64,000 nt of DNA from assembly GCA_021776135.1 (NCBI GenBank), contig JAJFGL010000034.1, forward strand, positions 1 to 64,000, written 5' to 3'. This DNA is from Kiloniellaceae bacterium. Lineage in GTDB: Bacteria > Pseudomonadota > Alphaproteobacteria > Kiloniellales > J153. The position numbers and the translations under genes are program-made. Position 1 is the stretch's first letter; each line of letters begins with the position of its first letter. This document shows, piece by piece, positions 1 through 64,000 of this stretch. The notes beneath the pieces are model-generated. The model saw only the letters and a program-made list of their open reading frames with translations, was not told the DNA's origin and searched no databases.

Positions 1-50
1 AGCGACGCGGCCTCGCGTCATTCTGGCCCAATCCCGCTGGGACGGGTCGT

Positions 51-130
51 ATTATCCCACCCGCCGCGTCGCGAACGGCTTGTGGGGGGCCTGCCACACG
101 GCGCCGTCCGCTCCTAACGGGTGGGATAAT
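51..130. repeat. 12-bp inverted repeat around a GC-rich spacer
   Basis: ATTATCCCACCC at 51-62 is the exact reverse complement of GGGTGGGATAAT at 119-130, with 56 bases between them. It lies just downstream of the stop codon of the leftward gene ending at 170, so it could form a long stem in that transcript or be a small mobile-repeat relic. No T-run follows either arm, so a simple intrinsic terminator is not supported. Confidence 0.5.
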
Positions 131-169
131 CCGATCCCGCCTCGGCGGTATCCTTATTGCCCACAGGCC

Positions 170-1039
170 CTAGAGGCGCCGGTCCGCTTGCTCCAGCGCC
201 GGGCGGCCGGGGCCGCCGCGTTCCTCGGCCAGCGCCCGGTATTTGTCCATGCCCAGGAACATGCGGCCGCTGAAACCGCGCGCGGCCTCGGCGCTGGCCC
301 GCAGCGGGCGGGCCTCGGCCGCTGGGGCGCCGGCGCCGCGCTCCGGCACGGCCATGGCCGGGGCCCGGAATGCCGGCGCCAGGCCCGGTAGTTCCATGGG
401 ATAGTCCGGCGCGGCGCGAAGATCGCCGAGCAGGGCGCTCAGCGCGGCATCGCCGGTCAGGACCGGCCCCGCCCGCGCGGCGGCCGGTGTTATTTCGACG
501 GCCGGCGCCTGGGAAGCCTCGGCGGCCGGCGCCGCTTGGGATGCCTCGGCGATCAGCGTTTCCTCCGGCGGGTCTTCGCCCAGGATGCTGGCGATCAGGG
601 TGCCGCCAATATCGTCGCCGCTGATCTCCTCGGAAATGGCATTCACGATTCCCGCCAGCATACCGACCGGGCCGCCGTAAAGCGTCGCGCCGGCGACCCT
701 GGCCGGGCCGGAGATCGTATCGCCGGTCAGGCCGCGGTAAATATTGCCGACGATGGGGATGTGATGAAGCGGGTTTATGACGTCCAGAAAGTCGCCGAAA
801 CTCAAGTCGCTCGCCGGGATGCTGTCTTCTTGCGCGTACTCCTGGCCTTCGCGGTCGGGCAGGAGATCGCCGCCCAGGACCGTCGCCTGGCTGGGCCCGC
901 CGCTGGGCGCGGCGGTCTCGAATAGCGCCTCTGAGAAGGGGGTGATATGCGCCGCCGCTTCGCCGCTTGGCGCCGGGGTGGCGGGCAAGACGGCGGCGGC
1001 CGGACCGGACCCGGTAAGAAGCGCGCGCAGATGTTCCAT
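170..1039 (-). CDS. conserved hypothetical protein with a glycine-rich hydrophobic core
   Basis: 289 residues starting at the ATG at 1039. The long open frame continues upstream, but there it lies antisense to two better-supported genes, so the upstream part is not coding. The ends are Ala/Pro-rich and look disordered. The middle (about residues 75-145) is the conserved-looking part: it contains FLDVINPLHHIP, then ITGD-like and GPARVAG motifs and a Gly/Ala-rich hydrophobic stretch (GGPVGMLAGIVNAI) resembling a glycine-zipper or single membrane segment. The last residues are charged (GMDKYRALAEERG). I recall similar proteins in Rhodospirillales genomes, but no function can be assigned. It ends just before the inverted repeat at 51-130. 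Confidence 0.6.
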   Translation of the reverse strand: MEHLRALLTGSGPAAAVLPATPAPSGEAAAHITPFSEALFETAAPSGGPSQATVLGGDLLPDREGQEYAQEDSIPASDLSFGDFLDVINPLHHIPIVGNIYRGLTGDTISGPARVAGATLYGGPVGMLAGIVNAISEEISGDDIGGTLIASILGEDPPEETLIAEASQAAPAAEASQAPAVEITPAAARAGPVLTGDAALSALLGDLRAAPDYPMELPGLAPAFRAPAMAVPERGAGAPAAEARPLRASAEAARGFSGRMFLGMDKYRALAEERGGPGRPALEQADRRL

Positions 1040-1219
1040 CGAGATCAAGGAAGCAAGAACGAGGCCAGGGTTAAGTACTTGATTATAGGCCGAATTTTCT
1101 CTGGCCTTGGGGTATCCAGCGGCCCACTGGCAGATCTTGCCGGGCAGGTCCGCCTTTGTGCCCCAGGCCACCGTCCTTATAATCCGCAGCCCTAATTCCC
1201 AATCTGAAAAGGAGCCGCC

Positions 1220-2182
1220 GTGAAACCCCGTATCGCCTTTATCGGCCTCGGCATCATGGGCCACCGCATGCTGACCAACATGGCCGCCCATGGCGGCTTT
1301 GCGCTGCTCGGCGGCTGGGATCCCAGTCCGGCGGCCCTGGCCCGGACCCGGGCCGCCTTCCCCGATTTGCCTCTGGCCGAAACCCCGGAAAGCCTGATCG
1401 CCGATCCGGCGGCCGATGCGGTCTACATCGCTTGCCCGCCCAAGGCCCACAAGGACCATGCCCTGGCCGCCATCGCCGCCGGCAAACCGGTCTTCTGCGA
1501 AAAGCCCCTGGGCGTCGATCTGGCGGATAGCCGGGCCATGGTGGAACGGGCCGAGGCGGCGGGGGTCAAGAACGCCGTCAACTTCCCCTTCGCCGACGCC
1601 CAGGCGGTTAACGCCATGAAAGCGGCCCTCGACGCCGGTGCCCTGGGCGCCCTGGCCGGGATCGACGTGCGTCTGCATTTTTCCCGCTGGCCGCGCGCCT
1701 GGCAGGCGGACGCGGCCTGGCTGGCCCAGCGCGCCGAAGGCGGTTTCGTGCGCGAGGTCTTTTCCCACTTCGCCTACCTGACCCAGCGCTTGCTCGGCCC
1801 GGCCAAGCTGGTTCATGCCTCGGTCCGCTACCCTGCCGATCCGGCGCTGTGCGAGACCCACTTCCTGGCCCGGCTTGAGTGCGCCGGGGTGCCGGTCTCG
1901 GTGGCCGGCGGCGCCGGCGGCCTTGGCCCCGACCGGATCGAATACACGCTTTGGGGGTCGAAAACCTCCTACCGCCTGTGGGACTGGAACCGTCTGCAAT
2001 CGGCCACGGGCGCGCAATGGCGCGATGAACTGACCGATATCGAAGACCCGCGCCAGGACGGATATATGCGTATGCTCGACAACCTGCGCGCCTTTCTGGC
2101 GGATGAAGCGCACACCATGCCCAGTTTTCGAGAAGCCCTCTCGGTCCAGGACCTGGTCGAGGCGATTCTCCGAAGCGGCTAA
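1220..2182 (+). CDS. Gfo/Idh/MocA-family NAD(P)-dependent oxidoreductase
   Basis: 320 residues, the usual length for the family. The N-terminal Rossmann fold has GLGIMG at residues 10-14. The diagnostic EKP motif (FCEKPLGVD) falls at residues 94-96, where the lysine normally contacts nicotinamide and substrate. The C-terminal alpha/beta domain carries FSHFAY, a plausible active-site histidine region. These enzymes oxidise or reduce sugars, inositols or related polyols; the substrate cannot be read from the sequence. GGAG at 1211-1214 supports the ATG at 1220. The stop codon overlaps that of the convergent deacylase gene by three bases, so the pair share a transcription-end region. Confidence 0.9.
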   Translation: MKPRIAFIGLGIMGHRMLTNMAAHGGFALLGGWDPSPAALARTRAAFPDLPLAETPESLIADPAADAVYIACPPKAHKDHALAAIAAGKPVFCEKPLGVDLADSRAMVERAEAAGVKNAVNFPFADAQAVNAMKAALDAGALGALAGIDVRLHFSRWPRAWQADAAWLAQRAEGGFVREVFSHFAYLTQRLLGPAKLVHASVRYPADPALCETHFLARLECAGVPVSVAGGAGGLGPDRIEYTLWGSKTSYRLWDWNRLQSATGAQWRDELTDIEDPRQDGYMRMLDNLRAFLADEAHTMPSFREALSVQDLVEAILRSG

Positions 2183-2727
2183 TCTTGCTCCAAGGCAGCC
2201 ATGTCCAGGATCAGGGGGGCATGGCCTTCCGCCTCCAAAAAGCGGATCAGATCGGCGGATTCCAGGGCCGTGGTCATGTCGTTGACCAGGGGGTGGGCAT
2301 TGACCGGATCCTTGCCCAGGATGCCCTTGTCCAGAACCATGGCGACCGCCCCGGTGCTGTCGTTGATGACCGCGAAGGGCGTGACCGCCCCGGGCCGGAC
2401 CCCCAGATAGGTCATCAGACGATCCGCGCTGGCGAAGGAAAAACGCCCGGCTTCCAGGGTCTTGCCCAGGGCCTTGAGATCGATTTTCCGGTCCTCCAGG
2501 CAGGTGATGAGCCACATGGCGCCCTTTTTGTTGCGCAGAAACAGGTTCTTGATATGGGCGCCGGGCAGGGTTCCGCGCAGGGCCTTGGCTTCCTCGACCG
2601 TGAACACCGGCGGGTGCATGACACTCTTGGACTGGATTCCCAGCTCCTCGAGGCGGCGCAGCAGCGCCCCCGGGCTGGTTGGCGGCTCGGCCTCGCTTTT
2701 CGCGCTGTCGTCTCGGTCCCCGGCCAT
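2179..2727 (-). CDS. YbaK/ProX-type aminoacyl-tRNA deacylase (prolyl-tRNA editing protein)
   Basis: 182 residues with the complete YbaK/EbsC fold. Conserved features are MHPPVFTVEEA near residue 38, then GAHIKNLFLRNKKG, FASADRLMTYLGVRPGAVTPFAVIND and HPLVNDMTTAL. This layout (KNLFL followed by GxxPGxVTPF and HPL) is typical of the free-standing ProX/PrdX group, which hydrolyses alanine mischarged onto tRNA-Pro. It acts in the cytoplasm as a translation quality-control enzyme. The first 30 residues are polar and poorly conserved, so an internal start is possible, but ATG 2727 has an AGGA-type site a few bases upstream. Confidence 0.9.
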   Translation of the reverse strand: MAGDRDDSAKSEAEPPTSPGALLRRLEELGIQSKSVMHPPVFTVEEAKALRGTLPGAHIKNLFLRNKKGAMWLITCLEDRKIDLKALGKTLEAGRFSFASADRLMTYLGVRPGAVTPFAVINDSTGAVAMVLDKGILGKDPVNAHPLVNDMTTALESADLIRFLEAEGHAPLILDMAALEQD

Positions 2728-2866
2728 GGCGTTCCTCCACTCGATCCAGGGGGGTCATAGCCAAGCCGCCCGCCTCAAGGCAAGCCCCCCCGGCAAGACC
2801 CCAGGTAAATCTTGCAATGCGCCGGGAAAGGCATTATCTCCCGGCCTTGCTAATGGCGACCCATAT

Positions 2867-2941
2867 GCGGGCGTAGCTCAGGGGTAGAGCACAACCTTGC
2901 CAAGGTTGGGGTCGGCAGTTCGAATCTGCTCGCCCGCTCCA
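2867..2941 (+). tRNA. tRNA-Gly (anticodon GCC)
   Basis: A full cloverleaf can be drawn. The acceptor arms GCGGGCG (2867-2873) and CGCCCGC (2931-2937) are perfectly complementary, followed by discriminator T and an encoded CCA (2939-2941). The D arm contains AGCTCAGGGGTAGAGC. The anticodon loop has GCC in CCTTGCCAAGG, and the T arm has GGCAG-TTCGAAT-CTGCT. This is the intact tRNA at the left edge of a genomic island; its 3' part is repeated at 41631. Confidence 0.97.
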
Positions 2942-2947
2942 GTTTTC
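2894..2947 (+). repeat. left attachment repeat (tRNA-Gly 3' half plus 6 bases)
   Basis: These 54 bases run from the anticodon arm through CCA and the following GTTTTC. They match 41631-41684 at 48 of 54 positions, with the first 21 identical. The two copies are 38,737 bases apart and bracket genes of foreign character, as expected for integration at a tRNA 3' end by a tyrosine recombinase. Confidence 0.9.
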
Positions 2948-2959
2948 CACGGAAAACTG
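2940..2959 (+). terminator. hairpin immediately after tRNA-Gly
   Basis: CAGTTTTCC (2940-2948) and GGAAAACTG (2951-2959) form a perfect 9-bp stem with a two-base loop. It sits right after the tRNA CCA and could mark the transcript 3' end. There is no following T-run, so Rho-independent termination is uncertain. Confidence 0.4.
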
Positions 2960-3521
2960 CAGGAATTACTGGGTCGTAATAAAGGCTGCCATTCGGCTAG
3001 CCGTCAGCACACGACAGAACTCACCGGCAACGGACGGGACTACCCGTGCAATATCCGTGCAGTCCGTTGCCGTTGCGTTCATGGCGGTTGGCTCGTGAGC
3101 CCCGCCAAGTCGAGCGAACGATTCGGCCCGATCCCATTGCGGGCGTTCCAGGATCCTCGGTTGTCGGGCACTGACTTCCGGCTTCTTGGGGCTATCGCGT
3201 CTCCTCGCTGAGAACGTATCTATGGCCGGGCCAAAGACGGCGCTCTATGCCGCTTGGCTCGTGGTCAGGCGGCGTCAAATTCACCCTGAAGAGGCGTCCT
3301 GTCAGATTTCGTTACTATGCGCAGCGCGTGACGCGTTTGAGAATGCAAGCGACCTTCAAACTTTTATGGAAGGGGTGCACCCTCGACTTGAACCAACTCA
3401 ATCGGACAACGAATAGTTGGCTAGGTTCAGTCGCGTCTTCTCGTCGTGGAGAATTTCGGAGCAACCGCTTCATCCGAAACCCAATGTAGAGATTTTTTCT
3501 CTCAATAACGATACCAAGTCG
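2960..3521. other. gene-poor left end of the island
   Basis: No complete gene is visible. The stretch contains a replication-initiator-like relic at 3107-3211. An open frame from 3222 to 3416 (start ATGGCCGGGCC) has no recognisable family and no convincing ribosome site. The near-repeated GCAACGGACGGG / CAGTCCGTTGCCGTTGC sequences around 3030-3075 can pair with each other. The stretch looks like degraded mobile-element DNA. Confidence 0.5.
3107..3211 (+). pseudogene. N-terminal relic of a replication-initiator-like/HTH protein
   Basis: The frame ending at the TGA at 3209-3211 reads ERFGPIPLRAFQDPRLSG followed by TDFRLLGAIASPR. This resembles the opening of helix-turn-helix or plasmid replication-initiator-like proteins of alphaproteobacterial mobile elements (GPIPLRA..DxRLS..DFRVLGAIA..D), as I recall them. 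It then stops after about 34 recognisable residues, and no start with a ribosome site is clear. I read it as a scrap of the ancestral element, at the end opposite the integrase fragment. Confidence 0.4.
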
Positions 3522-4460
3522 TTATTCGCCGACTTGGCCTGGCCCCTTCGGCCGGATGCGGATGGTGCGGTTCACTAGAAAAATTCCGAGTAGAGTTAAC
3601 CCAATGCCCCCCGCCTCAGACCAACCCATTGTTTCGCCATAGAACCCGACACCCATCGATAGCCCGAATATCGGAACGAGGAAGCTGAAAGCATTTGCCC
3701 GGTTCAATGGAGCTTTCTCGAGGATCGAAAACCAGAGCCAGTATGCGAGCGCCGTCCCGGGCAGGCTCAGGCCGACCAGGGCGAATACGAAACGATTGGA
3801 CCAGATGATGTCTTGGGGCTGCTCAAAAGCCAAGGCGATGGCCAGCAGTGGTAGCGCGCCGATGAGCATTTGAATCCCCATGGCCATGAGCGCGTCGACC
3901 TCACCGGCGATCCTCTTGATCAGCACATTGCTTACCGTGATGCCGAGGGCCGCGAGCACGATATAGGCGACCCCGATAGCGTAATTTCCCCCCGATGCGG
4001 TCAGGAGCTGTGGTGCGGCGATAAGGACGATGCCGACGAAGCCCAGCGCCAAGCCGGACTTGCCTATCAAACCCAGCCGTTCGCCCAGAAAGGCGCTCGC
4101 GAGAACGGCCGCGAGCAAGGGCTGGGTATTGGCGATGACCGTGGCGATGCCCGGAGACACGAACTCGGCAGCGTGAAACATCCCAAGAAAACCGAGAGTC
4201 GTGGCCCCGAGACCAACAACAATCAAGATGGCCCAGATACGGCCTCCCCTGGGTATCGGGCGGCCAAGAACAAAAGCAAGTGCGACGAGCGACGTCCCCG
4301 CCAGGAGGGCGCGAAGAGTGGCGAAAGTAATGTGAGGCGCGAATTGGATCCCGGCGGTGATCAACGGAAAACAGATCGCCCATAGCAGCATCACCAGGAT
4401 GATTGTCAGAACTTGGGATATATTCACGACTTCTACATTTCCTGTGCGGATTTCTTTCAA
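3522..4460 (-). CDS. EamA/DMT-family inner-membrane transporter
   Basis: 312 residues with about ten hydrophobic segments arranged as two EamA repeats. The first runs from residue 12 (VLTIILVMLLWAICFPLI) to about 150; the second begins near GVAYIVLAALGITVSNVLIKR. Conserved features include TLRALLAG in helix 2, the VIANTQPLLAAVLASAFLGERL region (a classic EamA signature) and APLNRANAFSFLVPIF in the second repeat. The family exports amino acids, metabolites or drugs; the substrate here is unknown. It is the first intact gene inside the island and reads leftward towards the tRNA. Starts downstream of ATG 4460 are possible, because the first 11 residues are polar. Confidence 0.9.
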   Translation of the reverse strand: MKEIRTGNVEVVNISQVLTIILVMLLWAICFPLITAGIQFAPHITFATLRALLAGTSLVALAFVLGRPIPRGGRIWAILIVVGLGATTLGFLGMFHAAEFVSPGIATVIANTQPLLAAVLASAFLGERLGLIGKSGLALGFVGIVLIAAPQLLTASGGNYAIGVAYIVLAALGITVSNVLIKRIAGEVDALMAMGIQMLIGALPLLAIALAFEQPQDIIWSNRFVFALVGLSLPGTALAYWLWFSILEKAPLNRANAFSFLVPIFGLSMGVGFYGETMGWSEAGGIGLTLLGIFLVNRTIRIRPKGPGQVGE

Positions 4461-4605
4461 TGTCTTTCTTGATATGCATCGTTATGTGAGCAGGCGGGGG
4501 CTGGAAGGAGTCATGCATGTATGAGCAGGCCAGATCCCGGAGCTGTATGTGTGGTTGGCGTGGTTGAGCGCGTCAAACTCCTAGCGCCGCGGCATTTCTA
4601 TCCGT

Positions 4606-5691
4606 TCAGGATATATCCATGACGTTGAGCCGCACGGCTCGCTTTCGGTCATTTCGTATCACCGTCAGCTCGACCTCGCTTCCGATACCGGCCTTCTCAA
4701 GGGTGGCGGAAAACTCCGCGAGACCCTGTACCCGCTGTCTGTTCACCTCGGTGATGACGTCTCCCAGCCGGCCACTCCGGCGATCAATGCCTTCGAGACC
4801 CGCCTCTTCGGCCGATGAGCCGGGAAGAACCGCGGCAATGACAATCCCGCGAAGTCCGAGCCGGGCGCCGGTTTCCTCATCGACAATCGCGATCCCGATG
4901 CCGGGCCGGGGAAACTTGCCGTCCTCGATCAGCCGGGGCACAACGCGGTTCACGACGTCGACGGGGACCGCGAAGCCGACGCCCGCCGAACTCCCCGATC
5001 CGGAGACAATCGCGGTGTTGACCCCGATCAGCCGGCCCGCCGAATCGAGCAACGGCCCGCCCGAATTGCCAGGATTGATCGCCGCGTCTATCTGGATCAC
5101 ACCATGAATCTCCCGGCCGGACGCCGTGGGCAGATGCCGGTTGAGCGCGCTGACGACGCCCGTCGAGAGGGACCGGTTGAGCCCGAAAGGGTTGCCGATG
5201 GCGAAGACCGCCTGTCCCACCTTCAGGTCCGCCGAACTGCCGACCGGTATCGGCTTTGGACCGCCCGGGGCGGTCGAAAGCTTCAGCACCGCGAGATCGT
5301 AGTCCGGCGCCGCGCCGACAAGCGTCGCCGGTACGGCCTCGCCGGAGTCGAGCCGCACCGAGATACGCGTGGCCCCCTGCACCACGTGAAAGTTCGTTAC
5401 CACATGTCCCGCGCCGTCCCAGACGAAGCCGGACCCGGCCCCGCCCCTTGGCGCGACTGGACCGGGCGCGCCCGTGGACGCGGTTTCCGTGAAGATGTAG
5501 ACCACGGCCGGTCCGGCGGATTCGAACAGCGCCGTCGAGACCCGCTCGAATTCGGCAAGCTTGCCGCGCGGCGCCACGATCCGCGGTTCGTCCGCCGTGA
5601 GAAGTATTTCCCTGACGAAAGGACCGCCGGCCCAGACCGTGACGACCAGCAGGGCCCAGACGATCAGCAGCAGCTTAACCCGTTCAGTCAT
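4606..5691 (-). CDS. HtrA/DegP-type periplasmic serine protease (S1C, one PDZ domain)
   Basis: 361 residues. An N-terminal hydrophobic segment (residues 6-21) serves as membrane anchor or uncleaved signal, as in DegS. The trypsin-like domain carries the full triad: His102 in VVTNFHVV, Asp132 in DYDLAVLKL and Ser210 in NPGNSGGPL. One PDZ domain follows (about 262-355). Length and architecture match DegS/HhoB-type rather than two-PDZ DegP. It probably degrades or senses misfolded envelope proteins. The intergenic region before it holds GTAAC-N5-GTAAC-like sites that also occur upstream of the response-regulator gene at 10782, suggesting envelope-stress control. Confidence 0.93.
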   Translation of the reverse strand: MTERVKLLLIVWALLVVTVWAGGPFVREILLTADEPRIVAPRGKLAEFERVSTALFESAGPAVVYIFTETASTGAPGPVAPRGGAGSGFVWDGAGHVVTNFHVVQGATRISVRLDSGEAVPATLVGAAPDYDLAVLKLSTAPGGPKPIPVGSSADLKVGQAVFAIGNPFGLNRSLSTGVVSALNRHLPTASGREIHGVIQIDAAINPGNSGGPLLDSAGRLIGVNTAIVSGSGSSAGVGFAVPVDVVNRVVPRLIEDGKFPRPGIGIAIVDEETGARLGLRGIVIAAVLPGSSAEEAGLEGIDRRSGRLGDVITEVNRQRVQGLAEFSATLEKAGIGSEVELTVIRNDRKRAVRLNVMDIS

Positions 5692-5978
5692 TTTCTTTAC
5701 TCGTCCATTCCTAGCTTGATTGTCGCGGCGCTACGCAATCACTCGTTAAGTGGCGCCGTGTCCCGTCGTTTCGCAGGCGGAACCGCAACACACGACATTC
5801 TCCCGGCGCCCGAACGATGGCCTCCATTATATGCTCCCCGCTCCAACGCTTCCGTCAAGCTTCGGGCCGGGATTGGCCAGGCAGATCCACGCGGTTCCTG
5901 CTCCGATTAACTTGTTCCGGCCGCGAGACCGGACAATCCCAAACATGGGGTGCGTCCCGCTCCACGAAGAAGTTTTTT

Positions 5979-5993
5979 GTAACGCTTTGTAAC
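5979..5993 (+). promoter_or_regulatory. CpxR-like box (GTAAC-N5-GTAAC)
   Basis: The sequence TTTGTAACGCTTTGTAACG contains two identical GTAAC half-sites spaced exactly as in the E. coli CpxR consensus (GTAAA-N5-GTAAA). It lies upstream of an HtrA-type protease gene, and degP is a classical CpxR target. Related sites lie at 6007, 10828 and 10856. Binding is inferred. Confidence 0.55.
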
Positions 5994-6006
5994 GCCGAAG
6001 CAGTTG

Positions 6007-6021
6007 GTTGCGGTTCGTTAC
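6007..6021 (-). promoter_or_regulatory. second CpxR-like site, opposite orientation
   Basis: On the minus strand the bases read GTAAC-GAACC-GCAAC, that is two half-sites five bases apart with one mismatch. It faces the protease gene and lies 13 bases from the perfect site at 5979-5993. Confidence 0.45.
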
Positions 6022-6290
6022 CAAGCGGGGGTGTCCGGCCATAAACTCGCCACAAGCGCCGCCTACATGCTGACGGTCGAAAGGCAGCACTAGGGCGTGC
6101 GAGGGTGACCGGCTATGAGGAAACATTGGCAAGATCGGGGCAACCTGGCGCTCGGAACCTGGCTTTTCGCCTCGTCATGCGTGCGGGGGTTCAAACGCGG
6201 TTGGAGCCGCAATGACCGCCGGCCGGAACGAGCGGCGGGAACTAGATCGATCTTGGGACGAAAACGCAAAACACTGGAGGAACGCGAATC

Positions 6291-6890
6291 ATGACCCTGG
6301 CCTATCGTATCGTTCGGAGCGAACACTACGAGATCAACCTCGTCATGAGATGCCTGCACAATCTCGCGGACGCCTTGCACAGGGAGGCTTGGAGGCCGGA
6401 TTTCGATCTGTTGTTCCTGATCCTCCATCACGCCGAGAGCTTTCCGGCAACGTTTCACCACCCAAAGGAGGAAGACTACCTTTTCGAGGCGGTCCGGTGC
6501 CGCCGGCCCGAGGCCGGTCCGATGCTCGACCGGCTCGGCGAGGAGCGTGCCGAAGGGCTGGCTCTCGTAAGCGACCTTAGGCAGGCTCTTGAAGCCTATG
6601 CTGGCTGCCCCGCCGCTCTTGGCCGGTTCCACGCCGCGGCGAAAAGCCACGCGCGCCACGAGCGCCAACACATGCGGCGGGAAGAGCGGACGATCCTGCC
6701 GCTCGCGCTTCAAGTGTTCAGCAAGGAGGATTGGCGAGAGATCGACACCGCCTTCGAGCGGAACCAACACCCTCTTTTGAGTGCGGGGCGTCGGGCGGAG
6801 TTTGACAAGCTGTTCGCACTCATACTGCGGCGGATACCGGGCGCGGTCGTCTTTGGGTCGAAGGACGCAAGGAAGAAAAAGGCGGCTTGA
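6291..6890 (+). CDS. hemerythrin-like (HHE) domain protein
   Basis: 199 residues, cytoplasmic. It is a helical-bundle protein with histidines and glutamates at hemerythrin-type spacings: EHYEINLVM near residue 11, LHHAESFPATFHHPKEEDYLF around 46-65, HAAAKSHARHERQHMRREE around 115-133. Such proteins bind a di-iron centre and sense or buffer oxygen or nitric oxide. GGAGG sits eight bases upstream of ATG 6291. The C-terminus ends in a Lys/Ala tail (ARKKKAA). It diverges from the protease gene across a region with response-regulator-like sites, so both may respond to the same stress. Confidence 0.85.
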   Translation: MTLAYRIVRSEHYEINLVMRCLHNLADALHREAWRPDFDLLFLILHHAESFPATFHHPKEEDYLFEAVRCRRPEAGPMLDRLGEERAEGLALVSDLRQALEAYAGCPAALGRFHAAAKSHARHERQHMRREERTILPLALQVFSKEDWREIDTAFERNQHPLLSAGRRAEFDKLFALILRRIPGAVVFGSKDARKKKAA

Positions 6891-7000
6891 TGTTTCCGAA
6901 CTTAGTCAAGTGATCTTGTGCGTCACGACTCCGACCAGGGATGATCTATCGGCGAATTTTCGGCTGGAACTTGAGGCCAACCTGCAAGATGGAGGTGCGC

Positions 7001-7621
7001 ATGGCGACTATCGGTACGCGGCTCTTCACGTGGCTATGGGGCGAGGAAGTCGGCCGCGACGCGGCGGACAACCGGTACTATCGCCACAAGAGAGGCGGCA
7101 TGACGATGGACTGCTCTCTCCAGAGGGAGCGACGATGGGTTATCTATGAAGGAGAGGACGAGGCGAGCCGGGTTCCCCCCGAATGGCACGGCTGGCTGCA
7201 CCACACGGTCGACGCCTTTCCGCCCGCCGGCGGCGGTGGAGCGTCGAGGACAAGCTTCGGATCGTCAGCGAGAATCAGCGGATGGTCTCGAGCCGCGATC
7301 TCCTCGGGCCTGATGGCATCGGTGCGCCAGGCTCATGGCCCAGGTCGAGTGCGCGGCGCCGAGGTGCCGGCGGGTGCTTCCAGGCAAAACGCCTCGACCG
7401 GCTTGCGATGCCCTTTGAGCTGCTGCGGGGGCAGGCGGCGCCATTCCACCGTTTTTCGGGCACTCGTCGCGGCCTCCAGAAGGGCGGCGGAGACGACAAG
7501 GGGGCTTCCGACATTCCTGCTGAGCCCTTCCAGGCGCTCGGCCACGTTCACTGTGTCGCCGATTACCGTATACTCAAGCAGTTGCTCGTTGCCCAAGGCG
7601 CCCGCGAAGACCTCGCCGTAG
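7001..7621 (+). pseudogene. NDUFA12-like complex I accessory subunit, 3' end destroyed
   Basis: ATG 7001 follows GGAGG with good spacing. The first 75 residues are clearly of the NDUFA12 (17.2-kDa NADH:quinone oxidoreductase accessory) family: TIGTRLFTWLWGEEVG, then DNRYYRHKRGG, RRWVIYEGEDEASRVPPEWH and GWLHHTVD. The normal C-terminal block (PW..H..N.TGT..AY.P) is absent. The frame instead runs on through an apparent transposase scrap (7225-7300) and then antisense through the cyclase gene to 7621. It is best read as a truncated, probably non-functional copy cut by a mobile element. Confidence 0.75.
7225..7300 (+). mobile_element. relic of a transposase OrfA-type N-terminus
   Basis: In another frame (ATG at 7183), the translation RRRRWSVEDKLRIVSENQ matches the typical opening of IS3/IS66-like OrfA proteins (R.R.WS.E.KL.IV.E). 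The similarity fades after about 25 residues. It sits exactly where the NDUFA12 homology ends, so it is the likely cause of the truncation. Confidence 0.45.
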
Positions 7622-8637
7622 TGCACGCCAATGCCGATCGCGACAGGCAAGCTCCCTGAACGTTCCCTGTCTTCGGACCAGTGCCTCGTCGCGTCCAGGA
7701 TCTCAAGCGCGCAGGTCACGGCGCGACTCGCGTCGTCCGGCCGCTGCAGCGGGGTGCCGAACACCGCCATGATGGCATCCCCGATGAACTTATCCACTGT
7801 TCCCCCATGGGCGAAAATCGGCTTCGTCAGACGATTCCTGTACTCCGACAGAAAAGAGGTGAGCTCTTCGGGCGTCATCGTTTCTCCCAGTGCCGTGAAA
7901 CCGCGGATATCGACAAAAACCACCGCGACGGGTAGCCGCCGGCCGGCGAGCAGCTGATCGTCGTCGCCCTCGGCGAGGCTGTTGGCGAGGTTCGGTGAAA
8001 AGTACCGCGAGAGCTTTGCCGCGCGGTTCGTTTGAGCGATCGACCGTAAGAGCAGAGCGCGCGTCCGGCGGCTCGTCACGAAGAGAATGAAAGCGGCAAG
8101 CGCAACGAGCGTAAGCGGCAAAATCTGGTAGTTCATAAACGATCCCATGCCGCCGCGCCGCATCGTGTGCGCGCCGAAATTCATCGCATGGTCTTGTGTC
8201 AGGATCAGATCGCCGAGATTGAGTGCGATCAGAAACAGGCTGGCCGCGTAAACGATCAGCCAAGGCCGGTAACGCATGGACGCATGGATGAGAATCACGA
8301 AAATGAGGCCGGCGGCCGGCAATGCGAAAGAAAAGGAGGATTCCATGCCCATTAGGCCGGTGAGCATCAGGATCTGCGTGGAGACCAGGATCACATCGAA
8401 GGTTACAAAAACATAGGGAATGACCGGGTGGAAAATCCCGCGCCACGCCAGAGCCAGGCCAACGATCGTACCGATTCCATAGATCCCGACGGCGAGTTCA
8501 ATCGAGCCAGCAGGTCCCTGGCTTCCTTCGGCGGAGAAGATGACCGACGCCAAGGTGACAAAAACGACCAGCCGGATGACGGCGGATATCTTCTCGGCGT
8601 CGATCTCGGCGCCGCGCAGCAGTTTCTGAATTTCCAT
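7333..8637 (-). CDS. membrane-bound class III adenylate/guanylate cyclase
   Basis: 434 residues. About six hydrophobic segments fill residues 18-188, followed by a linker (KLSRYFSPNLANSLAEG, the usual lead-in to this cyclase type) and the catalytic domain from about 235. Metal-binding aspartates are visible at Asp243 (VDIRGFTAL) and Asp287 (KFIGDAIMAVFG). The later segments IGIHYGEV-like and EYTVIGDTVNVAERLE carry the substrate and transition-state residues. It should convert ATP to cAMP, with the membrane part acting as sensor or anchor. It lies 47 bases downstream of the sensor-kinase gene on the same strand and may be co-transcribed with it. Confidence 0.92.
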   Translation of the reverse strand: MEIQKLLRGAEIDAEKISAVIRLVVFVTLASVIFSAEGSQGPAGSIELAVGIYGIGTIVGLALAWRGIFHPVIPYVFVTFDVILVSTQILMLTGLMGMESSFSFALPAAGLIFVILIHASMRYRPWLIVYAASLFLIALNLGDLILTQDHAMNFGAHTMRRGGMGSFMNYQILPLTLVALAAFILFVTSRRTRALLLRSIAQTNRAAKLSRYFSPNLANSLAEGDDDQLLAGRRLPVAVVFVDIRGFTALGETMTPEELTSFLSEYRNRLTKPIFAHGGTVDKFIGDAIMAVFGTPLQRPDDASRAVTCALEILDATRHWSEDRERSGSLPVAIGIGVHYGEVFAGALGNEQLLEYTVIGDTVNVAERLEGLSRNVGSPLVVSAALLEAATSARKTVEWRRLPPQQLKGHRKPVEAFCLEAPAGTSAPRTRPGP

Positions 8638-8684
8638 TGTCTCACACGCCTATTGATCTTGCCGCTCAATCGCATCGGGGCTCT

Positions 8685-10052
8685 TCACCGTGGCAGTCGT
8701 ATGTCCACGCGCAGACCGCCTTCGCTTCGATTGGTTAGCGTTATGTCTCCGCCGTGAGCACGGATGATGGTTCGCGCGACGGTAAGACCGAGGCCCGTGC
8801 CACCGGTTTCCCGGCTCCGGGAGGCCTCAAGCCTCCGAAAAGGCTTGAAAGCGTCCTCCTGAAGCTCCCGCGGGATTCCCGGACCGCTATCGTCGATCCG
8901 GACCATGACACCTTGCAGGTCATTTTCCAACGACAAGCGGGCCTGATGGCCATACTTGACGGCATTGTCGATGAGGTTGGTGAGAGCCCGGCGCAGGGCG
9001 GCGGGCCGGCAACCATAGGGTACAGCATCATCACCGATGTCCAATCTGACCGCATGCCCAGCGTCAGCCATGTCGTCGCAGACGCGCTGGAGCAGAGTTC
9101 TGAGGTCGACCATCGCATGAGGTTCACCGGCGGTCTCGTCCCGTGTGAACGACAAGGCCGAAAAGATCATCTTCTCCATGTCGTCGAGATCGGCGAGCAT
9201 CTTCTTCTGCTGGTCCTCGTCCTCTACGAACTCCGCGCGCAGCCGCAATCGTGTGATCGGGGTGCCCAGGTCGTGGGAAATTGCCGCCAACATCTGCGTT
9301 CGGTCTTCGACGAAACGCCGGATTCGCTCCTGCATCTCGTTGAAGGCCCGTGTCGCCTGGCGGACTTCGGCCGGGCCGTCCTCCGGTATTGGGGGCGCTT
9401 TGACATCGGTCCCAAGCCGCTGAGCCGCGCGCGCAAATGTAGCAAGCGGTTTAGTCAGGTAGCGCACGACCAAGGCCGACAGGACGCCGACCGCCAGCAG
9501 CATGATCGCCATCGAAAGGGCGAACCGGAGAGACCAGAAGGGCTCTGGAGACTCGACCGGCGCCGCGAAGTTCAGCCAACTCCCATCGGGAAGCTGGAGA
9601 GAGACCATCATCGTCTCACCAAGTTCGTTTCCCTGGTAGTCTTGGCGCAAGTGCGTCTGCCACGCCTCGGAGGGCCTCTCGTCCGTGTGTCGAAGCCTGA
9701 ATACCAGCCCACCTCCACCGTTGAGATGAGCAACCAAGGCGTCGCGAAGGACGCCCGCTTGCCAACCGCTGTCCTCCTGATCCTCTATGGCACTTTCCTG
9801 GTCCCAGGTGACGTGGAGCTTGGGGCGATCCGCGAGCTCGACGATCCGCCGCCGTTCGGCTTGCGACGCATCCTCAACGAGCCGCTTGATGGTCGCGATC
9901 CGTTCCCCGATGTGCTCCCCTCCGGTGAACATGAGTGCGCTCGTACGATCGGTGAAATACAGTCCGACACTGAGCACGTGTGAGACTGTCAGCCCGATGA
10001 TCAGCACCAGCAGCGTGCGGGCGGCGATGGTGTCAGGTATCAGCTGTTTCAT
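8685..10052 (-). CDS. two-component sensor histidine kinase (EnvZ/CpxA-like)
   Basis: 455 residues. TM1 is at about 11-32; a periplasmic sensor of about 140 residues follows, then TM2 at about 176-196 and a HAMP segment (KPLATFARAAQRLGTD). The HisKA domain has phospho-acceptor His260 (AAISHDLGTPITRLR, a variant H-box). The HATPase domain shows NLIDNAVKYG, DDSGPGIP and GGTGLGLTVARTI. The start overlaps the 3' end of the response-regulator gene by 20 bases, showing translational coupling. The Asp-Leu-Gly-Thr-Pro after the histidine is shared with EnvZ-like kinases. The periplasmic signal is unknown; neighbours suggest envelope or metal stress. Confidence 0.93.
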   Translation of the reverse strand: MKQLIPDTIAARTLLVLIIGLTVSHVLSVGLYFTDRTSALMFTGGEHIGERIATIKRLVEDASQAERRRIVELADRPKLHVTWDQESAIEDQEDSGWQAGVLRDALVAHLNGGGGLVFRLRHTDERPSEAWQTHLRQDYQGNELGETMMVSLQLPDGSWLNFAAPVESPEPFWSLRFALSMAIMLLAVGVLSALVVRYLTKPLATFARAAQRLGTDVKAPPIPEDGPAEVRQATRAFNEMQERIRRFVEDRTQMLAAISHDLGTPITRLRLRAEFVEDEDQQKKMLADLDDMEKMIFSALSFTRDETAGEPHAMVDLRTLLQRVCDDMADAGHAVRLDIGDDAVPYGCRPAALRRALTNLIDNAVKYGHQARLSLENDLQGVMVRIDDSGPGIPRELQEDAFKPFRRLEASRSRETGGTGLGLTVARTIIRAHGGDITLTNRSEGGLRVDIRLPR

Positions 10053-10782
10053 CGTGTGTCACAACTGCCGTGAAAACATAACCGCCGCCGCGCACGGTCT
10101 TGATCAGTTCGGGCTCCTTGGGGTTCGTCTCGATCTTGTGGCGCAGACGACTCACCTGCATGTCGATGCTTCGGTCGAACGGAGCCTCGGCGCGTCCATG
10201 GGTGAGATCGAGAAGTTGGTCCCGGCTGAGGACCCTTTGCGGGTGCTCGGCCAGGGCAACCAAGAGATCGAATTCGCCGGCACTCAGATCAACGATCAGC
10301 CTCTGGGGTGACTCGAGGCGCCGGAGACCCAGGTCGAGGCGCCAGCTGGAGAAGCTCAAGACCTTCCTGCCCGATTTTGCCTGTACGGCAGGGGCACACT
10401 GGGCTCGCCGCAGGACCGCTTTCATACGCGCGAGCAATTCGCGCGGGCTGAAAGGCTTGGGGAGGTAGTCGTCGGCTCCCATCTCAAGGCCGATGATCCG
10501 GTCGGTCTCCTCACCCATCATCGTCAGCATGATGACGGGAATCTGCGACTTGGCCCTCAGGTCCCGGCACAGCGACAGGCCGTCCTCGCCTGGCAGCATC
10601 AGGTCAAGGATGACCAGGTCGATGTGCCAATCCGCAAGGGCCCGGTGCATGTCCTTGCCGTCCTGTGCCGCGGTGACCCGGTACCCGTGCTTGGTCAGAA
10701 ATCGCCCGAGCAGATCGCGTATCTCACGATCGTCGTCGACGACCAGTACGTGAGCCGTAGTTACTGCGCCCGCTGTATTCAT
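10033..10782 (-). CDS. OmpR/PhoB-family response regulator
   Basis: 249 residues from the ATG at 10782; the open frame continues 19 codons upstream, but the receiver domain begins right after this start. The receiver domain has acidic pocket VVDDDRE, phospho-acceptor Asp60 (VILDLMLPGEDG), TMMGEE and Lys in LPKPFSPREL. The C-terminal winged helix (about 145-240) ends in the diagnostic LRHKIETNPKEPELIKTVRG and GYVF motifs. Its own upstream region has several GTAAC-N5 half-site pairs, suggesting autoregulation and control of the divergent gene at 10956. The same type of site lies in front of the protease gene, so a small CpxR-like regulon is plausible. Confidence 0.93.
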   Translation of the reverse strand: MNTAGAVTTAHVLVVDDDREIRDLLGRFLTKHGYRVTAAQDGKDMHRALADWHIDLVILDLMLPGEDGLSLCRDLRAKSQIPVIMLTMMGEETDRIIGLEMGADDYLPKPFSPRELLARMKAVLRRAQCAPAVQAKSGRKVLSFSSWRLDLGLRRLESPQRLIVDLSAGEFDLLVALAEHPQRVLSRDQLLDLTHGRAEAPFDRSIDMQVSRLRHKIETNPKEPELIKTVRGGGYVFTAVVTHDETADT

Positions 10783-10827
10783 GGTGGCAAAATATTTCCT
10801 GTCGCAGCCGTGATCGCGAAGAAATTT

Positions 10828-10842
10828 GTAACGGACCATAAC
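10828..10842 (+). promoter_or_regulatory. CpxR-like site (GTAAC-N5-ATAAC)
   Basis: TTGTAACGGACCATAACCG has two near-identical half-sites at five-base spacing in the gap between the response-regulator gene and the divergent secreted-protein gene. ATTTGTAACGGA here and TCCGTTACCAAAT at 10862-10874 also form an imperfect inverted repeat. Confidence 0.5.
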
Positions 10843-10855
10843 CGGCGTCGGGCTT

Positions 10856-10870
10856 GTGACAGTCCGTTAC
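10856..10870 (-). promoter_or_regulatory. CpxR-like site on the minus strand (GTAAC-N5-GTCAC)
   Basis: The plus strand reads GTGACAGTCCGTTAC; the complement gives GTAAC-GGACT-GTCAC. Another single GTAAC half-site (minus strand) is at 10899-10903. Several sites clustered in one divergent promoter region fit autoregulation by an OmpR-family protein. Confidence 0.45.
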
Positions 10871-10955
10871 CAAATGCCGCTCCGCCGGGGGTCGACCCGT
10901 TACAGGGGATACTTACATAGAGGGAGTTCAAGGACACCAAGCAAAAGGCAATGCA

Positions 10956-11528
10956 ATGAAACAGATTCTTAAGTCAACGGCGGCGGCACTTGTCGGGGTG
11001 GGAGCACTAGCTCTGCTCGCCGCTCCGAGTTTCGCCGCCAGTGACCAAAGTGCCACGAAAGCTGGAGCGCCGGTCCAACTCGCCCATATGGGCCAGGCTC
11101 AGGGTGGTAGTCAAGGGACGGGTCAGCCGTGCTCCATGGGCATGATGGCGCCCGGCGCGGGCGGCCAGGGCATGATGGCGCCCGGCTATGGACACGGTTC
11201 GGGCTACAGCATGGATCGTCAGCGCATGATGGGGCCCCAAGGCATGATGCGGCCGGACATGGGCGCCCAGAGCAAGATGGGGCTGGGTTTTGGCAAAAGA
11301 CCGGGCCTCGGTAGCCAGGTCGTGCCGAGCAAGGATCTGACGGCCGATGATGTCCGCCATTTCCTCGATCATCGCCTCGAGATGCACGGCAACAAGCGCC
11401 TCAAGGTCGGCGAGGTCAAAGAGGCGGACGACGATAACATCGTCGCCCACATCACCACAGTGGATGGTTCGCTGGTCGAGCGCCTCGAGGTGGACCGGCA
11501 CAGCGGGAAGATGCGGCACATCGAGTAA
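10956..11528 (+). CDS. secreted Met/Gly-rich protein with PepSY-like C-terminus
   Basis: 190 residues. A signal peptide covers residues 1-28 (AALVGVGALALLAAPSFA, cut after AFA-like site). A low-complexity middle (about 45-110) is rich in Met, Gly, Gln and Pro, with repeated GMMAPG, RMMGPQGMMRP and SMGMM units that could bind Cu(I) or Ag(I) through methionine sulfur. The last 75 residues (LTADDVRHFLDHRLEMHG followed by LKVGEVKEADDDNIVAHITTVDGSLVERLEVDRHSG) look like a PepSY-type small domain. It diverges from the two-component genes, with CpxR-like sites between, so it may be a target of that system. Function as a periplasmic metal buffer is an inference. Confidence 0.75.
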   Translation: MKQILKSTAAALVGVGALALLAAPSFAASDQSATKAGAPVQLAHMGQAQGGSQGTGQPCSMGMMAPGAGGQGMMAPGYGHGSGYSMDRQRMMGPQGMMRPDMGAQSKMGLGFGKRPGLGSQVVPSKDLTADDVRHFLDHRLEMHGNKRLKVGEVKEADDDNIVAHITTVDGSLVERLEVDRHSGKMRHIE

Positions 11529-11616
11529 CGAGCGAGCGGGAAGCGGCCGCCGCCGAGAATGGCCCCTTTCCCATGCCCAGGCGCCAAGCCGAGCGTGCAT
11601 TGAGGGAGACCAAACG

Positions 11617-11820
11617 ATGACGATCCACTCGACCGCGGATCGTGAGCTCTCGCTTCCAGCGATGCTCACCGATCCGATCGTTCAGACGGTGATGGCTCGT
11701 GACGGCGTCACGAAACAGGACTTGGAAGGCTTGATCGAGTCGGTGCGCGGCCGAATGGCCGCTAGGCAGGCCGAAGATCACGAAACCGGTCGCCACGAGT
11801 CCGGCACCATCGCTTTTTGA
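11617..11820 (+). CDS. small hypothetical protein
   Basis: 67 residues from ATG 11617, preceded by a GAGGGAG ribosome site. Polar, with no signal peptide or membrane segment. It contains LTDPIVQTVMARDGVTKQDL followed by EGLIESVRGRMAARQA, which looks like one or two helices. It lies in a run of small same-strand genes starting at 10956. No family assignment. Confidence 0.55.
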   Translation: MTIHSTADRELSLPAMLTDPIVQTVMARDGVTKQDLEGLIESVRGRMAARQAEDHETGRHESGTIAF

Positions 11821-11868
11821 AAGGCGACGACGGGAGCGGATATCGAAGCCGGAAGAATGGAGGTTGCA

Positions 11869-12213
11869 ATGGAAGCGTTACTTTATTTCGCCTTTTGGGC
11901 GGGACTCATTTTCCTGATGATGCGTTTCGGCTGCGGTGCCCATGTGATGGGACACGGCCACGGCAAGGGACAGGCCCCTAACAAGTCCGGGAAAGCTGAC
12001 AACCCCGAGTTCCACTGGGTGCCCCCGAAGAACGATAACGATCCTGTCTGCGGCAAATCGGTATCGACCGACAAGGCAAAACCGAGCGTCTACGCCGGTA
12101 ACGTCTACTACTTCTGCTCCCGCGAATGCCGAGAGGTCTTCGAGGCCGCGCCCGACCTCTATGTGGGCGGCGGTGACCCCAACCAGCCAAAATTGGAGCA
12201 TTCCCATGCGTGA
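11869..12213 (+). CDS. membrane-anchored YHS-domain protein
   Basis: 114 residues. The ATG at 11869 is chosen over 11857 because GGAGG (11859-11863) is well spaced for it. One N-terminal membrane segment (residues 3-18) is followed by a His/Gly stretch (GHGHGKG), then a YHS domain: DPVCGKSVSTDKAKPSVYAG and VYYFCSRECREVFEAAP. The Cys in DPVCG and the CxxxC of FCSREC are the metal-ligand candidates. YHS domains occur in copper ATPases and heavy-metal chaperones. The next gene starts eight bases before this one ends, so they are coupled. Confidence 0.8.
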   Translation: MEALLYFAFWAGLIFLMMRFGCGAHVMGHGHGKGQAPNKSGKADNPEFHWVPPKNDNDPVCGKSVSTDKAKPSVYAGNVYYFCSRECREVFEAAPDLYVGGGDPNQPKLEHSHA

Positions 12214-12529
12214 GACCGCGACAGCTTTCGAACCTCAAGTCCGCTCAGGCACGCCGCTGCCCGCGCGCCGTGTTCCGCACATACCGGTCGTGGCTCTGGG
12301 CATGAGCCTTGGAGCGGCTTTTTCGTTGACCTTCGTGCTGTGCGTCCTGTTCGACCTCTGGTTCCCGGCCCTGGCCATGAACCCGGTCTGGGCGCCGCTG
12401 CTGCCTGGGTTCGTATGGATCAGCTGGTCAAGTTTCTTCCTGGGCCTCGTCGAGGCCTGTGCTTACGGCTGGTACATCGCGCTCGTGTTCGGGCCGCTTT
12501 ACAACCTCTTCGCAAAGAAGTTTGCCTAG
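12206..12529 (+). CDS. small membrane protein of the DUF5676 type
   Basis: 107 residues from ATG 12206, overlapping the YHS gene by eight bases. Two strong hydrophobic segments (about 29-52 and 64-97) with VALGMSLGAAFSLTFVLCVL and SFFLGLVEACAYGWYIAL; the C-terminus GPLYNLFAKKF matches the usual end of DUF5676 proteins. The family is found next to metal-efflux and YHS genes; its molecular role is unknown. Confidence 0.75.
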   Translation: MRETATAFEPQVRSGTPLPARRVPHIPVVALGMSLGAAFSLTFVLCVLFDLWFPALAMNPVWAPLLPGFVWISWSSFFLGLVEACAYGWYIALVFGPLYNLFAKKFA

Positions 12530-12533
12530 CGCC

Positions 12534-12749
12534 ATGACCGAAATCCGCAGTCTGCATGGAACAACCGTTGCCGAGATCTTCTCCGCCGGCTTGGACAACC
12601 TGGAGCAGATCGAGGCCATCGCGGTGTCGGTCCTGTGGAAGGACGGAACCGTGACCGCCGGATGCTCGAACTCCACGAGAGCCAATTTGGCGCTGCTGGT
12701 GCTGGCGATGGACGAACACCAAAGGCGTGGACTTGGGGACAACGGTTAG
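12534..12749 (+). CDS. small hypothetical soluble protein
   Basis: 71 residues starting five bases after the stop of the DUF5676 gene, so probably translated from the same message. It contains LEQIEAIAVSVLWKDGTVTA and STRANLALLVLAMDEHQRR, suggesting a compact alpha/beta fold. No recognised family and no metal-binding pattern apart from one cysteine. Confidence 0.5.
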   Translation: MTEIRSLHGTTVAEIFSAGLDNLEQIEAIAVSVLWKDGTVTAGCSNSTRANLALLVLAMDEHQRRGLGDNG

Positions 12750-12840
12750 CGCCAGTCAAGGGATCGTCCTAAGAGGTATGGCCTGGTCCAATGGATGATC
12801 GTAATTCGCGTCTTAACACCCATGAAGATACGAGGTTGAG

Positions 12841-14649
12841 ATGTCTTTGATACAGCAAGCGAGTAGGGCGGCCCCCCTCAAGAAAAAGCGGCCGGCCAAG
12901 GTTTCGAAAAAGCCATCGGGCTTGCCGAAGCCCAGCGCCCAGCGGGTGCAAGTAGCTCAGGCGCGGGCCCAACCGGCCGCTCCAGAATCGCCGCAAGATG
13001 CCTGGACCTATGGTCTTGATGCATGGCAACGCTCCATCCTGTTTTGGGATGCCCTGCGCCAGCGCGCCGATAACATGCTGGAGCATGAGCGTTCTGGCCT
13101 GCCGCCCTTGCTCGATTTCAAGTACGAGACGATCCTCGATGCGCGGCGCTTCGAGCATCCCGCCAACTACGCTCTGCTGCGGATCACGGAAGTGGGCGAG
13201 GATTGCTGGGACGATTGCGTCGATCCGGCCAAGCCGCCGGTCATGGTCGTCGATCCGCGCGCCGGGCACGGGCCCGGGATCGGCGGCTTCAAGCGCGACT
13301 CCGAGGTCGGCATGGCGCTCCACGAGGGGCACCCGGTCTACTTCGTGATCTTTTTCCCCGAGCCCGCGCCGGGGCAAACGTTGGCCGACGTCCACCACGC
13401 GCTGCGCCGCTTCGTGGAAGAAGTCGCGCGGCGCCATCCGGGCAAGCCGCCGGTCCTCTACGGCAACTGCCAGGCGGGCTGGGCCATAACCCTGCTCTCG
13501 GCCGACTGCGAGGGGCTGGCCGGGCCGGCGGTCTTGAACGGCTCGCCGCTGTCCTACTGGGCCGGGGAGTCCGGCACCAACCCGATGCGTGTCTCGGGGG
13601 GCCTGTTGGGCGGCGCCTGGTTGGCACATTTCATGTCCGACCTCGGCGACGGCCGCTTCGACGGCGCCTGGCTGGCCCAGAACTTTGAGAACCTGAAGCC
13701 CGAGAAGGCCATCTGGGAGAAATACGCCGGCCTTTTCAGTAAGATCGATACCGAGCGCGAGCGCTTCCTAGAGTTCGAGCGCTGGTGGAACGGATTTTAC
13801 ACACTCAGCCGCGAGGAGATCGTGGCGATCGTTGAGAACCTGTTCATCGGCAACAAGCTGGAACGGGGCGAGTTCCGCATTTGCGAGGGCTGCACCGTCG
13901 ACCTGCGGCGCATCCGCAATCCGATCGTCGTCTTCGCCTCCTACGGCGACAACATCACCCCGCCGCACCAGGCCTTGGGGTGGATCCCCGCGGTCTATGA
14001 GGATACCGACGATCTCAAGCAAGCAGAGCAACGGATCGTCTATCTGACCAACCCGCATGTGGGTCATCTCGGCATCTTCGTCTCGGCCAGCGTCGCGCGC
14101 TTCGAGCACCGGGCCATTCTCGAGAGCCTGGAGGAGATCGAGGCCCTGGCGCCCGGTCTTTACGAGATGAAGATCGACAACCCGAGCGGCGATCCGGACT
14201 GCCACAAGCCCCAGTACAGCGTGCGCTTCGAAGAGCGGAAGGTCGAGGATCTCGACATTCCACCGCAGGACGAGGCGTTCGAGCGGGTTCGCGCCGCATC
14301 GGAGACCAACGAGGCGTTTTACAAGACCTTCGTCAGCCCGTGGGTTCAGGCCGCCGCCAATCCGTGGTCGGCGGAGATGATGAAGTGGCTGCACCCGATG
14401 CGGACCACTCGGTACATGTTCTCCGAGGCGTTCAATCCCTGGATGCGCGGCGTTTCGATCCTTGCCGACGCCGTCGCCAAGAACCGGGTCCCTCTGCCCG
14501 AAGATCACCCGTTGCTCGAGAAGGAGCGGGCGTTCATCGCTCAGGTCTCCGAAGCGATGGAGAACGCGCGGGAGGCGCGAGACGGCGCCACCGAGCAAAC
14601 CTTTGGCCTGCTTTATGGGAATTCGGGTGAACGGTTTGCCGAGGAATGA
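12841..14649 (+). CDS. DUF3141 protein, PHA-synthase/alpha-beta-hydrolase-like
   Basis: 602 residues. After a basic N-terminal tail (KKKRPAKVSKK) comes a DUF3141-type sequence: SPQDAWTYGLDAWQRSILFWD, then an alpha/beta-hydrolase core with YGNCQAGWA, where Cys210 takes the nucleophile position as in PHA synthases (GxCxG). Later landmarks are the SPLSYWAGESGTNPMR segment, FASYGDNITPPHQAL (candidate acid) and NPHVGHLGIF (candidate His). Members I recall are nearer 770 residues, so this copy appears C-terminally shortened; it ends directly at a disrupted junction with an acetate-kinase relic. It begins the cluster through fabI. Its reaction is unproven. Confidence 0.8.
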   Translation: MSLIQQASRAAPLKKKRPAKVSKKPSGLPKPSAQRVQVAQARAQPAAPESPQDAWTYGLDAWQRSILFWDALRQRADNMLEHERSGLPPLLDFKYETILDARRFEHPANYALLRITEVGEDCWDDCVDPAKPPVMVVDPRAGHGPGIGGFKRDSEVGMALHEGHPVYFVIFFPEPAPGQTLADVHHALRRFVEEVARRHPGKPPVLYGNCQAGWAITLLSADCEGLAGPAVLNGSPLSYWAGESGTNPMRVSGGLLGGAWLAHFMSDLGDGRFDGAWLAQNFENLKPEKAIWEKYAGLFSKIDTERERFLEFERWWNGFYTLSREEIVAIVENLFIGNKLERGEFRICEGCTVDLRRIRNPIVVFASYGDNITPPHQALGWIPAVYEDTDDLKQAEQRIVYLTNPHVGHLGIFVSASVARFEHRAILESLEEIEALAPGLYEMKIDNPSGDPDCHKPQYSVRFEERKVEDLDIPPQDEAFERVRAASETNEAFYKTFVSPWVQAAANPWSAEMMKWLHPMRTTRYMFSEAFNPWMRGVSILADAVAKNRVPLPEDHPLLEKERAFIAQVSEAMENAREARDGATEQTFGLLYGNSGERFAEE

Positions 14650-14652
14650 TCG

Positions 14653-15999
14653 ATGACAACACGACAATCTAGGGAACCGGCTTCGTTCATGTCCAATGGC
14701 ACGGTGATTGGCTGCGGTCCGTCCAGCGTCAAGTTTGCTCGGTTTAGGTCCCGGGCCTCCGGTTGTTCTGTCATGATCCACAGCGACGACCTCGCGTCCG
14801 AAGTATCTGACTCCAAAACCCAGATTCGGGAAAAGATAATGCTTGTCGGTGGCTACGGCCAAGTCGGGCAGCTCATCGCCGAACGGCTTGCGCCCAGCTT
14901 TCCAGACCGACTCATTATCGTCGGCCGCAGCCTCGACAAGGCGGCGGCCTGCGCGACCCGGATTGGCGAAGGCGCCACCGGGCGGGCGCTTGATGTAAAT
15001 TCCGAGAACTTGGGCAGCCATTTAGAAGATGTGGCGTTGGTCCTGGTTTGCCTCGATCAGGCGGACTCCCGTTTCGTTGAGCAGTGCCTGTCTCGCGGCA
15101 TCGATTACCTCGATGTGACCGCCAGCTACGAATTCCTGCGCCGGGTGAGCGCACTTGACTCACTGGCGAAGCGCAGCGGTGCCACCGCGGTGCTCAGCGT
15201 CGGCGTTGCCCCTGGCCTCACCAATCTGATCGCGGCGCAAGCCGTGAATGCCATGAACCGCACGAACCGGATCGATGTCTTCATTCAGCTCGGTTTGGGC
15301 GGCAGGCATGGCAAAGCCGCTATTGCCTGGATGATCGACAACCTAGATGCCACCTACGATGTGCGCGAGGCGAGCCAGCAGATGTCGGTGCGGAGTTTCG
15401 GAGAAAGCCGGCGTGTTCGCTTCCCCGGACAACGCGTCGCGAGCATCGCCTATCGCTTCAATTTCTCCGATCAGCAGGTTTTGACATGGACGTTGAACGT
15501 GCCTTCGGTTTCCACATGGGTGTGCTTCGACAGCCGCTTTTTGACCTGGCTGCTCGCGGCAGGCGCCCGAGCTGGGCTGGGGCGGCCGATGCGCAAGCCC
15601 GGCTGGCGGGCCGCCGCGATCTGGCTGTTCAGAAACGTGCGTGTGGGTTCCGATGTCTGCGCGGTTGTGGTGCGCGCCGCCGGCAAGACCAAGCAAGGGG
15701 ATCGAACGCTTGAGCTGAGCGTCGTCGGACGCAATGAGGTGTTGATGACCGCGGTCGTCGCGGCAGAGGTCGCCCGGCAGATGTTGTCCGCTAAGCTCGG
15801 TGCCGGCGTGTTTCACAGCGAACAGATCATCGCGCTCGATTCTGTGGTGTCTGCTCTCAAGGACGAGTTGAAGGATTTACTGGTCAACCTTGACCCTTTC
15901 CCGCTCGAAAGCCTCACCAGCGACACCTCTCAGACGCAGCTGGCGTCCCGGCTCAACCCGCTGGCGGCGGGCAGCATGGAGAAGCAAGGTGATCTCTGA
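14653..15999 (+). CDS. saccharopine-dehydrogenase-like oxidoreductase with a fused 5' relic
   Basis: The open frame is 448 residues. ATG 14653 has GAGGA at good distance, but an alternative start is ATG 14773. From about residue 62 it is a saccharopine-dehydrogenase-type NAD(P) Rossmann protein: IMLVGGYGQVGQLIAERL, RLIIVGRSLDKAA, LVCLDQADSRFVEQC, IDYLDVTASYEFL and VGVAPGLTNLIAA. The first 35 or so residues instead resemble the start of acetate kinase (GTVIGCGPSSVKFARF versus ILVINCGSSSVKFALF in the next gene). The gene therefore appears to have been inserted into the front of ackA, leaving a partial duplicate. It ends overlapping the GTG start of ackA. Substrate unknown. Confidence 0.75.
   Translation: MTTRQSREPASFMSNGTVIGCGPSSVKFARFRSRASGCSVMIHSDDLASEVSDSKTQIREKIMLVGGYGQVGQLIAERLAPSFPDRLIIVGRSLDKAAACATRIGEGATGRALDVNSENLGSHLEDVALVLVCLDQADSRFVEQCLSRGIDYLDVTASYEFLRRVSALDSLAKRSGATAVLSVGVAPGLTNLIAAQAVNAMNRTNRIDVFIQLGLGGRHGKAAIAWMIDNLDATYDVREASQQMSVRSFGESRRVRFPGQRVASIAYRFNFSDQQVLTWTLNVPSVSTWVCFDSRFLTWLLAAGARAGLGRPMRKPGWRAAAIWLFRNVRVGSDVCAVVVRAAGKTKQGDRTLELSVVGRNEVLMTAVVAAEVARQMLSAKLGAGVFHSEQIIALDSVVSALKDELKDLLVNLDPFPLESLTSDTSQTQLASRLNPLAAGSMEKQGDL
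14689..14748 (+). pseudogene. duplicated 5' remnant of acetate kinase
   Basis: The translation MSNGTVIGCGPSSVKFARF aligns with the start of the intact kinase downstream (SDPAILVINCGSSSVKFALF). At the DNA level AGCGTCAAGTT and CTGCGG are shared between 14713-14740 and 16020-16046. The Asn of the kinase signature is replaced by Gly here, so this piece could not work as a kinase. Confidence 0.6.
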
Positions 16000-17194
16000 T
16001 CCGGCCATCCTGGTGATCAACTGCGGCTCGTCGAGCGTCAAGTTCGCGCTCTTCGCCGACGAGGAGTCGCCCCGGCGCCTCTGGGCGGGCGCGCTCGAAC
16101 GCATCGGCCTGGCCGACGGCCGGTTCCGCGCGACCGATGAGAGCGGCGATACTGTCGTCGATGAAACGCAAAATATTCCGGACCATGCGGGGGCTTTGCG
16201 CATGCTGCTGGACAGGCTCGCGCGCCACCCTTCCGGCGTGTGCCCCATCGCCGTCGGTCACCGGGTCGTGCATGGCGGCGCGGATTGCGACTGCTCCTTG
16301 CCCGTGGATGAGGCTCTGCTGACAAGGCTGCGGCGGCTGATTCCGCTCGCGCCTTTGCACCTGCCGCACAACCTCGCCGGCATCGCCGCCGTCCGGCGCG
16401 CGCGGCCGGACCTGCCGCAAGTCGCCTGTTTCGACACCGCATTCCACCACGGGCTCCCACGCCTCGCCCAGCTCACGGGGCTGCCGCGGGCATTCGCGGA
16501 CGCGGGCATCCATCGCTACGGCTTCCATGGCCTCTCCTACGAGTACGTCATGACCGATCTGCAACACCGGCACGGCCCGAACGTGGCCAAGGAACGCATC
16601 GTGGTCGCCCATCTCGGCAACGGCGCGTCGATGGCGGCGATCAGGGATGGCCGGAGCGTGGATACGACGATGGGCTTCAGCACGCTCGGGGGCCTGCCGA
16701 TGGGCACGCGCTCGGGCGACCTCGATCCGGGAATCGTCCTCTACCTGCTTATGGAAAAGGCCATGACGGCCGAGCAAGTGCAGCATCTGCTTTATGAGCA
16801 GTCGGGACTGCTAGGCGTCTCCGGCCTTAGCCGCGATATGCGGGAGCTACTAGCGCGATCGGATTCAGTGGCAGCGACCGAGGCGATCGGCTTCTTCTGC
16901 TACCAAGCCCGAAAACACCTGGCCGCGCTCACAGCTTCCTTGGGCGGTCTCGACCGTCTCGTATTCACGGGCGGCATCGGCGCGAACGCGCCGGCGATCC
17001 GGGCCAAAATCTGCGACCGCCTCGCTTATCTCGGCGTCGAAATCGACGAGCGCCGTAACGCGGGCGGAGAGCGGACGATCTCGGCGGACAAAAGCCCCGT
17101 CCCGATCGAAGCATTCCCGACGGACGAAGAGCTGATGATCGCGCGGCACGTCCGGCATGTCTGCGCGGACCTGCCGATGGCCCGGGAGGCCTGA
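15989..17194 (+). CDS. ackA: acetate kinase (acetate/propionate family)
   Basis: 401 residues when started at GTG 15989; this start has GGAGA five bases upstream and gives the usual family length. N-terminal signature ILVINCGSSSVKFALF, then GHRVVHGG, CFDTAFHH, YGFHGLSYEYV, HLGNGASMAA, DTTMGFSTLGGLPMGTRSGDLDPG and FTGGIGANAP are all present; these cover the phosphate-binding, acetate-binding and catalytic residues. It interconverts acetate plus ATP with acetyl phosphate. It partners with the phosphotransacylase gene four bases downstream. Its start lies within the end of the upstream oxidoreductase, so translation is coupled. Confidence 0.95.
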   Translation: MISDPAILVINCGSSSVKFALFADEESPRRLWAGALERIGLADGRFRATDESGDTVVDETQNIPDHAGALRMLLDRLARHPSGVCPIAVGHRVVHGGADCDCSLPVDEALLTRLRRLIPLAPLHLPHNLAGIAAVRRARPDLPQVACFDTAFHHGLPRLAQLTGLPRAFADAGIHRYGFHGLSYEYVMTDLQHRHGPNVAKERIVVAHLGNGASMAAIRDGRSVDTTMGFSTLGGLPMGTRSGDLDPGIVLYLLMEKAMTAEQVQHLLYEQSGLLGVSGLSRDMRELLARSDSVAATEAIGFFCYQARKHLAALTASLGGLDRLVFTGGIGANAPAIRAKICDRLAYLGVEIDERRNAGGERTISADKSPVPIEAFPTDEELMIARHVRHVCADLPMAREA

Positions 17195-17197
17195 ACG

Positions 17198-18202
17198 ATG
17201 ACAGCGCCGATTGGCACTCTGAAACACCTCATCGACCAGGCCCGGTCGCTCAAGCCGATCCGGGTCGCCGTGGTTGACGCCGCGCAAGGCCTGGTGATCG
17301 AGACCCTTCGCGAGGCCCAAGCGCTGGGAATTGTCGAGCCATGCCTGATCGGCGATCCGGAAGCGATTGCAAGCGTCTGCCGGGATCTCGACTGGCAAAC
17401 GCACGATGATTGGATCCTTCCGGCCCCGAGCGACCCGGCCGCGGCGGCCAAGGCTGTCGAGCTGGTCCGTGGCGGCGAGGCCGATGCCATTATGAAGGGA
17501 AACATCCATACGGACGTGCTGATGCGCGGGCTTCTCGACAAGGAACATGGCCTGAGGTTGCCGGGGCGGCGAGTGAGCCATGTCTTCGTCGCCGAGGTGT
17601 CGAGCCATCCGAAGCTTCTCGCCATCACCGATGCGGCGATCAACATCGCGCCCGACCTCAACGCCAAGGCGCAGATCCTGCAGAACGCGGTCGAGCTGTT
17701 CCATCTTCTCGGCGTCGAGATGCCCAAGGTGGCCGTACTGTCGTCGGTCGAGACGGTGAATCCGGCGATCGCCTCGACCCTGGACGCCGCCTGCCTGACC
17801 CTGATGGCGCGGCGCGGCCAGATCGCCGGCGCCTTGGTCGATGGGCCGCTCGCCTTCGACAGCGCCGTCTCCGCCGCGGCCGCGAAAGAGAAGGGGATCG
17901 TGTCGGAGGCCGCGGGCGACGCCGATATCGTCCTGGTCCCCGATCTGGTCTCCGGCAACATCCTGGCCAAGAATCTCGAGTACCTGGCCGGCGCGGTGGC
18001 GGCCGGTGTGGTCATGGGCCTCGCGGCGCCTGTCGTGCTCAGTTCGCGCGCCGATCCGCCGGCCGCGCGGCTCGCCGGCCTGGCGCTCGCCAGCCTGATG
18101 CACCACCGGAGCGCCAAAGTGCCGGCCAAGGCCGCCGCCCCGGAGGCAAGCCTCTCCTGCGCCCCGCAGGCGGAACACGCCTGCTATCCACTCCCGGGAT
18201 AA
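17198..18202 (+). CDS. phosphate acetyl/butyryl transferase (phosphotransacylase)
   Basis: 334 residues; a single PTA_PTB domain without the N-terminal MaoC hydratase domain that some related island genes carry. Conserved features are RVAVVDAAQGLVIETLREA at about 21, DAIMKGNIHTDVLMRGLL, RRVSHVFV, ITDAAINIAPDLNAKAQI, VAVLSSVETVNP and the DIVLVPDLVSGNILAKNLEYLAGA block near the C-terminus. It converts acyl-CoA and phosphate to acyl-phosphate and CoA; with AckA it links CoA thioesters to ATP. The last 30 residues carry extra cysteines (LSCAPQAEHACYPLPG). One base separates it from the PHA-synthase gene. Confidence 0.92.
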   Translation: MTAPIGTLKHLIDQARSLKPIRVAVVDAAQGLVIETLREAQALGIVEPCLIGDPEAIASVCRDLDWQTHDDWILPAPSDPAAAAKAVELVRGGEADAIMKGNIHTDVLMRGLLDKEHGLRLPGRRVSHVFVAEVSSHPKLLAITDAAINIAPDLNAKAQILQNAVELFHLLGVEMPKVAVLSSVETVNPAIASTLDAACLTLMARRGQIAGALVDGPLAFDSAVSAAAAKEKGIVSEAAGDADIVLVPDLVSGNILAKNLEYLAGAVAAGVVMGLAAPVVLSSRADPPAARLAGLALASLMHHRSAKVPAKAAAPEASLSCAPQAEHACYPLPG

Positions 18203-18203
18203 G

Positions 18204-19973
18204 ATGATGTCCAAGCACCCGCCATCTCTGATCGAATCGGCCAAGCACCGCAAGGAGCGGCCGGCCTTATCGCTCGACCGCCCCCTGCACGCGGCGACCG
18301 CGCGGCTGACAGCGGGAGTTTCGCCGGCGGCGCTTGTGCAGGCCTATACAGACTGGGCCCAACATCTTCTGATGTCGCCCGACAAGCAGATCGAGCTGGT
18401 CGAGAAGGCGGCGCGCAAGTGGTCCCGGTTTCTGGAGTATTGCCCGCACGCCGGCGCCGGCCCCGACTGCGCGGTCTGCATTGAGCCCTTGCCGCAAGAC
18501 AAGCGCTTCGCCGGAAAGGCGTGGCAGGCTTGGCCATACAACGCGACTTATCAGGGTTTCCTGCTGACCCAGCAGTGGTGGCACAATGCCACGACGGCGG
18601 TCCCCGGCGTATCGAAGCATCATGAGGACGTCACGTCGTTCGTCGCGCGCCAGGCCCTCGACTTGGTTTCGCCCGCCAACTTCCCCCTGACCAACCCGGA
18701 GGTTCTTGAGGCGACCGTCGAGCAGGGCGGCCTGAACCTGGTGCGTGGCACCATGAACTTCTGGGAGGATTGGCGCCGTGCCGTCAATGGCGAGAAGCCA
18801 GCCGGCGCGGAGGATTTCCAGGTTGGCCGCGATGTCGCCGTCACACCCGGCAAAGTTGTCTATCGCAATCGCCTGGTCGAACTGATCCAGTACGCGCCGG
18901 CCACGGACCGCGTGCACCCGGAGCCAGTGCTGATCGTCCCGGCCTGGATCATGAAATACTACATCCTCGACCTCTCGCCCGAGAACTCGCTCGTCAAGTA
19001 CCTCGTCGAGAAAGGGCATACGGTCTTCATGGTCTCCTGGAGGAATCCTACCGGCGAGGAGCGCGACCTGGGCATGGAGGACTACCGCCGGCTCGGCGTG
19101 ATGGCGGCGCTCGACGCGGTCTCCGCCATCGTCCCTAAGCAGCCGGTCCACGCCGTTGGTTACTGCCTTGGCGGAACGCTGCTGGCGATCGCGGCGGCGG
19201 CCATGGCCCGGGACGCAGACGATCGCCTCAAGAGCCTGACTCTGCTGGCCGCGCAGACCGACTTCACCGAGGCGGGCGAGCTGATGTTGTTCATCGACGA
19301 GGCCCAGGTCAGCTTCCTCGAGGACATGATGGCCGAGCGGGGCTACCTCGACAGCAAGCAGATGGCAGGCGCGTTCCAATTGCTCAGGTCCAACGACCTC
19401 ATCTGGTCGAAGATGGTCCGGAACTACCTCATGGGTGAGCGCCGGCCGATGTTCGACCTGATGGCCTGGAACGCGGACGCGACCCGCATGCCGGCGAGAA
19501 TGCACACGGAATATCTACGGCAGCTGTTCCTCAACAACGATCTGGCGGATGAGCGGTACCGCGTGGACGGCCGCGCCGTCTCGTTGCGCGACATCCGTAT
19601 CCCGATCTTTGCCGTCAGCACCCTGTCGGATCACGTCGCCCCCTGGCGGTCGGTCTACAAGGTTCACGCGCAGACCAATGCCGACGTGACCTTCGTGCTA
19701 TCCAATGGCGGCCACAACGCCGGCATCGTGAGCCCGCCCGGCAATACCCGACGCTATCACCAGATCGCGACGCAAGACGACCTCGCCGCCTATGTCGACC
19801 CCGACCTCTGGCAGCAACGGGCGGTCCATCACGACGGCTCATGGTGGCCTTGCTGGCAGGTTTGGCTGGCCCGCCATTCCGGCGATCTCATCGAGCTGCC
19901 GCCAATGGGCGCGCCGAAAAAGGGCTACAAGCCCCTGTGCGATGCGCCCGGCACCTATGTGTTCGAACCATGA
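18204..19973 (+). CDS. phaC: poly(3-hydroxyalkanoate) synthase, class I-like
   Basis: 589 residues, in the class I size range. The N-terminal PhaC domain has the typical SPANFPLTNPEVLEATVEQG and GLNLVRG landmarks. The alpha/beta-hydrolase core carries the lipase-like box GYCLGG with nucleophile Cys321, VPAWIMKYYILDLSPENSLV before it, TLSDHVAPWRSVYK (catalytic Asp) and SNGGHNAGIVSPPGN (catalytic His). It polymerises hydroxyacyl-CoA with CoA release. No PHA thiolase/reductase (phaAB), phasin or depolymerase genes are seen in the window, so substrate supply must come from elsewhere or from its neighbours. ATG 18207 is an equally likely start. Confidence 0.93.
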   Translation: MMSKHPPSLIESAKHRKERPALSLDRPLHAATARLTAGVSPAALVQAYTDWAQHLLMSPDKQIELVEKAARKWSRFLEYCPHAGAGPDCAVCIEPLPQDKRFAGKAWQAWPYNATYQGFLLTQQWWHNATTAVPGVSKHHEDVTSFVARQALDLVSPANFPLTNPEVLEATVEQGGLNLVRGTMNFWEDWRRAVNGEKPAGAEDFQVGRDVAVTPGKVVYRNRLVELIQYAPATDRVHPEPVLIVPAWIMKYYILDLSPENSLVKYLVEKGHTVFMVSWRNPTGEERDLGMEDYRRLGVMAALDAVSAIVPKQPVHAVGYCLGGTLLAIAAAAMARDADDRLKSLTLLAAQTDFTEAGELMLFIDEAQVSFLEDMMAERGYLDSKQMAGAFQLLRSNDLIWSKMVRNYLMGERRPMFDLMAWNADATRMPARMHTEYLRQLFLNNDLADERYRVDGRAVSLRDIRIPIFAVSTLSDHVAPWRSVYKVHAQTNADVTFVLSNGGHNAGIVSPPGNTRRYHQIATQDDLAAYVDPDLWQQRAVHHDGSWWPCWQVWLARHSGDLIELPPMGAPKKGYKPLCDAPGTYVFEP

Positions 19974-19983
19974 GGCGGACGCA

Positions 19984-21156
19984 ATGAGCAACCTGGACAG
20001 CCGTTATCGGGAATCCTTTGAAAAGATGGCGCCGGTCACCGTTGTCGGCGCCGGGCCGGCGGGGCTCGCCTGCGCCATCGTTCTGGCGCGCGCCGGGCTC
20101 GCGGTCATCGTGCGCGAGTGGCACAAAACGGTTGGAACCCGCTTCCATGGAGACTTCCAGGGACTGGAGAACTGGAGCGACCGGCAGGACGTTCTCGACG
20201 AGCTGCGCGCGGCCGGTATCGAGCCCAGCTTCGACTGCCATCCGGTGCGCGACGGCACGGCATTCGACGCCTGGGGCGAAGCCTATCCGGTGCGGGGCGA
20301 CCGGCCGTTCTACTATCTCGTGCGCCGGGGCGGGCGCGGCGGCAGCCTGGATTTCGGGCTCCTCAAACAGGCTATCGCGGCCGGCGCCGAGGTGCGCTTC
20401 GCTGACCGGGCCACGGCGGCGAACGGCCCGACGGTGCTCGCCATCGGTCCGCGCACTGCGGATGCCATCGCCGCCGGCTACGTCTTCGAGACCGATCGGC
20501 CGGACGGCAACTGGATCGCGTTCAATAACACGCTCGCGCCGCTCGGCTACGCCTACCTGCTGATTCACCGCGGCCACGGCACGGTGGCAAGCTGCATGTT
20601 CACCGGTTTCAAGCACCAGGCGGAGCATGTCGAGCGCACGGTGGCGTACTTTCGCGAGCGGGCGGGCCTCAAGATGCGCGACCCCCGATCGTTCGGCGGC
20701 TTTGCGAACTTCCGTCTGCCGCGCACCGCCGTGCAGGGCGGGCATCTCGTCATCGGCGAGCAGGCCGGCTTCCAGGATGCCCTTGCCGGCTTCGGCATGC
20801 GTTATGCCCTGCGCTCCGGCATTCTCGCGGCGCGGAGCCTGATCGAGGGGATCGACTACACGGCGCTGTGGCGTCGCGAGCTTTTGCCGCTGCTCAGGAC
20901 CGGCGCCAGCAACCGCTTCATCTTCAACGCACTCGGTGAGCGCGGCTGGCGTTGGGCGCTGCGCGGACTGAGCCGCTCAGACACTGGCGAAAGATTGCGA
21001 CGGCTGTATCGGCCCTCCGCGCTGACCCGACTCGCTTACCCGCTCGCCACCTGGCGATACCGTGTGCCGCTCAAAGATCCGAGTTGCGACCATGCCGACT
21101 GCGGCTGCGTTTGGTGCACGCATGGGGTGCAAGAAGCAGCCGCCCATGCGAGCTGA
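19984..21156 (+). CDS. FAD-dependent oxidoreductase with a cysteine-rich C-terminal tail
   Basis: 390 residues. Dinucleotide-binding motif VVGAGPAGLACAIVLARAGL at about 19-38; a second FAD contact region is GGHLVIGEQAGFQDALAGFGMRYAL, typical of geranylgeranyl-reductase-like and related flavoproteins. The tail has cysteines spaced C-x5-C-x-C-x2-C (DPSCDHADCGCVWCTHG), unusual for this family and suggestive of a metal or Fe-S site. It sits between phaC and the FabI-like gene with only short gaps, so it is probably part of the same pathway. Substrate not recognisable. Confidence 0.8.
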   Translation: MSNLDSRYRESFEKMAPVTVVGAGPAGLACAIVLARAGLAVIVREWHKTVGTRFHGDFQGLENWSDRQDVLDELRAAGIEPSFDCHPVRDGTAFDAWGEAYPVRGDRPFYYLVRRGGRGGSLDFGLLKQAIAAGAEVRFADRATAANGPTVLAIGPRTADAIAAGYVFETDRPDGNWIAFNNTLAPLGYAYLLIHRGHGTVASCMFTGFKHQAEHVERTVAYFRERAGLKMRDPRSFGGFANFRLPRTAVQGGHLVIGEQAGFQDALAGFGMRYALRSGILAARSLIEGIDYTALWRRELLPLLRTGASNRFIFNALGERGWRWALRGLSRSDTGERLRRLYRPSALTRLAYPLATWRYRVPLKDPSCDHADCGCVWCTHGVQEAAAHAS

Positions 21157-21184
21157 GCCACGCCAAGACAGGAGTCCGTCGCAA

Positions 21185-21967
21185 ATGGAAATACTGGACC
21201 TGAACGGCCGCAAGGGCCTCGTCGTGGGGATCGCGAACGAGGATAGCTTGGCTTGGTGGGCGGCGCACCATTTCCACGAGGCCGGGGCAGAGCTTGCGAT
21301 CACTTACTTCAACGACAAGGCCAAGCCGCACGTCGAGCCACTCACGCGCCGGGTCGAAGCCCCAATCTTCCTGCCCTGCAATGTCACCGTTCCCGGCCAA
21401 CTGGAGGCCGTTTTCGAATCGATCCGGGAAACCTGGGGCCGCCTGGACTTCCTGTTTCACGCCGTGGCCTGGGCCCGCAAGGAGGATCTGCACGGCCGGC
21501 TGACCGACTGTTCCGCCGAGGGCTTCGCCGAGTCCATGGCGGTCTCGTGCCACTCGTTCATCCGCATGGCCAAGCTCGCCGAACCGCTGATGGACAAGGG
21601 CGGCAGCCTGATGACGTTAAGCTACTTCGGCGCCGAGAAGGTGGTCGACCACTACAACGTGATGGGTCCGGTCAAGGCAGCGCTGGAGGCCTCGGTCCGT
21701 TACCTGGCGCACGAGCTCGGGCGCAAGTCGATCCGCGTCAACGCCATCTCGGCAGGGGCGGTCCAGACCCGTGCCGCTTCGGGCATTACGCATTTCGACG
21801 AGCTGCTGAACGAGACCGTCCGCAAGGCGCCGCTCCGACGCACGGTAGAAGCCTGCGAGGTAGGACGGGCCGCGCTGCTGCTGGCTAGCGACTACACCAC
21901 CGCGATCACCGGCGAAGTGCTTTACGTGGACGCCGGCATGCACATCCAAGGAATGGTGTTCCATTGA
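21185..21967 (+). CDS. fabI: FabI-type enoyl-ACP reductase / short-chain dehydrogenase
   Basis: 260 residues, standard FabI length. It has the FabI N-terminus LNGRKGLVVGIANEDSLAWW (nucleotide-binding loop), FLPCNVTVPGQLEAVF, LFHAVAWA, and the active-site Tyr-x6-Lys in HYNVMGPVKAALE, followed by IRVNAISAGAVQTRAASG and GEVLYVDAGMHIQGM. This is the pattern of NADH-dependent enoyl-ACP reductases of fatty-acid synthesis. In an island, next to PHA synthase and acyl-phosphate enzymes, it may act on a special acyl chain or be a spare copy of a core enzyme. GGAG upstream of ATG 21185 decides the start. Its stop overlaps the TTG start of the YHS gene. Confidence 0.92.
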   Translation: MEILDLNGRKGLVVGIANEDSLAWWAAHHFHEAGAELAITYFNDKAKPHVEPLTRRVEAPIFLPCNVTVPGQLEAVFESIRETWGRLDFLFHAVAWARKEDLHGRLTDCSAEGFAESMAVSCHSFIRMAKLAEPLMDKGGSLMTLSYFGAEKVVDHYNVMGPVKAALEASVRYLAHELGRKSIRVNAISAGAVQTRAASGITHFDELLNETVRKAPLRRTVEACEVGRAALLLASDYTTAITGEVLYVDAGMHIQGMVFH

Positions 21968-22173
21968 CCGAGAAAAGAAACGGCATCAGAGTGCGCGATC
22001 CGGTCTGCGGCAAAGTCCTCGACCTGGCGGAAGCGGTCGCCATGCGCGACCGCGCCGGCTGGGCGCAATTCTTCTGCTCCGGCCAATGCCGAAGCGCCTT
22101 CCGGGCTGCACCGGACCAGTACGTGCAAAACACGGCGCCGCATGGGGCGGCGACACACCTTCAAGGAGACTGA
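21964..22173 (+). CDS. small YHS-domain protein
   Basis: 69 residues; start TTG 21964 overlaps the fabI stop, implying coupled translation. It is essentially a single YHS domain: RDPVCGKVLDLAEAVAMRD and AQFFCSGQCRSAFRAAPDQY. The three cysteines (DPVCG, FCxxxC) match the metal-binding pattern of the proteins at 11869 and in the ATPase at 22559. A soluble copper or heavy-metal carrier is a reasonable inference. Confidence 0.75.
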   Translation: MTEKRNGIRVRDPVCGKVLDLAEAVAMRDRAGWAQFFCSGQCRSAFRAAPDQYVQNTAPHGAATHLQGD

Positions 22174-22174
22174 T

Positions 22175-22510
22175 ATGCGAACCAAGCTGAATTACGCGCT
22201 CGTTGCGGCGGCCACCGCCCTCATGCCGATGACCGCGCAAGCACAGCCTTCCGACCGGCCGGGATGGGGATACGGCTGGGACTGGGGTTGGGGCCACATG
22301 CTGGGCGGTGGCCTCATGATGATCCTGTTCTGGGGCGGAATCATTCTCGTCATCGTGTTCGCGGTGCGTGCGCTGGGCGGCGGATCGCCGCACGGCACGA
22401 CGCCGGCAACCTCCCGCAACAAGGCACTCGACATCCTTCAGGAACGCTTTGCCCGGGGCGAGATCGACAAAGACGAATTCGAGGAGCGAAAGCGGTTGCT
22501 GTCCGATTGA
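22175..22510 (+). CDS. SHOCT-domain membrane protein
   Basis: 111 residues from ATG 22175 (AAGGAG ten bases upstream). A signal-like segment (residues 1-23) precedes a Trp/Gly-rich stretch (GWGYGWDWGWGHM), then a membrane helix (about 43-66) and a C-terminal SHOCT motif, ALDILQERFARGEIDKDEFE. SHOCT segments are short oligomerisation or partner-binding helices. It lies between a YHS gene and the copper ATPase gene, a frequent setting for such proteins in metal islands. Confidence 0.85.
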   Translation: MRTKLNYALVAAATALMPMTAQAQPSDRPGWGYGWDWGWGHMLGGGLMMILFWGGIILVIVFAVRALGGGSPHGTTPATSRNKALDILQERFARGEIDKDEFEERKRLLSD

Positions 22511-22558
22511 GACTGCCGCTACGCGGAGCCGACGCAACCGAGAAGTTGGAGCCAAGCC

Positions 22559-24913
<2,355 letters not shown>

Positions 24914-24968
24914 CAAAGGATCACCCTTGGCGCGGCAATCCGTCCTTATTGAAATGGAGAAATAAGCT

Positions 24969-26045
24969 ATGAAAGCCGTATTGATTCCCCGAGCCGTAGC
25001 TTGGGCCGCTCTGGTCACCCTCGTGGCGGGAATGCAAGCGGCCCTTGCCGAGCCACTCGTGTATGTGCCGCTCGGTGGAGAGGGCAAGATCGTCGTCGTC
25101 GATGCCGCGAAGAACGAAATTGTCGGTACGATAGGCGGTGTCGCGGCTGTGCACGGTTTGGCCGGGACACCAGATGGCCAATTCCTGATTGCCGGAAGCT
25201 ACCAGGAGCGTGAGGCAGGTGGCGCGACGCCGGCCAAACCCTCCGGCGTAACCGAGGATGAGCATGCCGCGCACCATGGCGCCACGCCCGCCGGCCCCAA
25301 AAAGGACAACGCGGCCGTCAGTACGGTCTCGGTGATTCGTACGTCCGACGGATCGGTGGTACGTCGTATCGACGTGCCCGGCGCCGTTCACCATGTCGCG
25401 GTCAGTCCTGACGGCCGGTATGCGGTCGTGACCCATCCCAACCAAGGGGCCATCAGCGCGATAGACCTCAGTTCGTACGAAGTCGTTGCGAGCCTGCCCA
25501 CGGGCCCGTTTCCCAACTATGCGGCCTTCGGGCCGGAAGGGCAGAGCGTCTACGTCAGCAATGCCGGCAACGGCACCGTGAGCGCCGTCGATGCCGCGTC
25601 ATGGGCTGTCCGTTGGAACGCGGCCGCCGGCGAAAGCCCCGAGCACGTCGTTCTCTCGGCGGACGGCCGCTCCCTCTACGTCAACAACGTGGGGGACGGG
25701 TCCGTCTCGGTCATCGGGGTCGATGAGCGAAAGGTCGTGAAGACGCTCCCGATCGGATCGACGCTCCATGGCATCGATCTTTCGGATGACGGCCGGACCT
25801 TGTTCGTAGCGGTGCTTGGCGAGGACAAGGTCGTCGCTTTCGACCTGGCGACCGGGGCCACACGCGACGTCCGCTTGTCGCCGGCGCCCTACCATCTCGC
25901 CACCGTCCGCGGCGCGGGCAAGCTCTACATCTCGAGCGCCGACGAGCCGAAGGTCTGGGTCCTGGACCCGGAAACCCTCGCCGTGCTCGGAGAGATCCCG
26001 ATTGGCGGCAAGGGTCACCAAATGGTTTTGAGCCCAGGCACTTAA
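24969..26045 (+). CDS. periplasmic YVTN-type beta-propeller protein
   Basis: 358 residues with signal peptide (1-27, AALVTLVAGMQAALA). Repeated propeller blades show the YVxxGxxTVSVID-type pattern: LVYVPLGGEGKIVVVDAAKN, VYVSNAGNGTVSAVDAAS, LYVNNVGDGSVSVIGVDER and LFVAVLGEDKVVAFDLATG. An insertion rich in His and Ala (EHAAHHGATPAGPKKD) sits between the first two blades. It may bind metals or act as an accessory to the neighbouring cytochromes; no active site is recognisable. It follows the copper ATPase on the same strand. Confidence 0.85.
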   Translation: MKAVLIPRAVAWAALVTLVAGMQAALAEPLVYVPLGGEGKIVVVDAAKNEIVGTIGGVAAVHGLAGTPDGQFLIAGSYQEREAGGATPAKPSGVTEDEHAAHHGATPAGPKKDNAAVSTVSVIRTSDGSVVRRIDVPGAVHHVAVSPDGRYAVVTHPNQGAISAIDLSSYEVVASLPTGPFPNYAAFGPEGQSVYVSNAGNGTVSAVDAASWAVRWNAAAGESPEHVVLSADGRSLYVNNVGDGSVSVIGVDERKVVKTLPIGSTLHGIDLSDDGRTLFVAVLGEDKVVAFDLATGATRDVRLSPAPYHLATVRGAGKLYISSADEPKVWVLDPETLAVLGEIPIGGKGHQMVLSPGT

Positions 26046-26094
26046 GGGAAACCGGGCGCCGAATGTTCAGGTTCGCCCACTAACGAGGCAAGAC

Positions 26095-26352
26095 ATGCGA
26101 CAGTTCGTGTTCTCAAGGTCCGGCCTGACGATGCTCGGCTTCCTGGCGGTCGGCGGCTACTTCCTCTGGACCGAGCATCAGGCACACACGATTACCGCCT
26201 TGCCGTGGCTCTTGATCGGCGGCTGCCTCGTCATGCACCTCTTCATGCACGGTGGCCACGGTGGCCACAGCGGCCACGGCGGTCACGGTGGCGGTGCGGA
26301 CGACGGCTCGGGTGGCGATGAACCCGAAAGCGACAGCCGGAGGGCGCCATGA
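26095..26352 (+). CDS. small His-rich membrane protein of the DUF2933 type
   Basis: 85 residues. Two hydrophobic segments (about 9-25 and 36-50) are followed by a His/Gly tail with repeated HGGHGGHSGHGGHGG units, likely to bind metal ions. The arrangement matches DUF2933 proteins found in heavy-metal islands. Its last four bases overlap the start of the methyltransferase-like gene, so the two are coupled. Confidence 0.75.
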   Translation: MRQFVFSRSGLTMLGFLAVGGYFLWTEHQAHTITALPWLLIGGCLVMHLFMHGGHGGHSGHGGHGGGADDGSGGDEPESDSRRAP

Positions 26353-27005
26353 GCGAACCGGTTGCGGCCTATGGCCTGTGGTCCCTGGTCATCATCAACT
26401 CGGCCGTGTTTATCATCTTCGCCTTCAGCTTCTTCAAGCCACGGACAAAACGCGACTGGCGCTCCTTCGGCGCCTTCAGCGCCTTCCTGGTCGCCCTGTT
26501 CACCGAGATGTACGGCTTCCCGCTGACGATATATTTTCTTTCCGGCTGGCTACAGACCAACTACCCCGATATCGATTGGCTCGCGCACGATTCCGGTCAT
26601 CTCCTGGAAATGCTGTTCGGCTGGAAGGCCAACCCGCATTTCGGCCCGTTCCACCTCCTGAGTTTCGTCTTCATAGGCGGCGGGTTCATCCTGCTCTCGG
26701 CCGCGTGGCGCGTCCTCTACCAGGCGCAGCGAACCGGAACGCTGGCGGAGACTGGCCCCTACGCCCGCATACGCCATCCTCAATATGTGGGGTTCGTCTT
26801 GATCCTGGTCGGCTTCTTGTTCCAGTGGCCAACGATCCTCACGCTTGCGATGTTCCCGGTTTTGCTCGTCATGTACTGGCGCCTGGCGCTGCGCGAGGAG
26901 CGAGAGGTCGAGGCCGAGTTCGGCGAGGCGTATGCACGCTACGCGATGCACGTACCGGGCTTCATTCCTCGATTCGGCCGTTCGCTTGGTTCTTCATACC
27001 CTTAA
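26349..27005 (+). CDS. isoprenylcysteine-carboxylmethyltransferase-like membrane protein
   Basis: 218 residues with about five membrane segments. The C-terminal half has the family signature GPYARIRHPQYVGFVLILVG (residues about 137-156) and LREEREVEAEFGEAYARYA, the SAM-binding region of ICMT/PEMT-type enzymes. Substrate is unknown; bacterial members next to copper genes are common. It overlaps the DUF2933 gene by four bases and precedes a cytochrome c gene. Confidence 0.85.
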   Translation: MSEPVAAYGLWSLVIINSAVFIIFAFSFFKPRTKRDWRSFGAFSAFLVALFTEMYGFPLTIYFLSGWLQTNYPDIDWLAHDSGHLLEMLFGWKANPHFGPFHLLSFVFIGGGFILLSAAWRVLYQAQRTGTLAETGPYARIRHPQYVGFVLILVGFLFQWPTILTLAMFPVLLVMYWRLALREEREVEAEFGEAYARYAMHVPGFIPRFGRSLGSSYP

Positions 27006-27028
27006 CCAACAACTAGCAGGAGTACGCC

Positions 27029-27607
27029 ATGTCCAACCGTATCGTAACCTCACTGGGTATCTTTTTCGCCGCGGCGATATTTCTCACCCCGTTGGCTGGG
27101 GTTCGGGCCGCCCAGCACGGGCAGTCGGAGGGCATGTCCGGGCGTGGCGGCACGATGATGGGCCAGGGAATGATGGGCGGGGGTATGCTGCGGATGCCGC
27201 AGATGGACCCAGCGCGTGGGCGTAAGCTGTTCGCCAGCAAGGGCTGCGTCACCTGCCATTCGGTCAACGGCGTCGGGGGAGAGGACGCGCCGCCGCTCGA
27301 CGCCGCGACCATGCCGCGTCTCATGAACCCCTTCGAGTTTTCGGCCAGGATGTGGCGCGGCGCCGAGGCAATGATCGTCCTTCAGCGCGAGGAGCTCGGC
27401 GAACAGATCGAGTTCACCGGAGACGAGTTCGCCGATATCATCGCCTTTGTTCACCACCTCGAAGAGCAAAAGAAGTTTTCGGAGGCCGACATCCCGCCGC
27501 GCATACGAAGGTCGATGCATCACATGGGTGAAGAGACCCACGAGGAACCGGATGAGGAACACGAGGAAAAAGAAGGTGCACATGGTGACGACAACCATGC
27601 GGATTGA
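27029..27607 (+). CDS. secreted c-type cytochrome with an acidic His/Glu tail
   Basis: 192 residues; CAGGAG before ATG 27029. Signal peptide (1-28), then a Gly/Met-rich linker (GGTMMGQGMMGGGMLRMPQM) and one cytochrome c domain. The heme site is GCVTCHSVNG, and the likely axial Met lies in ATMPRLMNPFEFSARMWRG. The C-terminus from about residue 160 is an unusual acidic tail with many His (HHMGEETHEEPDEEHEEKEG). The Met-rich and His/Glu segments suggest a metal-binding role on top of electron transfer. Confidence 0.88.
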   Translation: MSNRIVTSLGIFFAAAIFLTPLAGVRAAQHGQSEGMSGRGGTMMGQGMMGGGMLRMPQMDPARGRKLFASKGCVTCHSVNGVGGEDAPPLDAATMPRLMNPFEFSARMWRGAEAMIVLQREELGEQIEFTGDEFADIIAFVHHLEEQKKFSEADIPPRIRRSMHHMGEETHEEPDEEHEEKEGAHGDDNHAD

Positions 27608-27718
27608 GGTTGGCAAAGGGTGCAATACGAGAAACCTGTCAGGACTAGACTGGCGACTACGAACCAGGACCGGTTCAACTTGCAGAAACTCAACAAGGAA
27701 CAGTCTGGGAGTATTTCG

Positions 27719-28447
27719 ATGAGGCGTCGCCGAATAGTAACGCGCTGGCGCGTGTTTGCGAGCATTGCGGGGTGGAAGTGGCGCCACCTTTGGATCGTGT
27801 TGCTCGCCGCCGTGGGCGTGCTCGCGTTCGCTGAATCCCGCGCGGAGTGGTCCGCGATGCATCGCTGGAACCGCGCAGTCGGTGACACGAGCCTTCTGCT
27901 GGTATCTCTAGCGATGGCCGCAGGGCCGCTGGCGCGTCTTTGGTCCTGGGCTCGCGGCTTTCTCCCCTGGCGGCGAGAGTTGGGCGTATGGGGAACGCTT
28001 CTGGCCATTGCGCATACAGCGGTCATCCTGGACGGCTGGGTAGAATGGGATCTGATCCGTTCGGTCGGTTACGAGTTGCACCCGCTTCTGGGCCAATACG
28101 TGATGGTTCAGCACGGCTTTGGTCTCGCCAATCTTGTGGGCTTTGGCGCTCTCGCCTACGGTATCGTCCTCGCCATTTCCTCGAATGACCGGAGCCAGAA
28201 ATTCCTGGGCGGGCCGGTATGGAAGTTCCTGCAACAGGGAGCCTACGTCTTGTGGGTGCTCGTTGTCGTGCACACGGCCTATTTCCTCTATCTCCATTTT
28301 CAGGATTTTCATCGGCAGGTGCCGGACCCGAATTGGCTCCAAGGGCCATTCGCCGGCCTAGTCGTGCTGGTGGCTGGCCTGCAGGCCGCCGCTTTCTGGA
28401 AGACTTGGAGACTGAAACGGAGCGGACGAGCCTATGCGGCCGGCTGA
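27719..28447 (+). CDS. ferric-reductase-like transmembrane protein
   Basis: 242 residues from ATG 27719; the open frame extends further upstream but without a membrane pattern. Six or so hydrophobic helices. Candidate heme-ligand histidines sit in ALIAHTAVIL-like (IAHTAVILDGW), HPLLGQYVMVQHG and VVHTAYFLYLHF. This is the layout of ferric-reductase/MsrQ-type cytochrome b domains without a flavin domain. It could pass electrons between the quinone pool and the neighbouring cytochromes. Between this gene and 27607 about 110 bases contain no further gene. Confidence 0.78.
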   Translation: MRRRRIVTRWRVFASIAGWKWRHLWIVLLAAVGVLAFAESRAEWSAMHRWNRAVGDTSLLLVSLAMAAGPLARLWSWARGFLPWRRELGVWGTLLAIAHTAVILDGWVEWDLIRSVGYELHPLLGQYVMVQHGFGLANLVGFGALAYGIVLAISSNDRSQKFLGGPVWKFLQQGAYVLWVLVVVHTAYFLYLHFQDFHRQVPDPNWLQGPFAGLVVLVAGLQAAAFWKTWRLKRSGRAYAAG

Positions 28448-28581
28448 CCGGTAATGCCGGCAAAACCGTGGGTATCCATCAGAAGGGGGCCAAGAATGTT
28501 GTTTGGCCTTCCGCCAAGGAAAGTGGCCGCTAGATCTCGACGTTTCGCGGGAGCACCCGTCGGTGACAGGAGGAACCCACC

Positions 28582-28869
28582 ATGTCCGATGAAGCGATAG
28601 GCACCGAGCTTAGGGTCCCGGAAAGACACGAATCCCGACGCGATTTCCTCTATCTGACCGCGGGGGCGACGGGCGCCGTTGGCGCGGCGGCCGCGATCTG
28701 GCCACTGATCGACAGCATGAACCCGGCCGCCGACGTGCTCGCCGTGTCGTCGACGGAAGCCGATCTCGCGCCGATCGAGGTCGGCCAGCGGATCACGGTC
28801 ATGTGGCGTGGCAGCCCGGTCTTCATCGGCCTATTGAGCTTCTGTAGTACGGCGCGTACTGACGCATAA
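28582..28869 (+). pseudogene. Rieske iron-sulfur subunit, N-terminal fragment
   Basis: 95 residues. The first 82 match the start of the ubiquinol-cytochrome c reductase Rieske protein: a twin-arginine motif (SRRDFLYLTAGATGAVGAAA), the AIWPLIDSMNPAADVLA segment, and VGQRITVMWRGSPVFI. The sequence then changes to unrelated residues (LLSFCSTARTDA) and stops. The whole [2Fe-2S] domain (CTHLGC and CPCHGS) is missing. GGAGG precedes ATG 28582, so a short product could still be made and exported, but it cannot carry a cluster. Confidence 0.85.
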
Positions 28870-28900
28870 GATCAACATGCCACAAATTTAGAGGTACAGG

Positions 28901-29371
28901 GTGACCCAGAAATCAAATCGCAAGCGCACCGGGACCGCGGTGCGCCTACGCCAGAGATTGCCTGCCATTCTGGTCACGGGCGTTTTCATTGTCGGCCTTG
29001 CCGGCTTTGTTTGGGGAGTCCTTGCGCCTTCATCACGTGACGCGACGGTCGATGTCATCGTTCCGAAGTTTTCGGCCATCGCGGCCGCGGGTAAAACAGC
29101 GTTTGACGCCAACTGTGGGCAGTGCCATGGCAAGAACGCCGCCGGGACCGAGAAGGGGCCGCCTTTGGTCCATGACATTTACAACCCCGGCCACCATGCC
29201 GATGCCGCCTTTTTTCTCGCCGCAAGGCAAGGTGTACAGCAGCACCATTGGCCGTTTGGGAATATGCCGGCGCAGCCATCGCTAAGCGACGAGCAAATCG
29301 CCGCGGTCGTAAGGTATGTGCGCGAGTTGCAAACCGCCAATGGCATCGCTTACCGGCCGCATAACATGTGA
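28901..29371 (+). CDS. membrane-anchored c-type cytochrome
   Basis: 156 residues from GTG 28901, preceded by GAGG. One N-terminal membrane helix (about 21-44) and a single cytochrome c domain with heme site NCGQCHGKNAAG and a probable Met ligand in GNMPAQPSLSDEQIAAVV. LVHDIYNPGHHADAAFFLAARQGVQQHHW is His-rich. It follows the truncated Rieske gene; both may descend from one former respiratory unit. Confidence 0.85.
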   Translation: MTQKSNRKRTGTAVRLRQRLPAILVTGVFIVGLAGFVWGVLAPSSRDATVDVIVPKFSAIAAAGKTAFDANCGQCHGKNAAGTEKGPPLVHDIYNPGHHADAAFFLAARQGVQQHHWPFGNMPAQPSLSDEQIAAVVRYVRELQTANGIAYRPHNM

Positions 29372-29418
29372 GGGGCGGGGCTCTCGGAGCGCGGCGACCG
29401 TTGGAACCCGGAGCAAGC

Positions 29419-30005
29419 ATGAGTATCGAACCAAAGCCACTCGAAAGTTGCCTTTGGTATCTTCGCCCGTTCTTCTGGAATCAGCGGCGCACGTATGGGG
29501 CGGTTCTCGAATCGGCCCTCCTCTGGGCGCGCTCATCGAGATTTTTTCTTGGGGGGTATTTCTTTACCGAATGATCGACCGAAGATCCTCGCCCATCGAT
29601 CCGGCCGTGCGCGCCTTGATCACGACCTGCGTGCCGCAGATCAACGGTTGTTCCTTCTGCGTGGATATCAACTCGGCCACACTGCTCATGTGCGGAACCC
29701 CGCCCGTCAAGATCGAGGCGTTGAGCCGTTGGCCCGAAAGCAACCTGTTCGACGAGCGCGAACGCGCCGCGCTGGATTACGCAAAAACGATGACTCATTC
29801 CGGCCGAGAAGCGGGCGGCGATTTATGCACGCGACTTCGAGAACACTTCGACGACGACGCCATCGCCGAGCTTACCGGACTCATCGCCTTTCAGAACATG
29901 TCGAGCAAGTTCAACGGCGCCTTGGGCGTTCCACCACAAGGTTTCTGCAGGCTTCCCGGAGACGGCTCCATGGATTCGCTGCGTCATCGAACGTGGCAAG
30001 CCTGA
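29419..30005 (+). pseudogene. carboxymuconolactone-decarboxylase-like protein, frameshifted
   Basis: The start (ATG 29419, SIEPKPLESCLWYLRPFFWN) and the remainder (MIDRRSSPIDPAVRALITTC onwards) belong to one AhpD/CMD-type protein but lie in different frames. The switch falls in the T/G-run at 29540-29560 (TTTTTTCTTGGGGGG). Frame 1 ends at a TGA at 29572-29574. The second part carries a CxxC (GCSFCVDIN), the redox pair of this family, and ends with DVPPQGFC-like VPPQGFC. A single-base error in the homopolymer, in the genome or in the assembly, would explain it. Confidence 0.7.
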
Positions 30006-30008
30006 CTC

Positions 30009-31211
30009 GTGAGTGGATTGCGTAAGCTATTCCGTTACGAGCAAGCCTCAGCACTGCTCATGATCGCGGCACTATCGATCGCCCTGGTGGCGGCGAATTC
30101 GCCGCTGGCGGCACTCTACGAAAGCGTGCATCACCTGCCGGTGCACCTGCGCTTCGGCCCTCTCGAGATCGAGGAGCCTCTCGTGCAGTGGATCAACGAG
30201 GGGCTACTGGTCATCTTCTTCCTGCTCGTTGGATTGGAGATCAAGCGTGAATTCCTTGAAGGGCATCTCTCGACGGCCAAGTGTGCGGCATTACCGGCCT
30301 TCGCCGCGCTCGGCGGCATGGCAGCGCCCGCGGGAATCTACGTAGCGTTTAATTGGACTGATCCAGTCCTCGTGCGGGGGTGGGCCATCCCAACCGCTAC
30401 GGATATCGTGCTCGCACTCGGGATGCTCTCCCTCCTTGGTGCCCGTGTTCCGGTGGCACTAAAAGTCTTCCTAACCGCAATCGCTATCTTCGACGATATC
30501 GGGGCGGTCCTTATCATTGGCTTGTTCTACGGCGAGGTGCTGTCCGTCATGCCCCTCATGCTAGCCGCCCTAGCCTTGGCTGGACTGATTTTTCTGAACA
30601 TTTTCCGTGTCCGTCGAGTGATTCCTTATGTCGCCATTGGCTTGTTCCTCTGGATGGCCATGCTGATATCCGGCGTGGAGGCAGCCTTGGCCGGCATCCT
30701 CATAGCCTTTGTTGTCCCGATGCGCGTATCCGGGTGCCGCTGTTCCTCACCACTTCGCGAAACCGAGCGACGCCTCCATCCCTGGGGCGTGCTGGTCGTC
30801 GTGCCATTGTTCGCCTTTTTCAACGCGGGCATCGCTATCGACAGCGAAGCCGTGGCATCCCTCTTGACCTCAGCTCCCTTGGGCATCGTGGCGGGCCTGT
30901 TCATAGGGAAGCAAGTGGGGATTTTTGGCGCGGCTTGGTTGGCGGTGCGCCTGGGCGTTGGCGAGCTCCCCCGGGGCGTTATCTGGTCACAGGTCTATGG
31001 CACCGCGCTGCTCGCTGGCATCGGCTTCACCATGAGCCTCTTCATCGCTTCATTGGCCTTTCCCAGCGCCGCTCTCGTGGCCGCTTCGAAGCTTGCGATT
31101 CTTCTGGGATCATTCCTTTCCGCCCTCTTCGGCCTATGGGTCATATACTATTCCACAGGGACCGACCGCCAGAAAGTGGGCGAAGGCCCCAAGCGTCAAA
31201 GTTCGTGTTGA
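30009..31211 (+). CDS. nhaA: Na+/H+ antiporter NhaA
   Basis: 400 residues, normal NhaA length, with about twelve membrane helices. GTG 30009 is used. The family signature is intact: GLEIKREFLEGHLS, GWAIPTATDIVLALGMLSLLG, and the paired ion-binding aspartates in AIAIFDDIGAVLIIGLFY. The unwound-helix segments TDIVLAL and GTALLAGIGFTMSLFI are also present. It exports sodium in exchange for protons and regulates pH. It stands three bases downstream of the frameshifted gene. Nothing links it functionally to the copper genes apart from being on the island. Confidence 0.95.
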   Translation: MSGLRKLFRYEQASALLMIAALSIALVAANSPLAALYESVHHLPVHLRFGPLEIEEPLVQWINEGLLVIFFLLVGLEIKREFLEGHLSTAKCAALPAFAALGGMAAPAGIYVAFNWTDPVLVRGWAIPTATDIVLALGMLSLLGARVPVALKVFLTAIAIFDDIGAVLIIGLFYGEVLSVMPLMLAALALAGLIFLNIFRVRRVIPYVAIGLFLWMAMLISGVEAALAGILIAFVVPMRVSGCRCSSPLRETERRLHPWGVLVVVPLFAFFNAGIAIDSEAVASLLTSAPLGIVAGLFIGKQVGIFGAAWLAVRLGVGELPRGVIWSQVYGTALLAGIGFTMSLFIASLAFPSAALVAASKLAILLGSFLSALFGLWVIYYSTGTDRQKVGEGPKRQSSC

Positions 31212-31271
31212 GCGACAATGTGGCTACGGCAGTATTGACCGACGATCTTGAGGCCCACCCGTCTTAAGAGA

Positions 31272-31730
31272 TCACCCGTCGGCGGTGTGTACGTGCGCTT
31301 CCGCGCGTACGCGGCCTCGCACAAAGACCAGTTCGAGGGGGATCGATTCGCCCGGCTTCACCGCACGGGTGAGCCGCCCGAGCTCAATCCACATGTGGTC
31401 GCTCGTAAGATCGAGATCGCTATCGGCGCGAACGCTCATCGACTCGAACGCTGTCGTCTTGTGATCGCTTATTCGCCCAACGATCCGCGCGTCCTTGGCG
31501 ACAGGCGTTTCCACGCCTAGAAGATGCGCATGATCGCGGCCTTCGTTGATGATTCGAAGGTGGAGTATGCTCTGCTCGCCTTCTCTTGCAGGCGTGGCCC
31601 ACACGTTCTCCACAATTACCTGACCATGATGATCCGGAGGCTGGTCCGCTTTCGCGAACCTTCCCGCACCGAATGCGGCGGATAGAGCAAGAATCATCGA
31701 AATGAACCTGCGGCGTGTTTCGGCGGGCAT
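31272..31730 (-). CDS. PCuAC-like periplasmic copper chaperone, ligand residues altered
   Basis: 152 residues with a signal peptide (about 1-28, including RRRFISMILALSAAFGAGRFAKA). The fold pattern matches PCu(A)C/DUF461 (VENVWATPAREGEQSILHLRI, then VGRISDHKTTAFESMSV and DHMWIELGRL). In classical members copper is bound by H-x-M-like pairs (HEM and HLMLM); here only scattered His and Met remain (ISDH..., SDHMW). It may therefore bind copper weakly or another ligand. It is the most distal gene of the leftward copper group and starts after an AGGAG site. Confidence 0.7.
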   Translation of the reverse strand: MPAETRRRFISMILALSAAFGAGRFAKADQPPDHHGQVIVENVWATPAREGEQSILHLRIINEGRDHAHLLGVETPVAKDARIVGRISDHKTTAFESMSVRADSDLDLTSDHMWIELGRLTRAVKPGESIPLELVFVRGRVRAEAHVHTADG

Positions 31731-31832
31731 CCTAACGATCTCCTCTTTGAGTTGAGCAGTGAACCAGGTGAAATTCGCTATGGCGTCACGGGCGGGGTAC
31801 TGGAGGGGCTGAAGCCTTGCTCGCCGCCCCAG

Positions 31833-33194
31833 CTAAGGCGTGCAGTTCTGCGGTGCACATGGCTGGAATCTCCCTTGTCCAGGAGTGACCGCGACTCTGT
31901 TTGCAGCGGCTGCCGACTGGCCTGGCTTGGCCGGTCGCGGGCTTTGCGGGCTGCATGGGACGGCTGAAGGGTGCAGCGCGTTCGTCATCGCGTGAAGCGC
32001 TCGCGCCACCGACGTTTGCGCAAACAGGAAACGCCGTGTCTCGTCAAAACGCACTCGGACATCCTCCATGGTCTGGTAGTATCTGAGGAGCTCCTTTAAC
32101 GGCGCCGAAAAATCCTTGTGGGCGGCGAGGACGGCAACAAGCGCGCCAAACGATAACCGGTCATCGATCACGAGATACCCGCCCACCGTATAGAAAAAGA
32201 AGGGCGTCAACTGCGTGATCAGGTTGTTCAGGCCCTTCATGAAAAACTTCTTCCGGTAGATCTCGAAACGAATTTCTGCGATGCGGCGTAACCCGCCGGC
32301 AACCTGGCGCCTGGTTTCGCCAGGGTCGAGCGAATCGGAGGCGATCTCCCGGCCGATCACGCCGCCGAGTCCGCGCATCTCTTGGGCGCGGCGCCGGGCA
32401 AGCTTGTTTATCTTGCGCTGGAGGCGGGGAATCAGGGCGAGCTGGACCGGAAGCAGTGTAATCGCCGCAGCACCAAGCACAGGATCTTGCGCGAACATGA
32501 AGGCGAGAATTGTCAGAAAGGTACCACCTTGAAAAAGGGGCAGGACAAACGCGTCGCCAGCGAAACCCCCGATCGGCTCGACCTCCTGCACGAGCATCGG
32601 TATTACCTCCGTGCGCTCTCCCTGACCGACGTTACGGCGCCAGTGCCGGTAAATCGTGAGGCGTAGTCGGCGCAATAGGCACTCCGAGACGCGCCCCTTA
32701 TGAACGTTGATGACGTATTTAAGCGAACCGCTGATCAGGATAACGGCGAGGTAAAGGCCGGAGAGCAGAAAAAGATACTTGGTCTGTGACAGCGGCTGGC
32801 CGGCAATCTCGATCGGAAAGTGACCCGACGATATCGCATTGTTAATGATTAGCTTGGGCAACTCGAGTCCGGCATACAGCAAGGGCAGCGCAACTAGGGC
32901 AGCGGCGAGGAGCCGTAACTGGCTCCGGCGCGTGTGCTTAAATACGTACTGGAATATTTCCGTTGATTGCGCCGTTGACTCGGAGCCCCGCAGCGATTCG
33001 GCTGAGCGCTCGCGGAATCGCCTCACGATATGCCGAACGAGCTGAAGGAGCCATACACCTAGTACCAATGCTAACGCGGCCGGCGCAGCCATCAGCACGG
33101 TGTGCAGCACAAATTCGAACCAGGGACTGGTGTCCTGGAAGAGCCAGAGGCCAATCGAGTGTCCGGCGGTGTGTAGGTCGAGAGTCTCGTTCAC
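31833..33194 (-). CDS. ABC exporter membrane domain without its ATPase domain
   Basis: 453 residues from GTG 33194. A first hydrophobic helix (about 30-50) is followed by a six-helix ABC exporter type-1 transmembrane domain from about residue 95 to 370 (KYVINVHKGRVSECLLRRLRL, LPVQLALIPRLQRKINKLARR, YTVGGYLVIDDRLSFGALVA and APLKELLRYYQ). The sequence stops being family-like shortly after ETRRFLFAQ. No Walker A, signature or Walker B motifs follow; the last 65 residues are Pro/Ala-rich. It appears to be the 5' half of a longer exporter cut by deletion. Confidence 0.75.
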   Translation of the reverse strand: MNETLDLHTAGHSIGLWLFQDTSPWFEFVLHTVLMAAPAALALVLGVWLLQLVRHIVRRFRERSAESLRGSESTAQSTEIFQYVFKHTRRSQLRLLAAALVALPLLYAGLELPKLIINNAISSGHFPIEIAGQPLSQTKYLFLLSGLYLAVILISGSLKYVINVHKGRVSECLLRRLRLTIYRHWRRNVGQGERTEVIPMLVQEVEPIGGFAGDAFVLPLFQGGTFLTILAFMFAQDPVLGAAAITLLPVQLALIPRLQRKINKLARRRAQEMRGLGGVIGREIASDSLDPGETRRQVAGGLRRIAEIRFEIYRKKFFMKGLNNLITQLTPFFFYTVGGYLVIDDRLSFGALVAVLAAHKDFSAPLKELLRYYQTMEDVRVRFDETRRFLFAQTSVARALHAMTNALHPSAVPCSPQSPRPAKPGQSAAAANRVAVTPGQGRFQPCAPQNCTP

Positions 33195-33391
33195 CGTATC
33201 GCCTCTTCATTTGCGCACAGGTTTTCTCTTCCGCCCCCTCCTTGTCTTGTGCCACCGTATTATTCCGATCATGATGGCCGGTCTCTAATTATTCTTTCAG
33301 GCTCATTTTGAGCCATGTGCCTACTCTGGCGATATCGTTTCCAGAACGCGGCCCCAAAGTGCCGACTCGCGCGCCTCGGAACCGTCAGCCG

Positions 33392-34126
33392 CTAGAAGAA
33401 GAACCGGACGCCGGCGACGAAGGAAACGGCGTCGACATCCTCACCTTCGTCTCTCTTGAAATCGGCCGTGTCGAAGAGACCCCGCTCGTAGTTGACGCCG
33501 ATGTAGGGGGCGAACTCGCGTGTGAACTCGTATCGCAAACGCAGTCCGGCCTCGAAGTCCGTCGGGCCCGATCCGATTCCCAACTCCTCGACTTCCTGGG
33601 CCGCGATGTTGAGCTCGACCGTGGGCTGCAAGACCAATCGCTGTGTAATCAGCAATTCGTACTCCGCCTCCAGCCTGGCGGAGACATCGCCGTCCTCGCT
33701 GATGAACAAAGCGGTATCGACTTCGAAGAACTGCGGCGCCAAGCCCTGCAAACCGATGACCGCGTAGGCGCGTTCGGGATTGGGCTCGAAGTCGTACCGA
33801 ATCCCTATCTGAGCATCGAAGAAATCGGTGATCAAGCGGCTGTAGAGTACCTGGAGCTCGGCTTTCTCAAGGTCGCCATCGATCGCCTTCTCGCCTTCGG
33901 TCTTGAAGGCGAGTTTGTCGTAATCGGTTCCGGCCCAGCCTTGGGCCTCCCAAACGTAGGCGTCGTCGCCGTCGCTCAGACGGTACTCGTTCTGGTCCAT
34001 CTGGAAGAACGTGTATATCTGGTTGTCGAGCTCCGCCGCCGCCGCGGGCTTGGCCGGGATGGCCAGGGCGATTACCCCGGCAACGAGACCCGCGGCAAGG
34101 CAAGGCTTTAAGGTTTTGAAAGACAT
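33392..34126 (-). CDS. copB: outer-membrane copper resistance protein CopB
   Basis: 244 residues with signal peptide (1-30). The body is a CopB-type beta-barrel: YTFFQMDQNEYRLSDGDDAYVWEAQGW, LQVLYSRLITDFFDAQIGIRYD, GLQGLAPQFFEVDTALFISEDGDVSARLEAEYELLITQRLVLQP and the terminal aromatic VAGVRFFF expected for outer-membrane assembly. Unlike many CopB proteins there is no long Met/His-rich N-terminal region; that role may fall to the Met-rich CopA upstream. GGGAAG lies before ATG 34126, and the CopA stop is 11 bases upstream, so they form one transcript. Confidence 0.93.
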   Translation of the reverse strand: MSFKTLKPCLAAGLVAGVIALAIPAKPAAAAELDNQIYTFFQMDQNEYRLSDGDDAYVWEAQGWAGTDYDKLAFKTEGEKAIDGDLEKAELQVLYSRLITDFFDAQIGIRYDFEPNPERAYAVIGLQGLAPQFFEVDTALFISEDGDVSARLEAEYELLITQRLVLQPTVELNIAAQEVEELGIGSGPTDFEAGLRLRYEFTREFAPYIGVNYERGLFDTADFKRDEGEDVDAVSFVAGVRFFF

Positions 34127-34137
34127 CGCAGCTTCCC

Positions 34138-36015
34138 CTAGTTAACGCTGGTTGTTTGCGGACCGCCCTCGACGATGACCATGCGGAACATGCCGGTGGC
34201 CATGTGGTACATGAGGTGACAGTGGAAGGCCCACTGACCGGGCGCATCGACCTCCACTTCGGCAAGAACGGTGGTGCCCGGCGCGATGCTGACCGTGTGC
34301 TTGACCGGATTCATTTTACCGTTGCCATTGTCGAGGATCGTCCACATACCGTGCAGGTGCATGGGGTGGCTCATCATGGTTTCGTTGACGAACTTGAAGC
34401 GGACACGCTCCCCATACTTCAGGCGGATCGGTTCGGCCTCCGAATACTTCTTGTCGTTTATCGACCAGAAGTATCTCTCCATATTGCCGGTCAGCCTGAT
34501 TTCAATCTCCCGTGTCGCCTCCCGGTCCTCATAGAGCGGCTTCTGTGCCTTCAAATCGGCATAAGAGAGGAACTTGCCGCCGTTGGCCGCGGTTGGCGTC
34601 AGGCCGCTGCCGGGGGCATAGAAAGGATCCTGCCGGGTCTTGGTTTTCCCTCCCATCGCCCCATGGTCCATTTTTGTCATCGCGCCTTGGTCCATGGAAT
34701 CTTGGTCCATAGAACTTTGGTTCATAGAACCTTGGTCCATAGAACTTTGGCCCATAGAACTTTGGTCCATCGAACCTTGGTTCACCGCGCCTTGGTTCAT
34801 GGAACCCTGGTCCATCTGGGACATGGTGGATTGATCCATACCGGGCATTTGTTTTGTATCCTTGCCGGGCGGCGTCATGTCCGGCATCTGGCCTTGATCC
34901 ATGCCTTCCATGCCTTCCATGCCTTCCATGCCGCCGTGGCCCATATCGGCCATGGTCAGCATCGGGCGCTCGCGGCCTTCAGGCACGGCCGCTTCCATGC
35001 CCGCGCGAGGGGCGAGGGTGGCCCGCGCCATTCCGGTTCGCGCCATGGGCTCGGCGGCGATCGTGTAGGCCCGGTCTTCCTTTGGCCGGACGATGACGTC
35101 GTAGGTCTCGGCGACGGCGATTCGGAACTCATCGACCTTGACTGGCTGGACGTTGTTACCGTCCGCTTGCACGACGGTCATCTCGAGGCCCGGGATCCGG
35201 ACATCGAAGTAGGTCATGGCGGCGGCATTGATGAAGCGCAGCCGCACCCGCTCGCCGGGTTCGAACAGGCCGGTCCAATTCTGCTCGGGGTTTTTGCCGT
35301 TCACCAGGAAGGTATAACCGCTGATATCCGCGATATCGGTCGGGGTCATGCGCATCTCGCCCCAATCCGTCCGGTCCGACAGCGCCGCGCCGAAGCCCTT
35401 CTCCGATACATCGTCGAAGAAGCTCATGAGCGTGCGCTGGTTGTAATTGTAGTAATCGGACTGCTTCTTGAGATTGGCGAGAATCTTTTCCGGCTTGGTA
35501 TCGTGCCAGTCGGACAGAACGACCACATAATCGCGGTCGTAGCGGAACGGCTCGCGCCCCTTGGGCTCGATCACGATTGAGCCGTAGACGCCCTTCTGCT
35601 CCTGAAGTCCCGAATGGCTATGGAACCAATAGGTTCCGCTTTGCTGCGCCGCAAAACGGTAAGTGTGGGTGGTCCCGGGTTCGATGCCGTCGAAACTGAT
35701 GCCCGGCACGCCGTCCTGGGTAAAGGGAACGATCAGACCGTGCCAGTGGATCGAGGTGTCCTCGTCGAGGGTGTTGGTCACATTGATAACCAAATCCTCG
35801 CCCTCCTTGAACCGCAGGGTAGGCCCCGGCACCGTCCCGTTAATGGTCTGGGCGGTTTGTACTGTGCCCGAGACGTTAATGGCCGTCTCTCCGATGGTCA
35901 GATCGTAGGTGCCGGCCAGGGCCGGGCCGGCGCTTAACAGCGCCGACGCGGCCCCAAGAATTGCCACTGACTTTAGCATGGCTCGTCCCAGGGACTGGGA
36001 ATCCCGTGCGTTCAT
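34138..36015 (-). CDS. copA: multicopper oxidase CopA with a Met-rich repeat insert
   Basis: 625 residues from ATG 36015; the frame extends further upstream but the export signal begins here (AMLKSVAILGAASALLSAGPALAG). Copper sites are complete: SIHWHGLIVPF, YWFHSHSGLQEQKG, HPMHLHGMW and WAFHCHLMYHMATGMFR. Between about residues 375 and 480 lies a repeat-rich insertion of DQSSM/NQGSM-type pentapeptides with MGHGGMEGMEGMEGMDQ before it. Such a Met-rich loop binds Cu(I) in CopA/CueO-type oxidases. The protein probably oxidises Cu(I) to Cu(II) in the periplasm. It forms an operon with copB and the cupredoxin gene, which ends 26 bases upstream. Confidence 0.95.
   Translation of the reverse strand: MNARDSQSLGRAMLKSVAILGAASALLSAGPALAGTYDLTIGETAINVSGTVQTAQTINGTVPGPTLRFKEGEDLVINVTNTLDEDTSIHWHGLIVPFTQDGVPGISFDGIEPGTTHTYRFAAQQSGTYWFHSHSGLQEQKGVYGSIVIEPKGREPFRYDRDYVVVLSDWHDTKPEKILANLKKQSDYYNYNQRTLMSFFDDVSEKGFGAALSDRTDWGEMRMTPTDIADISGYTFLVNGKNPEQNWTGLFEPGERVRLRFINAAAMTYFDVRIPGLEMTVVQADGNNVQPVKVDEFRIAVAETYDVIVRPKEDRAYTIAAEPMARTGMARATLAPRAGMEAAVPEGRERPMLTMADMGHGGMEGMEGMEGMDQGQMPDMTPPGKDTKQMPGMDQSTMSQMDQGSMNQGAVNQGSMDQSSMGQSSMDQGSMNQSSMDQDSMDQGAMTKMDHGAMGGKTKTRQDPFYAPGSGLTPTAANGGKFLSYADLKAQKPLYEDREATREIEIRLTGNMERYFWSINDKKYSEAEPIRLKYGERVRFKFVNETMMSHPMHLHGMWTILDNGNGKMNPVKHTVSIAPGTTVLAEVEVDAPGQWAFHCHLMYHMATGMFRMVIVEGGPQTTSVN
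34670..34925 (-). repeat. degenerate 15-bp tandem repeat encoding Met-Asp-Gln pentapeptides
   Basis: About twelve copies of a 15-base unit (on the plus strand GAACCTTGGTTCATA-like) encode M-D/N-Q-G/S-S. A shorter 9-base unit (CCTTCCATG) near 34905-34929 encodes MEG. Replication slippage within such arrays would change the number of methionines and so copper capacity. Confidence 0.85.
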
Positions 36016-36041
36016 TGTGTGTTCTCCGTCTTGCCGATTGC

Positions 36042-36629
36042 TCAATTGCTCTTGGCGGTTTGGGGTTGCTTGCCGAACTCGATCGCACCCATCATGCCGG
36101 CATCGTAATGGCCCGGCACGTTGCAGGCGAACTCCAAATTCCTGGCCGCCGCGAACTTCCAAACTAATTCCTGTGTTTTGCCGGGCTCGATGAGGATGCT
36201 GTTGGGGTCGTCGTGGACGTGGCCCGACATGTCCATCGATCCGTGGTCCATCTTCATCATGCTCATGTCGATTCCGGTCGCCGTGAGCATACCGTGTTCC
36301 ATCATGGTCATCATCTCCTTTTGATGCTCGGCGTGCATGGCGGTCGTGCCGACGTTGAATTCATGCAGGAAATCGCCCTCGTTCTTGACCATGAAGCGAA
36401 CCGTCTCCCCGGCGCCAACAACGAGCTTTTCGGGCTCGAAGTAGTTATCGCCCATCGTGATCTCGATGATTCGGTTGGCCTCGGAAGGCTTGCCCGGCTC
36501 GCCGAAGGCGAAGGCGCCGGCATGGCCATGGCCACCCTCGTGCGAACCGGCGGCAAGTACCGCTCCGGAGGTGGACAAAGCGGCCGCCACGGCGGCGGAG
36601 AGGAGAAACTTGGACGTTCTAGTACGCAT
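36042..36629 (-). CDS. periplasmic cupredoxin (CopI/plastocyanin-like)
   Basis: 195 residues from ATG 36629, preceded by AAGGAAC. Signal peptide 1-27 (SAAVAAALSTSGAVLAAG). The type-1 copper domain runs from about 50 to 190 with EPEKLVVGAGETVRFMVKNEG, the first ligand His in FLHEFNVGT and the C-terminal loop FACNVPGHYDAGMMG (Cys, His, Met ligands). Between the strands is a Met/His-rich loop (EMMTMMEHGMLTATGIDMSMMKMDHGSMDMSGH) that may hold extra copper. It is the first gene of the copA-copB unit and probably shuttles or stores copper. Confidence 0.92.
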   Translation of the reverse strand: MRTRTSKFLLSAAVAAALSTSGAVLAAGSHEGGHGHAGAFAFGEPGKPSEANRIIEITMGDNYFEPEKLVVGAGETVRFMVKNEGDFLHEFNVGTTAMHAEHQKEMMTMMEHGMLTATGIDMSMMKMDHGSMDMSGHVHDDPNSILIEPGKTQELVWKFAAARNLEFACNVPGHYDAGMMGAIEFGKQPQTAKSN

Positions 36630-36863
36630 GGTTTGGTTCCTTTTATTTCGAGTTAAGATGCGGCGCCGATGTGAGTCCGTTGCCGCCTTGCATCGCATAC
36701 AGGCGACACCTGCTAGAGGTTGGCCGCGCATGGCCGCTGGCGCGGTTCATTGCTGCCGGAACAGCTAAAATGATTTCCGTCGTAAGGCCGAGCTTTTCCG
36801 TTCGCTCGACGCTGCGCCGCGCAGTGCGCGGACAGCCGGTGCGTTCAGAAAAGCGTTATCGAC

Positions 36864-37226
36864 TCAGGATGGATTTCGGGGGGGCCGTAGGTCGGGGGCC
36901 GGGTTAACCTGCCGCGCAGAGTCAACATGTGGCCGGGCCATGGCAACTAATCGAGGGAAATTGGCAGACTCGATAGGCGCGCGGACCAGGGGATCGAAGT
37001 GGTGCATGCAATCGCCGTGGGAACTTGGCATGCTGTCTTCGCTGTTAGACGATGACTTTTCTGTGTCAAGCGTCTCACAGAAGGATCCGAAATGGCTGTG
37101 GCCGGCCCCGTCGCCGGACTGGGCATGAAGCGGATACGGATTGACGGCGAGAAACAGGACGGCGACTAGGGCCAGAAAATGGCCCGCCCTTGCCGCCCGC
37201 CGCCATATGCTTCCGATTAGATCCAT
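36864..37226 (-). CDS. small secreted hypothetical protein beside copper genes
   Basis: 120 residues. A signal-like hydrophobic segment (about 15-35, FLALVAVLFLAVNPYPLHA) is followed by a polar region with His and Cys (GAGHSHFGSFCETLD, HGDCMHHFDP). The layout resembles the DUF2946-like proteins that accompany copper genes, but the match is too weak to claim. It lies upstream of the cupredoxin gene on the same strand with a 235-base gap, so it may be separately expressed. Confidence 0.6.
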   Translation of the reverse strand: MDLIGSIWRRAARAGHFLALVAVLFLAVNPYPLHAQSGDGAGHSHFGSFCETLDTEKSSSNSEDSMPSSHGDCMHHFDPLVRAPIESANFPRLVAMARPHVDSARQVNPAPDLRPPRNPS

Positions 37227-37637
37227 TGCCGCTTATGCCTGTGCCTTGTTTCGGTCATTGGGAGATGGGGATTGCCCCTGGTGGAAGGTCAAGTGCGGGA
37301 ACAGAGAATCACGCTCTCGTGACCGGAAAATTTTCTCTTTCTTACTCTAGCATCGTTGTCTGGCAATTGTCTGTGCTGCCACGGAAGTTCTGGCAGGATT
37401 TGTTGAAGGGGACGTAAACGTCAAGATCGCGCGATCCGTTTTTCCGCGGGAAGGGGTCGGCGCGACTGGAAGAGCTCTGCCGACCGCCACCGACATTTGC
37501 ATTCCCAAACCGGGGTTCCAAATCGTTGGCCCAAAACGAAGGGCTCTAGCTGTGCCCTGTGGAGTTCAACTGAGTAATCGCGAACGCCGGCTATCTGATG
37601 ACCGGAATATGGCGGAATTGAGAAATGGAAACTCCTA
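37227..37637. other. intergenic stretch without a recognisable gene
   Basis: About 410 bases between divergent genes. There is no open frame with family similarity, and no clear operator or terminator. The region separates the leftward copper block from a decayed thioredoxin gene. Confidence 0.5.
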
Positions 37638-38150
37638 ATGAGCAATTGCTGGGCTAAGGCCACCGCGGCGTGCATCGCCTCGGGCGCCAGTGCTTCTATC
37701 TTTGCTCAGCAGGTTGCCAGGAAAAGTTCGAGGCCGATCCTCACCGAGGACGGTAGCGTCCACGATCTGGGCTGATTTCATGGAGAGCTCGTTCTGCTGA
37801 ATTTCTGTGCGGCCTGGTGGGCGCCCGGCGTCGACAACCTTCCGGCGCTTAACCGCCTTCAGGCGCTCTTTGGGAACGAAGCTTTTACGCTCGTGGCATT
37901 GCCGATCAATGAGGGCGACATCGACGTTCCCGTCTCCTTCGTGAGGCGCCTGGGGTTGAGGAACATCAGCGTTTACCAAGATTTCACTAGATGCGCGGAG
38001 GATGCATTCCCCCTCTATGGCCTTCCGATCATCTATCTCATCGACCGGGACGGTTTGGCGGTCGGCTATATCGTCGCAGCAGCGAAATGGGATTCACCGG
38101 AAGCGGTGCGGTTCCTGAATCATTATATCGTGCGGGCGAGTCGGGGCTGA
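37638..38150 (+). pseudogene. TlpA/thioredoxin-like protein with a stop codon and lost CxxC
   Basis: One frame of 171 codons runs from ATG 37638 to 38150 but is interrupted by TGA at 37773-37775. After that stop the thioredoxin fold is clear: ELVLLNFCAAWWAPGVDNLP, ALNRLQALFGNEAFTLVALPIN and AFPLYGLPIIYLIDRDG. The usual WCAPC redox motif has become WWAPG, so both catalytic cysteines are gone. The combination of a nonsense codon and a dead active site marks a pseudogene. A shorter reading frame from 37893 could not fold as thioredoxin. Confidence 0.75.
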
Positions 38151-38207
38151 ACGGCCGGACGTCATTGCCCGAGCCTTTGGGGTCATTTAGAAGAGACGGG
38201 TTGAGGC

Positions 38208-39251
38208 GTGGTAAAGCTGGAGATCATCGCGGGAATGTCCAATAAAAACCCCAAGAAGGTTCGGAAATGGCTGAAGACCATGCCCACTCTCAGTGAGCTT
38301 TGCGCGGAGTACCCGAACGAGTGGACAATCGTGCAGCGGGACATTTCAGCCGCTCGCGAGCGGAGTAGGTCGGAAGAACAACCGCTAAGACGGCCAATTC
38401 CCTCCTCAAATTCCGCGGCGACACGATCAGAATCCGCCAGCAGGAGACCAAGAACCGGAAAAGCATTGGATCCCGCTCTGTCGAAATACATTCGCGATCG
38501 CATGGCTCAATTGGCGATCAAGAATTACGGCTTGATCGCCGCCTCCGGGATCAAGAAAGGTGTCGTTAGATTCAACTGGCTGAATGGCTACATCATAAAA
38601 GGGCTTCTGTTTGCGCGAGAGTTGGAACGTAAGCCGGCGTCGCTGTTTTGGTTTCGCTTGATGTGGCCATTTGTCTGGCAAAAGAAGCGGCTTATGCCCC
38701 TGGCGGAATCCGAGGGAATTTATTGTTTCTATTCCCAGCAACTTATCGAAAAGCTGGCCGTGCTGATAGGTTCCAGATCTTGCCTTGAGCTCGCCGCGGG
38801 CGATGGGACGTTGACGAGATTCCTGAAGGACCAGGGCGTCCGAATTACAGCTACGGACAACTATAGTTGGCAACACTCGGTGCGATACCCCGACTGGGTT
38901 GTCAGGCGCGATGCGCGAACGGCTTTAAAGATGTACGCCCCCGAGGCGGTGATCTGCTCCTGGCCGCCCGCCGGCAACGACTTTGAACGCCAAGTCTTCA
39001 AGACTCGCAGCGTTCAGATCTATATCGTCATCGGTAGCCGTCATCGATTCGCGGCCGGGAACTGGAACGATTACAAACGTCAAACCGATTTTGCCTTCGA
39101 AAAAGAAAAGGCGTTTAGTCGATTAGTCATACCCCCGGAGTTGGGCTCTGATGTTTATATTTTCCGGCGCAAAACCAAGAGTGAGGGCACAACACCGCCT
39201 CGCGAACCTAATCTCTTGGCGTCTGAACCTGTCGGTCCTACACTCACCTGA
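38208..39251 (+). CDS. possible SAM-dependent methyltransferase of unknown target
   Basis: 347 residues. The first 110 are polar and contain WLKTMPTLSELCAEYPNEW and a Ser/Arg-rich stretch. The C-terminal 170 look like a Rossmann-fold methyltransferase: SCLELAAGDGTLTRFLKDQG (SAM motif I) at about 191-210, then ITATDNYSW (acidic residue after strand 2) and EAVICSWPPAGNDFERQVF (post-strand-4, in the place of an NPPY-like motif). Lower GC and different codon use from nearby genes suggest separate acquisition. It has no operon partner, and the two flanking regions give no hint of its substrate. Confidence 0.55.
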   Translation: MVKLEIIAGMSNKNPKKVRKWLKTMPTLSELCAEYPNEWTIVQRDISAARERSRSEEQPLRRPIPSSNSAATRSESASRRPRTGKALDPALSKYIRDRMAQLAIKNYGLIAASGIKKGVVRFNWLNGYIIKGLLFARELERKPASLFWFRLMWPFVWQKKRLMPLAESEGIYCFYSQQLIEKLAVLIGSRSCLELAAGDGTLTRFLKDQGVRITATDNYSWQHSVRYPDWVVRRDARTALKMYAPEAVICSWPPAGNDFERQVFKTRSVQIYIVIGSRHRFAAGNWNDYKRQTDFAFEKEKAFSRLVIPPELGSDVYIFRRKTKSEGTTPPREPNLLASEPVGPTLT

Positions 39252-39346
39252 TGGCGACGGACTGTAAATGCCGCCGCTTTAGCCGGTGCCGATCGTGGGA
39301 AAATGCAGCTACGAGAATTTAACACGAAAGCCCTATCCTCCGAACC

Positions 39347-39775
39347 ATGACACCTAACCTGAGTTTATCCCGAATTTTAAAGGGCCTCGCGGTCGCCCTT
39401 GGGTCCTTCGTCGCGCTCGGCACTGTAGCGGCGCTGTGGGAGAACCCCATTTTCATTCGAATGACGCCTGCCGGAGGCTGGGAAATCGCGCTTCTGGCTA
39501 TGCTCTCCCTGCTGCTCGGCGTGTATGTCGTCATCCGAAGACCCTTCTGCTCGATAAAGACCGCTGGCGTTGGTGGCGTTCTCGGGTTCATCGGCGTGGC
39601 CTGTCCCGTCTGCAACAAGGTCCTCCTGCTACTATTCGGTGGAGATCTCCTCCTCACGTACTTCGAGCCGGTGCGTGTCTATGTCGCCGCCGCCGGTGTG
39701 TTGCTCGCTGTTTGGGCGGTGGCTAGAGAATGGGCGGGTACCAAGCAAGAGCCCGCGGAGAATGCAGCGTTCTAA
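39347..39775 (+). CDS. small four-helix membrane protein next to mercury genes
   Basis: 142 residues with about four hydrophobic helices. The notable motif is GVACPVCNKVLLLLFGGDLLLTYFEPVRVY (residues about 82-111), where a Cys-Pro-Val-Cys pair lies at the membrane edge. Proteins of this appearance occur in metal-resistance regions as I recall, but no family name is secure. It converges with the leftward mercury-type genes, overlapping the last one by four bases. Confidence 0.6.
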   Translation: MTPNLSLSRILKGLAVALGSFVALGTVAALWENPIFIRMTPAGGWEIALLAMLSLLLGVYVVIRRPFCSIKTAGVGGVLGFIGVACPVCNKVLLLLFGGDLLLTYFEPVRVYVAAAGVLLAVWAVAREWAGTKQEPAENAAF

Positions 39776-39972
39776 GCCTTCTGCCGCATCTCCTGAATAG
39801 GGGGACAGGGGACGGTCCCGTAAGAGCAGAACACGCGGCAATCCCCTGTTTTCGGCCGAAGCACGGCGCCACAACCCTCGCAGCCGTAAAAGAACTGGCA
39901 CGCGTCAGCCGGCATGGTCTCGCTCTTCCGATGCCGACAATTCGGACACGTGATCGTCGATTGCCGCGTCAC
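39772..39972 (-). CDS. GDCCVxC-like small cysteine protein
   Basis: 66 residues from GTG 39972, which overlaps the MerF stop (GTGA). Cysteine pairs TCPNCRH, CEGCG and the C-terminal GDCRVFCSYGTVPCPP match the GDCCVxC family that accompanies mercury genes; here the second Cys of GDCC is Arg. It resembles a zinc-ribbon metal-binding protein. It is the last gene of the leftward module. Confidence 0.75.
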   Translation of the reverse strand: MTRQSTITCPNCRHRKSETMPADACQFFYGCEGCGAVLRPKTGDCRVFCSYGTVPCPPIQEMRQKA

Positions 39973-40226
39973 CGCGTCCTTCTCCTCTTGAGCATGGCCA
40001 GGCCGTAAGCCGTTATGGCGAGAAAGATCGCCAAGCCGGGATAGAGCAGGAAGTAATCGAGCCACCAGCCCATCCACGCCGACAACCCGGCCAGGCCGAA
40101 CAGGAGAACCAAGGCCGGCGTGAAGCAGCCTATGGCGAATACGATGGAGCCGACGATGCCGGTGCCGAGAATTGTCCGGGCTTTCAATTCGCTTTTCTCC
40201 TTTAGACGCGTCGAAAGAAATCCCAT
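39969..40226 (-). CDS. MerF-like mercury transport membrane protein
   Basis: 85 residues if started at ATG 40226; the frame is open for another 53 codons upstream (to 40385) without family similarity. Two membrane helices: ILGTGIVGSIVFAIGCFTPALVLLFG and a second at LDYFLLYPGLAIFLAITAYGL, with the linker GLSAWMGW. This is the MerF pattern, although the vicinal Cys-Cys of MerF is Gly-Cys here, leaving one cysteine before FTP. It would carry Hg(II) inwards. The downstream gene overlaps by four bases. Confidence 0.7.
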   Translation of the reverse strand: MGFLSTRLKEKSELKARTILGTGIVGSIVFAIGCFTPALVLLFGLAGLSAWMGWWLDYFLLYPGLAIFLAITAYGLAMLKRRRTR

Positions 40227-40401
40227 GCCCTGCATGGCTCCCGTGAGCGCTACCACTCGCGCTTCGGTGCCTTGAAGGGCGCCGTAGCGCTGCTGTTCTC
40301 CAGGCAATCCATGGCTGGGGTAGATTTGCTGCCGGCATTCGATCTCTCGCGGCTTACCGCTCGCAGTCTGCCGATACGCGGCCATTCTTCCTAGATGCGG
40401 C

Positions 40402-40671
40402 TCAGGGCAAGGCTTGACCGAGACCCGCTGCCCGTAGAGTCCCCTCGTCCGGTCCGCGACCTGAGCAGCAGTCGGCCAACTTGCCGTCGATAGAGACAGC
40501 TGGAACGGAGCGTACGCCCAGAGTCTTGGCCCGCTGTGCGACCGCCGGATCTTTCATATCGAGCACCACGATCTCGCAAGACGGGCACGCTAGGGCCTTA
40601 ATTTTTGTTACCGCTTCATCACAAGTTGGACAGCCTGCGCTGAAAATCTCGATCTTCCTTTTGGCGGCCAT
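40402..40671 (-). CDS. thioredoxin-fold small protein (glutaredoxin-like)
   Basis: 89 residues, a compact thioredoxin fold: KIEIFSAGCPTCDEAVTKI with the CPTC redox pair, a second pair in LACPSCEIVV, and VRSVPAVSIDGKLADCC (cis-Pro loop). Such proteins are common behind MerR-type regulators in mercury and arsenic modules and could reduce or hand over metal-bound thiols. Five bases separate it from the merR stop, so it is in the same transcript. Confidence 0.82.
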   Translation of the reverse strand: MAAKRKIEIFSAGCPTCDEAVTKIKALACPSCEIVVLDMKDPAVAQRAKTLGVRSVPAVSIDGKLADCCSGRGPDEGTLRAAGLGQALP

Positions 40672-40675
40672 GGCT

Positions 40676-41107
40676 TCATCTCCTTCGTTTTTCCAATTGC
40701 ACTTCGCCCTTTGCCTGGCTTTCGAGACTATCGAGGATCGAGCAAAACCTCGCCGCGCCCTCTCCGGGGCATGCGTCGATCAAGCCTCGGAGCGCAGAGC
40801 GGATCGCGGTCAGGCTCGCGATTTTCGCGTCAACTTCCTCGAGTTTCGACTGGGCCCGCTGGCGAACGTCGCCGCAGTCCGCCGAGGGATCGGCTCTAAG
40901 AGACAGGAGCTCGTCGATCTCTTTCAGGGAGAACCCCAGGCTCTGCGCTTGGCGGATAAACCGGATCCGCTCGAGAACCTCAGGCGGATAACTTCGGAAC
41001 CCACCGTCAGACGGTCTGGGTGGTTGCGCGATCAGGCCTTGGCGTTCGTAGAACCGGACCGTCTCGACGCCGACACCGGTATTTTTGGCTACTACGCTGA
41101 TCCTCAT
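40676..41107 (-). CDS. merR: MerR family Hg(II)-responsive regulator
   Basis: 143 residues. The winged helix-turn-helix (residues 1-70) has KNTGVGVETVRFYERQGLI and GFRSYPPEVLERIRFIRQAQ. A coiled-coil dimer helix follows. Cysteines lie at 78, 113 and 122; the spacings of 35 and 9 equal those of the three Hg-binding cysteines of Tn501-type MerR (82, 117, 126), so mercury rather than copper is the expected inducer. It reads leftward, and a MerR-type promoter sits directly upstream (41136-41166), so it controls itself together with the downstream genes. Confidence 0.93.
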   Translation of the reverse strand: MRISVVAKNTGVGVETVRFYERQGLIAQPPRPSDGGFRSYPPEVLERIRFIRQAQSLGFSLKEIDELLSLRADPSADCGDVRQRAQSKLEEVDAKIASLTAIRSALRGLIDACPGEGAARFCSILDSLESQAKGEVQLEKRRR

Positions 41108-41135
41108 TGCCGTGTAAATCCTTCCGTAGAACTGA

Positions 41136-41166
41136 GTTTAGACTCCGTACTATAGTACGGTGTCAA
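41136..41166 (-). promoter_or_regulatory. MerR-type promoter/operator of the mercury module
   Basis: On the minus strand a TTGACA -35 (41161-41166) is followed by the perfect palindrome CCGTACTATAGTACGG (41145-41160) and a TAAAC-like -10 element. The -35 to -10 spacing is 19-20 bases, longer than the usual 17, as in mer promoters that MerR must untwist. It points into merR. Confidence 0.8.
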
Positions 41167-41179
41167 GATAGCACGTTTC

Positions 41180-41596
41180 ATGCCCGGCCGGCGCCAGGTC
41201 CTGGGTATGGTGATAGGTGCCTTCAAACTAGCGCCGTATTGTCGTCAATGGGGATTAGGTGTCGTCGGCACCGGCGGCGGCCAGATCAAGACAGCGTGGA
41301 TTGGCGCTCTGAAACGCGCTGGCTTGGCCGACAAGGTGACCTACATCGGCTGCCACGACGGCAAACTCAAGAATCGCTGGAAGCCGCGCTTCCGGCCGCA
41401 CGATTGCCGGCACACCTGGGCGACCTGGGCCTATGCTGCAACCCGGGACCTGCGGGCGCTGATGGAGCTGGGCGGCTGGAAGTCCGAGCGAATGGTCTTC
41501 CGATATACCCACGTCAACCCGGACCATCTGGCAGGCGCAATTGACCGCCTGCCCTGGGCGGAATCCGTGCAGAACACGAAGGTCACGCAGGTATGA
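41180..41596 (+). pseudogene. tyrosine recombinase (integrase), C-terminal fragment
   Basis: 138 residues starting at an arbitrary ATG. From about residue 45 it is the catalytic end of a phage-type integrase: FRPHDCRHTWATWAYAATRD carries the HxxR box, LRALMELGGWKSERMVFRYTHV carries the box-II His/Trp position and the nucleophile Tyr, and VNPDHLAGAIDRL follows. The whole N-terminal DNA-binding part and the first catalytic Arg are missing. It lies 35 bases before the right attachment repeat, where an island integrase is expected, so it is the broken remains of the enzyme that inserted this island. Confidence 0.88.
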
Positions 41597-41630
41597 AAGG
41601 TGAATCAATGAGATACAGAGGGACCGCTCG

Positions 41631-41684
41631 ACCTTGCCAAGGTTGGGGTCGTGATTTCGAATCTCATCGCCCGCGCCAGTTTTC
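41631..41684 (+). repeat. right attachment repeat / tRNA-Gly 3' fragment
   Basis: Copy of 2894-2947 with six differences. Relative to a tRNA T-arm, pairs 50-64 and 51-63 have changed on both sides (G-C to T-A and C-G to G-C), so pairing is kept; pair 53-61 is broken and the discriminator is G. No acceptor 5' strand precedes it, so it is not a functional tRNA. A strong terminator follows at 41711. Confidence 0.9.
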
Positions 41685-41710
41685 AGACCACTATTTACGA
41701 TCGCGAAGGC

Positions 41711-41732
41711 GGCCCGGTTCCGGGCCGTTTTT
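41711..41732 (+). terminator. Rho-independent terminator after the tRNA fragment
   Basis: GGCCCGG-TT-CCGGGCC (7-bp perfect stem) followed by G and five Ts. It lies 33 bases after the CCA of the tRNA fragment, so it is probably the original terminator of the chromosomal tRNA-Gly gene, displaced here when the island inserted. Confidence 0.85.
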
Positions 41733-42018
41733 CGTTTGGTCTGCATTGCGTCATGTGGACTCAGGCAAAATAATCGCAAGCTTGCAGAAGAAAAATACCG
41801 GCATATGCGCCCAAGACCCTAGACATGTGTAAACACTGGGGTTTTTCCGGTAAATGGATATGGTAAATGTTAAGGTAATTATTATTACCAATTGATTTAA
41901 GTTTTATTTATATGTAGTCTATTCAAGGGTTCAACGGATGAAGGCTTAGATTACACACGATGAATGCTTTGATTTTCTTTCGCGGCCGCCATGGCGGCCG
42001 GATCGCGGGATAGCGGAT
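41733..42018. other. AT-rich intergenic region at the island's right border
   Basis: Non-coding. From 41840 to 41930 it is very AT-rich, with GGTAAT-TATT-ATTACC (41874-41889 approximately) as a small inverted repeat. It may contain the promoter of the M23 peptidase gene; no clean -35/-10 pair is certain. Confidence 0.5.
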
Positions 42019-43131
42019 ATGCCCGCCGCGCGCGCCGCCCGGATCCCTGTGTTTCTGGATCGCGTTTTCGCCCCGCGTGAGATCTTCTTTTCCTGGGGCG
42101 ATCGCTTCCGCTACCTGCGCTTGAGCGCCCGGCTGCAGAAATTCGCGGCCGCCGCGGCGGCGGCGGCCGTCGCCTGGAGCCTGTTCGCCACCGCCGGGAA
42201 TTTCCTGGACCGGCGAAACCTGGCAATGCAGGAGAGCGAGATCGCCCGTCAGGCGCGTGCCAGCGCCGAACTCCAACGCGATCTGGGGCAGGCTTTCGAG
42301 AACCGGACTAAGATGACAAAGCAGCTCACGGCCGTGCGAACGGCGCTGGCGCGCGAAACCGCCAACCGCATGGCGTTGCGCGGCCAGGGCGACGCCCAAT
42401 CGCGGCGTATCCAGGGGCTGGAGGCGCGCTTGGCGCGCTTGCGGGAATCCGAGCAGGAGGTGATAGAGCGCTTGAGCGCGCAGGTCCGGGAAGGGGCGGC
42501 GGCGGTCGAAAAGACGATCGCCATGACCGGCCTGAATATCGATGACCTGCTTGCCGTCGGCGACAGCGGCCTGCAGCCGGCTCTCGGCCAAGGCGGCCCC
42601 TTCATTCCCGCTGAAAGTTTTAGCGCCGGCACCCGTGCAGGCAGCGAGCTCGCGGCCACGGTCTCGCGCTTGGAGGCGCAGCTCGACCGCTGGTCCGAGT
42701 TGCGCGAAGTTGTGCGCCGCCTGCCGCTGAGCGTGCCCCTCGATCAATTCCGCATCAGTTCCTCCTACGGTCAGCGCCGCGATCCCATGTCCGGGCGCAA
42801 GGCGCGCCACCTGGGAATCGACTTCGTGGCGCCGCCGCGCACCCCGATCCGCGCGACCGCGCCGGGAACCGTGGTCTTCGCCGGCGAAAACGGCCGCTAT
42901 GGCAAGATGGTGGAGATCGATCACGGTTACGGAATCGCGACCCGCTACGCGCATCTGCGCAAGGTATTGGTCCGGAAAGGACAAGAAGTCGGGCATCGCG
43001 GGAAAATCGGGCTCCTGGGCAGTTCGGGGCGCAGCACCGGTCCGCACCTCCACTACGAAATCCGCGTCAAAAACCAAAATCGTAACCCCATGAAATACAT
43101 CCTCGCGGGCAAATATCTTTTCAAGGACTAG
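42019..43131 (+). CDS. M23-family metallopeptidase with coiled-coil region
   Basis: 370 residues. An N-terminal membrane segment (about 42-60, AAAAAAAVAWSLFATAG) anchors it. A long coiled coil (about 65-185) is built of Glu/Arg/Ala heptads. The LytM domain (about 250-365) has the metal ligands His and Asp in RHLGIDFVAPP and HLHYE near the end (GPHLHYEIRV), plus GYGIATRYAHL. These enzymes cut peptidoglycan or activate amidases at septation; coiled-coil M23 proteins of alphaproteobacteria often act in cell division or envelope attachment. The first gene of ordinary chromosome right of the island. Confidence 0.92.
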   Translation: MPAARAARIPVFLDRVFAPREIFFSWGDRFRYLRLSARLQKFAAAAAAAAVAWSLFATAGNFLDRRNLAMQESEIARQARASAELQRDLGQAFENRTKMTKQLTAVRTALARETANRMALRGQGDAQSRRIQGLEARLARLRESEQEVIERLSAQVREGAAAVEKTIAMTGLNIDDLLAVGDSGLQPALGQGGPFIPAESFSAGTRAGSELAATVSRLEAQLDRWSELREVVRRLPLSVPLDQFRISSSYGQRRDPMSGRKARHLGIDFVAPPRTPIRATAPGTVVFAGENGRYGKMVEIDHGYGIATRYAHLRKVLVRKGQEVGHRGKIGLLGSSGRSTGPHLHYEIRVKNQNRNPMKYILAGKYLFKD

Positions 43132-43157
43132 GGGGAAGGGGGTATTAGGGTCGGGAC

Positions 43158-43793
43158 ATGTCAGGCAGATCGCAAGACGGCCATCACGCCGTGCCCTTGG
43201 CGGCGGCCGCCGAGCGTCTGGGCTTGAGCAGCGACGCGCTGCGTATGCGCATCCGGCGCGGAAAAGCCAAGGGCTTCAAGCGCGGCCGGCAGGTTTACGT
43301 CTGGCTCCAGGAAGAGGTCCCCGAAACCCCCGCGGCCGCCCCGGCGCGGCCCAAGGCCGCAAGCCCGGCCTCCCCGCCCCCACCGCGCGGATGCCGGCCG
43401 GAAGTGGTGGCGATACAACAGCAAGAGATCGCGCGCTTGATCCGAGAGACGGAGCGCCTGAACGCCCGCCTGGACCGGCATCTCGACGAAGCGCGGGATC
43501 TGCGCCTCATGCTGCAAAGAGAACAGATTCTTCGCCAGCAGGAACAATCCCTGCGCCAGGACGTTCAAAAGCTGCTGGACCGCCTGCTGGCCTATCCGGA
43601 GATCTTGGGCCCGCGCCTGGCGGCGGCCCGGCCCGGGACCGCGCCGCCACAAACGCAAACGCCGGCATCGCCGCAAGCGGCCCCGCGTGGCGAGACGCTG
43701 TCCCTGGACGAGATGCTCAAGGAAATCGGGCAGTCCCTGCGCGACTTGGAGACCCGCGATCCGGCGGCGCCTGGAAGGCCGCCGGAGGGATAA
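43158..43793 (+). CDS. helix-turn-helix/coiled-coil protein of unknown role
   Basis: 211 residues. Residues 10-50 (AVPLAAAAERLGLSSDALRMRIRRGKAKGFKRGRQVYVWL) look like a short MerR/excisionase-type DNA-binding helix-turn-helix. A Pro/Ala linker follows, then a coiled coil (about 75-150) rich in Glu, Arg, Leu and Gln. The C-terminus has LSLDEMLKEIGQSLRDLE. No membrane segment. It starts 26 bases after the M23 gene, so they may be co-transcribed. Possibly a nucleoid- or plasmid-associated regulator; this is only inference. Confidence 0.7.
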   Translation: MSGRSQDGHHAVPLAAAAERLGLSSDALRMRIRRGKAKGFKRGRQVYVWLQEEVPETPAAAPARPKAASPASPPPPRGCRPEVVAIQQQEIARLIRETERLNARLDRHLDEARDLRLMLQREQILRQQEQSLRQDVQKLLDRLLAYPEILGPRLAAARPGTAPPQTQTPASPQAAPRGETLSLDEMLKEIGQSLRDLETRDPAAPGRPPEG

Positions 43794-43956
43794 GGCAAAC
43801 GCTCCTTGGCATTAGGCCGCGCGCCGAACTCTTTTCCCCATTTTAAGGCAAATAGGGTAACGTCTGCTTACGGCGCGGCCCCGCCACGCTTGTAACAGGC
43901 GAATGAAAATCCGCGGGGGTTGAGCGCCCGAGTCGTATTCTACGGGGCGGATTACC

Positions 43957-46900
43957 ATGACGTCTAAGGCTGAACAGAAAAAAGCGGACCTAATCGACAA
44001 GGTCGCCGGGCGCGCGCTTGAACGGCTCGACCGGGCGGGCGCTGCCAACGTGGAGCGTTTTATCCGGCAATTCTACGCCCATGTTCCGCCCGACGATATC
44101 TTGAACGAAGATCCGGACAATCTTTACGGCGCCGCGCTCTCGCTCTGGGACCTCGGTCAAGCCCGCGAACCCGGAACCGCCAAGGTCAGGGTTTACAACC
44201 CCCGCGACGGGGAGCAGGCGTGGCGATCCTCGCACACCATTGTCGAGATCGTTAACGACGACATGCCCTTCCTGGTCGATTCGGTCACTTCCGAACTCGC
44301 CAGGCTCGGGGTCGAGGTCTATCTGGCCATACACCCGATCCTGCGGGTCACGCGCCAGCCAGACGGCGCGCTAAGCGAGCTCTCCGATCCCGAGACCGCC
44401 GGCGATAAGGTGCCGCGCGAATCCTTCATGCAGGTTCAGATCGGCGAACAACCGGCCGAGCGCCTGACGGAAATCCGCGGCCGTCTCGACGTGGTGCTGA
44501 GCGACGTGCGCGCCGCGGTCGAGGATTGGCGCGATATGGGGGCCCGCTTGCGCGAAACCCTCGAAGAATTGCAATCCTCGCCGCCGCCCTTGCCCGTTGA
44601 GGAGATCGAGGAAGGCATCGCCTTCCTGCAATGGATGGGCGACGACCATTTTACTTTTCTCGGTTACCGCCAGTACAGCTTCGAGGGCGAGGGCGCCGCC
44701 GCGCGCGCGCGTGTGGTGCCCGAAGACGGTCTAGGCGTCCTGCGCGACGAACAGGTGCCGGTCTTCGACGGTTTGCGGAACCTGGGCGCCTTGCCGGCGG
44801 AGGTCCGCGATTTCGTGACCCAACCGGTCTTGCTTCGCTGCACCAAGGCCAATAGGCGCGCCACCGTCCACCGTCCCGTGCATATGGACACCGTGGCCGT
44901 CAAGTGCTTCGACAAACAAGGCCGGGTAACCGGCGAACGCCTGTTCATCGGGCTGTTCACCTCGGTCGCCTATTCGCGCTCGCCGCGCGGCATCCCGCTG
45001 TTACGGCAAAAGATCGACCGGGTCGCGGCGAGCGCCAGCTTCACGCCGAATAGCCACGATGGCAAGGCCTTGATGCATATCCTGGAGACCTTCCCGCGCG
45101 ATGAGCTGTTCCAAATAGACGCGGATGAATTGTTCAACGTGGCCATGGGTATACTGCATTTGCAGGAACGCCAGCGCATCGCGCTGTTCGTGCGCCACGA
45201 CCCCTTCGAGAGGTTCGTGTCCTGCCTCATGTACGTGCCGCGCGACCGTTACGACTCCGCCCTTCGTATGCGCCTGCAAGATATCTTGGCCACGGCTTAC
45301 GACGGCACCGTGGCGGCCTTCACCACGCACTTGACGGACGACGTGCTGGCCCGGATACACGTCATCCTCAAGACCACGCGCGGCGAGGTGCCGGCCGTCG
45401 ATCTCGCCGCTCTCGAAGCCAAGCTTATCGAGGCCGGGCGATCCTGGTCCGACCGCTTGCGCCAAGCTTTGATCGAGGACCGGGGCGAGGAACAGGGCCT
45501 GCGTTTGCTGCGCCGCTATGCGCAGGCCTTTCCATCCAACTATCTCGGAATCTTCGACGAACGGACCGCGGTCTTCGACATCGAGCGGATCGAAGAAGCG
45601 CTGAACAGCGGCGATCTGGCGACAAATCTGTACCGGCCGGACGATGCCGGGGAAGACGATATCCGATTCAAGGTTTACGTCACCGGCGCGCCGGTTCCCT
45701 TGTCGGATATTTTGCCCATGCTTGAAAACATGGGCTTGAAAGTCATCAGCGAGATTCCCTACGACGTGCGGCCCGCCGGCGCGAAACAGCCGGTCTGGAT
45801 GCACGATTTCGCCATGCGCATAAACCATGGCGCGGCCATCGATATCGCCAAGGTCAGGGATGCTTTCCACGACGCCTTCGCCAAGATTTGGCGCGGCGAA
45901 TTGGAAAGCGACGGCTTCAACAGATTGGTCCTGCACGCGGGCTTGCACGCGCGCGAGGTTTTGGTTCTGCGCGCCTACTCGAAATACCTGCTTCAGGCGA
46001 GTATCCCATTCAGCCAGGCCTACATGGAACAAACTCTGTCGCAAAATCCGCTCATCGCTCGGCGCTTGGTGGACTTGTTCCTGGCGCGCTTCGCGGCGGC
46101 GGAGACCGCGGTCAAGGCCGCCAAGCCGGCTAAAATCGCCGAAGAGATATTATCCGCCCTCGAAGACGTTAGTAACCTCGACGACGACCGGATCGTCCGG
46201 CGGTTTCTTAATTGTATTGAATCGACCCTGCGCACCAACTTCGCGCAGACAGGCGCCGATGGGCGGCCCAAGCCGTACCTTTCCTTGAAATTGGATTCGA
46301 AAAAACTGGAGGAACTGCCCGCACCCCGGCCGTTCCGGGAAATTTTCGTCTACAGCCCCCGCATCGAAGGCGTGCACCTTCGTTTCGGCATGGTCGCGCG
46401 CGGGGGCTTGCGCTGGTCGGACCGGCGCGAGGATTTCCGCACCGAGATTCTGGGCCTGGTCAAGGCGCAGCAGGTCAAGAACGCGGTCATCATTCCGGTC
46501 GGGTCGAAAGGCGGTTTCGTGCTCAAGCGCCCGCCGGCGCCCGAGGCGGGGCGCGAGGCGCTGCAGGAGGAAGGCATCGCGTGCTATAAGATGTTCATCG
46601 CCGGCCTTCTCGACATCACCGACAATCTGGTTTCGGGCGAGCTGACGCCGCCGGCCGATGTCGTGCGCCGCGACGGCGACGATCCTTATCTCGTGGTTGC
46701 CGCCGATAAGGGAACCGCGACGTTTTCGGATATCGCGAACGGGGTATCGGCCGACTACGGCTTTTGGCTGGACGATGCCTTCGCCTCCGGCGGCTCGGCC
46801 GGTTACGACCACAAGAAGATGGCGATCACCGCGCGCGGCGCCTGGGAATGCGTGAAGCATCACTTCCGCGAAATCGGCAAGGATATTCAAAACCAGGACT

Positions 46901-48801
46901 TCACGGTCATGGGTGTCGGCGATATGTCGGGCGACGTTTTCGGCAACGGTATGCTGCTGTCCAAGCACATCGCCCTAACCGGCGCCTTCAATCACCTGCA
47001 TATTTTTATCGATCCGGACCCGGATCCGGCCAGCTCTTGGGCCGAGCGCAAGCGGCTCTTCGACTTGCCGCGATCGTCTTGGAGCGACTACGACGCCAAG
47101 CTGATTTCCAAGGGCGGGGGCATATTCGAACGCAAGGCCAAATCGATTCCCGTCTCGGCCGAAATGAAGAAGTGCTTCGGACTCGACAAGCCCAAAGTCA
47201 CGCCTAACGAACTCCTGAAGGCCATGCTGACAAGCGACATCGAGCTCTTGTGGTTCGGCGGCATCGGCACCTACGTCAAGTCGAGCCAGGAAACCGACCT
47301 GGACGCCGGCGACCGGGCCAACAACGCCATTCGTATCTCCGGGCGGGATCTGAAGGCCAAGGTCGTGGGCGAGGGCGCCAACCTGGGCATGACGCAAAGA
47401 GGCCGGATCGAATTCGCCCTCTCGGGCGGCCGCCTCAATACCGATTCCATCGATAATTCCGCCGGGGTCGATTGTTCGGACCACGAGGTCAATATCAAGA
47501 TCCTGTTGGGCGATGCGGTCGCGGCGGGCGACATGACCCGCGAACAACGCGACGAACTTCTGGTCGAGATGACCGATGAGGTCGCCGAGCTGGTCTTGCG
47601 CGACAACTATTTGCAAAGCGGATCCATCTCAATCACCTCCAGCCTTGGGGCGCATCTTCTGGACCGCCTGGCGCGTTTTATGCACGCGCTGGAACGGGCC
47701 GGGCATCTGGACCGGGCCATAGAATTCCTGCCCGACGATGAGGTTATTCTCGAACGCCAGGCCGCCGGCATCGGTTTGTCGCGGCCCGAGCTCGCGGTCG
47801 CCTTGTCCTACGCCAAGATCACGCTTTACGACGACTTGCTGTCGTCCGATTTGCCCGACGATCCATATATGGCGCAGGATCTCGTGAACTATTTCCCGAC
47901 GCCCTTACGCGACCGCTTCAAGGACCGGATCGCTAAGCATCGCCTGCGCCGGGAAATCGTGGCGAGCGTGGTGACCAACGATATCGTCAACCGGGCCGGC
48001 ATCACCTTTGTCCACGAGGTCAAGGAAAAATCGGGCATGAGTGCCGCCGATGTCGCGCGCGCCTATACCATCAGCCGCGAGATATTCGGCGTACGGGCGC
48101 TCTATGCGCAGATCGAGGCGTTGGACAACCAGGTGCCCGCCGCGGTCCAGACGGCCATGTTGACCGAATGCGGACGCCTGATCGAACGGGGCACGGTCTG
48201 GTTCCTGCGCCAGGCGGCTTTTCCGCTGGACATCGCGGGCGAGGTCTCGCGTTACGCCCAGGAGATCGCCGGCATTGCCTCCAACCTGCATGATTTATTG
48301 CAGGACTCGGATCGCGGCATCCTGGCGGAACGGGTGACGAAGCTGACCGCGTCGGGGGTGCCGGATATCTTGGCGCAGAGCATCGCCAGATTGCCGCTGT
48401 TGTATGCCGGTTGCGATATTGTGCGTATCGCGCGCGGCGGTTCCCTGGCCGGTCTCGATGTCGGCAGGTCTTATTTCTCCATCGGCGCCCGCTTCGGTTT
48501 CGATTGGCTGCGCGGCGCGGCCGGGCGCCTGCCCAGCGATAGCGTTTGGGACAAGCTGGCGGTGACCGCCATCGTCGACGACCTTTATGGGCATCAAGGC
48601 GAACTAACCTCGCGGGTCGTCAACGGCAGTTCCAAGAAGCTGGATTCGCCGGAAGAGATCATCGAGATTTGGGCCGCCGGGCGCCGCCCCCTGGTGACCC
48701 GGACCGAACAGTTGTTGGGCGAGCTGCAGGCCGTGGGAACGCCCGACCTCGCCATGCTCGCGGTCGCGAACCGGCAAATGCGCGCCATGGTCGAAAGCTA
48801 G
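43957..48801 (+). CDS. NAD-specific glutamate dehydrogenase, large (about 180 kDa) type
   Basis: 1614 residues, the size of the L-180 GDH group. The N-terminal half contains ACT-like regulatory segments (HTIVEIVNDDMPFLVDSVTSEL near 92-113). The catalytic part runs from about 730 to 1220, with HLRFGMVARGGLRWSDRREDF (about 807-827), VIIPVGSKGGFVLKRP (about 845-860), DLVVAADKGTATFSDIANG-like, and GVGDMSGDVFGNGMLLS. It oxidises glutamate to 2-oxoglutarate and ammonia with NAD+. The long C-terminal region is part of this family and has regulatory functions. It ends seven bases before the convergent YbjQ gene; a palindrome TAGAGCGCTCTA covers the junction. Confidence 0.96.
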   Translation: MTSKAEQKKADLIDKVAGRALERLDRAGAANVERFIRQFYAHVPPDDILNEDPDNLYGAALSLWDLGQAREPGTAKVRVYNPRDGEQAWRSSHTIVEIVNDDMPFLVDSVTSELARLGVEVYLAIHPILRVTRQPDGALSELSDPETAGDKVPRESFMQVQIGEQPAERLTEIRGRLDVVLSDVRAAVEDWRDMGARLRETLEELQSSPPPLPVEEIEEGIAFLQWMGDDHFTFLGYRQYSFEGEGAAARARVVPEDGLGVLRDEQVPVFDGLRNLGALPAEVRDFVTQPVLLRCTKANRRATVHRPVHMDTVAVKCFDKQGRVTGERLFIGLFTSVAYSRSPRGIPLLRQKIDRVAASASFTPNSHDGKALMHILETFPRDELFQIDADELFNVAMGILHLQERQRIALFVRHDPFERFVSCLMYVPRDRYDSALRMRLQDILATAYDGTVAAFTTHLTDDVLARIHVILKTTRGEVPAVDLAALEAKLIEAGRSWSDRLRQALIEDRGEEQGLRLLRRYAQAFPSNYLGIFDERTAVFDIERIEEALNSGDLATNLYRPDDAGEDDIRFKVYVTGAPVPLSDILPMLENMGLKVISEIPYDVRPAGAKQPVWMHDFAMRINHGAAIDIAKVRDAFHDAFAKIWRGELESDGFNRLVLHAGLHAREVLVLRAYSKYLLQASIPFSQAYMEQTLSQNPLIARRLVDLFLARFAAAETAVKAAKPAKIAEEILSALEDVSNLDDDRIVRRFLNCIESTLRTNFAQTGADGRPKPYLSLKLDSKKLEELPAPRPFREIFVYSPRIEGVHLRFGMVARGGLRWSDRREDFRTEILGLVKAQQVKNAVIIPVGSKGGFVLKRPPAPEAGREALQEEGIACYKMFIAGLLDITDNLVSGELTPPADVVRRDGDDPYLVVAADKGTATFSDIANGVSADYGFWLDDAFASGGSAGYDHKKMAITARGAWECVKHHFREIGKDIQNQDFTVMGVGDMSGDVFGNGMLLSKHIALTGAFNHLHIFIDPDPDPASSWAERKRLFDLPRSSWSDYDAKLISKGGGIFERKAKSIPVSAEMKKCFGLDKPKVTPNELLKAMLTSDIELLWFGGIGTYVKSSQETDLDAGDRANNAIRISGRDLKAKVVGEGANLGMTQRGRIEFALSGGRLNTDSIDNSAGVDCSDHEVNIKILLGDAVAAGDMTREQRDELLVEMTDEVAELVLRDNYLQSGSISITSSLGAHLLDRLARFMHALERAGHLDRAIEFLPDDEVILERQAAGIGLSRPELAVALSYAKITLYDDLLSSDLPDDPYMAQDLVNYFPTPLRDRFKDRIAKHRLRREIVASVVTNDIVNRAGITFVHEVKEKSGMSAADVARAYTISREIFGVRALYAQIEALDNQVPAAVQTAMLTECGRLIERGTVWFLRQAAFPLDIAGEVSRYAQEIAGIASNLHDLLQDSDRGILAERVTKLTASGVPDILAQSIARLPLLYAGCDIVRIARGGSLAGLDVGRSYFSIGARFGFDWLRGAAGRLPSDSVWDKLAVTAIVDDLYGHQGELTSRVVNGSSKKLDSPEEIIEIWAAGRRPLVTRTEQLLGELQAVGTPDLAMLAVANRQMRAMVES

Positions 48802-48807
48802 AGCGCT

Positions 48808-49122
48808 CTAAGCGAGTTTGACCGCGGTGCCGCTGGCGCTGACCATGAGCATGGAATCGCCGACCGTTTCGTAGTCCAGATCGACCGCCAAGATGGCGTT
48901 CGCGCCCAGATTCCGGGCCTGCTCCACCATGTCTTGCACGGCCGCTTCCTTGGCGCCCTTCAGGGCTTTTTCATAGCCCCCGGCGCGCCCGCCGACGATG
49001 TCGCGCACCCGGGCGAACAAATCGCGGAATATATTGGCGCCGACAATGGCGTCGCCGCTGACGATGCCCAGATATTCCGTGGCCGGCCGCCCGGCGACCT
49101 CGTTCGTGGTCACGACTAGCAT
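48808..49122 (-). CDS. YbjQ-type heavy-metal-binding domain protein
   Basis: 104 residues, the full family length: [41 protein letters not shown], then [29 protein letters not shown] and [14 protein letters not shown] pentamer-forming alpha/beta fold is known for the family, but no metal-binding residues are conserved and the function is unknown. ATG 49122 follows a GGGAAA site. Confidence 0.9.
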
Positions 49123-49547
49123 GATTTCCCCTTTTGCTTTCCAAGGTTGCCGCAGTGTCCATGGGAAGTTAACTCATTCACCACGCCACACGGAAGTAGG
49201 TCATTTAGCCCTAATATAGATAGGTAAAAATGTCCTAATTTTGATGTAATAGGGCAAAATAACCTATTTTAGCTAGAATTACTTATATTCTTAAAGAAGA
49301 AAAATGATTAAATTATCTATTAGGTGCGATTATCATTGCTTTTTATTTGAGAAACACGTACTGTCCTGGAATTGGAATCGCACGCCCGGCAGGCACATCA
49401 TCCACCATTTCGCCGCCGTAGTGGGGAAGCTAAAGAATTCGCCGGCCAAGACATAAGGATACGGTCTGATTCGCCTCTCACCGTATTCGTCTTGGCCGGC
49501 GGCTTTGAAGCTTAGAAGGTTTTTTAGCGGGATCGATGGAGGACAAC
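49123..49547. other. AT-rich intergenic region
   Basis: 425 bases without a gene. From about 49200 to 49350 GC content is very low, with GCCCTAATA (49208-49216) and TAATAGGGC (49247-49255) as a near-perfect inverted repeat and CCTAATTTTGATG between. The remainder is ordinary composition. It may hold divergent promoters for the YbjQ gene and the small membrane protein gene at 49548. No structured RNA is identifiable. Confidence 0.6.
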
Positions 49548-49856
49548 ATGGCCGATATTACGCTCACGCCAACCGCCTTCGCTAAGCAGGCCCTGGAGAC
49601 CGCCAGTTCCGGCACAATTCCCGCCACCGTCGGCGCCATGGGCGCCGGTCTCGGGCTCGTCGCTCTGGCGCCCTTTCTGGCCCCGGCCAGCTTGCCCATG
49701 AGCGTGCTGGGAATAGTCTTGGCCCGGCGCGAGCGGAACTGGCTGGCCATGTCCCTGGGGGCCTTGGGCATCGCCGTGGCCTTGTCGATCCTTCTGCGCT
49801 CCGGCGAATTTTGGGCTGTCTTCGCGACGGTATTAGCCAGTTTGAAACCTATTTAA
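49548..49856 (+). CDS. small hydrophobic membrane protein
   Basis: 102 residues from ATG 49548; the earlier ATG at 49536 forms part of its GGAGG site. Three hydrophobic segments: about 25-45 (VGAMGAGLGLVALAPFLAPA), 45-60 and 65-95. A short polar N-terminus (ADITLTPTAFAKQALETASS). No family assigned. It stands alone between the AT-rich region and the MFS gene. Confidence 0.6.
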   Translation: MADITLTPTAFAKQALETASSGTIPATVGAMGAGLGLVALAPFLAPASLPMSVLGIVLARRERNWLAMSLGALGIAVALSILLRSGEFWAVFATVLASLKPI

Positions 49857-49918
49857 AACCGGGCGGGGCGCACTTCCCCGCTGTTCATGGCCTTGGGAAC
49901 GTGCCATGACCGGGCTTC

Positions 49919-51211
49919 ATGAATCTTGCCCCGGATATTTCAGAATCCCCGCTCAGGGTGGGCCGCCGCGCGGTTCTTAGCTGGTGCTTCTACGATTGGG
50001 CCAACTCGCCTTATCCGACCGTTGTCGTCACCTTTGTCATCGCCGCCTATTTCACCACCGCGCTAAGCGCCGACCCTGAGACGGGCACGGCCTTGTGGGG
50101 CGCCGCCTTGTCGATTTCCGGCTTGGCGGTGGCCTTGACCGCGCCGGTTTTGGGCGCCGTCGCCGACCAGGCCGGCCGGCGCAAGCCTTGGATCGCCGGC
50201 TTCGCCGCGATTACGGCGCTCAGCGCCATGGGTTTTTGGTGGGTCAAGCCGGACCCTAGCTACGCCATGCTGGCGCTCATCCTGGTCGTCCTGGGTAATA
50301 GCGCCTTTGAATTGGGGCAGGTTTTCTATAACGCCATGCTGCCGGAGATCGCCGCGCGGGCGCGCCTGGGCCGAATCTCCGGTTGGGCCTGGGGCCTGGG
50401 CTATGCGGGCGGCCTGGCCTGCTTGGTGCTCGTCCTGGTCTTGTTCGTCAATGAAGACGGCGCCCTCGTCCCCCTGGACCGGAACTCGGCCGAGCATGTG
50501 CGTATCGCGGGGCCTTTTGTTGGCTTGTGGTTCGTGCTTTTCGCTCTGCCCCTGTTTCTATATACGCCCGATGCCGCGCCCCGGCGTATCGCCCCTGGCC
50601 GCGCCATAACGGCGGGCCTGGGAAGCCTCTGGGCCACCTTGCGGTCCTTGCCCAGGCAACAAGGATCAATCGGCCGCTTCCTTCTCGCCCGCATGATCTA
50701 TACGGACGGCTTGAACACCTTGTTCGCCTTCGGCGGGGTTTACGCCGCCGGAACCTTCGCCATGAGCTTTCAGGATATTCTCCTCTTTGGCATTTTGCTC
50801 AATGTGGCGGCGGGCCTGGGCGCGGTTGTGTTTTCCTGGGCCGACGACAGGATCGGGGCCAAGCGCACCATCGTCATTTCGCTTAGCGGCCTGATCGGCG
50901 CCGGGACCGCGATCCTGACGGTTGAATCCCAGACCGCCTTCACGGTTCTGGGCTGCATTATCGGCGTGTTCATCGGTCCGGCCCAGTCCGCCAGCCGCTC
51001 CATGATGGCGCGCCTGGCCCCGGCCCAGTCGCGCGCCGAACTATTCGGTTTGTATGCCCTGTCCGGCAAGGCGACCGCCTTCGCCGGCCCGGCCCTGGTC
51101 GCCTCGATCACCCTCCTGGCCGGCAGCCAAAGGGTCGGCATGGCCGTCATCCCGGTGTTTTTCGTGGTTGGGCTTATCTTGCTCTTGCCCCTGCGCGAGC
51201 CGGCTTCCTAG
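49919..51211 (+). CDS. UMF1/Atg22-type MFS transporter
   Basis: 430 residues with 11-12 membrane helices. The N-terminal signature SWCFYDWANSPYPTVVVTFV is diagnostic for UMF1/Atg22-like members; PVLGAVADQAGRRKPW is the loop between helices 2 and 3, and the second half repeats this as FSWADDRIGAKRTI. SASRSMMARLAPAQSRAELFGLYALSGKATAFAGP is also conserved. The family is thought to export amino acids or metabolites; the bacterial substrate is unknown. Confidence 0.92.
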   Translation: MNLAPDISESPLRVGRRAVLSWCFYDWANSPYPTVVVTFVIAAYFTTALSADPETGTALWGAALSISGLAVALTAPVLGAVADQAGRRKPWIAGFAAITALSAMGFWWVKPDPSYAMLALILVVLGNSAFELGQVFYNAMLPEIAARARLGRISGWAWGLGYAGGLACLVLVLVLFVNEDGALVPLDRNSAEHVRIAGPFVGLWFVLFALPLFLYTPDAAPRRIAPGRAITAGLGSLWATLRSLPRQQGSIGRFLLARMIYTDGLNTLFAFGGVYAAGTFAMSFQDILLFGILLNVAAGLGAVVFSWADDRIGAKRTIVISLSGLIGAGTAILTVESQTAFTVLGCIIGVFIGPAQSASRSMMARLAPAQSRAELFGLYALSGKATAFAGPALVASITLLAGSQRVGMAVIPVFFVVGLILLLPLREPAS

Positions 51212-51446
51212 TCAAACCGCGCCCCAAGCGCTTGAGGCCGCGGCCAAAGAGACGAAAGGCAGTGTGAAAGGCCAAGGCCCGTTCCTTATGGGCGCGCTCG
51301 TGCGCGGCCGCCATGATCTGCGGGTTCAGGATCCTAGAAACCTGTCCTGCGTTAAGCGCCGGCTGGAATGGCCCCGAAACCGACCAGGGTTCCGCCTTGC
51401 CTAGATGGCGCAGGCGCTTCAGTTCGTTCAGGTTCTTGAATTCCAT
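51174..51446 (-). CDS. small basic hypothetical protein divergent from a LysR gene
   Basis: 90 residues from ATG 51446; GAGGGA lies upstream. It reads MEFKNLNELKRLRHLGKAE, then QVSRILNPQIMAAAHERAHKERALAFHTAF and a basic end (GRGLKRLGRGLTRKPARAG). The central helix AAAHERAHKERALAFHTAFRLFG faintly resembles DUF1127-like short proteins of alphaproteobacteria. It overlaps the end of the MFS gene and shares a promoter region with the LysR regulator, so it may be its target. Confidence 0.55.
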   Translation of the reverse strand: MEFKNLNELKRLRHLGKAEPWSVSGPFQPALNAGQVSRILNPQIMAAAHERAHKERALAFHTAFRLFGRGLKRLGRGLTRKPARAGARAR

Positions 51447-51506
51447 GACCTCAATTCCCTCAAAATGTTTGCGTGTCCTTGATTGAGAAAACATGGGTCT
51501 TTTCAT

Positions 51507-51520
51507 TATTATTGATAATA
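51507..51520. promoter_or_regulatory. palindromic LysR-type operator candidate
   Basis: TATTAT-TG-ATAATA is a perfect palindrome midway between the divergent starts at 51446 and 51572. A TATAAT -10-like element lies at 51534-51539, with ATG 51572 downstream. LysR-type regulators usually bind such interrupted AT dyads between themselves and a divergent target. Confidence 0.5.
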
Positions 51521-51571
51521 TACGTTTTAATCCTATAATATGTGCCAAATGGGCATCAATTAGGATACGCC

Positions 51572-52507
51572 ATGTCGGCTCTGGCTGGTATCGAGGTTTT
51601 CGTGCGGGTGGTGCGGTTCGGCAGTTTTTCGGCCGCCGCGCGCGATTTAAATCAGACGCCCTCGGCGGTCAGTAAGCAGATCGGCCGTTTGGAAGACCGC
51701 TTGGGCGCCCGGCTGTTCAACCGGACCACGCGCCGCCTGGTCCTAACCGAGGTTGGCGCCGCGTTTCATACCCGCGCCGAGCGTATTCTGAGCGAGGCCG
51801 AGGAAGCCGAACAGGCGGTTACGCACCTCAGCCAGGCGCCGCGCGGCACCCTGCGCCTGGACGTGCCGACCACTTTCGGGCGTCTTTATATCGTGCCGTT
51901 GCTCCCGGATTTCTTGGCCCGCTATCCCGAGATGCGCGTCAATATGACCCTGAACGATCGATTCATCGATCCGGTCGAGGAGGCGGTCGATCTGGTGATC
52001 CGGATCGGCGAGCTTACGGATTCCAGCCTGATCGTCCGGCGCCTGGCGGCTAACCGCCGGGTGGTGTGCGGCGCCCCGGCCTATTTCGAGCGCCATGGCC
52101 AACCGCGCCGGCCGGCCGATCTCATTGGGCACAATTGCCTCGTCTATACCTACCGCGCCGCGCGCAACGATTGGTCCTTCGTCAGCCAGGACAGCGCAAC
52201 GAAGACACCTATAGTTGTCCGGGTCGAGGGCAACCTGGAAACCAATAACGCGGAGGCTTTGCTGGTCGCCGCCATGGACGGCCTCGGTCTCGGTCTGTTT
52301 CCACTTTGGCTTGCCGGTCCCGGCCTGGTGGCCGGCCGCCTACAGCGGGCGCTGCCCAATTTTCATGCGCCGGATAGCGCTATCTACGCGCTTTACCCGC
52401 CGGGCCGGCACTTGTCGCCCAAGGTCCGCAGCTTTGTCGATTTCTTGGCCGCCAAGTCTCGGCACGATCCGATGTGGGCAGGGATCGAGGGCGCGGAGAC
52501 CGCTTAG
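51572..52507 (+). CDS. LysR-family transcriptional regulator
   Basis: 311 residues from ATG 51572 with AGGAT nine bases upstream. The winged helix-turn-helix (about 3-62) has VRFGSFSAAARDLNQTPSAVSKQIGRLEDRLGARLFNRTTRR. The effector-binding domain follows (about 90-300), with LRLDVPTTFGRLYIVPLLPDFLARYPEMRVNMTL. The pattern belongs to the CrgA-type subgroup. The divergent small gene at 51446 is the likely target. Confidence 0.95.
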   Translation: MSALAGIEVFVRVVRFGSFSAAARDLNQTPSAVSKQIGRLEDRLGARLFNRTTRRLVLTEVGAAFHTRAERILSEAEEAEQAVTHLSQAPRGTLRLDVPTTFGRLYIVPLLPDFLARYPEMRVNMTLNDRFIDPVEEAVDLVIRIGELTDSSLIVRRLAANRRVVCGAPAYFERHGQPRRPADLIGHNCLVYTYRAARNDWSFVSQDSATKTPIVVRVEGNLETNNAEALLVAAMDGLGLGLFPLWLAGPGLVAGRLQRALPNFHAPDSAIYALYPPGRHLSPKVRSFVDFLAAKSRHDPMWAGIEGAETA

Positions 52508-52518
52508 ACGAAATTCCG

Positions 52519-54120
52519 CTAATGCCGGAAGTGGCGCATACCGGTGAAGACCATGGCGATCCCGGCTTCGTCGGCGGCGGCGATAATTTCCGGGTCGCGC
52601 AGGGATCCGCCCGGTTGAATAACCGCCCTAGCGCCGGCGTCCATGGCCGCCATGAGGCCGTCGGTGAAGGGAAAGAAGGCGTCGGAGGCCGCGACCACGC
52701 CGTCCAATTCACCGCCGCCCGCCGTCTTGGCCGCGTCGCGCATTTTCCAGGCGGCGATGCGGGTCGAATCGACGCGGCTCATCTGCCCGGCGCCGACCCC
52801 CAGGGTGGCCAGGTTCCGGGCCAGGACGATGGCGTTGGACTTCACATGCTTGGCGACCCGGTACGCGAATAGCAGGTCTTCGATTTCCCTATCGCTGGGC
52901 GCGCGCTTGGTCACAATCCGCAAATCCTCGGGGCCAAGCCGCCCGTTATCGCGCGACTGCACCAGGAAGCCGCCGGCCAGGGTCTTGATGGTCAGGCCCG
53001 GCGCCGCCGGATCGGGCATGGCGCCGGTCACCAGGACCCGCAAGTTTTTCTTGGCCGCCAGTATGGCCCGCGCTTGGGGATCGACCTCCGGCGCGATGAC
53101 GACCTCGGCGAAAAGCTTGACGATTTCCGCCGCGGTCGCGGCATCGAGGGGCCGGTTGAGCGCGACGATCCCGCCATAGGCGCTGACCGGATCGCAGGCC
53201 AGCGCCTTGGCGTAGGCTTGGGCCTGGGTCGCGCCCAGGGCGATACCGCAGGGATTGGCGTGCTTGACGATGACCGCCGCCGCTTGGCCGGACTCCGTGG
53301 CTTCGAATTCCGCCACCGCTTCGAAGGCGGCGTCGGTGTCGTTCAGGTTGTTGTAGCTAAGCGCCTTGCCTTGGATCTGTTCCGCCGCCGCGACCCCGGG
53401 CCGGGTTTCGCCGCCGCTATAGAGGGCGGCTTGCTGGTGCGGGTTTTCGCCGTAACGCAGGGTTTGGCTCAGGCGCCCGGCGAGGGTGAAGCGCTCGGGA
53501 AATCCCGGCTCGAGGCGGCCTTGCATCCAGCGTGCGATGGCGGCGTCGTAGGCCGCCGTGTGGGCGAAGGCGGCGGCGGCCAGGCGGGTGCGCAAGGCCG
53601 CGCTGGTCGCCCCGTCCTGGGCGCGCATTTCCTCGATAATGGCATCGTAGTCGGCCGGGTCGGTCGCGATGGTGACAAAGCCGTGGTTCTTGGCCGCCGC
53701 CCGGACCATGGCCGGGCCGCCGATATCGATATTCTCGATGCAGGTGTCCCCATCGGCGCCGGAGGCGAGGGTTTCCTCGAAGGGGTAGAGATTGACCGCC
53801 ACCAGATCGATCGGCGCGATCGCGTGCGCCTCCATGGCGGCGCGGTGTTCGGCCAGGTCGCGGCGCGCCAGGATGCCGCCATGTATCTTGGGATGCAGGG
53901 TCTTGACCCGGCCGTCCATGATCTCCGGAAATCCGGTGTGGCTGGCGACCTCGGTGACCGGAACACCGGCGCCGATCAGAGCGCGGGCCGAACCGCCGGT
54001 GGATAGAATCTCAACCCCGGCCTCGGCGAGGGCCGTGCCGAAGGCCGCCAAGCCGGACTTGTCCGAAACTGAGATCAAGGCACGCCGAATAGGCGTCAAG
54101 GGCGAGGCCGGGCCGGTCAT
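52519..54120 (-). CDS. purH: bifunctional AICAR transformylase/IMP cyclohydrolase
   Basis: 533 residues. The N-terminal IMP cyclohydrolase (MGS-like) domain has [39 protein letters not shown] and [14 protein letters not shown]. The C-terminal transformylase domain has [43 protein letters not shown] and, near the end, [28 protein letters not shown]. It catalyses the last two steps of purine biosynthesis. ATG 54120 is preceded by a GGAGAATT site. A mobile-type dispersed repeat lies upstream. Confidence 0.98.
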
Positions 54121-54216
54121 GAAAATTCTCCAGAATGTGTGTTCGTTACAGTGCGCATGGATGCGTGGAATTCCGGCGGCGCTTTTCTATGCTGGCTTAG
54201 ATCGTCCCACTTCCGG

Positions 54217-54300
54217 GTCATTGCCGGGCTTGACCCGGCAATCCATCGAAGTCCGGTACTCGGCTTTTCCATGGACCCTCGGGTCAAGCCCAAGGGTGAC
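54217..54300. repeat. dispersed inverted-repeat element
   Basis: GTCATTGCCGGGCTTGACCC followed by GGCAATCCATCG, and after a short loop ATGGACCCTCGGGTCAAGCC and CAAGGGTGAC. The arms are imperfectly complementary. This is the widespread alphaproteobacterial intergenic palindrome that occurs in many copies per genome. It sits between purH and the dehydratase gene, both transcribed leftward. Confidence 0.75.
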
Positions 54301-54358
54301 GGTTGAGTATGAGATTTACATCGAACTTGAAGTGCTCTAGAGCGCGCCACCCACGCGG

Positions 54359-56317
54359 TCAAGCGGGGCTTTGAGAGCGCCGGGTATCCGGCTTGGGCGC
54401 GAGCGATTCCGATGGCCGGTATTCCGGCACCAGACGCATGATCGAGGCAATGGCCTCGGCCCGGCGGCCCTCCGCCGCCTGAACCGCGAGGTCGTCCAGG
54501 CTCCGGCGCAGCAATTGCTGATTCACGGTGCGCGGCGCCGCCAGCATGAGGCTGGGATGGCTGGTCGGCAACAGCGGTTCGCCGGCGTGGAAAATCTCCT
54601 CGTGCAGCTTCTCCCCCGGCCGCAGGCCCGTGATCTCGATCTCGATGTCTTTCTCCGGCTGCATACCGGACAGGCGAATCATGTGGCGCGCCAGATCGAT
54701 GATCCGCACTGGCTCGCCCATATCCAAAACGAAGATTTTGCCGGCTTCCTCGCGCGGGCTCGAAACGCCCAGGGCCGAGGCTTGCAAGACCAGTTCGACC
54801 GCCTCGCGCACGGTCATGAAATAGCGGCTCATGCGCTCGTCGGTCACGGTCACGGGGCCGCCCTTGGCAAGCTGGCGCTGAAACAACGGCACCACCGATC
54901 CGGTGGAGCCGAGCACGTTGCCGAAACGCACGGTGACGAAACGGGTTGCCGCCGCGCCTTGCCGGTCCGCGCCGCCGCGCGCCGCGATGTCGAGGGACTG
55001 ACAGTAGGATTCCGCCAGGCGCTTGGTCGCCCCCATCATGCTTGCCGGGTTGATGGCCTTGTCGGTGGAAATCAAGACCATGGCCGCGGCCCGGACGCGG
55101 CGGCAGGCATCGGCCACGTTGCGCACACCGATGACGTTGGTGCGGATACCTTCAAGCGGGCAAGCCTCGACCATGGGCACATGTTTCAGCGCCGCGGCAT
55201 GGAACACGACCTCGGGCGCCTCTGCTTCTAGAACCTGTTCGATCCGGGTCCGGTCGCGCACGTCGGCCAGAATCGAGCGCGCGGACAGCTCCGGCTGGCG
55301 CTCGCCAAGTTCCACGCCAACCGTGTAGAGCTGATACTCCGAATTATCGACGAGGGATAAATGGGCGGGCGAGAAATCGGCGATCTGGCGGACCAGTTCC
55401 GATCCGATCGAGCCGCCGGCGCCGGTAATCAGAACCCGTCGGCCCTCGATCAAGCGCCGCATGGCCGCGCGGTCGAGCTTGGCTTCGGAGCGGCCCAGCA
55501 AATCCTCGATGGCGACCGGGCGCAACTCCAGACGCTGATCCTCGCCGCTGCGCAGCTCGGTCAGGCGCGGCAGCCGGGCGATCGACATGCCCTTGGTGTC
55601 GGCGGCGTCCAGAATCATTTCCAGCTCATCGCGGGTCGGTTTCTTGGTGAGGATCAGGCGTTGCGGGTCGCGGCCGCCCTGCTTCAGCTTGGAAAGAATG
55701 GAGACCAAGCGGTCGAGATCGCCCTGAATCGGAACCCCGTGAATGCTCCGGCCGACCCGGGTGCCTTTTTCGTCGATCACGGCCAGAACCTCATAGGGGG
55801 CCTGGCGGTCGCGCGCCATCTCGCGGATGAAACCCTCGGCGGCGTCGCCCGCGCCCAGAAGAACGACCGGTGTGCGTATGTGGCTCTCGCGCTCGAACAG
55901 ATGGTCGAAGCCGCGATCCTTGAACACCCGGTACAAAACCCGTGGCGCGCCCAGCATGGACACCAGGATAAACCAGTTGATGATCAGGGAGGTTCGCGGC
56001 ACCGATTCCAGGCGCGTTATCATGAAGGTGATGGCCAGAAAGACCAGGATCGCCAGGGTCGCCGCGCGCAGGATCGCTATCAGATCGTTGAGCGAGGCGT
56101 AGCGCCAGATGCCCCGGTACAACCCCAGAAAATGAAAAACCAAGCCGCAAACAAGCGTGAAGACCGCCAAGGCCAGAAGCAGATCCGGCGTGAAGTAGCC
56201 GTAGGTATCGGCGCCCAGGCGCAGGGCGATGGCGACCACGAACGACAACGCGGCCATGGTTAGGTCGTGCAGGAAGGCTATGGTCTGGCGGGGCAGGCGG
56301 TGGCGCATGGTTTTCAT
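54359..56317 (-). CDS. membrane nucleoside-diphosphate-sugar 4,6-dehydratase (FlaA1/CapD/WbpM-like)
   Basis: 652 residues when started at ATG 56317, after which four membrane helices begin (about 15-130). A CoA-binding-like domain follows (about 150-290). The dehydratase SDR domain from about 295 has VLITGAGGSIGSELVRQI, ILADVRDRTRIEQVLE and HAAALKHVPMVE. Its catalytic site is STDKAINPASMMGATKRLAE, where Met replaces the usual Tyr of the SDR Tyr-x3-Lys, as in WbpM-type enzymes. It makes UDP-sugar 4-keto intermediates for surface polysaccharides. It heads a leftward set with a WecA-like transferase and a heparinase-like protein. Confidence 0.92.
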   Translation of the reverse strand: MKTMRHRLPRQTIAFLHDLTMAALSFVVAIALRLGADTYGYFTPDLLLALAVFTLVCGLVFHFLGLYRGIWRYASLNDLIAILRAATLAILVFLAITFMITRLESVPRTSLIINWFILVSMLGAPRVLYRVFKDRGFDHLFERESHIRTPVVLLGAGDAAEGFIREMARDRQAPYEVLAVIDEKGTRVGRSIHGVPIQGDLDRLVSILSKLKQGGRDPQRLILTKKPTRDELEMILDAADTKGMSIARLPRLTELRSGEDQRLELRPVAIEDLLGRSEAKLDRAAMRRLIEGRRVLITGAGGSIGSELVRQIADFSPAHLSLVDNSEYQLYTVGVELGERQPELSARSILADVRDRTRIEQVLEAEAPEVVFHAAALKHVPMVEACPLEGIRTNVIGVRNVADACRRVRAAAMVLISTDKAINPASMMGATKRLAESYCQSLDIAARGGADRQGAAATRFVTVRFGNVLGSTGSVVPLFQRQLAKGGPVTVTDERMSRYFMTVREAVELVLQASALGVSSPREEAGKIFVLDMGEPVRIIDLARHMIRLSGMQPEKDIEIEITGLRPGEKLHEEIFHAGEPLLPTSHPSLMLAAPRTVNQQLLRRSLDDLAVQAAEGRRAEAIASIMRLVPEYRPSESLAPKPDTRRSQSPA

Positions 56318-56423
56318 GGCTTTACCGGCCCGGATAACGCGCGCTGCATCGCAGTCCCCCCTCTCGTGCTCTAGCACCGGTAACTTAGCACAAAGAATCC
56401 CCGCGCCATAGTTACACTCAAAA

Positions 56424-57437
56424 CTATGCCCGCGCCCACAGGTGCAAGATCGCCAAGAACGCGCCGGCAACGGCCGTGGCGGCGCTCAAGCCGATCCATG
56501 GATTTCCATATACCGCCAAGGCCGTACAGGCTATCAACAATACATTGCACGCGAGGACGCCGCGCGTCACTTGCGCATGGGAGGCTTGGCCCTGGACCGC
56601 GCGCTGATAAAAGTGTTCGCGGTGCGCTTGCCAGACCTTGGCGCCGCGCAGGGCCCGGCGCGCCAGGGTGATGCTGGCGTCGGCCAGGTAATAGAGCGGC
56701 AGGATCAAGGCGGCGGCCCACTGGCCTTGCGCGGCCCAAAACAGCAGCAGCCAGCCAAGTAAAAAGCCCAGCGGCACGGAGCCGACGTCGCCCAGGAACA
56801 ACCTTGCGGGCGGCCAATTCCAAACCAGGAACCCCAGGGCCGCGGCCGCCAGCAAGGCCGGAAGCGCCATCTCCAGGGTCGCCCCGCCGCCGGTTCCCGC
56901 GGTCATGGCGGCGATCATGGCCAGGCCGGCGCCGATGGTCATGGTCTCGACCCCCGCGATGCCGTCGATCCCATCCATGAAATTGAACAGGTTGATGAAC
57001 CACAGCCAGGCCAAGCCGGCGGCCAGCGCGTCGAGGAACGGCGGCAAGATGCCTTGGAAAACCAAGCCCAGGCCGTCGCCCATGCCCACTAGTCCCAGGG
57101 CGACGGCGGCGGCTTGGGCGAGCAGGCGCGCCGCCGCCGGCAGGTCGCGCAAGTCATCGATCCAGTTCACAACGGCCAGGCCCGCCGCGCCGATCAGGAC
57201 CAGGCCGAGGCCCAAGTCCCCCGGCGCGAAATCCAGCATAACCAGCAGCCAGGAAACCAGGATCACGGGGATCAGGACCAGCCCGCCGCCGCGCGGCTTG
57301 GCCTGGGTGTGAGAGCTGCGTTCGTTGGGGGTGTCGAGAATGCCGTGGCGCCGCAAGCCGCGCACCAGGAACCAGGTCAAGGCCCAGACCGCCAAGGCGG
57401 CGGCCAAACACGAAACCGAAAGCATCAGCCAAGACAT
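56424..57437 (-). CDS. MraY/WecA-family UDP-sugar:undecaprenyl-phosphate sugar-phosphate transferase
   Basis: 337 residues with about ten membrane helices. Characteristic cytoplasmic loops: NERSSHTQAKPRGGGLVLIP, NWIDDLRDLPAAARLLAQ (Asp-Asp, magnesium site), FMDGIDGIAGVET (nucleophile region), LFLGDVGSVPLGFLLGW and the basic loop HREHFYQRAVQG. The start follows a GGA-type site. It transfers a sugar-phosphate to undecaprenyl phosphate to begin a surface glycan. It overlaps no neighbour and lies between the dehydratase and the heparinase-like gene. Confidence 0.9.
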   Translation of the reverse strand: MSWLMLSVSCLAAALAVWALTWFLVRGLRRHGILDTPNERSSHTQAKPRGGGLVLIPVILVSWLLVMLDFAPGDLGLGLVLIGAAGLAVVNWIDDLRDLPAAARLLAQAAAVALGLVGMGDGLGLVFQGILPPFLDALAAGLAWLWFINLFNFMDGIDGIAGVETMTIGAGLAMIAAMTAGTGGGATLEMALPALLAAAALGFLVWNWPPARLFLGDVGSVPLGFLLGWLLLFWAAQGQWAAALILPLYYLADASITLARRALRGAKVWQAHREHFYQRAVQGQASHAQVTRGVLACNVLLIACTALAVYGNPWIGLSAATAVAGAFLAILHLWARA

Positions 57438-57438
57438 A

Positions 57439-59112
57439 TTATCCGCGTTTCGCGTCGAGGCGGCGCAGGGCCCACTTGATCCGGACCCCGCCGGGGTCTA
57501 GGGCGGCGCTTAAAACAATCTGCTGGCTTCGGCGTATTTCTCCGGCTTGGCCAAGATAGATGCTGGCTTCCAAGGAGATTTGCGCCCCGGCCGCGCGCAG
57601 GCTCCAGCCCTTGCCTTTGAGGGGGCGCAGAAGGACGCTGTCGCCGCCCTGGGCGAGGCTGGCTCTAACCCCGGGGTGAAGATGAAAACGGGCCGCGCAG
57701 AGGCCGCGCGGAACCCGGCCGCCGCTGGGCTCGAGGCAATCCTCGCCGCGCAGGTCGCCGCCGTCGGCGCTTAGAAACAGACGCCGCCGGTGGACGGCGC
57801 CGAAACCGCGCGCATAGCCGTCGTGGGCGGCCTCAAGCCAGGCCTGACCGTCCTTTTCCTTGCGTTGAAAGCCGGTAATCCGCGGGCCCCGGCCCAGGCC
57901 CTTGCCGCGCAGCCGCGCCGAGTTGGTGTCGCCCAGCACCAGGGTGGAATGCGCCGCCGTCGCCCGCTGCGCCTCACGCCAGACAGCATCGTGCGGGCGG
58001 GCGCCGCAGTTGACGATAATCCGCTCCCGCCCGGCGCTCATCTCGAAGCTTAGTGCCCCGGCATGGGCGTGCGCGTCCAGGCCGCGCGGCGGCGGCGCGC
58101 CGGTGTCGATCAGCACGGTCGTGCGCCCGGCGCGCAGACGGTGAAAGCCGGCGTCCGGCGCCTCGTTAAGTGGGCGGCGCGGGCCGCCGGCGCGCTGAAG
58201 CACCAGCTCCACACGCCAGGCCTCTTCCTCCAGCGAGCCGTTGAACAAGCCCAGGCCGCCGTCGCCATGCTGGTACATGCGCAGGACCGGCGCCATGGCC
58301 TCTATGGCCGCGGTCAGTTCCTTGGAAAACTCCTGGTCCGCGCCGGCGCCGCGCCGCGCCAGGGCGGCGCGGATGTCGATCAAGTCCCGTAGCACCGCCA
58401 TGTGGCGCGAAGGATTGCGCTCGACATGGCCGCCGTCGGCGAGAATCTGCCGCGGCAATTCGCGGCGCAGGATCGCCAATCCCTCTTGCCGCCAGGCCGC
58501 GCCGCCGGGCAAGGCGGCGGCGGCGAAAATCAGGCCCTTGGCTGCCGCGATCAGTTCGGCCCCGCCCAGGCCGGCGGGCAGGGCGCGGCATAGATGCTGG
58601 GCCTGCTGGGCGATGCTGACCAGCAGCCGGTGGCGGAACTCGATGTCCGCGCTGGCGGCGAAAAATTCGAAACACCCCAGCCAAGACGCCAGGCGGCGGC
58701 CGCTGGTCAAGGGATCCCAGGCCGGCAGGGACCAGGTCCGGTGCGCCTCCAGCCAGGCGTTGACCAGATCGCGGGCTTGGCGGCGCGCCGCGTCGCCGCC
58801 CAGGGCGCGTAAATCCCGCAGCCAGGTAAAGCTGTGCATTTCATGGCGCCAGTCCGCGCCGGCGCCGGGCGGCGACCACAAGGGCGCCGGATTGGTTAGC
58901 GCTTGCCCGGCGAAGGCGAAAACGCCTTGAATCAGCGCGCCGCCGGCCTCGGCCCGGCCCGGCCAAGGATCGGCTGGGGTTTCCGCCAGGGCCGTGGCGG
59001 TCAAGCCCGGTAGCGAATAGCGGTAGAAGGGCAGGGCGAAGACCGGGCGCTTGAGGCTGTGACTCAGGCGCGCCAGGGCGCGCTCGGCCGGCAAATGGGT
59101 GTAATCCTTCAA
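57439..59112 (-). CDS. heparinase II/III-family protein
   Basis: 557 residues. The N-terminal alpha/alpha toroid (about 60-270) has [27 protein letters not shown] and [29 protein letters not shown]. The C-terminal beta-sandwich (about 320-540) has [24 protein letters not shown], a metal/substrate-contact region. The family includes polysaccharide lyases acting on uronic-acid glycans; the assigned substrate is unknown. It stands in a surface-glycan context (dehydratase and transferase genes on the same strand). It overlaps the rpe stop by four bases, so translation is coupled. Confidence 0.88.
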
Positions 59113-59783
59113 GCGCCGGCGGCCGCGCCGCGCAGCGTCCTTATGTTCCGGGCGTAGGCTTCCGGCCCGCCGCTGAAGGTGGCGGAGCCCGCGACCAGCA
59201 CATCCGCGCCCGCCGCTATGACCTGGGGCGCGGTTTCGTTATTGACGCCGCCGTCGACCTCCAGGTCTATCTGACGGCCGCTGGCGTCGATGCGCGCGCG
59301 CAGGGCGGCGATCTTGGGCAGGGCGCCGGGGATAAAGCTCTGGCCGCCGAAGCCGGGATTGACGCTCATGACCGTCACCAGGTCGATGCCTTCCCAAACA
59401 TGATCCAAAACATCGATCGGGGTGGCGGGGTTCAGGGCGACGCCGGCCTTTTTGCCGAGCGACTTAATTTCTTGCAGCGAGCGGTGCAGGTGCGGCCCGG
59501 ATTCCGGATGCACGGTGATGATGTCCGCGCCGGCCTTGGCGAAAGCGGCGATAAAGGGATCGGCCGGGGCGATCATCAGGTGCACGTCGAAAGTCAGGGG
59601 CGAATGGGGCCGCAGGGCCACCACCACCGCCGGGCCGATGGTCAAGTTGGGCACATAATGCCCGTCCATGACGTCGATGTGGATGTAATCGGCCCCGGCC
59701 TCGCTCACCGCGCGGACTTCCGCGCCCAGCTTGGCGAAGTCGGCGGCCAGGATCGAGGGGGCGATACGGATGCTTTGCTGCAT
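59109..59783 (-). CDS. rpe: ribulose-phosphate 3-epimerase
   Basis: 224 residues, standard length. TIM barrel with [93 protein letters not shown] and [26 protein letters not shown]. Metal-ligand His/Asp residues of the family are all present. It interconverts ribulose-5-phosphate and xylulose-5-phosphate. It lies upstream of the heparinase gene and downstream of rsmB. Confidence 0.97.
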
Positions 59784-59828
59784 AACGTCTAGGTATCAGG
59801 CCGCGCGCGCGCTTGTCCAGCGGCGCGC

Positions 59829-61175
59829 CTAAATTCGGCGCAGACGGCAGGCGTAAAACCCGTCCAAGCCGCCTGACTCCGCTAAGTGGCAGGGCAGGCT
59901 GCGCAGCTCGCCTTGGGGTGTGACCAGGTCGCTCGGGCCGCCAAGCTCTTCCGCCTGGACCGGCAGGCGTTCCAGGGCCACGCCGCCGGCCATCAGGGCC
60001 GCGATCCGCGCCGGCCCTTCTTCGGGCTGGAGCGAACAGACCGCGTAGACCAGCACCCCGCCGGGGGCCAGCATATGGACAGCGTTGGCGAGCAGCCGGT
60101 CTTGCAGGGCGGTCAGTTTCGCCACCTCCTTGGCGCCCTTCAGGTGGGCGATGTCGGGATGGCGGCGCAGGGTGCCGGTGGCCGAACAGGGCGCGTCCAG
60201 CAGCACCGCCTCGAAAGCTTGCTCCGGCCGCCAGTCGCGGGCGTCGGCGGTGACGGTCTCGGCGCTCAGGGAAAGGCGCGCGAGGTTTTCCTTGAGCCGG
60301 GTCAGGCGCTCGGCCGAGATGTCGAGGGCCGTGACCTGGGCCCCGGCGGCGGCCAGTTGCGCGCTCTTGCCCCCCGGCGCGGCGCAGAGGTCGAGCACCC
60401 GCTTGCCCCGGATCTCGCCTAGAAGCCGCGCCGGCAAGGCGGCGGCGGCGTCCTGCACCCACCAGGCGCCTTCGCCGTAGCCGGGCAGCTTGGTCACTTC
60501 GCCGGAACCGGGCGGCAGGCGCAGGCTGCCCGTGGGCAGAACCGCCGCGCCCAGGGCCTCGGCCCAGTCATCGCGCGCGGCCTCGTCGCGCGCCGTGATA
60601 TCGAGCGGCGGTTCGCGCAGGTGCATTTCGGTGATGGCCCGTGCGCCGGCCTCCCCATAGGCCGCGCGCCAGGAATCCCAGAGCCATTTCTTGGTGTTCA
60701 GGCGCGCCACGTCCTGGGCCGCCGCCAGGCTGGCGCCCTCGCGCGCCATGCGCCGCAGAACCGCGTTGAGCAAACCCTTGTAGCCCGCGACCTCCTGCCC
60801 CACCGCCAGGTCGAGGGTGGTGCTGACCGCCGCGTGGGCCGGGGTGCCAAGGAACACCAGCTGGGCCGTGCCCAGGCGCAGCAAATCGCGCACATCGCCG
60901 TGGCGGGCCTTGAGCGGGTGGTCCAGGCACTGCGCGATCAGTGCGTCGATCTGGCCCAGGCGGCGCAGCACGGTGGCGGTCAGCAAGCGGGCGAAGGCCC
61001 GGTCGCGGGGCTCCAGGCGCGCCAGGGTCTTGGTGGCGGCCCAGGCTTCGTCCAGGGGCTGGCGCTCGCGCAAGACCGCGCGCAGCAGATCGCGGGCCAA
61101 GGCGCGCGGGTCCTTGGTGACGGGCTTGGGACGCCGGATCGGCGGTTTCGCGGGGGCGGGGACGGGTTCGGTCAT
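59829..61175 (-). CDS. rsmB: 16S rRNA m5C967 methyltransferase, RsmB type
   Basis: 448 residues. The N-terminal NusB-like helical domain (about 22-155) includes LLRAVLRERQPLDEAWA and RDRAFARLLTATVLRRLGQID. The SAM domain has VLDLCAAPGGKSAQLAAAGA, LDISAERLTRLKENL, VLLDAPCSATGTLRRHPDI (PCS motif) and the second catalytic cysteine in YAVCSLQPEEG. It methylates ribosomal RNA. The basic N-terminus (APAKPPIRRPKPVTKDP) is typical for alphaproteobacteria. Confidence 0.95.
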   Translation of the reverse strand: MTEPVPAPAKPPIRRPKPVTKDPRALARDLLRAVLRERQPLDEAWAATKTLARLEPRDRAFARLLTATVLRRLGQIDALIAQCLDHPLKARHGDVRDLLRLGTAQLVFLGTPAHAAVSTTLDLAVGQEVAGYKGLLNAVLRRMAREGASLAAAQDVARLNTKKWLWDSWRAAYGEAGARAITEMHLREPPLDITARDEAARDDWAEALGAAVLPTGSLRLPPGSGEVTKLPGYGEGAWWVQDAAAALPARLLGEIRGKRVLDLCAAPGGKSAQLAAAGAQVTALDISAERLTRLKENLARLSLSAETVTADARDWRPEQAFEAVLLDAPCSATGTLRRHPDIAHLKGAKEVAKLTALQDRLLANAVHMLAPGGVLVYAVCSLQPEEGPARIAALMAGGVALERLPVQAEELGGPSDLVTPQGELRSLPCHLAESGGLDGFYACRLRRI

Positions 61176-61255
61176 GGGCGGGGTTTAAAGTAGGATCGCC
61201 GCCATGGCCATGTGAAAAACTTGGCGCGCGCCCAAACGGACGCCATATTTATCCC

Positions 61256-61438
61256 ATGACTAAGAAATTCACATCCCACCGCCCCAAGAACCAACCCGCC
61301 CGGAAGCCCGCGACCCCGCCCAAGGACGCGGCGGCCGTTACGGATTCAAAGAAGCCAAAGGAAATCGGCGGCCCCAGCGGGCCCGAGCCGACCCGCTATG
61401 GCGATTGGGAACGCAAGGGCATCTGCGTCGATTTCTGA
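61256..61438 (+). CDS. SdhAF4/DUF1674 succinate dehydrogenase assembly factor
   Basis: 60 residues. The C-terminal block GGPSGPEPTRYGDWERKGIC followed by VDF is the DUF1674 hallmark. The N-terminus is Lys/Pro-rich and disordered. The family helps flavinated SdhA assemble with SdhB and protects against reactive oxygen. It diverges from rsmB, a common arrangement in alphaproteobacteria. Confidence 0.9.
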   Translation: MTKKFTSHRPKNQPARKPATPPKDAAAVTDSKKPKEIGGPSGPEPTRYGDWERKGICVDF

Positions 61439-61494
61439 CCCGGCGCGCTGGGTTCCTTCAGCCGTCTTCTGAAATAGACCATCCGCGGCCACAA

Positions 61495-61560
61495 CCCTTC
61501 GACAGGCTCAGGGTGAGGGGTCTAGTTGTCGACAGTCCTCATCCTGAGCCTTTCGAAGGA
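61495..61560. repeat. dispersed hairpin repeat
   Basis: CCCTTCGACAGGCTCAGGGT plus GAGG is nearly complementary to CCTCATCCTGAGCCTTTCGA plus AGGA, separated by 18 bases. This palindromic element (CTTCGACAGGCTCAGGATGAGG type) is scattered through many alphaproteobacterial intergenic regions. It sits between two convergent genes and could also serve as a transcription end. Confidence 0.75.
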
Positions 61561-61598
61561 TTGGCGCTGCGGATGCCCGGGATTTTAAGCGGCCCCGC

Positions 61599-63443
61599 TT
61601 AATCGACGATGTGATAGACGGGCGCCTTCTCCATGGCCCATTCTCCGGATTCCCGGTCGTAGCGGGACAGGGTGAAGCAGTGCCAATCGTTGTCGTCCAG
61701 CTTGGGATGATCGGCCCGGTAGTAATACCCCGGCCAGCGGGTTTCCTTGCGGAACATGGTGTGCTGGGTCACGCACTCCGAAGCCAAGACCCGGTGCTGT
61801 AGCTCCCAGGCCCGCATGTTCTGGTGCAGGTCTTCGGCACCCAGGTAGGGCAGGTCTTCCTTCAGCATGGCCAGCAGCTCCAGCCCCCGGGTCAGCAGGG
61901 GCTCGTTGGTGGTGTAGTGGGAGCTGATGCCGGCGACGTATTCGTCCATGATCTTCTCGAGCCGTTGCAGCCCGTGCATGGGTAGCAGATAGCTCGGCGA
62001 GACGGTGCCGGCGACGATCTCGTTACGGCCGACCTCATAGTTTTCCATGGGCTGGAAAACGACCTTCTTGAGGTTCTCGTATTCCTCTTCGCTGACCTGC
62101 GGCTGGTCGTTACCCAGGTCGTTGACGAAATTGACCGCCGCCTTGCCGGCGATGCGCCCCTCCGTGAAGGAGCCCGAGGAGAACTTGTGGGCGGTGCCGC
62201 CAATGGTGTCCCCGGCGCCGAAAAGGCCGTCGACGGTCATCATGCGGTTGTAGCCCCACTGATAGTCCGCCGGGGCATAATCCTCCGGCCCGCTGGCCCA
62301 GGCGCCGGAACAGGTGGCGTGGGACCCCATGACGTAAGGCTCGGACGTGGTCAGTTCGGGATTGGTGTGCTTGGGGTCGATGTTCTGGGAGGCCCAAACC
62401 ACCGCCTGCCCGATGGTCATGCCGAGGAAATTCTCCCAGCCGATGGTTTCCAGGTGCGGGTCTTGGAAAGCTTCCTTGGTCACCATGCGTATGGGGCCCC
62501 GGCCCGCCTTGACCTCTTCCAGTATGGCGTGATTGCGCAGGCAGGTCGGCACCGGGTGCCGGTCGATGTAATCCCCGACCAGTTCCTTGGTGTTTTCGTA
62601 CCAATTGGATTCGTACTCATTGCCATAGGCATTTTCGGTATAGGTCTTGAGATGCAGGAAATAGGCGCCGACCGGGCCGTAGCCATCTTTGAAGCGGGTC
62701 AGGACGATGCGGTTTTCCATCTGGGTCATCTTGGCGCCGACGAGGATCGGCAAGGCGTAAGCCGAGGCGCTGCTCCAGGGCGCGTACCAGGTCCGGCCCA
62801 TGCCTTCCCCGGCCGCGCGCGGCTTGAAGATGTGCGAGGCGCCGCCGGCGCCGACGATAACGGCTTTCGAGCGGAAGACGTAGTAATCGCCGGTCCGGAC
62901 ATTGAAGCCGACGGCCCCGGCGACCCGGTTGGCCTTGGTCTTGTCCATCAGCAGATGGGTCACCATGATCCGGTTGTAGACCTCGGTGGCGGCCTTGCGG
63001 GCGGCCTCGGCGACGATCGGCTTATAGCTTTCGCCGTGAATCATGATCTGCCACTTGCCTTCGCGCAGATAGCGCCCGGTTTCCGGGTCCTTCATGATCG
63101 GCAGGCCCCACTCCTCGAACTTGTGGACCGTGGAGTCCACATGGCGGGCGATGTCGTAGCCGAGGTCTTCGCGCACCAGGCCCATGAGGTCGTTGCGGGC
63201 ATAGCGGACATGATCCTCGGGTTGGTTCTCGTTCCACTGCATGCCCATGTAGCAGTTGATGGCGTACAAGCCCTGGGCGACGGCGCCGCTGCGCTCGATA
63301 TTCGCCTTTTCGACAATGACGATCTTTTTATCGCGGCCCCAGTATCGGGATTCGTAAGCCGCGCCGCAGCCGGCCATGCCGCCGCCTATGACCAGGATGT
63401 CCGAATCCACGAAGATCGTTTTTCTGCGCGTGAACAGGCCCAC
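61599..63443 (-). CDS. aprA: adenylylsulfate (APS) reductase, alpha subunit
   Basis: 614 residues from GTG 63443, which overlaps the last base of the aprB stop. The FAD-binding site is DSDILVIGGGMAGCGAAYES (14-33). Further AprA landmarks are IERSGAVAQGLYAINCYMG (substrate region), IIVGAGGASHIFKPRAAGEG-like, MGSHATCSGAWASGPEDYAP and LFGAGDTIGGTAHKFSSGS near the FAD isoalloxazine. It interconverts sulfite plus AMP with APS in dissimilatory sulfur metabolism. With AprB it forms a cytoplasmic dimer that passes electrons through Fe-S clusters. An oxidative role is likely, since no sulfate-reduction genes are visible. Confidence 0.96.
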   Translation of the reverse strand: MGLFTRRKTIFVDSDILVIGGGMAGCGAAYESRYWGRDKKIVIVEKANIERSGAVAQGLYAINCYMGMQWNENQPEDHVRYARNDLMGLVREDLGYDIARHVDSTVHKFEEWGLPIMKDPETGRYLREGKWQIMIHGESYKPIVAEAARKAATEVYNRIMVTHLLMDKTKANRVAGAVGFNVRTGDYYVFRSKAVIVGAGGASHIFKPRAAGEGMGRTWYAPWSSASAYALPILVGAKMTQMENRIVLTRFKDGYGPVGAYFLHLKTYTENAYGNEYESNWYENTKELVGDYIDRHPVPTCLRNHAILEEVKAGRGPIRMVTKEAFQDPHLETIGWENFLGMTIGQAVVWASQNIDPKHTNPELTTSEPYVMGSHATCSGAWASGPEDYAPADYQWGYNRMMTVDGLFGAGDTIGGTAHKFSSGSFTEGRIAGKAAVNFVNDLGNDQPQVSEEEYENLKKVVFQPMENYEVGRNEIVAGTVSPSYLLPMHGLQRLEKIMDEYVAGISSHYTTNEPLLTRGLELLAMLKEDLPYLGAEDLHQNMRAWELQHRVLASECVTQHTMFRKETRWPGYYYRADHPKLDDNDWHCFTLSRYDRESGEWAMEKAPVYHIVD

Positions 63444-63904
63444 TAGACCACTCCCTGCTTGAGTTGATCCGGCGTGAGCGCGGGCAACTTATCGATGTTA
63501 AGCGCCTCGGGTTCGTGCGCCAGTTCCTGGGATTTGAAGGCATCCGGATTGGGCGCCGCGTACTCGGACGCCGATTTGATCGATCCCCATGGGGTGGTGC
63601 GGATGGGGGACTCGAAGTTTTTTTCGTGGCCGTTGCGGAACTTGATCTTCCAGGAAATGGTGCCTTTCTCCGGCTCGCGGAGCACGCGGACGCTGTGGCC
63701 CATGGGCGCGAAGTCGGCGTAACCGCGGCAGTCGATGGCGTTCTGCGGACAGGCCTTCACGCAGGAATAGCACTCCCAGCACATAGAGGGTTCGATGTTA
63801 TAGGCGCGGCGGTAGGTGGTATCGATGTGCATGATGTTGGACGGGCAGATATCGACGCAGTGTCCGCAGCCGTCGCAACGAGTCATATAAACGAATGTCG
63901 GCAT
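63443..63904 (-). CDS. aprB: adenylylsulfate (APS) reductase, beta subunit
   Basis: 153 residues, the usual AprB length. Two [4Fe-4S] ligand sets are visible: CDGCGHCVDICP (residues 10-21) and CWECYSCVKACP (42-53). The C-terminal tail that wraps the alpha subunit (ISWKIKFRNGHEKNFESPIR) is present. The order aprB then aprA, with a one-base overlap, gives equal expression. It is preceded by the C-terminus of another gene on the same strand (63948 onward), 43 bases upstream of ATG 63904, so an operon is likely. Confidence 0.97.
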   Translation of the reverse strand: MPTFVYMTRCDGCGHCVDICPSNIMHIDTTYRRAYNIEPSMCWECYSCVKACPQNAIDCRGYADFAPMGHSVRVLREPEKGTISWKIKFRNGHEKNFESPIRTTPWGSIKSASEYAAPNPDAFKSQELAHEPEALNIDKLPALTPDQLKQGVV

Positions 63905-63947
63905 GATAGTCCGTTATCTCCTATATCGAAGACCGATTCTGGGCCGG

Positions 63948-64000
63948 CTAATAATGTCGGGGGTCTTGGCGGGGATCGCCGAAGATTTTCGGTTTGTCGG
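63948..64000 (-). CDS. 3' end of an unidentified gene upstream of aprB
   Basis: Partial. The last 16 codons before TAG (63948-63950) read DKPKIFGDPRQDPRHY. The frame is open to the window edge. The same strand and the 43-base gap suggest a shared operon with aprBA. Common upstream partners in sulfur oxidisers are sat or aprM, but the tail is too short to decide. Confidence 0.45.
   Translation of the reverse strand, partial: DKPKIFGDPRQDPRHY

Follow-up and report, generated by a model that had tools for sequence, protein, structure and literature searches.

Comparison of the window (the whole stretch of 64,000 nucleotides analysed here) with related genomes indicated that a saccharopine-dehydrogenase-like open reading frame (ORF) between the DUF3141 and acetate kinase (ackA) genes begins with the remnant of an acetate kinase 5' end. 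Judged from the alignments, the N-terminal leader of this ORF is the old DUF3141–ackA junction plus about 20 ackA codons, with a single origin for the three carriers. Taken as a whole, the arrangement is best explained by insertion of a dehydrogenase gene about 20 codons inside an ackA gene that directly followed DUF3141, a reading that we hold with considerable confidence.

The DUF3141–ackA locus

The window locus is a copper-related island, which also holds YHS-domain and DUF5676 genes, a phosphate acyltransferase gene, phaC, a gene for an FAD enzyme and fabI. The features are as follows.

8685-10839, minus strand: copS and copR
12841..14649, plus strand: full-length DUF3141 gene (PhaC-like alpha/beta hydrolase family; Pfam PF11339, E 2e-212; 602 aa)
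14641..14645, plus strand: likely ribosome-binding site GAGGA for the ORF at 14653, inside the DUF3141 3' end (from the sequence)
14653..15999, plus strand: saccharopine-dehydrogenase-like ORF, leader and tail both fused (448 aa; orthologues in L051, L052 and, as a contig-edge fragment, G005)
14653..14685, plus strand: leader part 1, former DUF3141–ackA intergenic DNA, now coding, according to in-register alignment with the G861 junction
14686..14748, plus strand: leader part 2, remnant of the first ~22 codons of the old ackA, with the signature at 14703-14744 and the two-codon deletion found also in L051 and A. marina, according to PSSM and DNA scans and register-locked alignment
14749..14802, plus strand: leader part 3, linker present in the window and L051 and deleted in A. 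marina (alignment)
14836..15903, plus strand: dehydrogenase body, residues ~62-417, NAD(P)-binding Rossmann domain first (pLDDT, dN/dS, Foldseek)
15947..15999, plus strand: DUF2933 3' remnant in frame with the dehydrogenase tail (blastn match to G001 resumes at 15947)
15978-15984, plus strand: ackA ribosome-binding site GGAGAAG, within the DUF2933 remnant
15989..17194, plus strand: intact acetate/propionate kinase gene ackA, GTG start (PF00871, E 5e-113)
17198..18202, plus strand: phosphate acetyl/butyryl transferase gene, next in the conserved cluster (PF01515; NCBIfam PRK08190)
22559: copper-type P-ATPase gene

The original prediction described DUF3141 as ending early. The gene has a normal length (602 aa), however, and its C-terminus is like those of G861, G862 and Aurantimonas marina. 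Over its last dozen codons, the window DUF3141 is nearer by a few bases to G861 and A. marina than to G001 and G003, which belong to the same genus as the window; we regard this resemblance as only a hint.

Neighborhoods downstream of DUF3141 differed between genomes. In G003 (L088), DUF3141 is followed directly by fabI; everything from ackA through pta to phaC is missing, and searching that genome revealed no ackA. DUF3141 is followed directly by phaC in G1077 (L102) and by a copper ATPase gene in G957 (L101), which indicates that the site 3' of DUF3141 is often rearranged.

A kinase remnant in the leader

Residues 18-31 of the leader (VIGCGPSSVKFARF) and the opening of AckA (VINCGSSSVKFALF) agree in 11 of 14 positions. 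We built a PSSM from 26 AckA N-termini and slid it over the window in all six frames, covering 93,501 stop-free positions. The scan returned 55.9 bits for ackA, 23.6 bits for the leader (at 14698) and 4.4 bits for the next place, so that the leader ranked 2 of 93,501. At the DNA level, positions 14703-14744 matched the ackA start at 32 of 42 bases, with 27 of 42 for the next-best place in the 64 kb. The orthologous leader of L051 (IAMIDCGSSSNKSARQ) also took PSSM rank 2 (10.4 bits, with 3.1 for the next), and the leader is the best non-ackA match to the signature in both the window and L051. The repeated acetate-kinase signature reported in the original prediction is thus real. The leader is nearer to the cluster-type ackA (INCGSSSVKFA; 32-33/42) than to the second ackA of the same genome, on contig C68 (25/42). 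Different ackA residues have been lost in the window and L051 leaders, so that the ancestor they share probably resembled ackA more closely than either does. The Pfam Acetate_kinase model did not match the 62-aa leaders even at E 10, about 20 decayed codons being too short for it, and the A. marina leader matched ackA significantly only in register, not by local alignment alone.

Direct DUF3141–ackA junctions, which the original prediction had expected to reveal the ancestral order, exist in G861, G862, G1004 and G845. We used G861, the best among the four examined; G861 and G862 belong to the same family as the L051 genome and lack the dehydrogenase gene. We compared the sequences in register, starting at the ATG three bases past the DUF3141 stop codon, with the following translations ([LV] marks two codons missing in the carriers).

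G861: MTVRRPKE*IPMKSDSAI[LV]INCGSSSVKFALFA
Window: MTTRQSREPASFMSNGTV--IGCGPSSVKFARFR
L051: MMTGQSKKPIPITSDIAM--IDCGSSSNKSARQR
A. marina: MTTRQSTASTQTSFEDAR--IDRGSS, with a deletion after that

Register-locked identity to the G861 junction was 51/93 for the window, 52/93 for L051 and 33/69 for A. marina, and 0, 0 and 7 of 20,000 codon shuffles, respectively, were as good. Upstream of the signature alone, L051 still matched G861 significantly (28/51; 5 of 20,000 shuffles as good), and the window match was weak by itself (432 of 20,000). The A. marina leader was placed by the register-locked comparison, since MAFFT misplaces it. One two-codon deletion relative to G861 is common to the window, L051 and A. 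marina. Together with the in-register match, this deletion argues that the leader is the old junction and arose once for the three carriers. The core of the original prediction, insertion at the ackA start beside DUF3141 with the kinase 5' end left behind, is supported by the G861 junction.

These comparisons bear on two other accounts. A disordered N-terminal extension might merely resemble the ackA signature by chance or convergence: the match is a single one of 14 residues, picked by eye, and the local match in A. marina lacks significance. We consider this very improbable, given the second rank by a wide margin in the window, the same rank in L051 and the in-register match to the uninserted junction upstream of the signature as well. 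Alternatively, the region from the dehydrogenase gene to the ackA start may have been duplicated in place, with later loss of the first dehydrogenase copy and no foreign DNA entering. Tandem duplication and deletion would give the same final gene order and a kinase fragment of the cluster's own type, but it requires a dehydrogenase gene already upstream of ackA, yet the leader is colinear with an uninterrupted DUF3141–ackA junction and near relatives have that junction without the dehydrogenase; we judge it quite unlikely.

Recent copying of the adjoining ackA does not account for the kinase fragment, and the earlier notion of a simple duplication of the present gene is not supported. The fragment predates the split of the three lineages. 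The alternatives offered with it, a decayed duplication or a fused leader, each proved partly true, since the leader has decayed yet remains open and fused.

Two candidate reference points were dropped. G001 had been considered as an ancestral empty site; it is sister to the carrier G005, so absence of the gene may reflect loss, and G861 serves better. An insertion point between DUF3141 and DUF2933, taken from A. marina, was abandoned since G861 puts the left join inside the old ackA.

The dehydrogenase and its two ends

GAGGA precedes the same ATG in A. marina (L052) as in the window, the following codons are also common to both, and A. marina lacks a methionine at 14773. Translation therefore probably starts at 14653, as judged from these shared elements. 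The dN/dS ratio was 0.55 for the leader, compared with 0.21 for the body, and residues 1-56 were disordered in the AlphaFold model (pLDDT below 50); the leader sequence looks weakly constrained. It may nevertheless have been retained because it is functional, for instance as a module for translation coupling or for the start site that sets dehydrogenase output between DUF3141 and ackA, which would be compatible with insertion. The frame is open and free of indels between the window and L051 over 61 codons, the ATG and GAGGA site are the same in the window and A. marina, and only three bases separate the DUF3141 stop from the ORF start. Against such a role stand the higher dN/dS ratio, the low pLDDT and the deletion of about half of the leader in A. 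marina, and we are doubtful of it. A bolder version strikes us as improbable: the leader would be a portable translation-start and coupling module, and a unit made of the DUF3141 end, the kinase leader and the dehydrogenase would spread from one copper island to another, recombining through its DUF3141 and ackA ends into any DUF3141–ackA junction.

The ORF contains a Sacchrp_dh_NADP domain (PF03435) at residues 63-180 (E 8e-11; 42.8 bits against a curated cut-off of 25.1), which was also matched by seven of eight homologues. The dehydrogenase proper starts at about residue 50-62, where free-standing homologues begin and the disordered stretch of the AlphaFold model ends; pLDDT in the body was mostly above 85. 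Foldseek related the body to the two-domain carboxyspermidine dehydrogenase 8deb (E 2.5e-19; TM-scores about 0.6-0.8). The fold is like those of carboxyspermidine dehydrogenases (8deb, 8h4z) and lysine dehydrogenase 3abi (Foldseek E about 3e-19), although identity to the ORF is only 15-18%. Because of this likeness between the model and those enzymes, our best guess is that the product is an NAD(P)-dependent dehydrogenase for an amino-acid or polyamine-type substrate. Free-standing homologues in the saccharopine dehydrogenase NADP-binding family have neither the fused leader nor the fused tail. The tail (15904-15999, residues 418-448) is predicted to be disordered and differs in each carrier, a pattern that repeated fusions or deletions at this end would be expected to produce.

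On the right-hand side, the GTG start of ackA (15989) overlaps the end of the dehydrogenase ORF, whose stop codon lies at 15997-15999. In G001 and A. marina, ackA is immediately preceded by a small, DUF2933-like membrane gene that runs into it; the G001 gene is a DUF2933 relative just below the Pfam cut-off (19.7 vs 21 bits), and there, with no insertion present, its stop codon overlaps the GTG of ackA. Homology between the window and G001 resumes at 15947 (blastn), within the last ~16 codons of the DUF2933 gene, and the DUF2933 end fused to the dehydrogenase reads NPLAAGSMEKQGDL in comparison with NPPSAAGGAEKHGDL. Since the window tail corresponds to the DUF2933 end and the same overlap exists in uninserted G001, the GTG overlap is the old DUF2933/ackA one, inherited rather than made by the insertion as had been proposed. 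In G005 (L073, minus strand, about 8444-8590), about 130 bases separate the dehydrogenase stop from ackA; they form an in-frame 5' extension of ackA and resemble neither DUF2933 nor the window.

The L051 ackA is a mosaic by sequence: of the informative sites, 9 of 10 in its first 60 nt agree with the window, and 106 of 126 in the following 360 nt agree with G861. The switch point, at about codon 20, concerns L051 and not the first insertion event. This mosaic suggests a homologous join at about codon 20 with an illegitimate join on the other side. With DUF2933 loss and a mosaic ackA, the right side of the locus has a history of its own.

Spread, proposed origin and known parallels

A scan of 84,980 species genomes for orthologues identified L051 (a Hyphomicrobiales MAG; 77%), A. 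marina L052 (75%) and a contig-edge fragment in the Kiloniellaceae MAG G005. Searches of samples from the class, order and families yielded nothing beyond more distant homologues. The known set is three complete carriers and a single fragment at a contig edge. Where the start of a free-standing homologue was read, it lay at the dehydrogenase domain or within about 20 codons of it, with no ackA-like leader. A homologue with the same N-terminus and no adjacent ackA, which would have spoken against the original prediction, was sought and not found. Plasmid searches with the leader DNA or peptide returned nothing relevant, and a scan of viral contigs found nothing.

In G922 and on an Alteromonas plasmid, a homologue is convergent to copS-copR, which indicates that the dehydrogenase was probably a copper-island gene already before its move. 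Plasmids of Alteromonas macleodii (L092, 7001-7785; L093, 8001-8786) carry an unannotated partial homologue (residues 152-413), apparently a broken copy, convergent to copper sensor genes. In Haloarcula litorea (L065, 3130-6182), a homologue overlaps a copper-translocating P-type ATPase gene, extending the copper-gene link of the family to archaea.

The ackA tree placed the window with G001 and G005 (83/97) and L051 with G861 and G862 (87/86). Carriers are scattered on this tree, requiring four changes, which implies either transfer of the cassette between islands or several losses. Both the ackA and the copA tree made G001, which lacks the gene, the sister of the carrier G005 (ultrafast bootstrap 98-99); support in the DUF3141 tree was weaker. 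Related clusters sit on conjugative plasmids, a possible route for transfer. Copper-island clusters on Pseudohalocynthiibacter and Roseovarius conjugative plasmids (DUF5676-DUF3141-DUF2933-ackA-pta-fabI-copA) have the gene set and order of the window locus, but they lack the dehydrogenase and have a DUF2933 gene (annotated in Pseudohalocynthiibacter) between DUF3141 and ackA.

Under insertion into ackA, the ancestral order would have been DUF3141–ackA, as in G861. In one ancestor, a segment bearing a dehydrogenase gene from a copper island, with DUF2933 and a complete ackA apparently behind it, would have joined about 20 codons into the resident ackA. The stop codon of DUF3141 would have survived this join, as would the short gap and the first ~20 codons of ackA; these would have become the dehydrogenase leader, translated from the ATG three bases past that stop and presumably coupled to DUF3141. 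The likeliest route would be homology-facilitated illegitimate recombination, in which the right-hand join would be a homologous crossover within ackA and the left-hand one illegitimate; taken alone, this route has about an even chance of being correct. The cassette may later have been transferred between lineages or lost from them, in an order that we can only infer. In the window, a deletion would then have fused the dehydrogenase tail to the last ~16 DUF2933 codons, keeping the ackA ribosome-binding site and GTG overlap. A donor segment (dehydrogenase-DUF2933-ackA without the leader), and hence the DNA upstream of the donor dehydrogenase, was not found in the genomes searched.

Rather than a new system, the locus is an informative fossil that records how an operon was remodelled in a mobile copper island. 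A readable record of gene entry into an operon is rare for inserted genes; here, the remodelling steps can be ordered from an uninserted junction, three lineages with the insertion, a subsequent deletion and a mosaic flank. A new N-terminus can arise from the start of an interrupted neighbor gene, and such leaders should not be taken for functional domains.

Our literature search returned no description of this cluster arrangement, but the event is of a known kind, of which the locus is a clear and unusually readable case. Homology-facilitated illegitimate recombination is known (PMC3240628, and natural-transformation studies that PMC5361080 cites) and has been proposed for gene arrays that retain old parts (PMC5361080). 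One join is homologous and the other illegitimate, non-homologous DNA is integrated next to a conserved gene, and part of the target stays behind, as would be the case here. The event at the window locus is reconstructed from sequence, and neither the donor nor microhomology at the left join was seen. In Vibrio cholerae, displacement of T6SS effectors leaves ancestral immunity genes (PMC5361080), and, as here, a new module lies between conserved flanks with older parts remaining as a record. Whole immunity genes stay in V. cholerae, whereas at the window locus, in an unrelated metabolic setting, about 20 codons of a metabolic gene were absorbed into the new protein.
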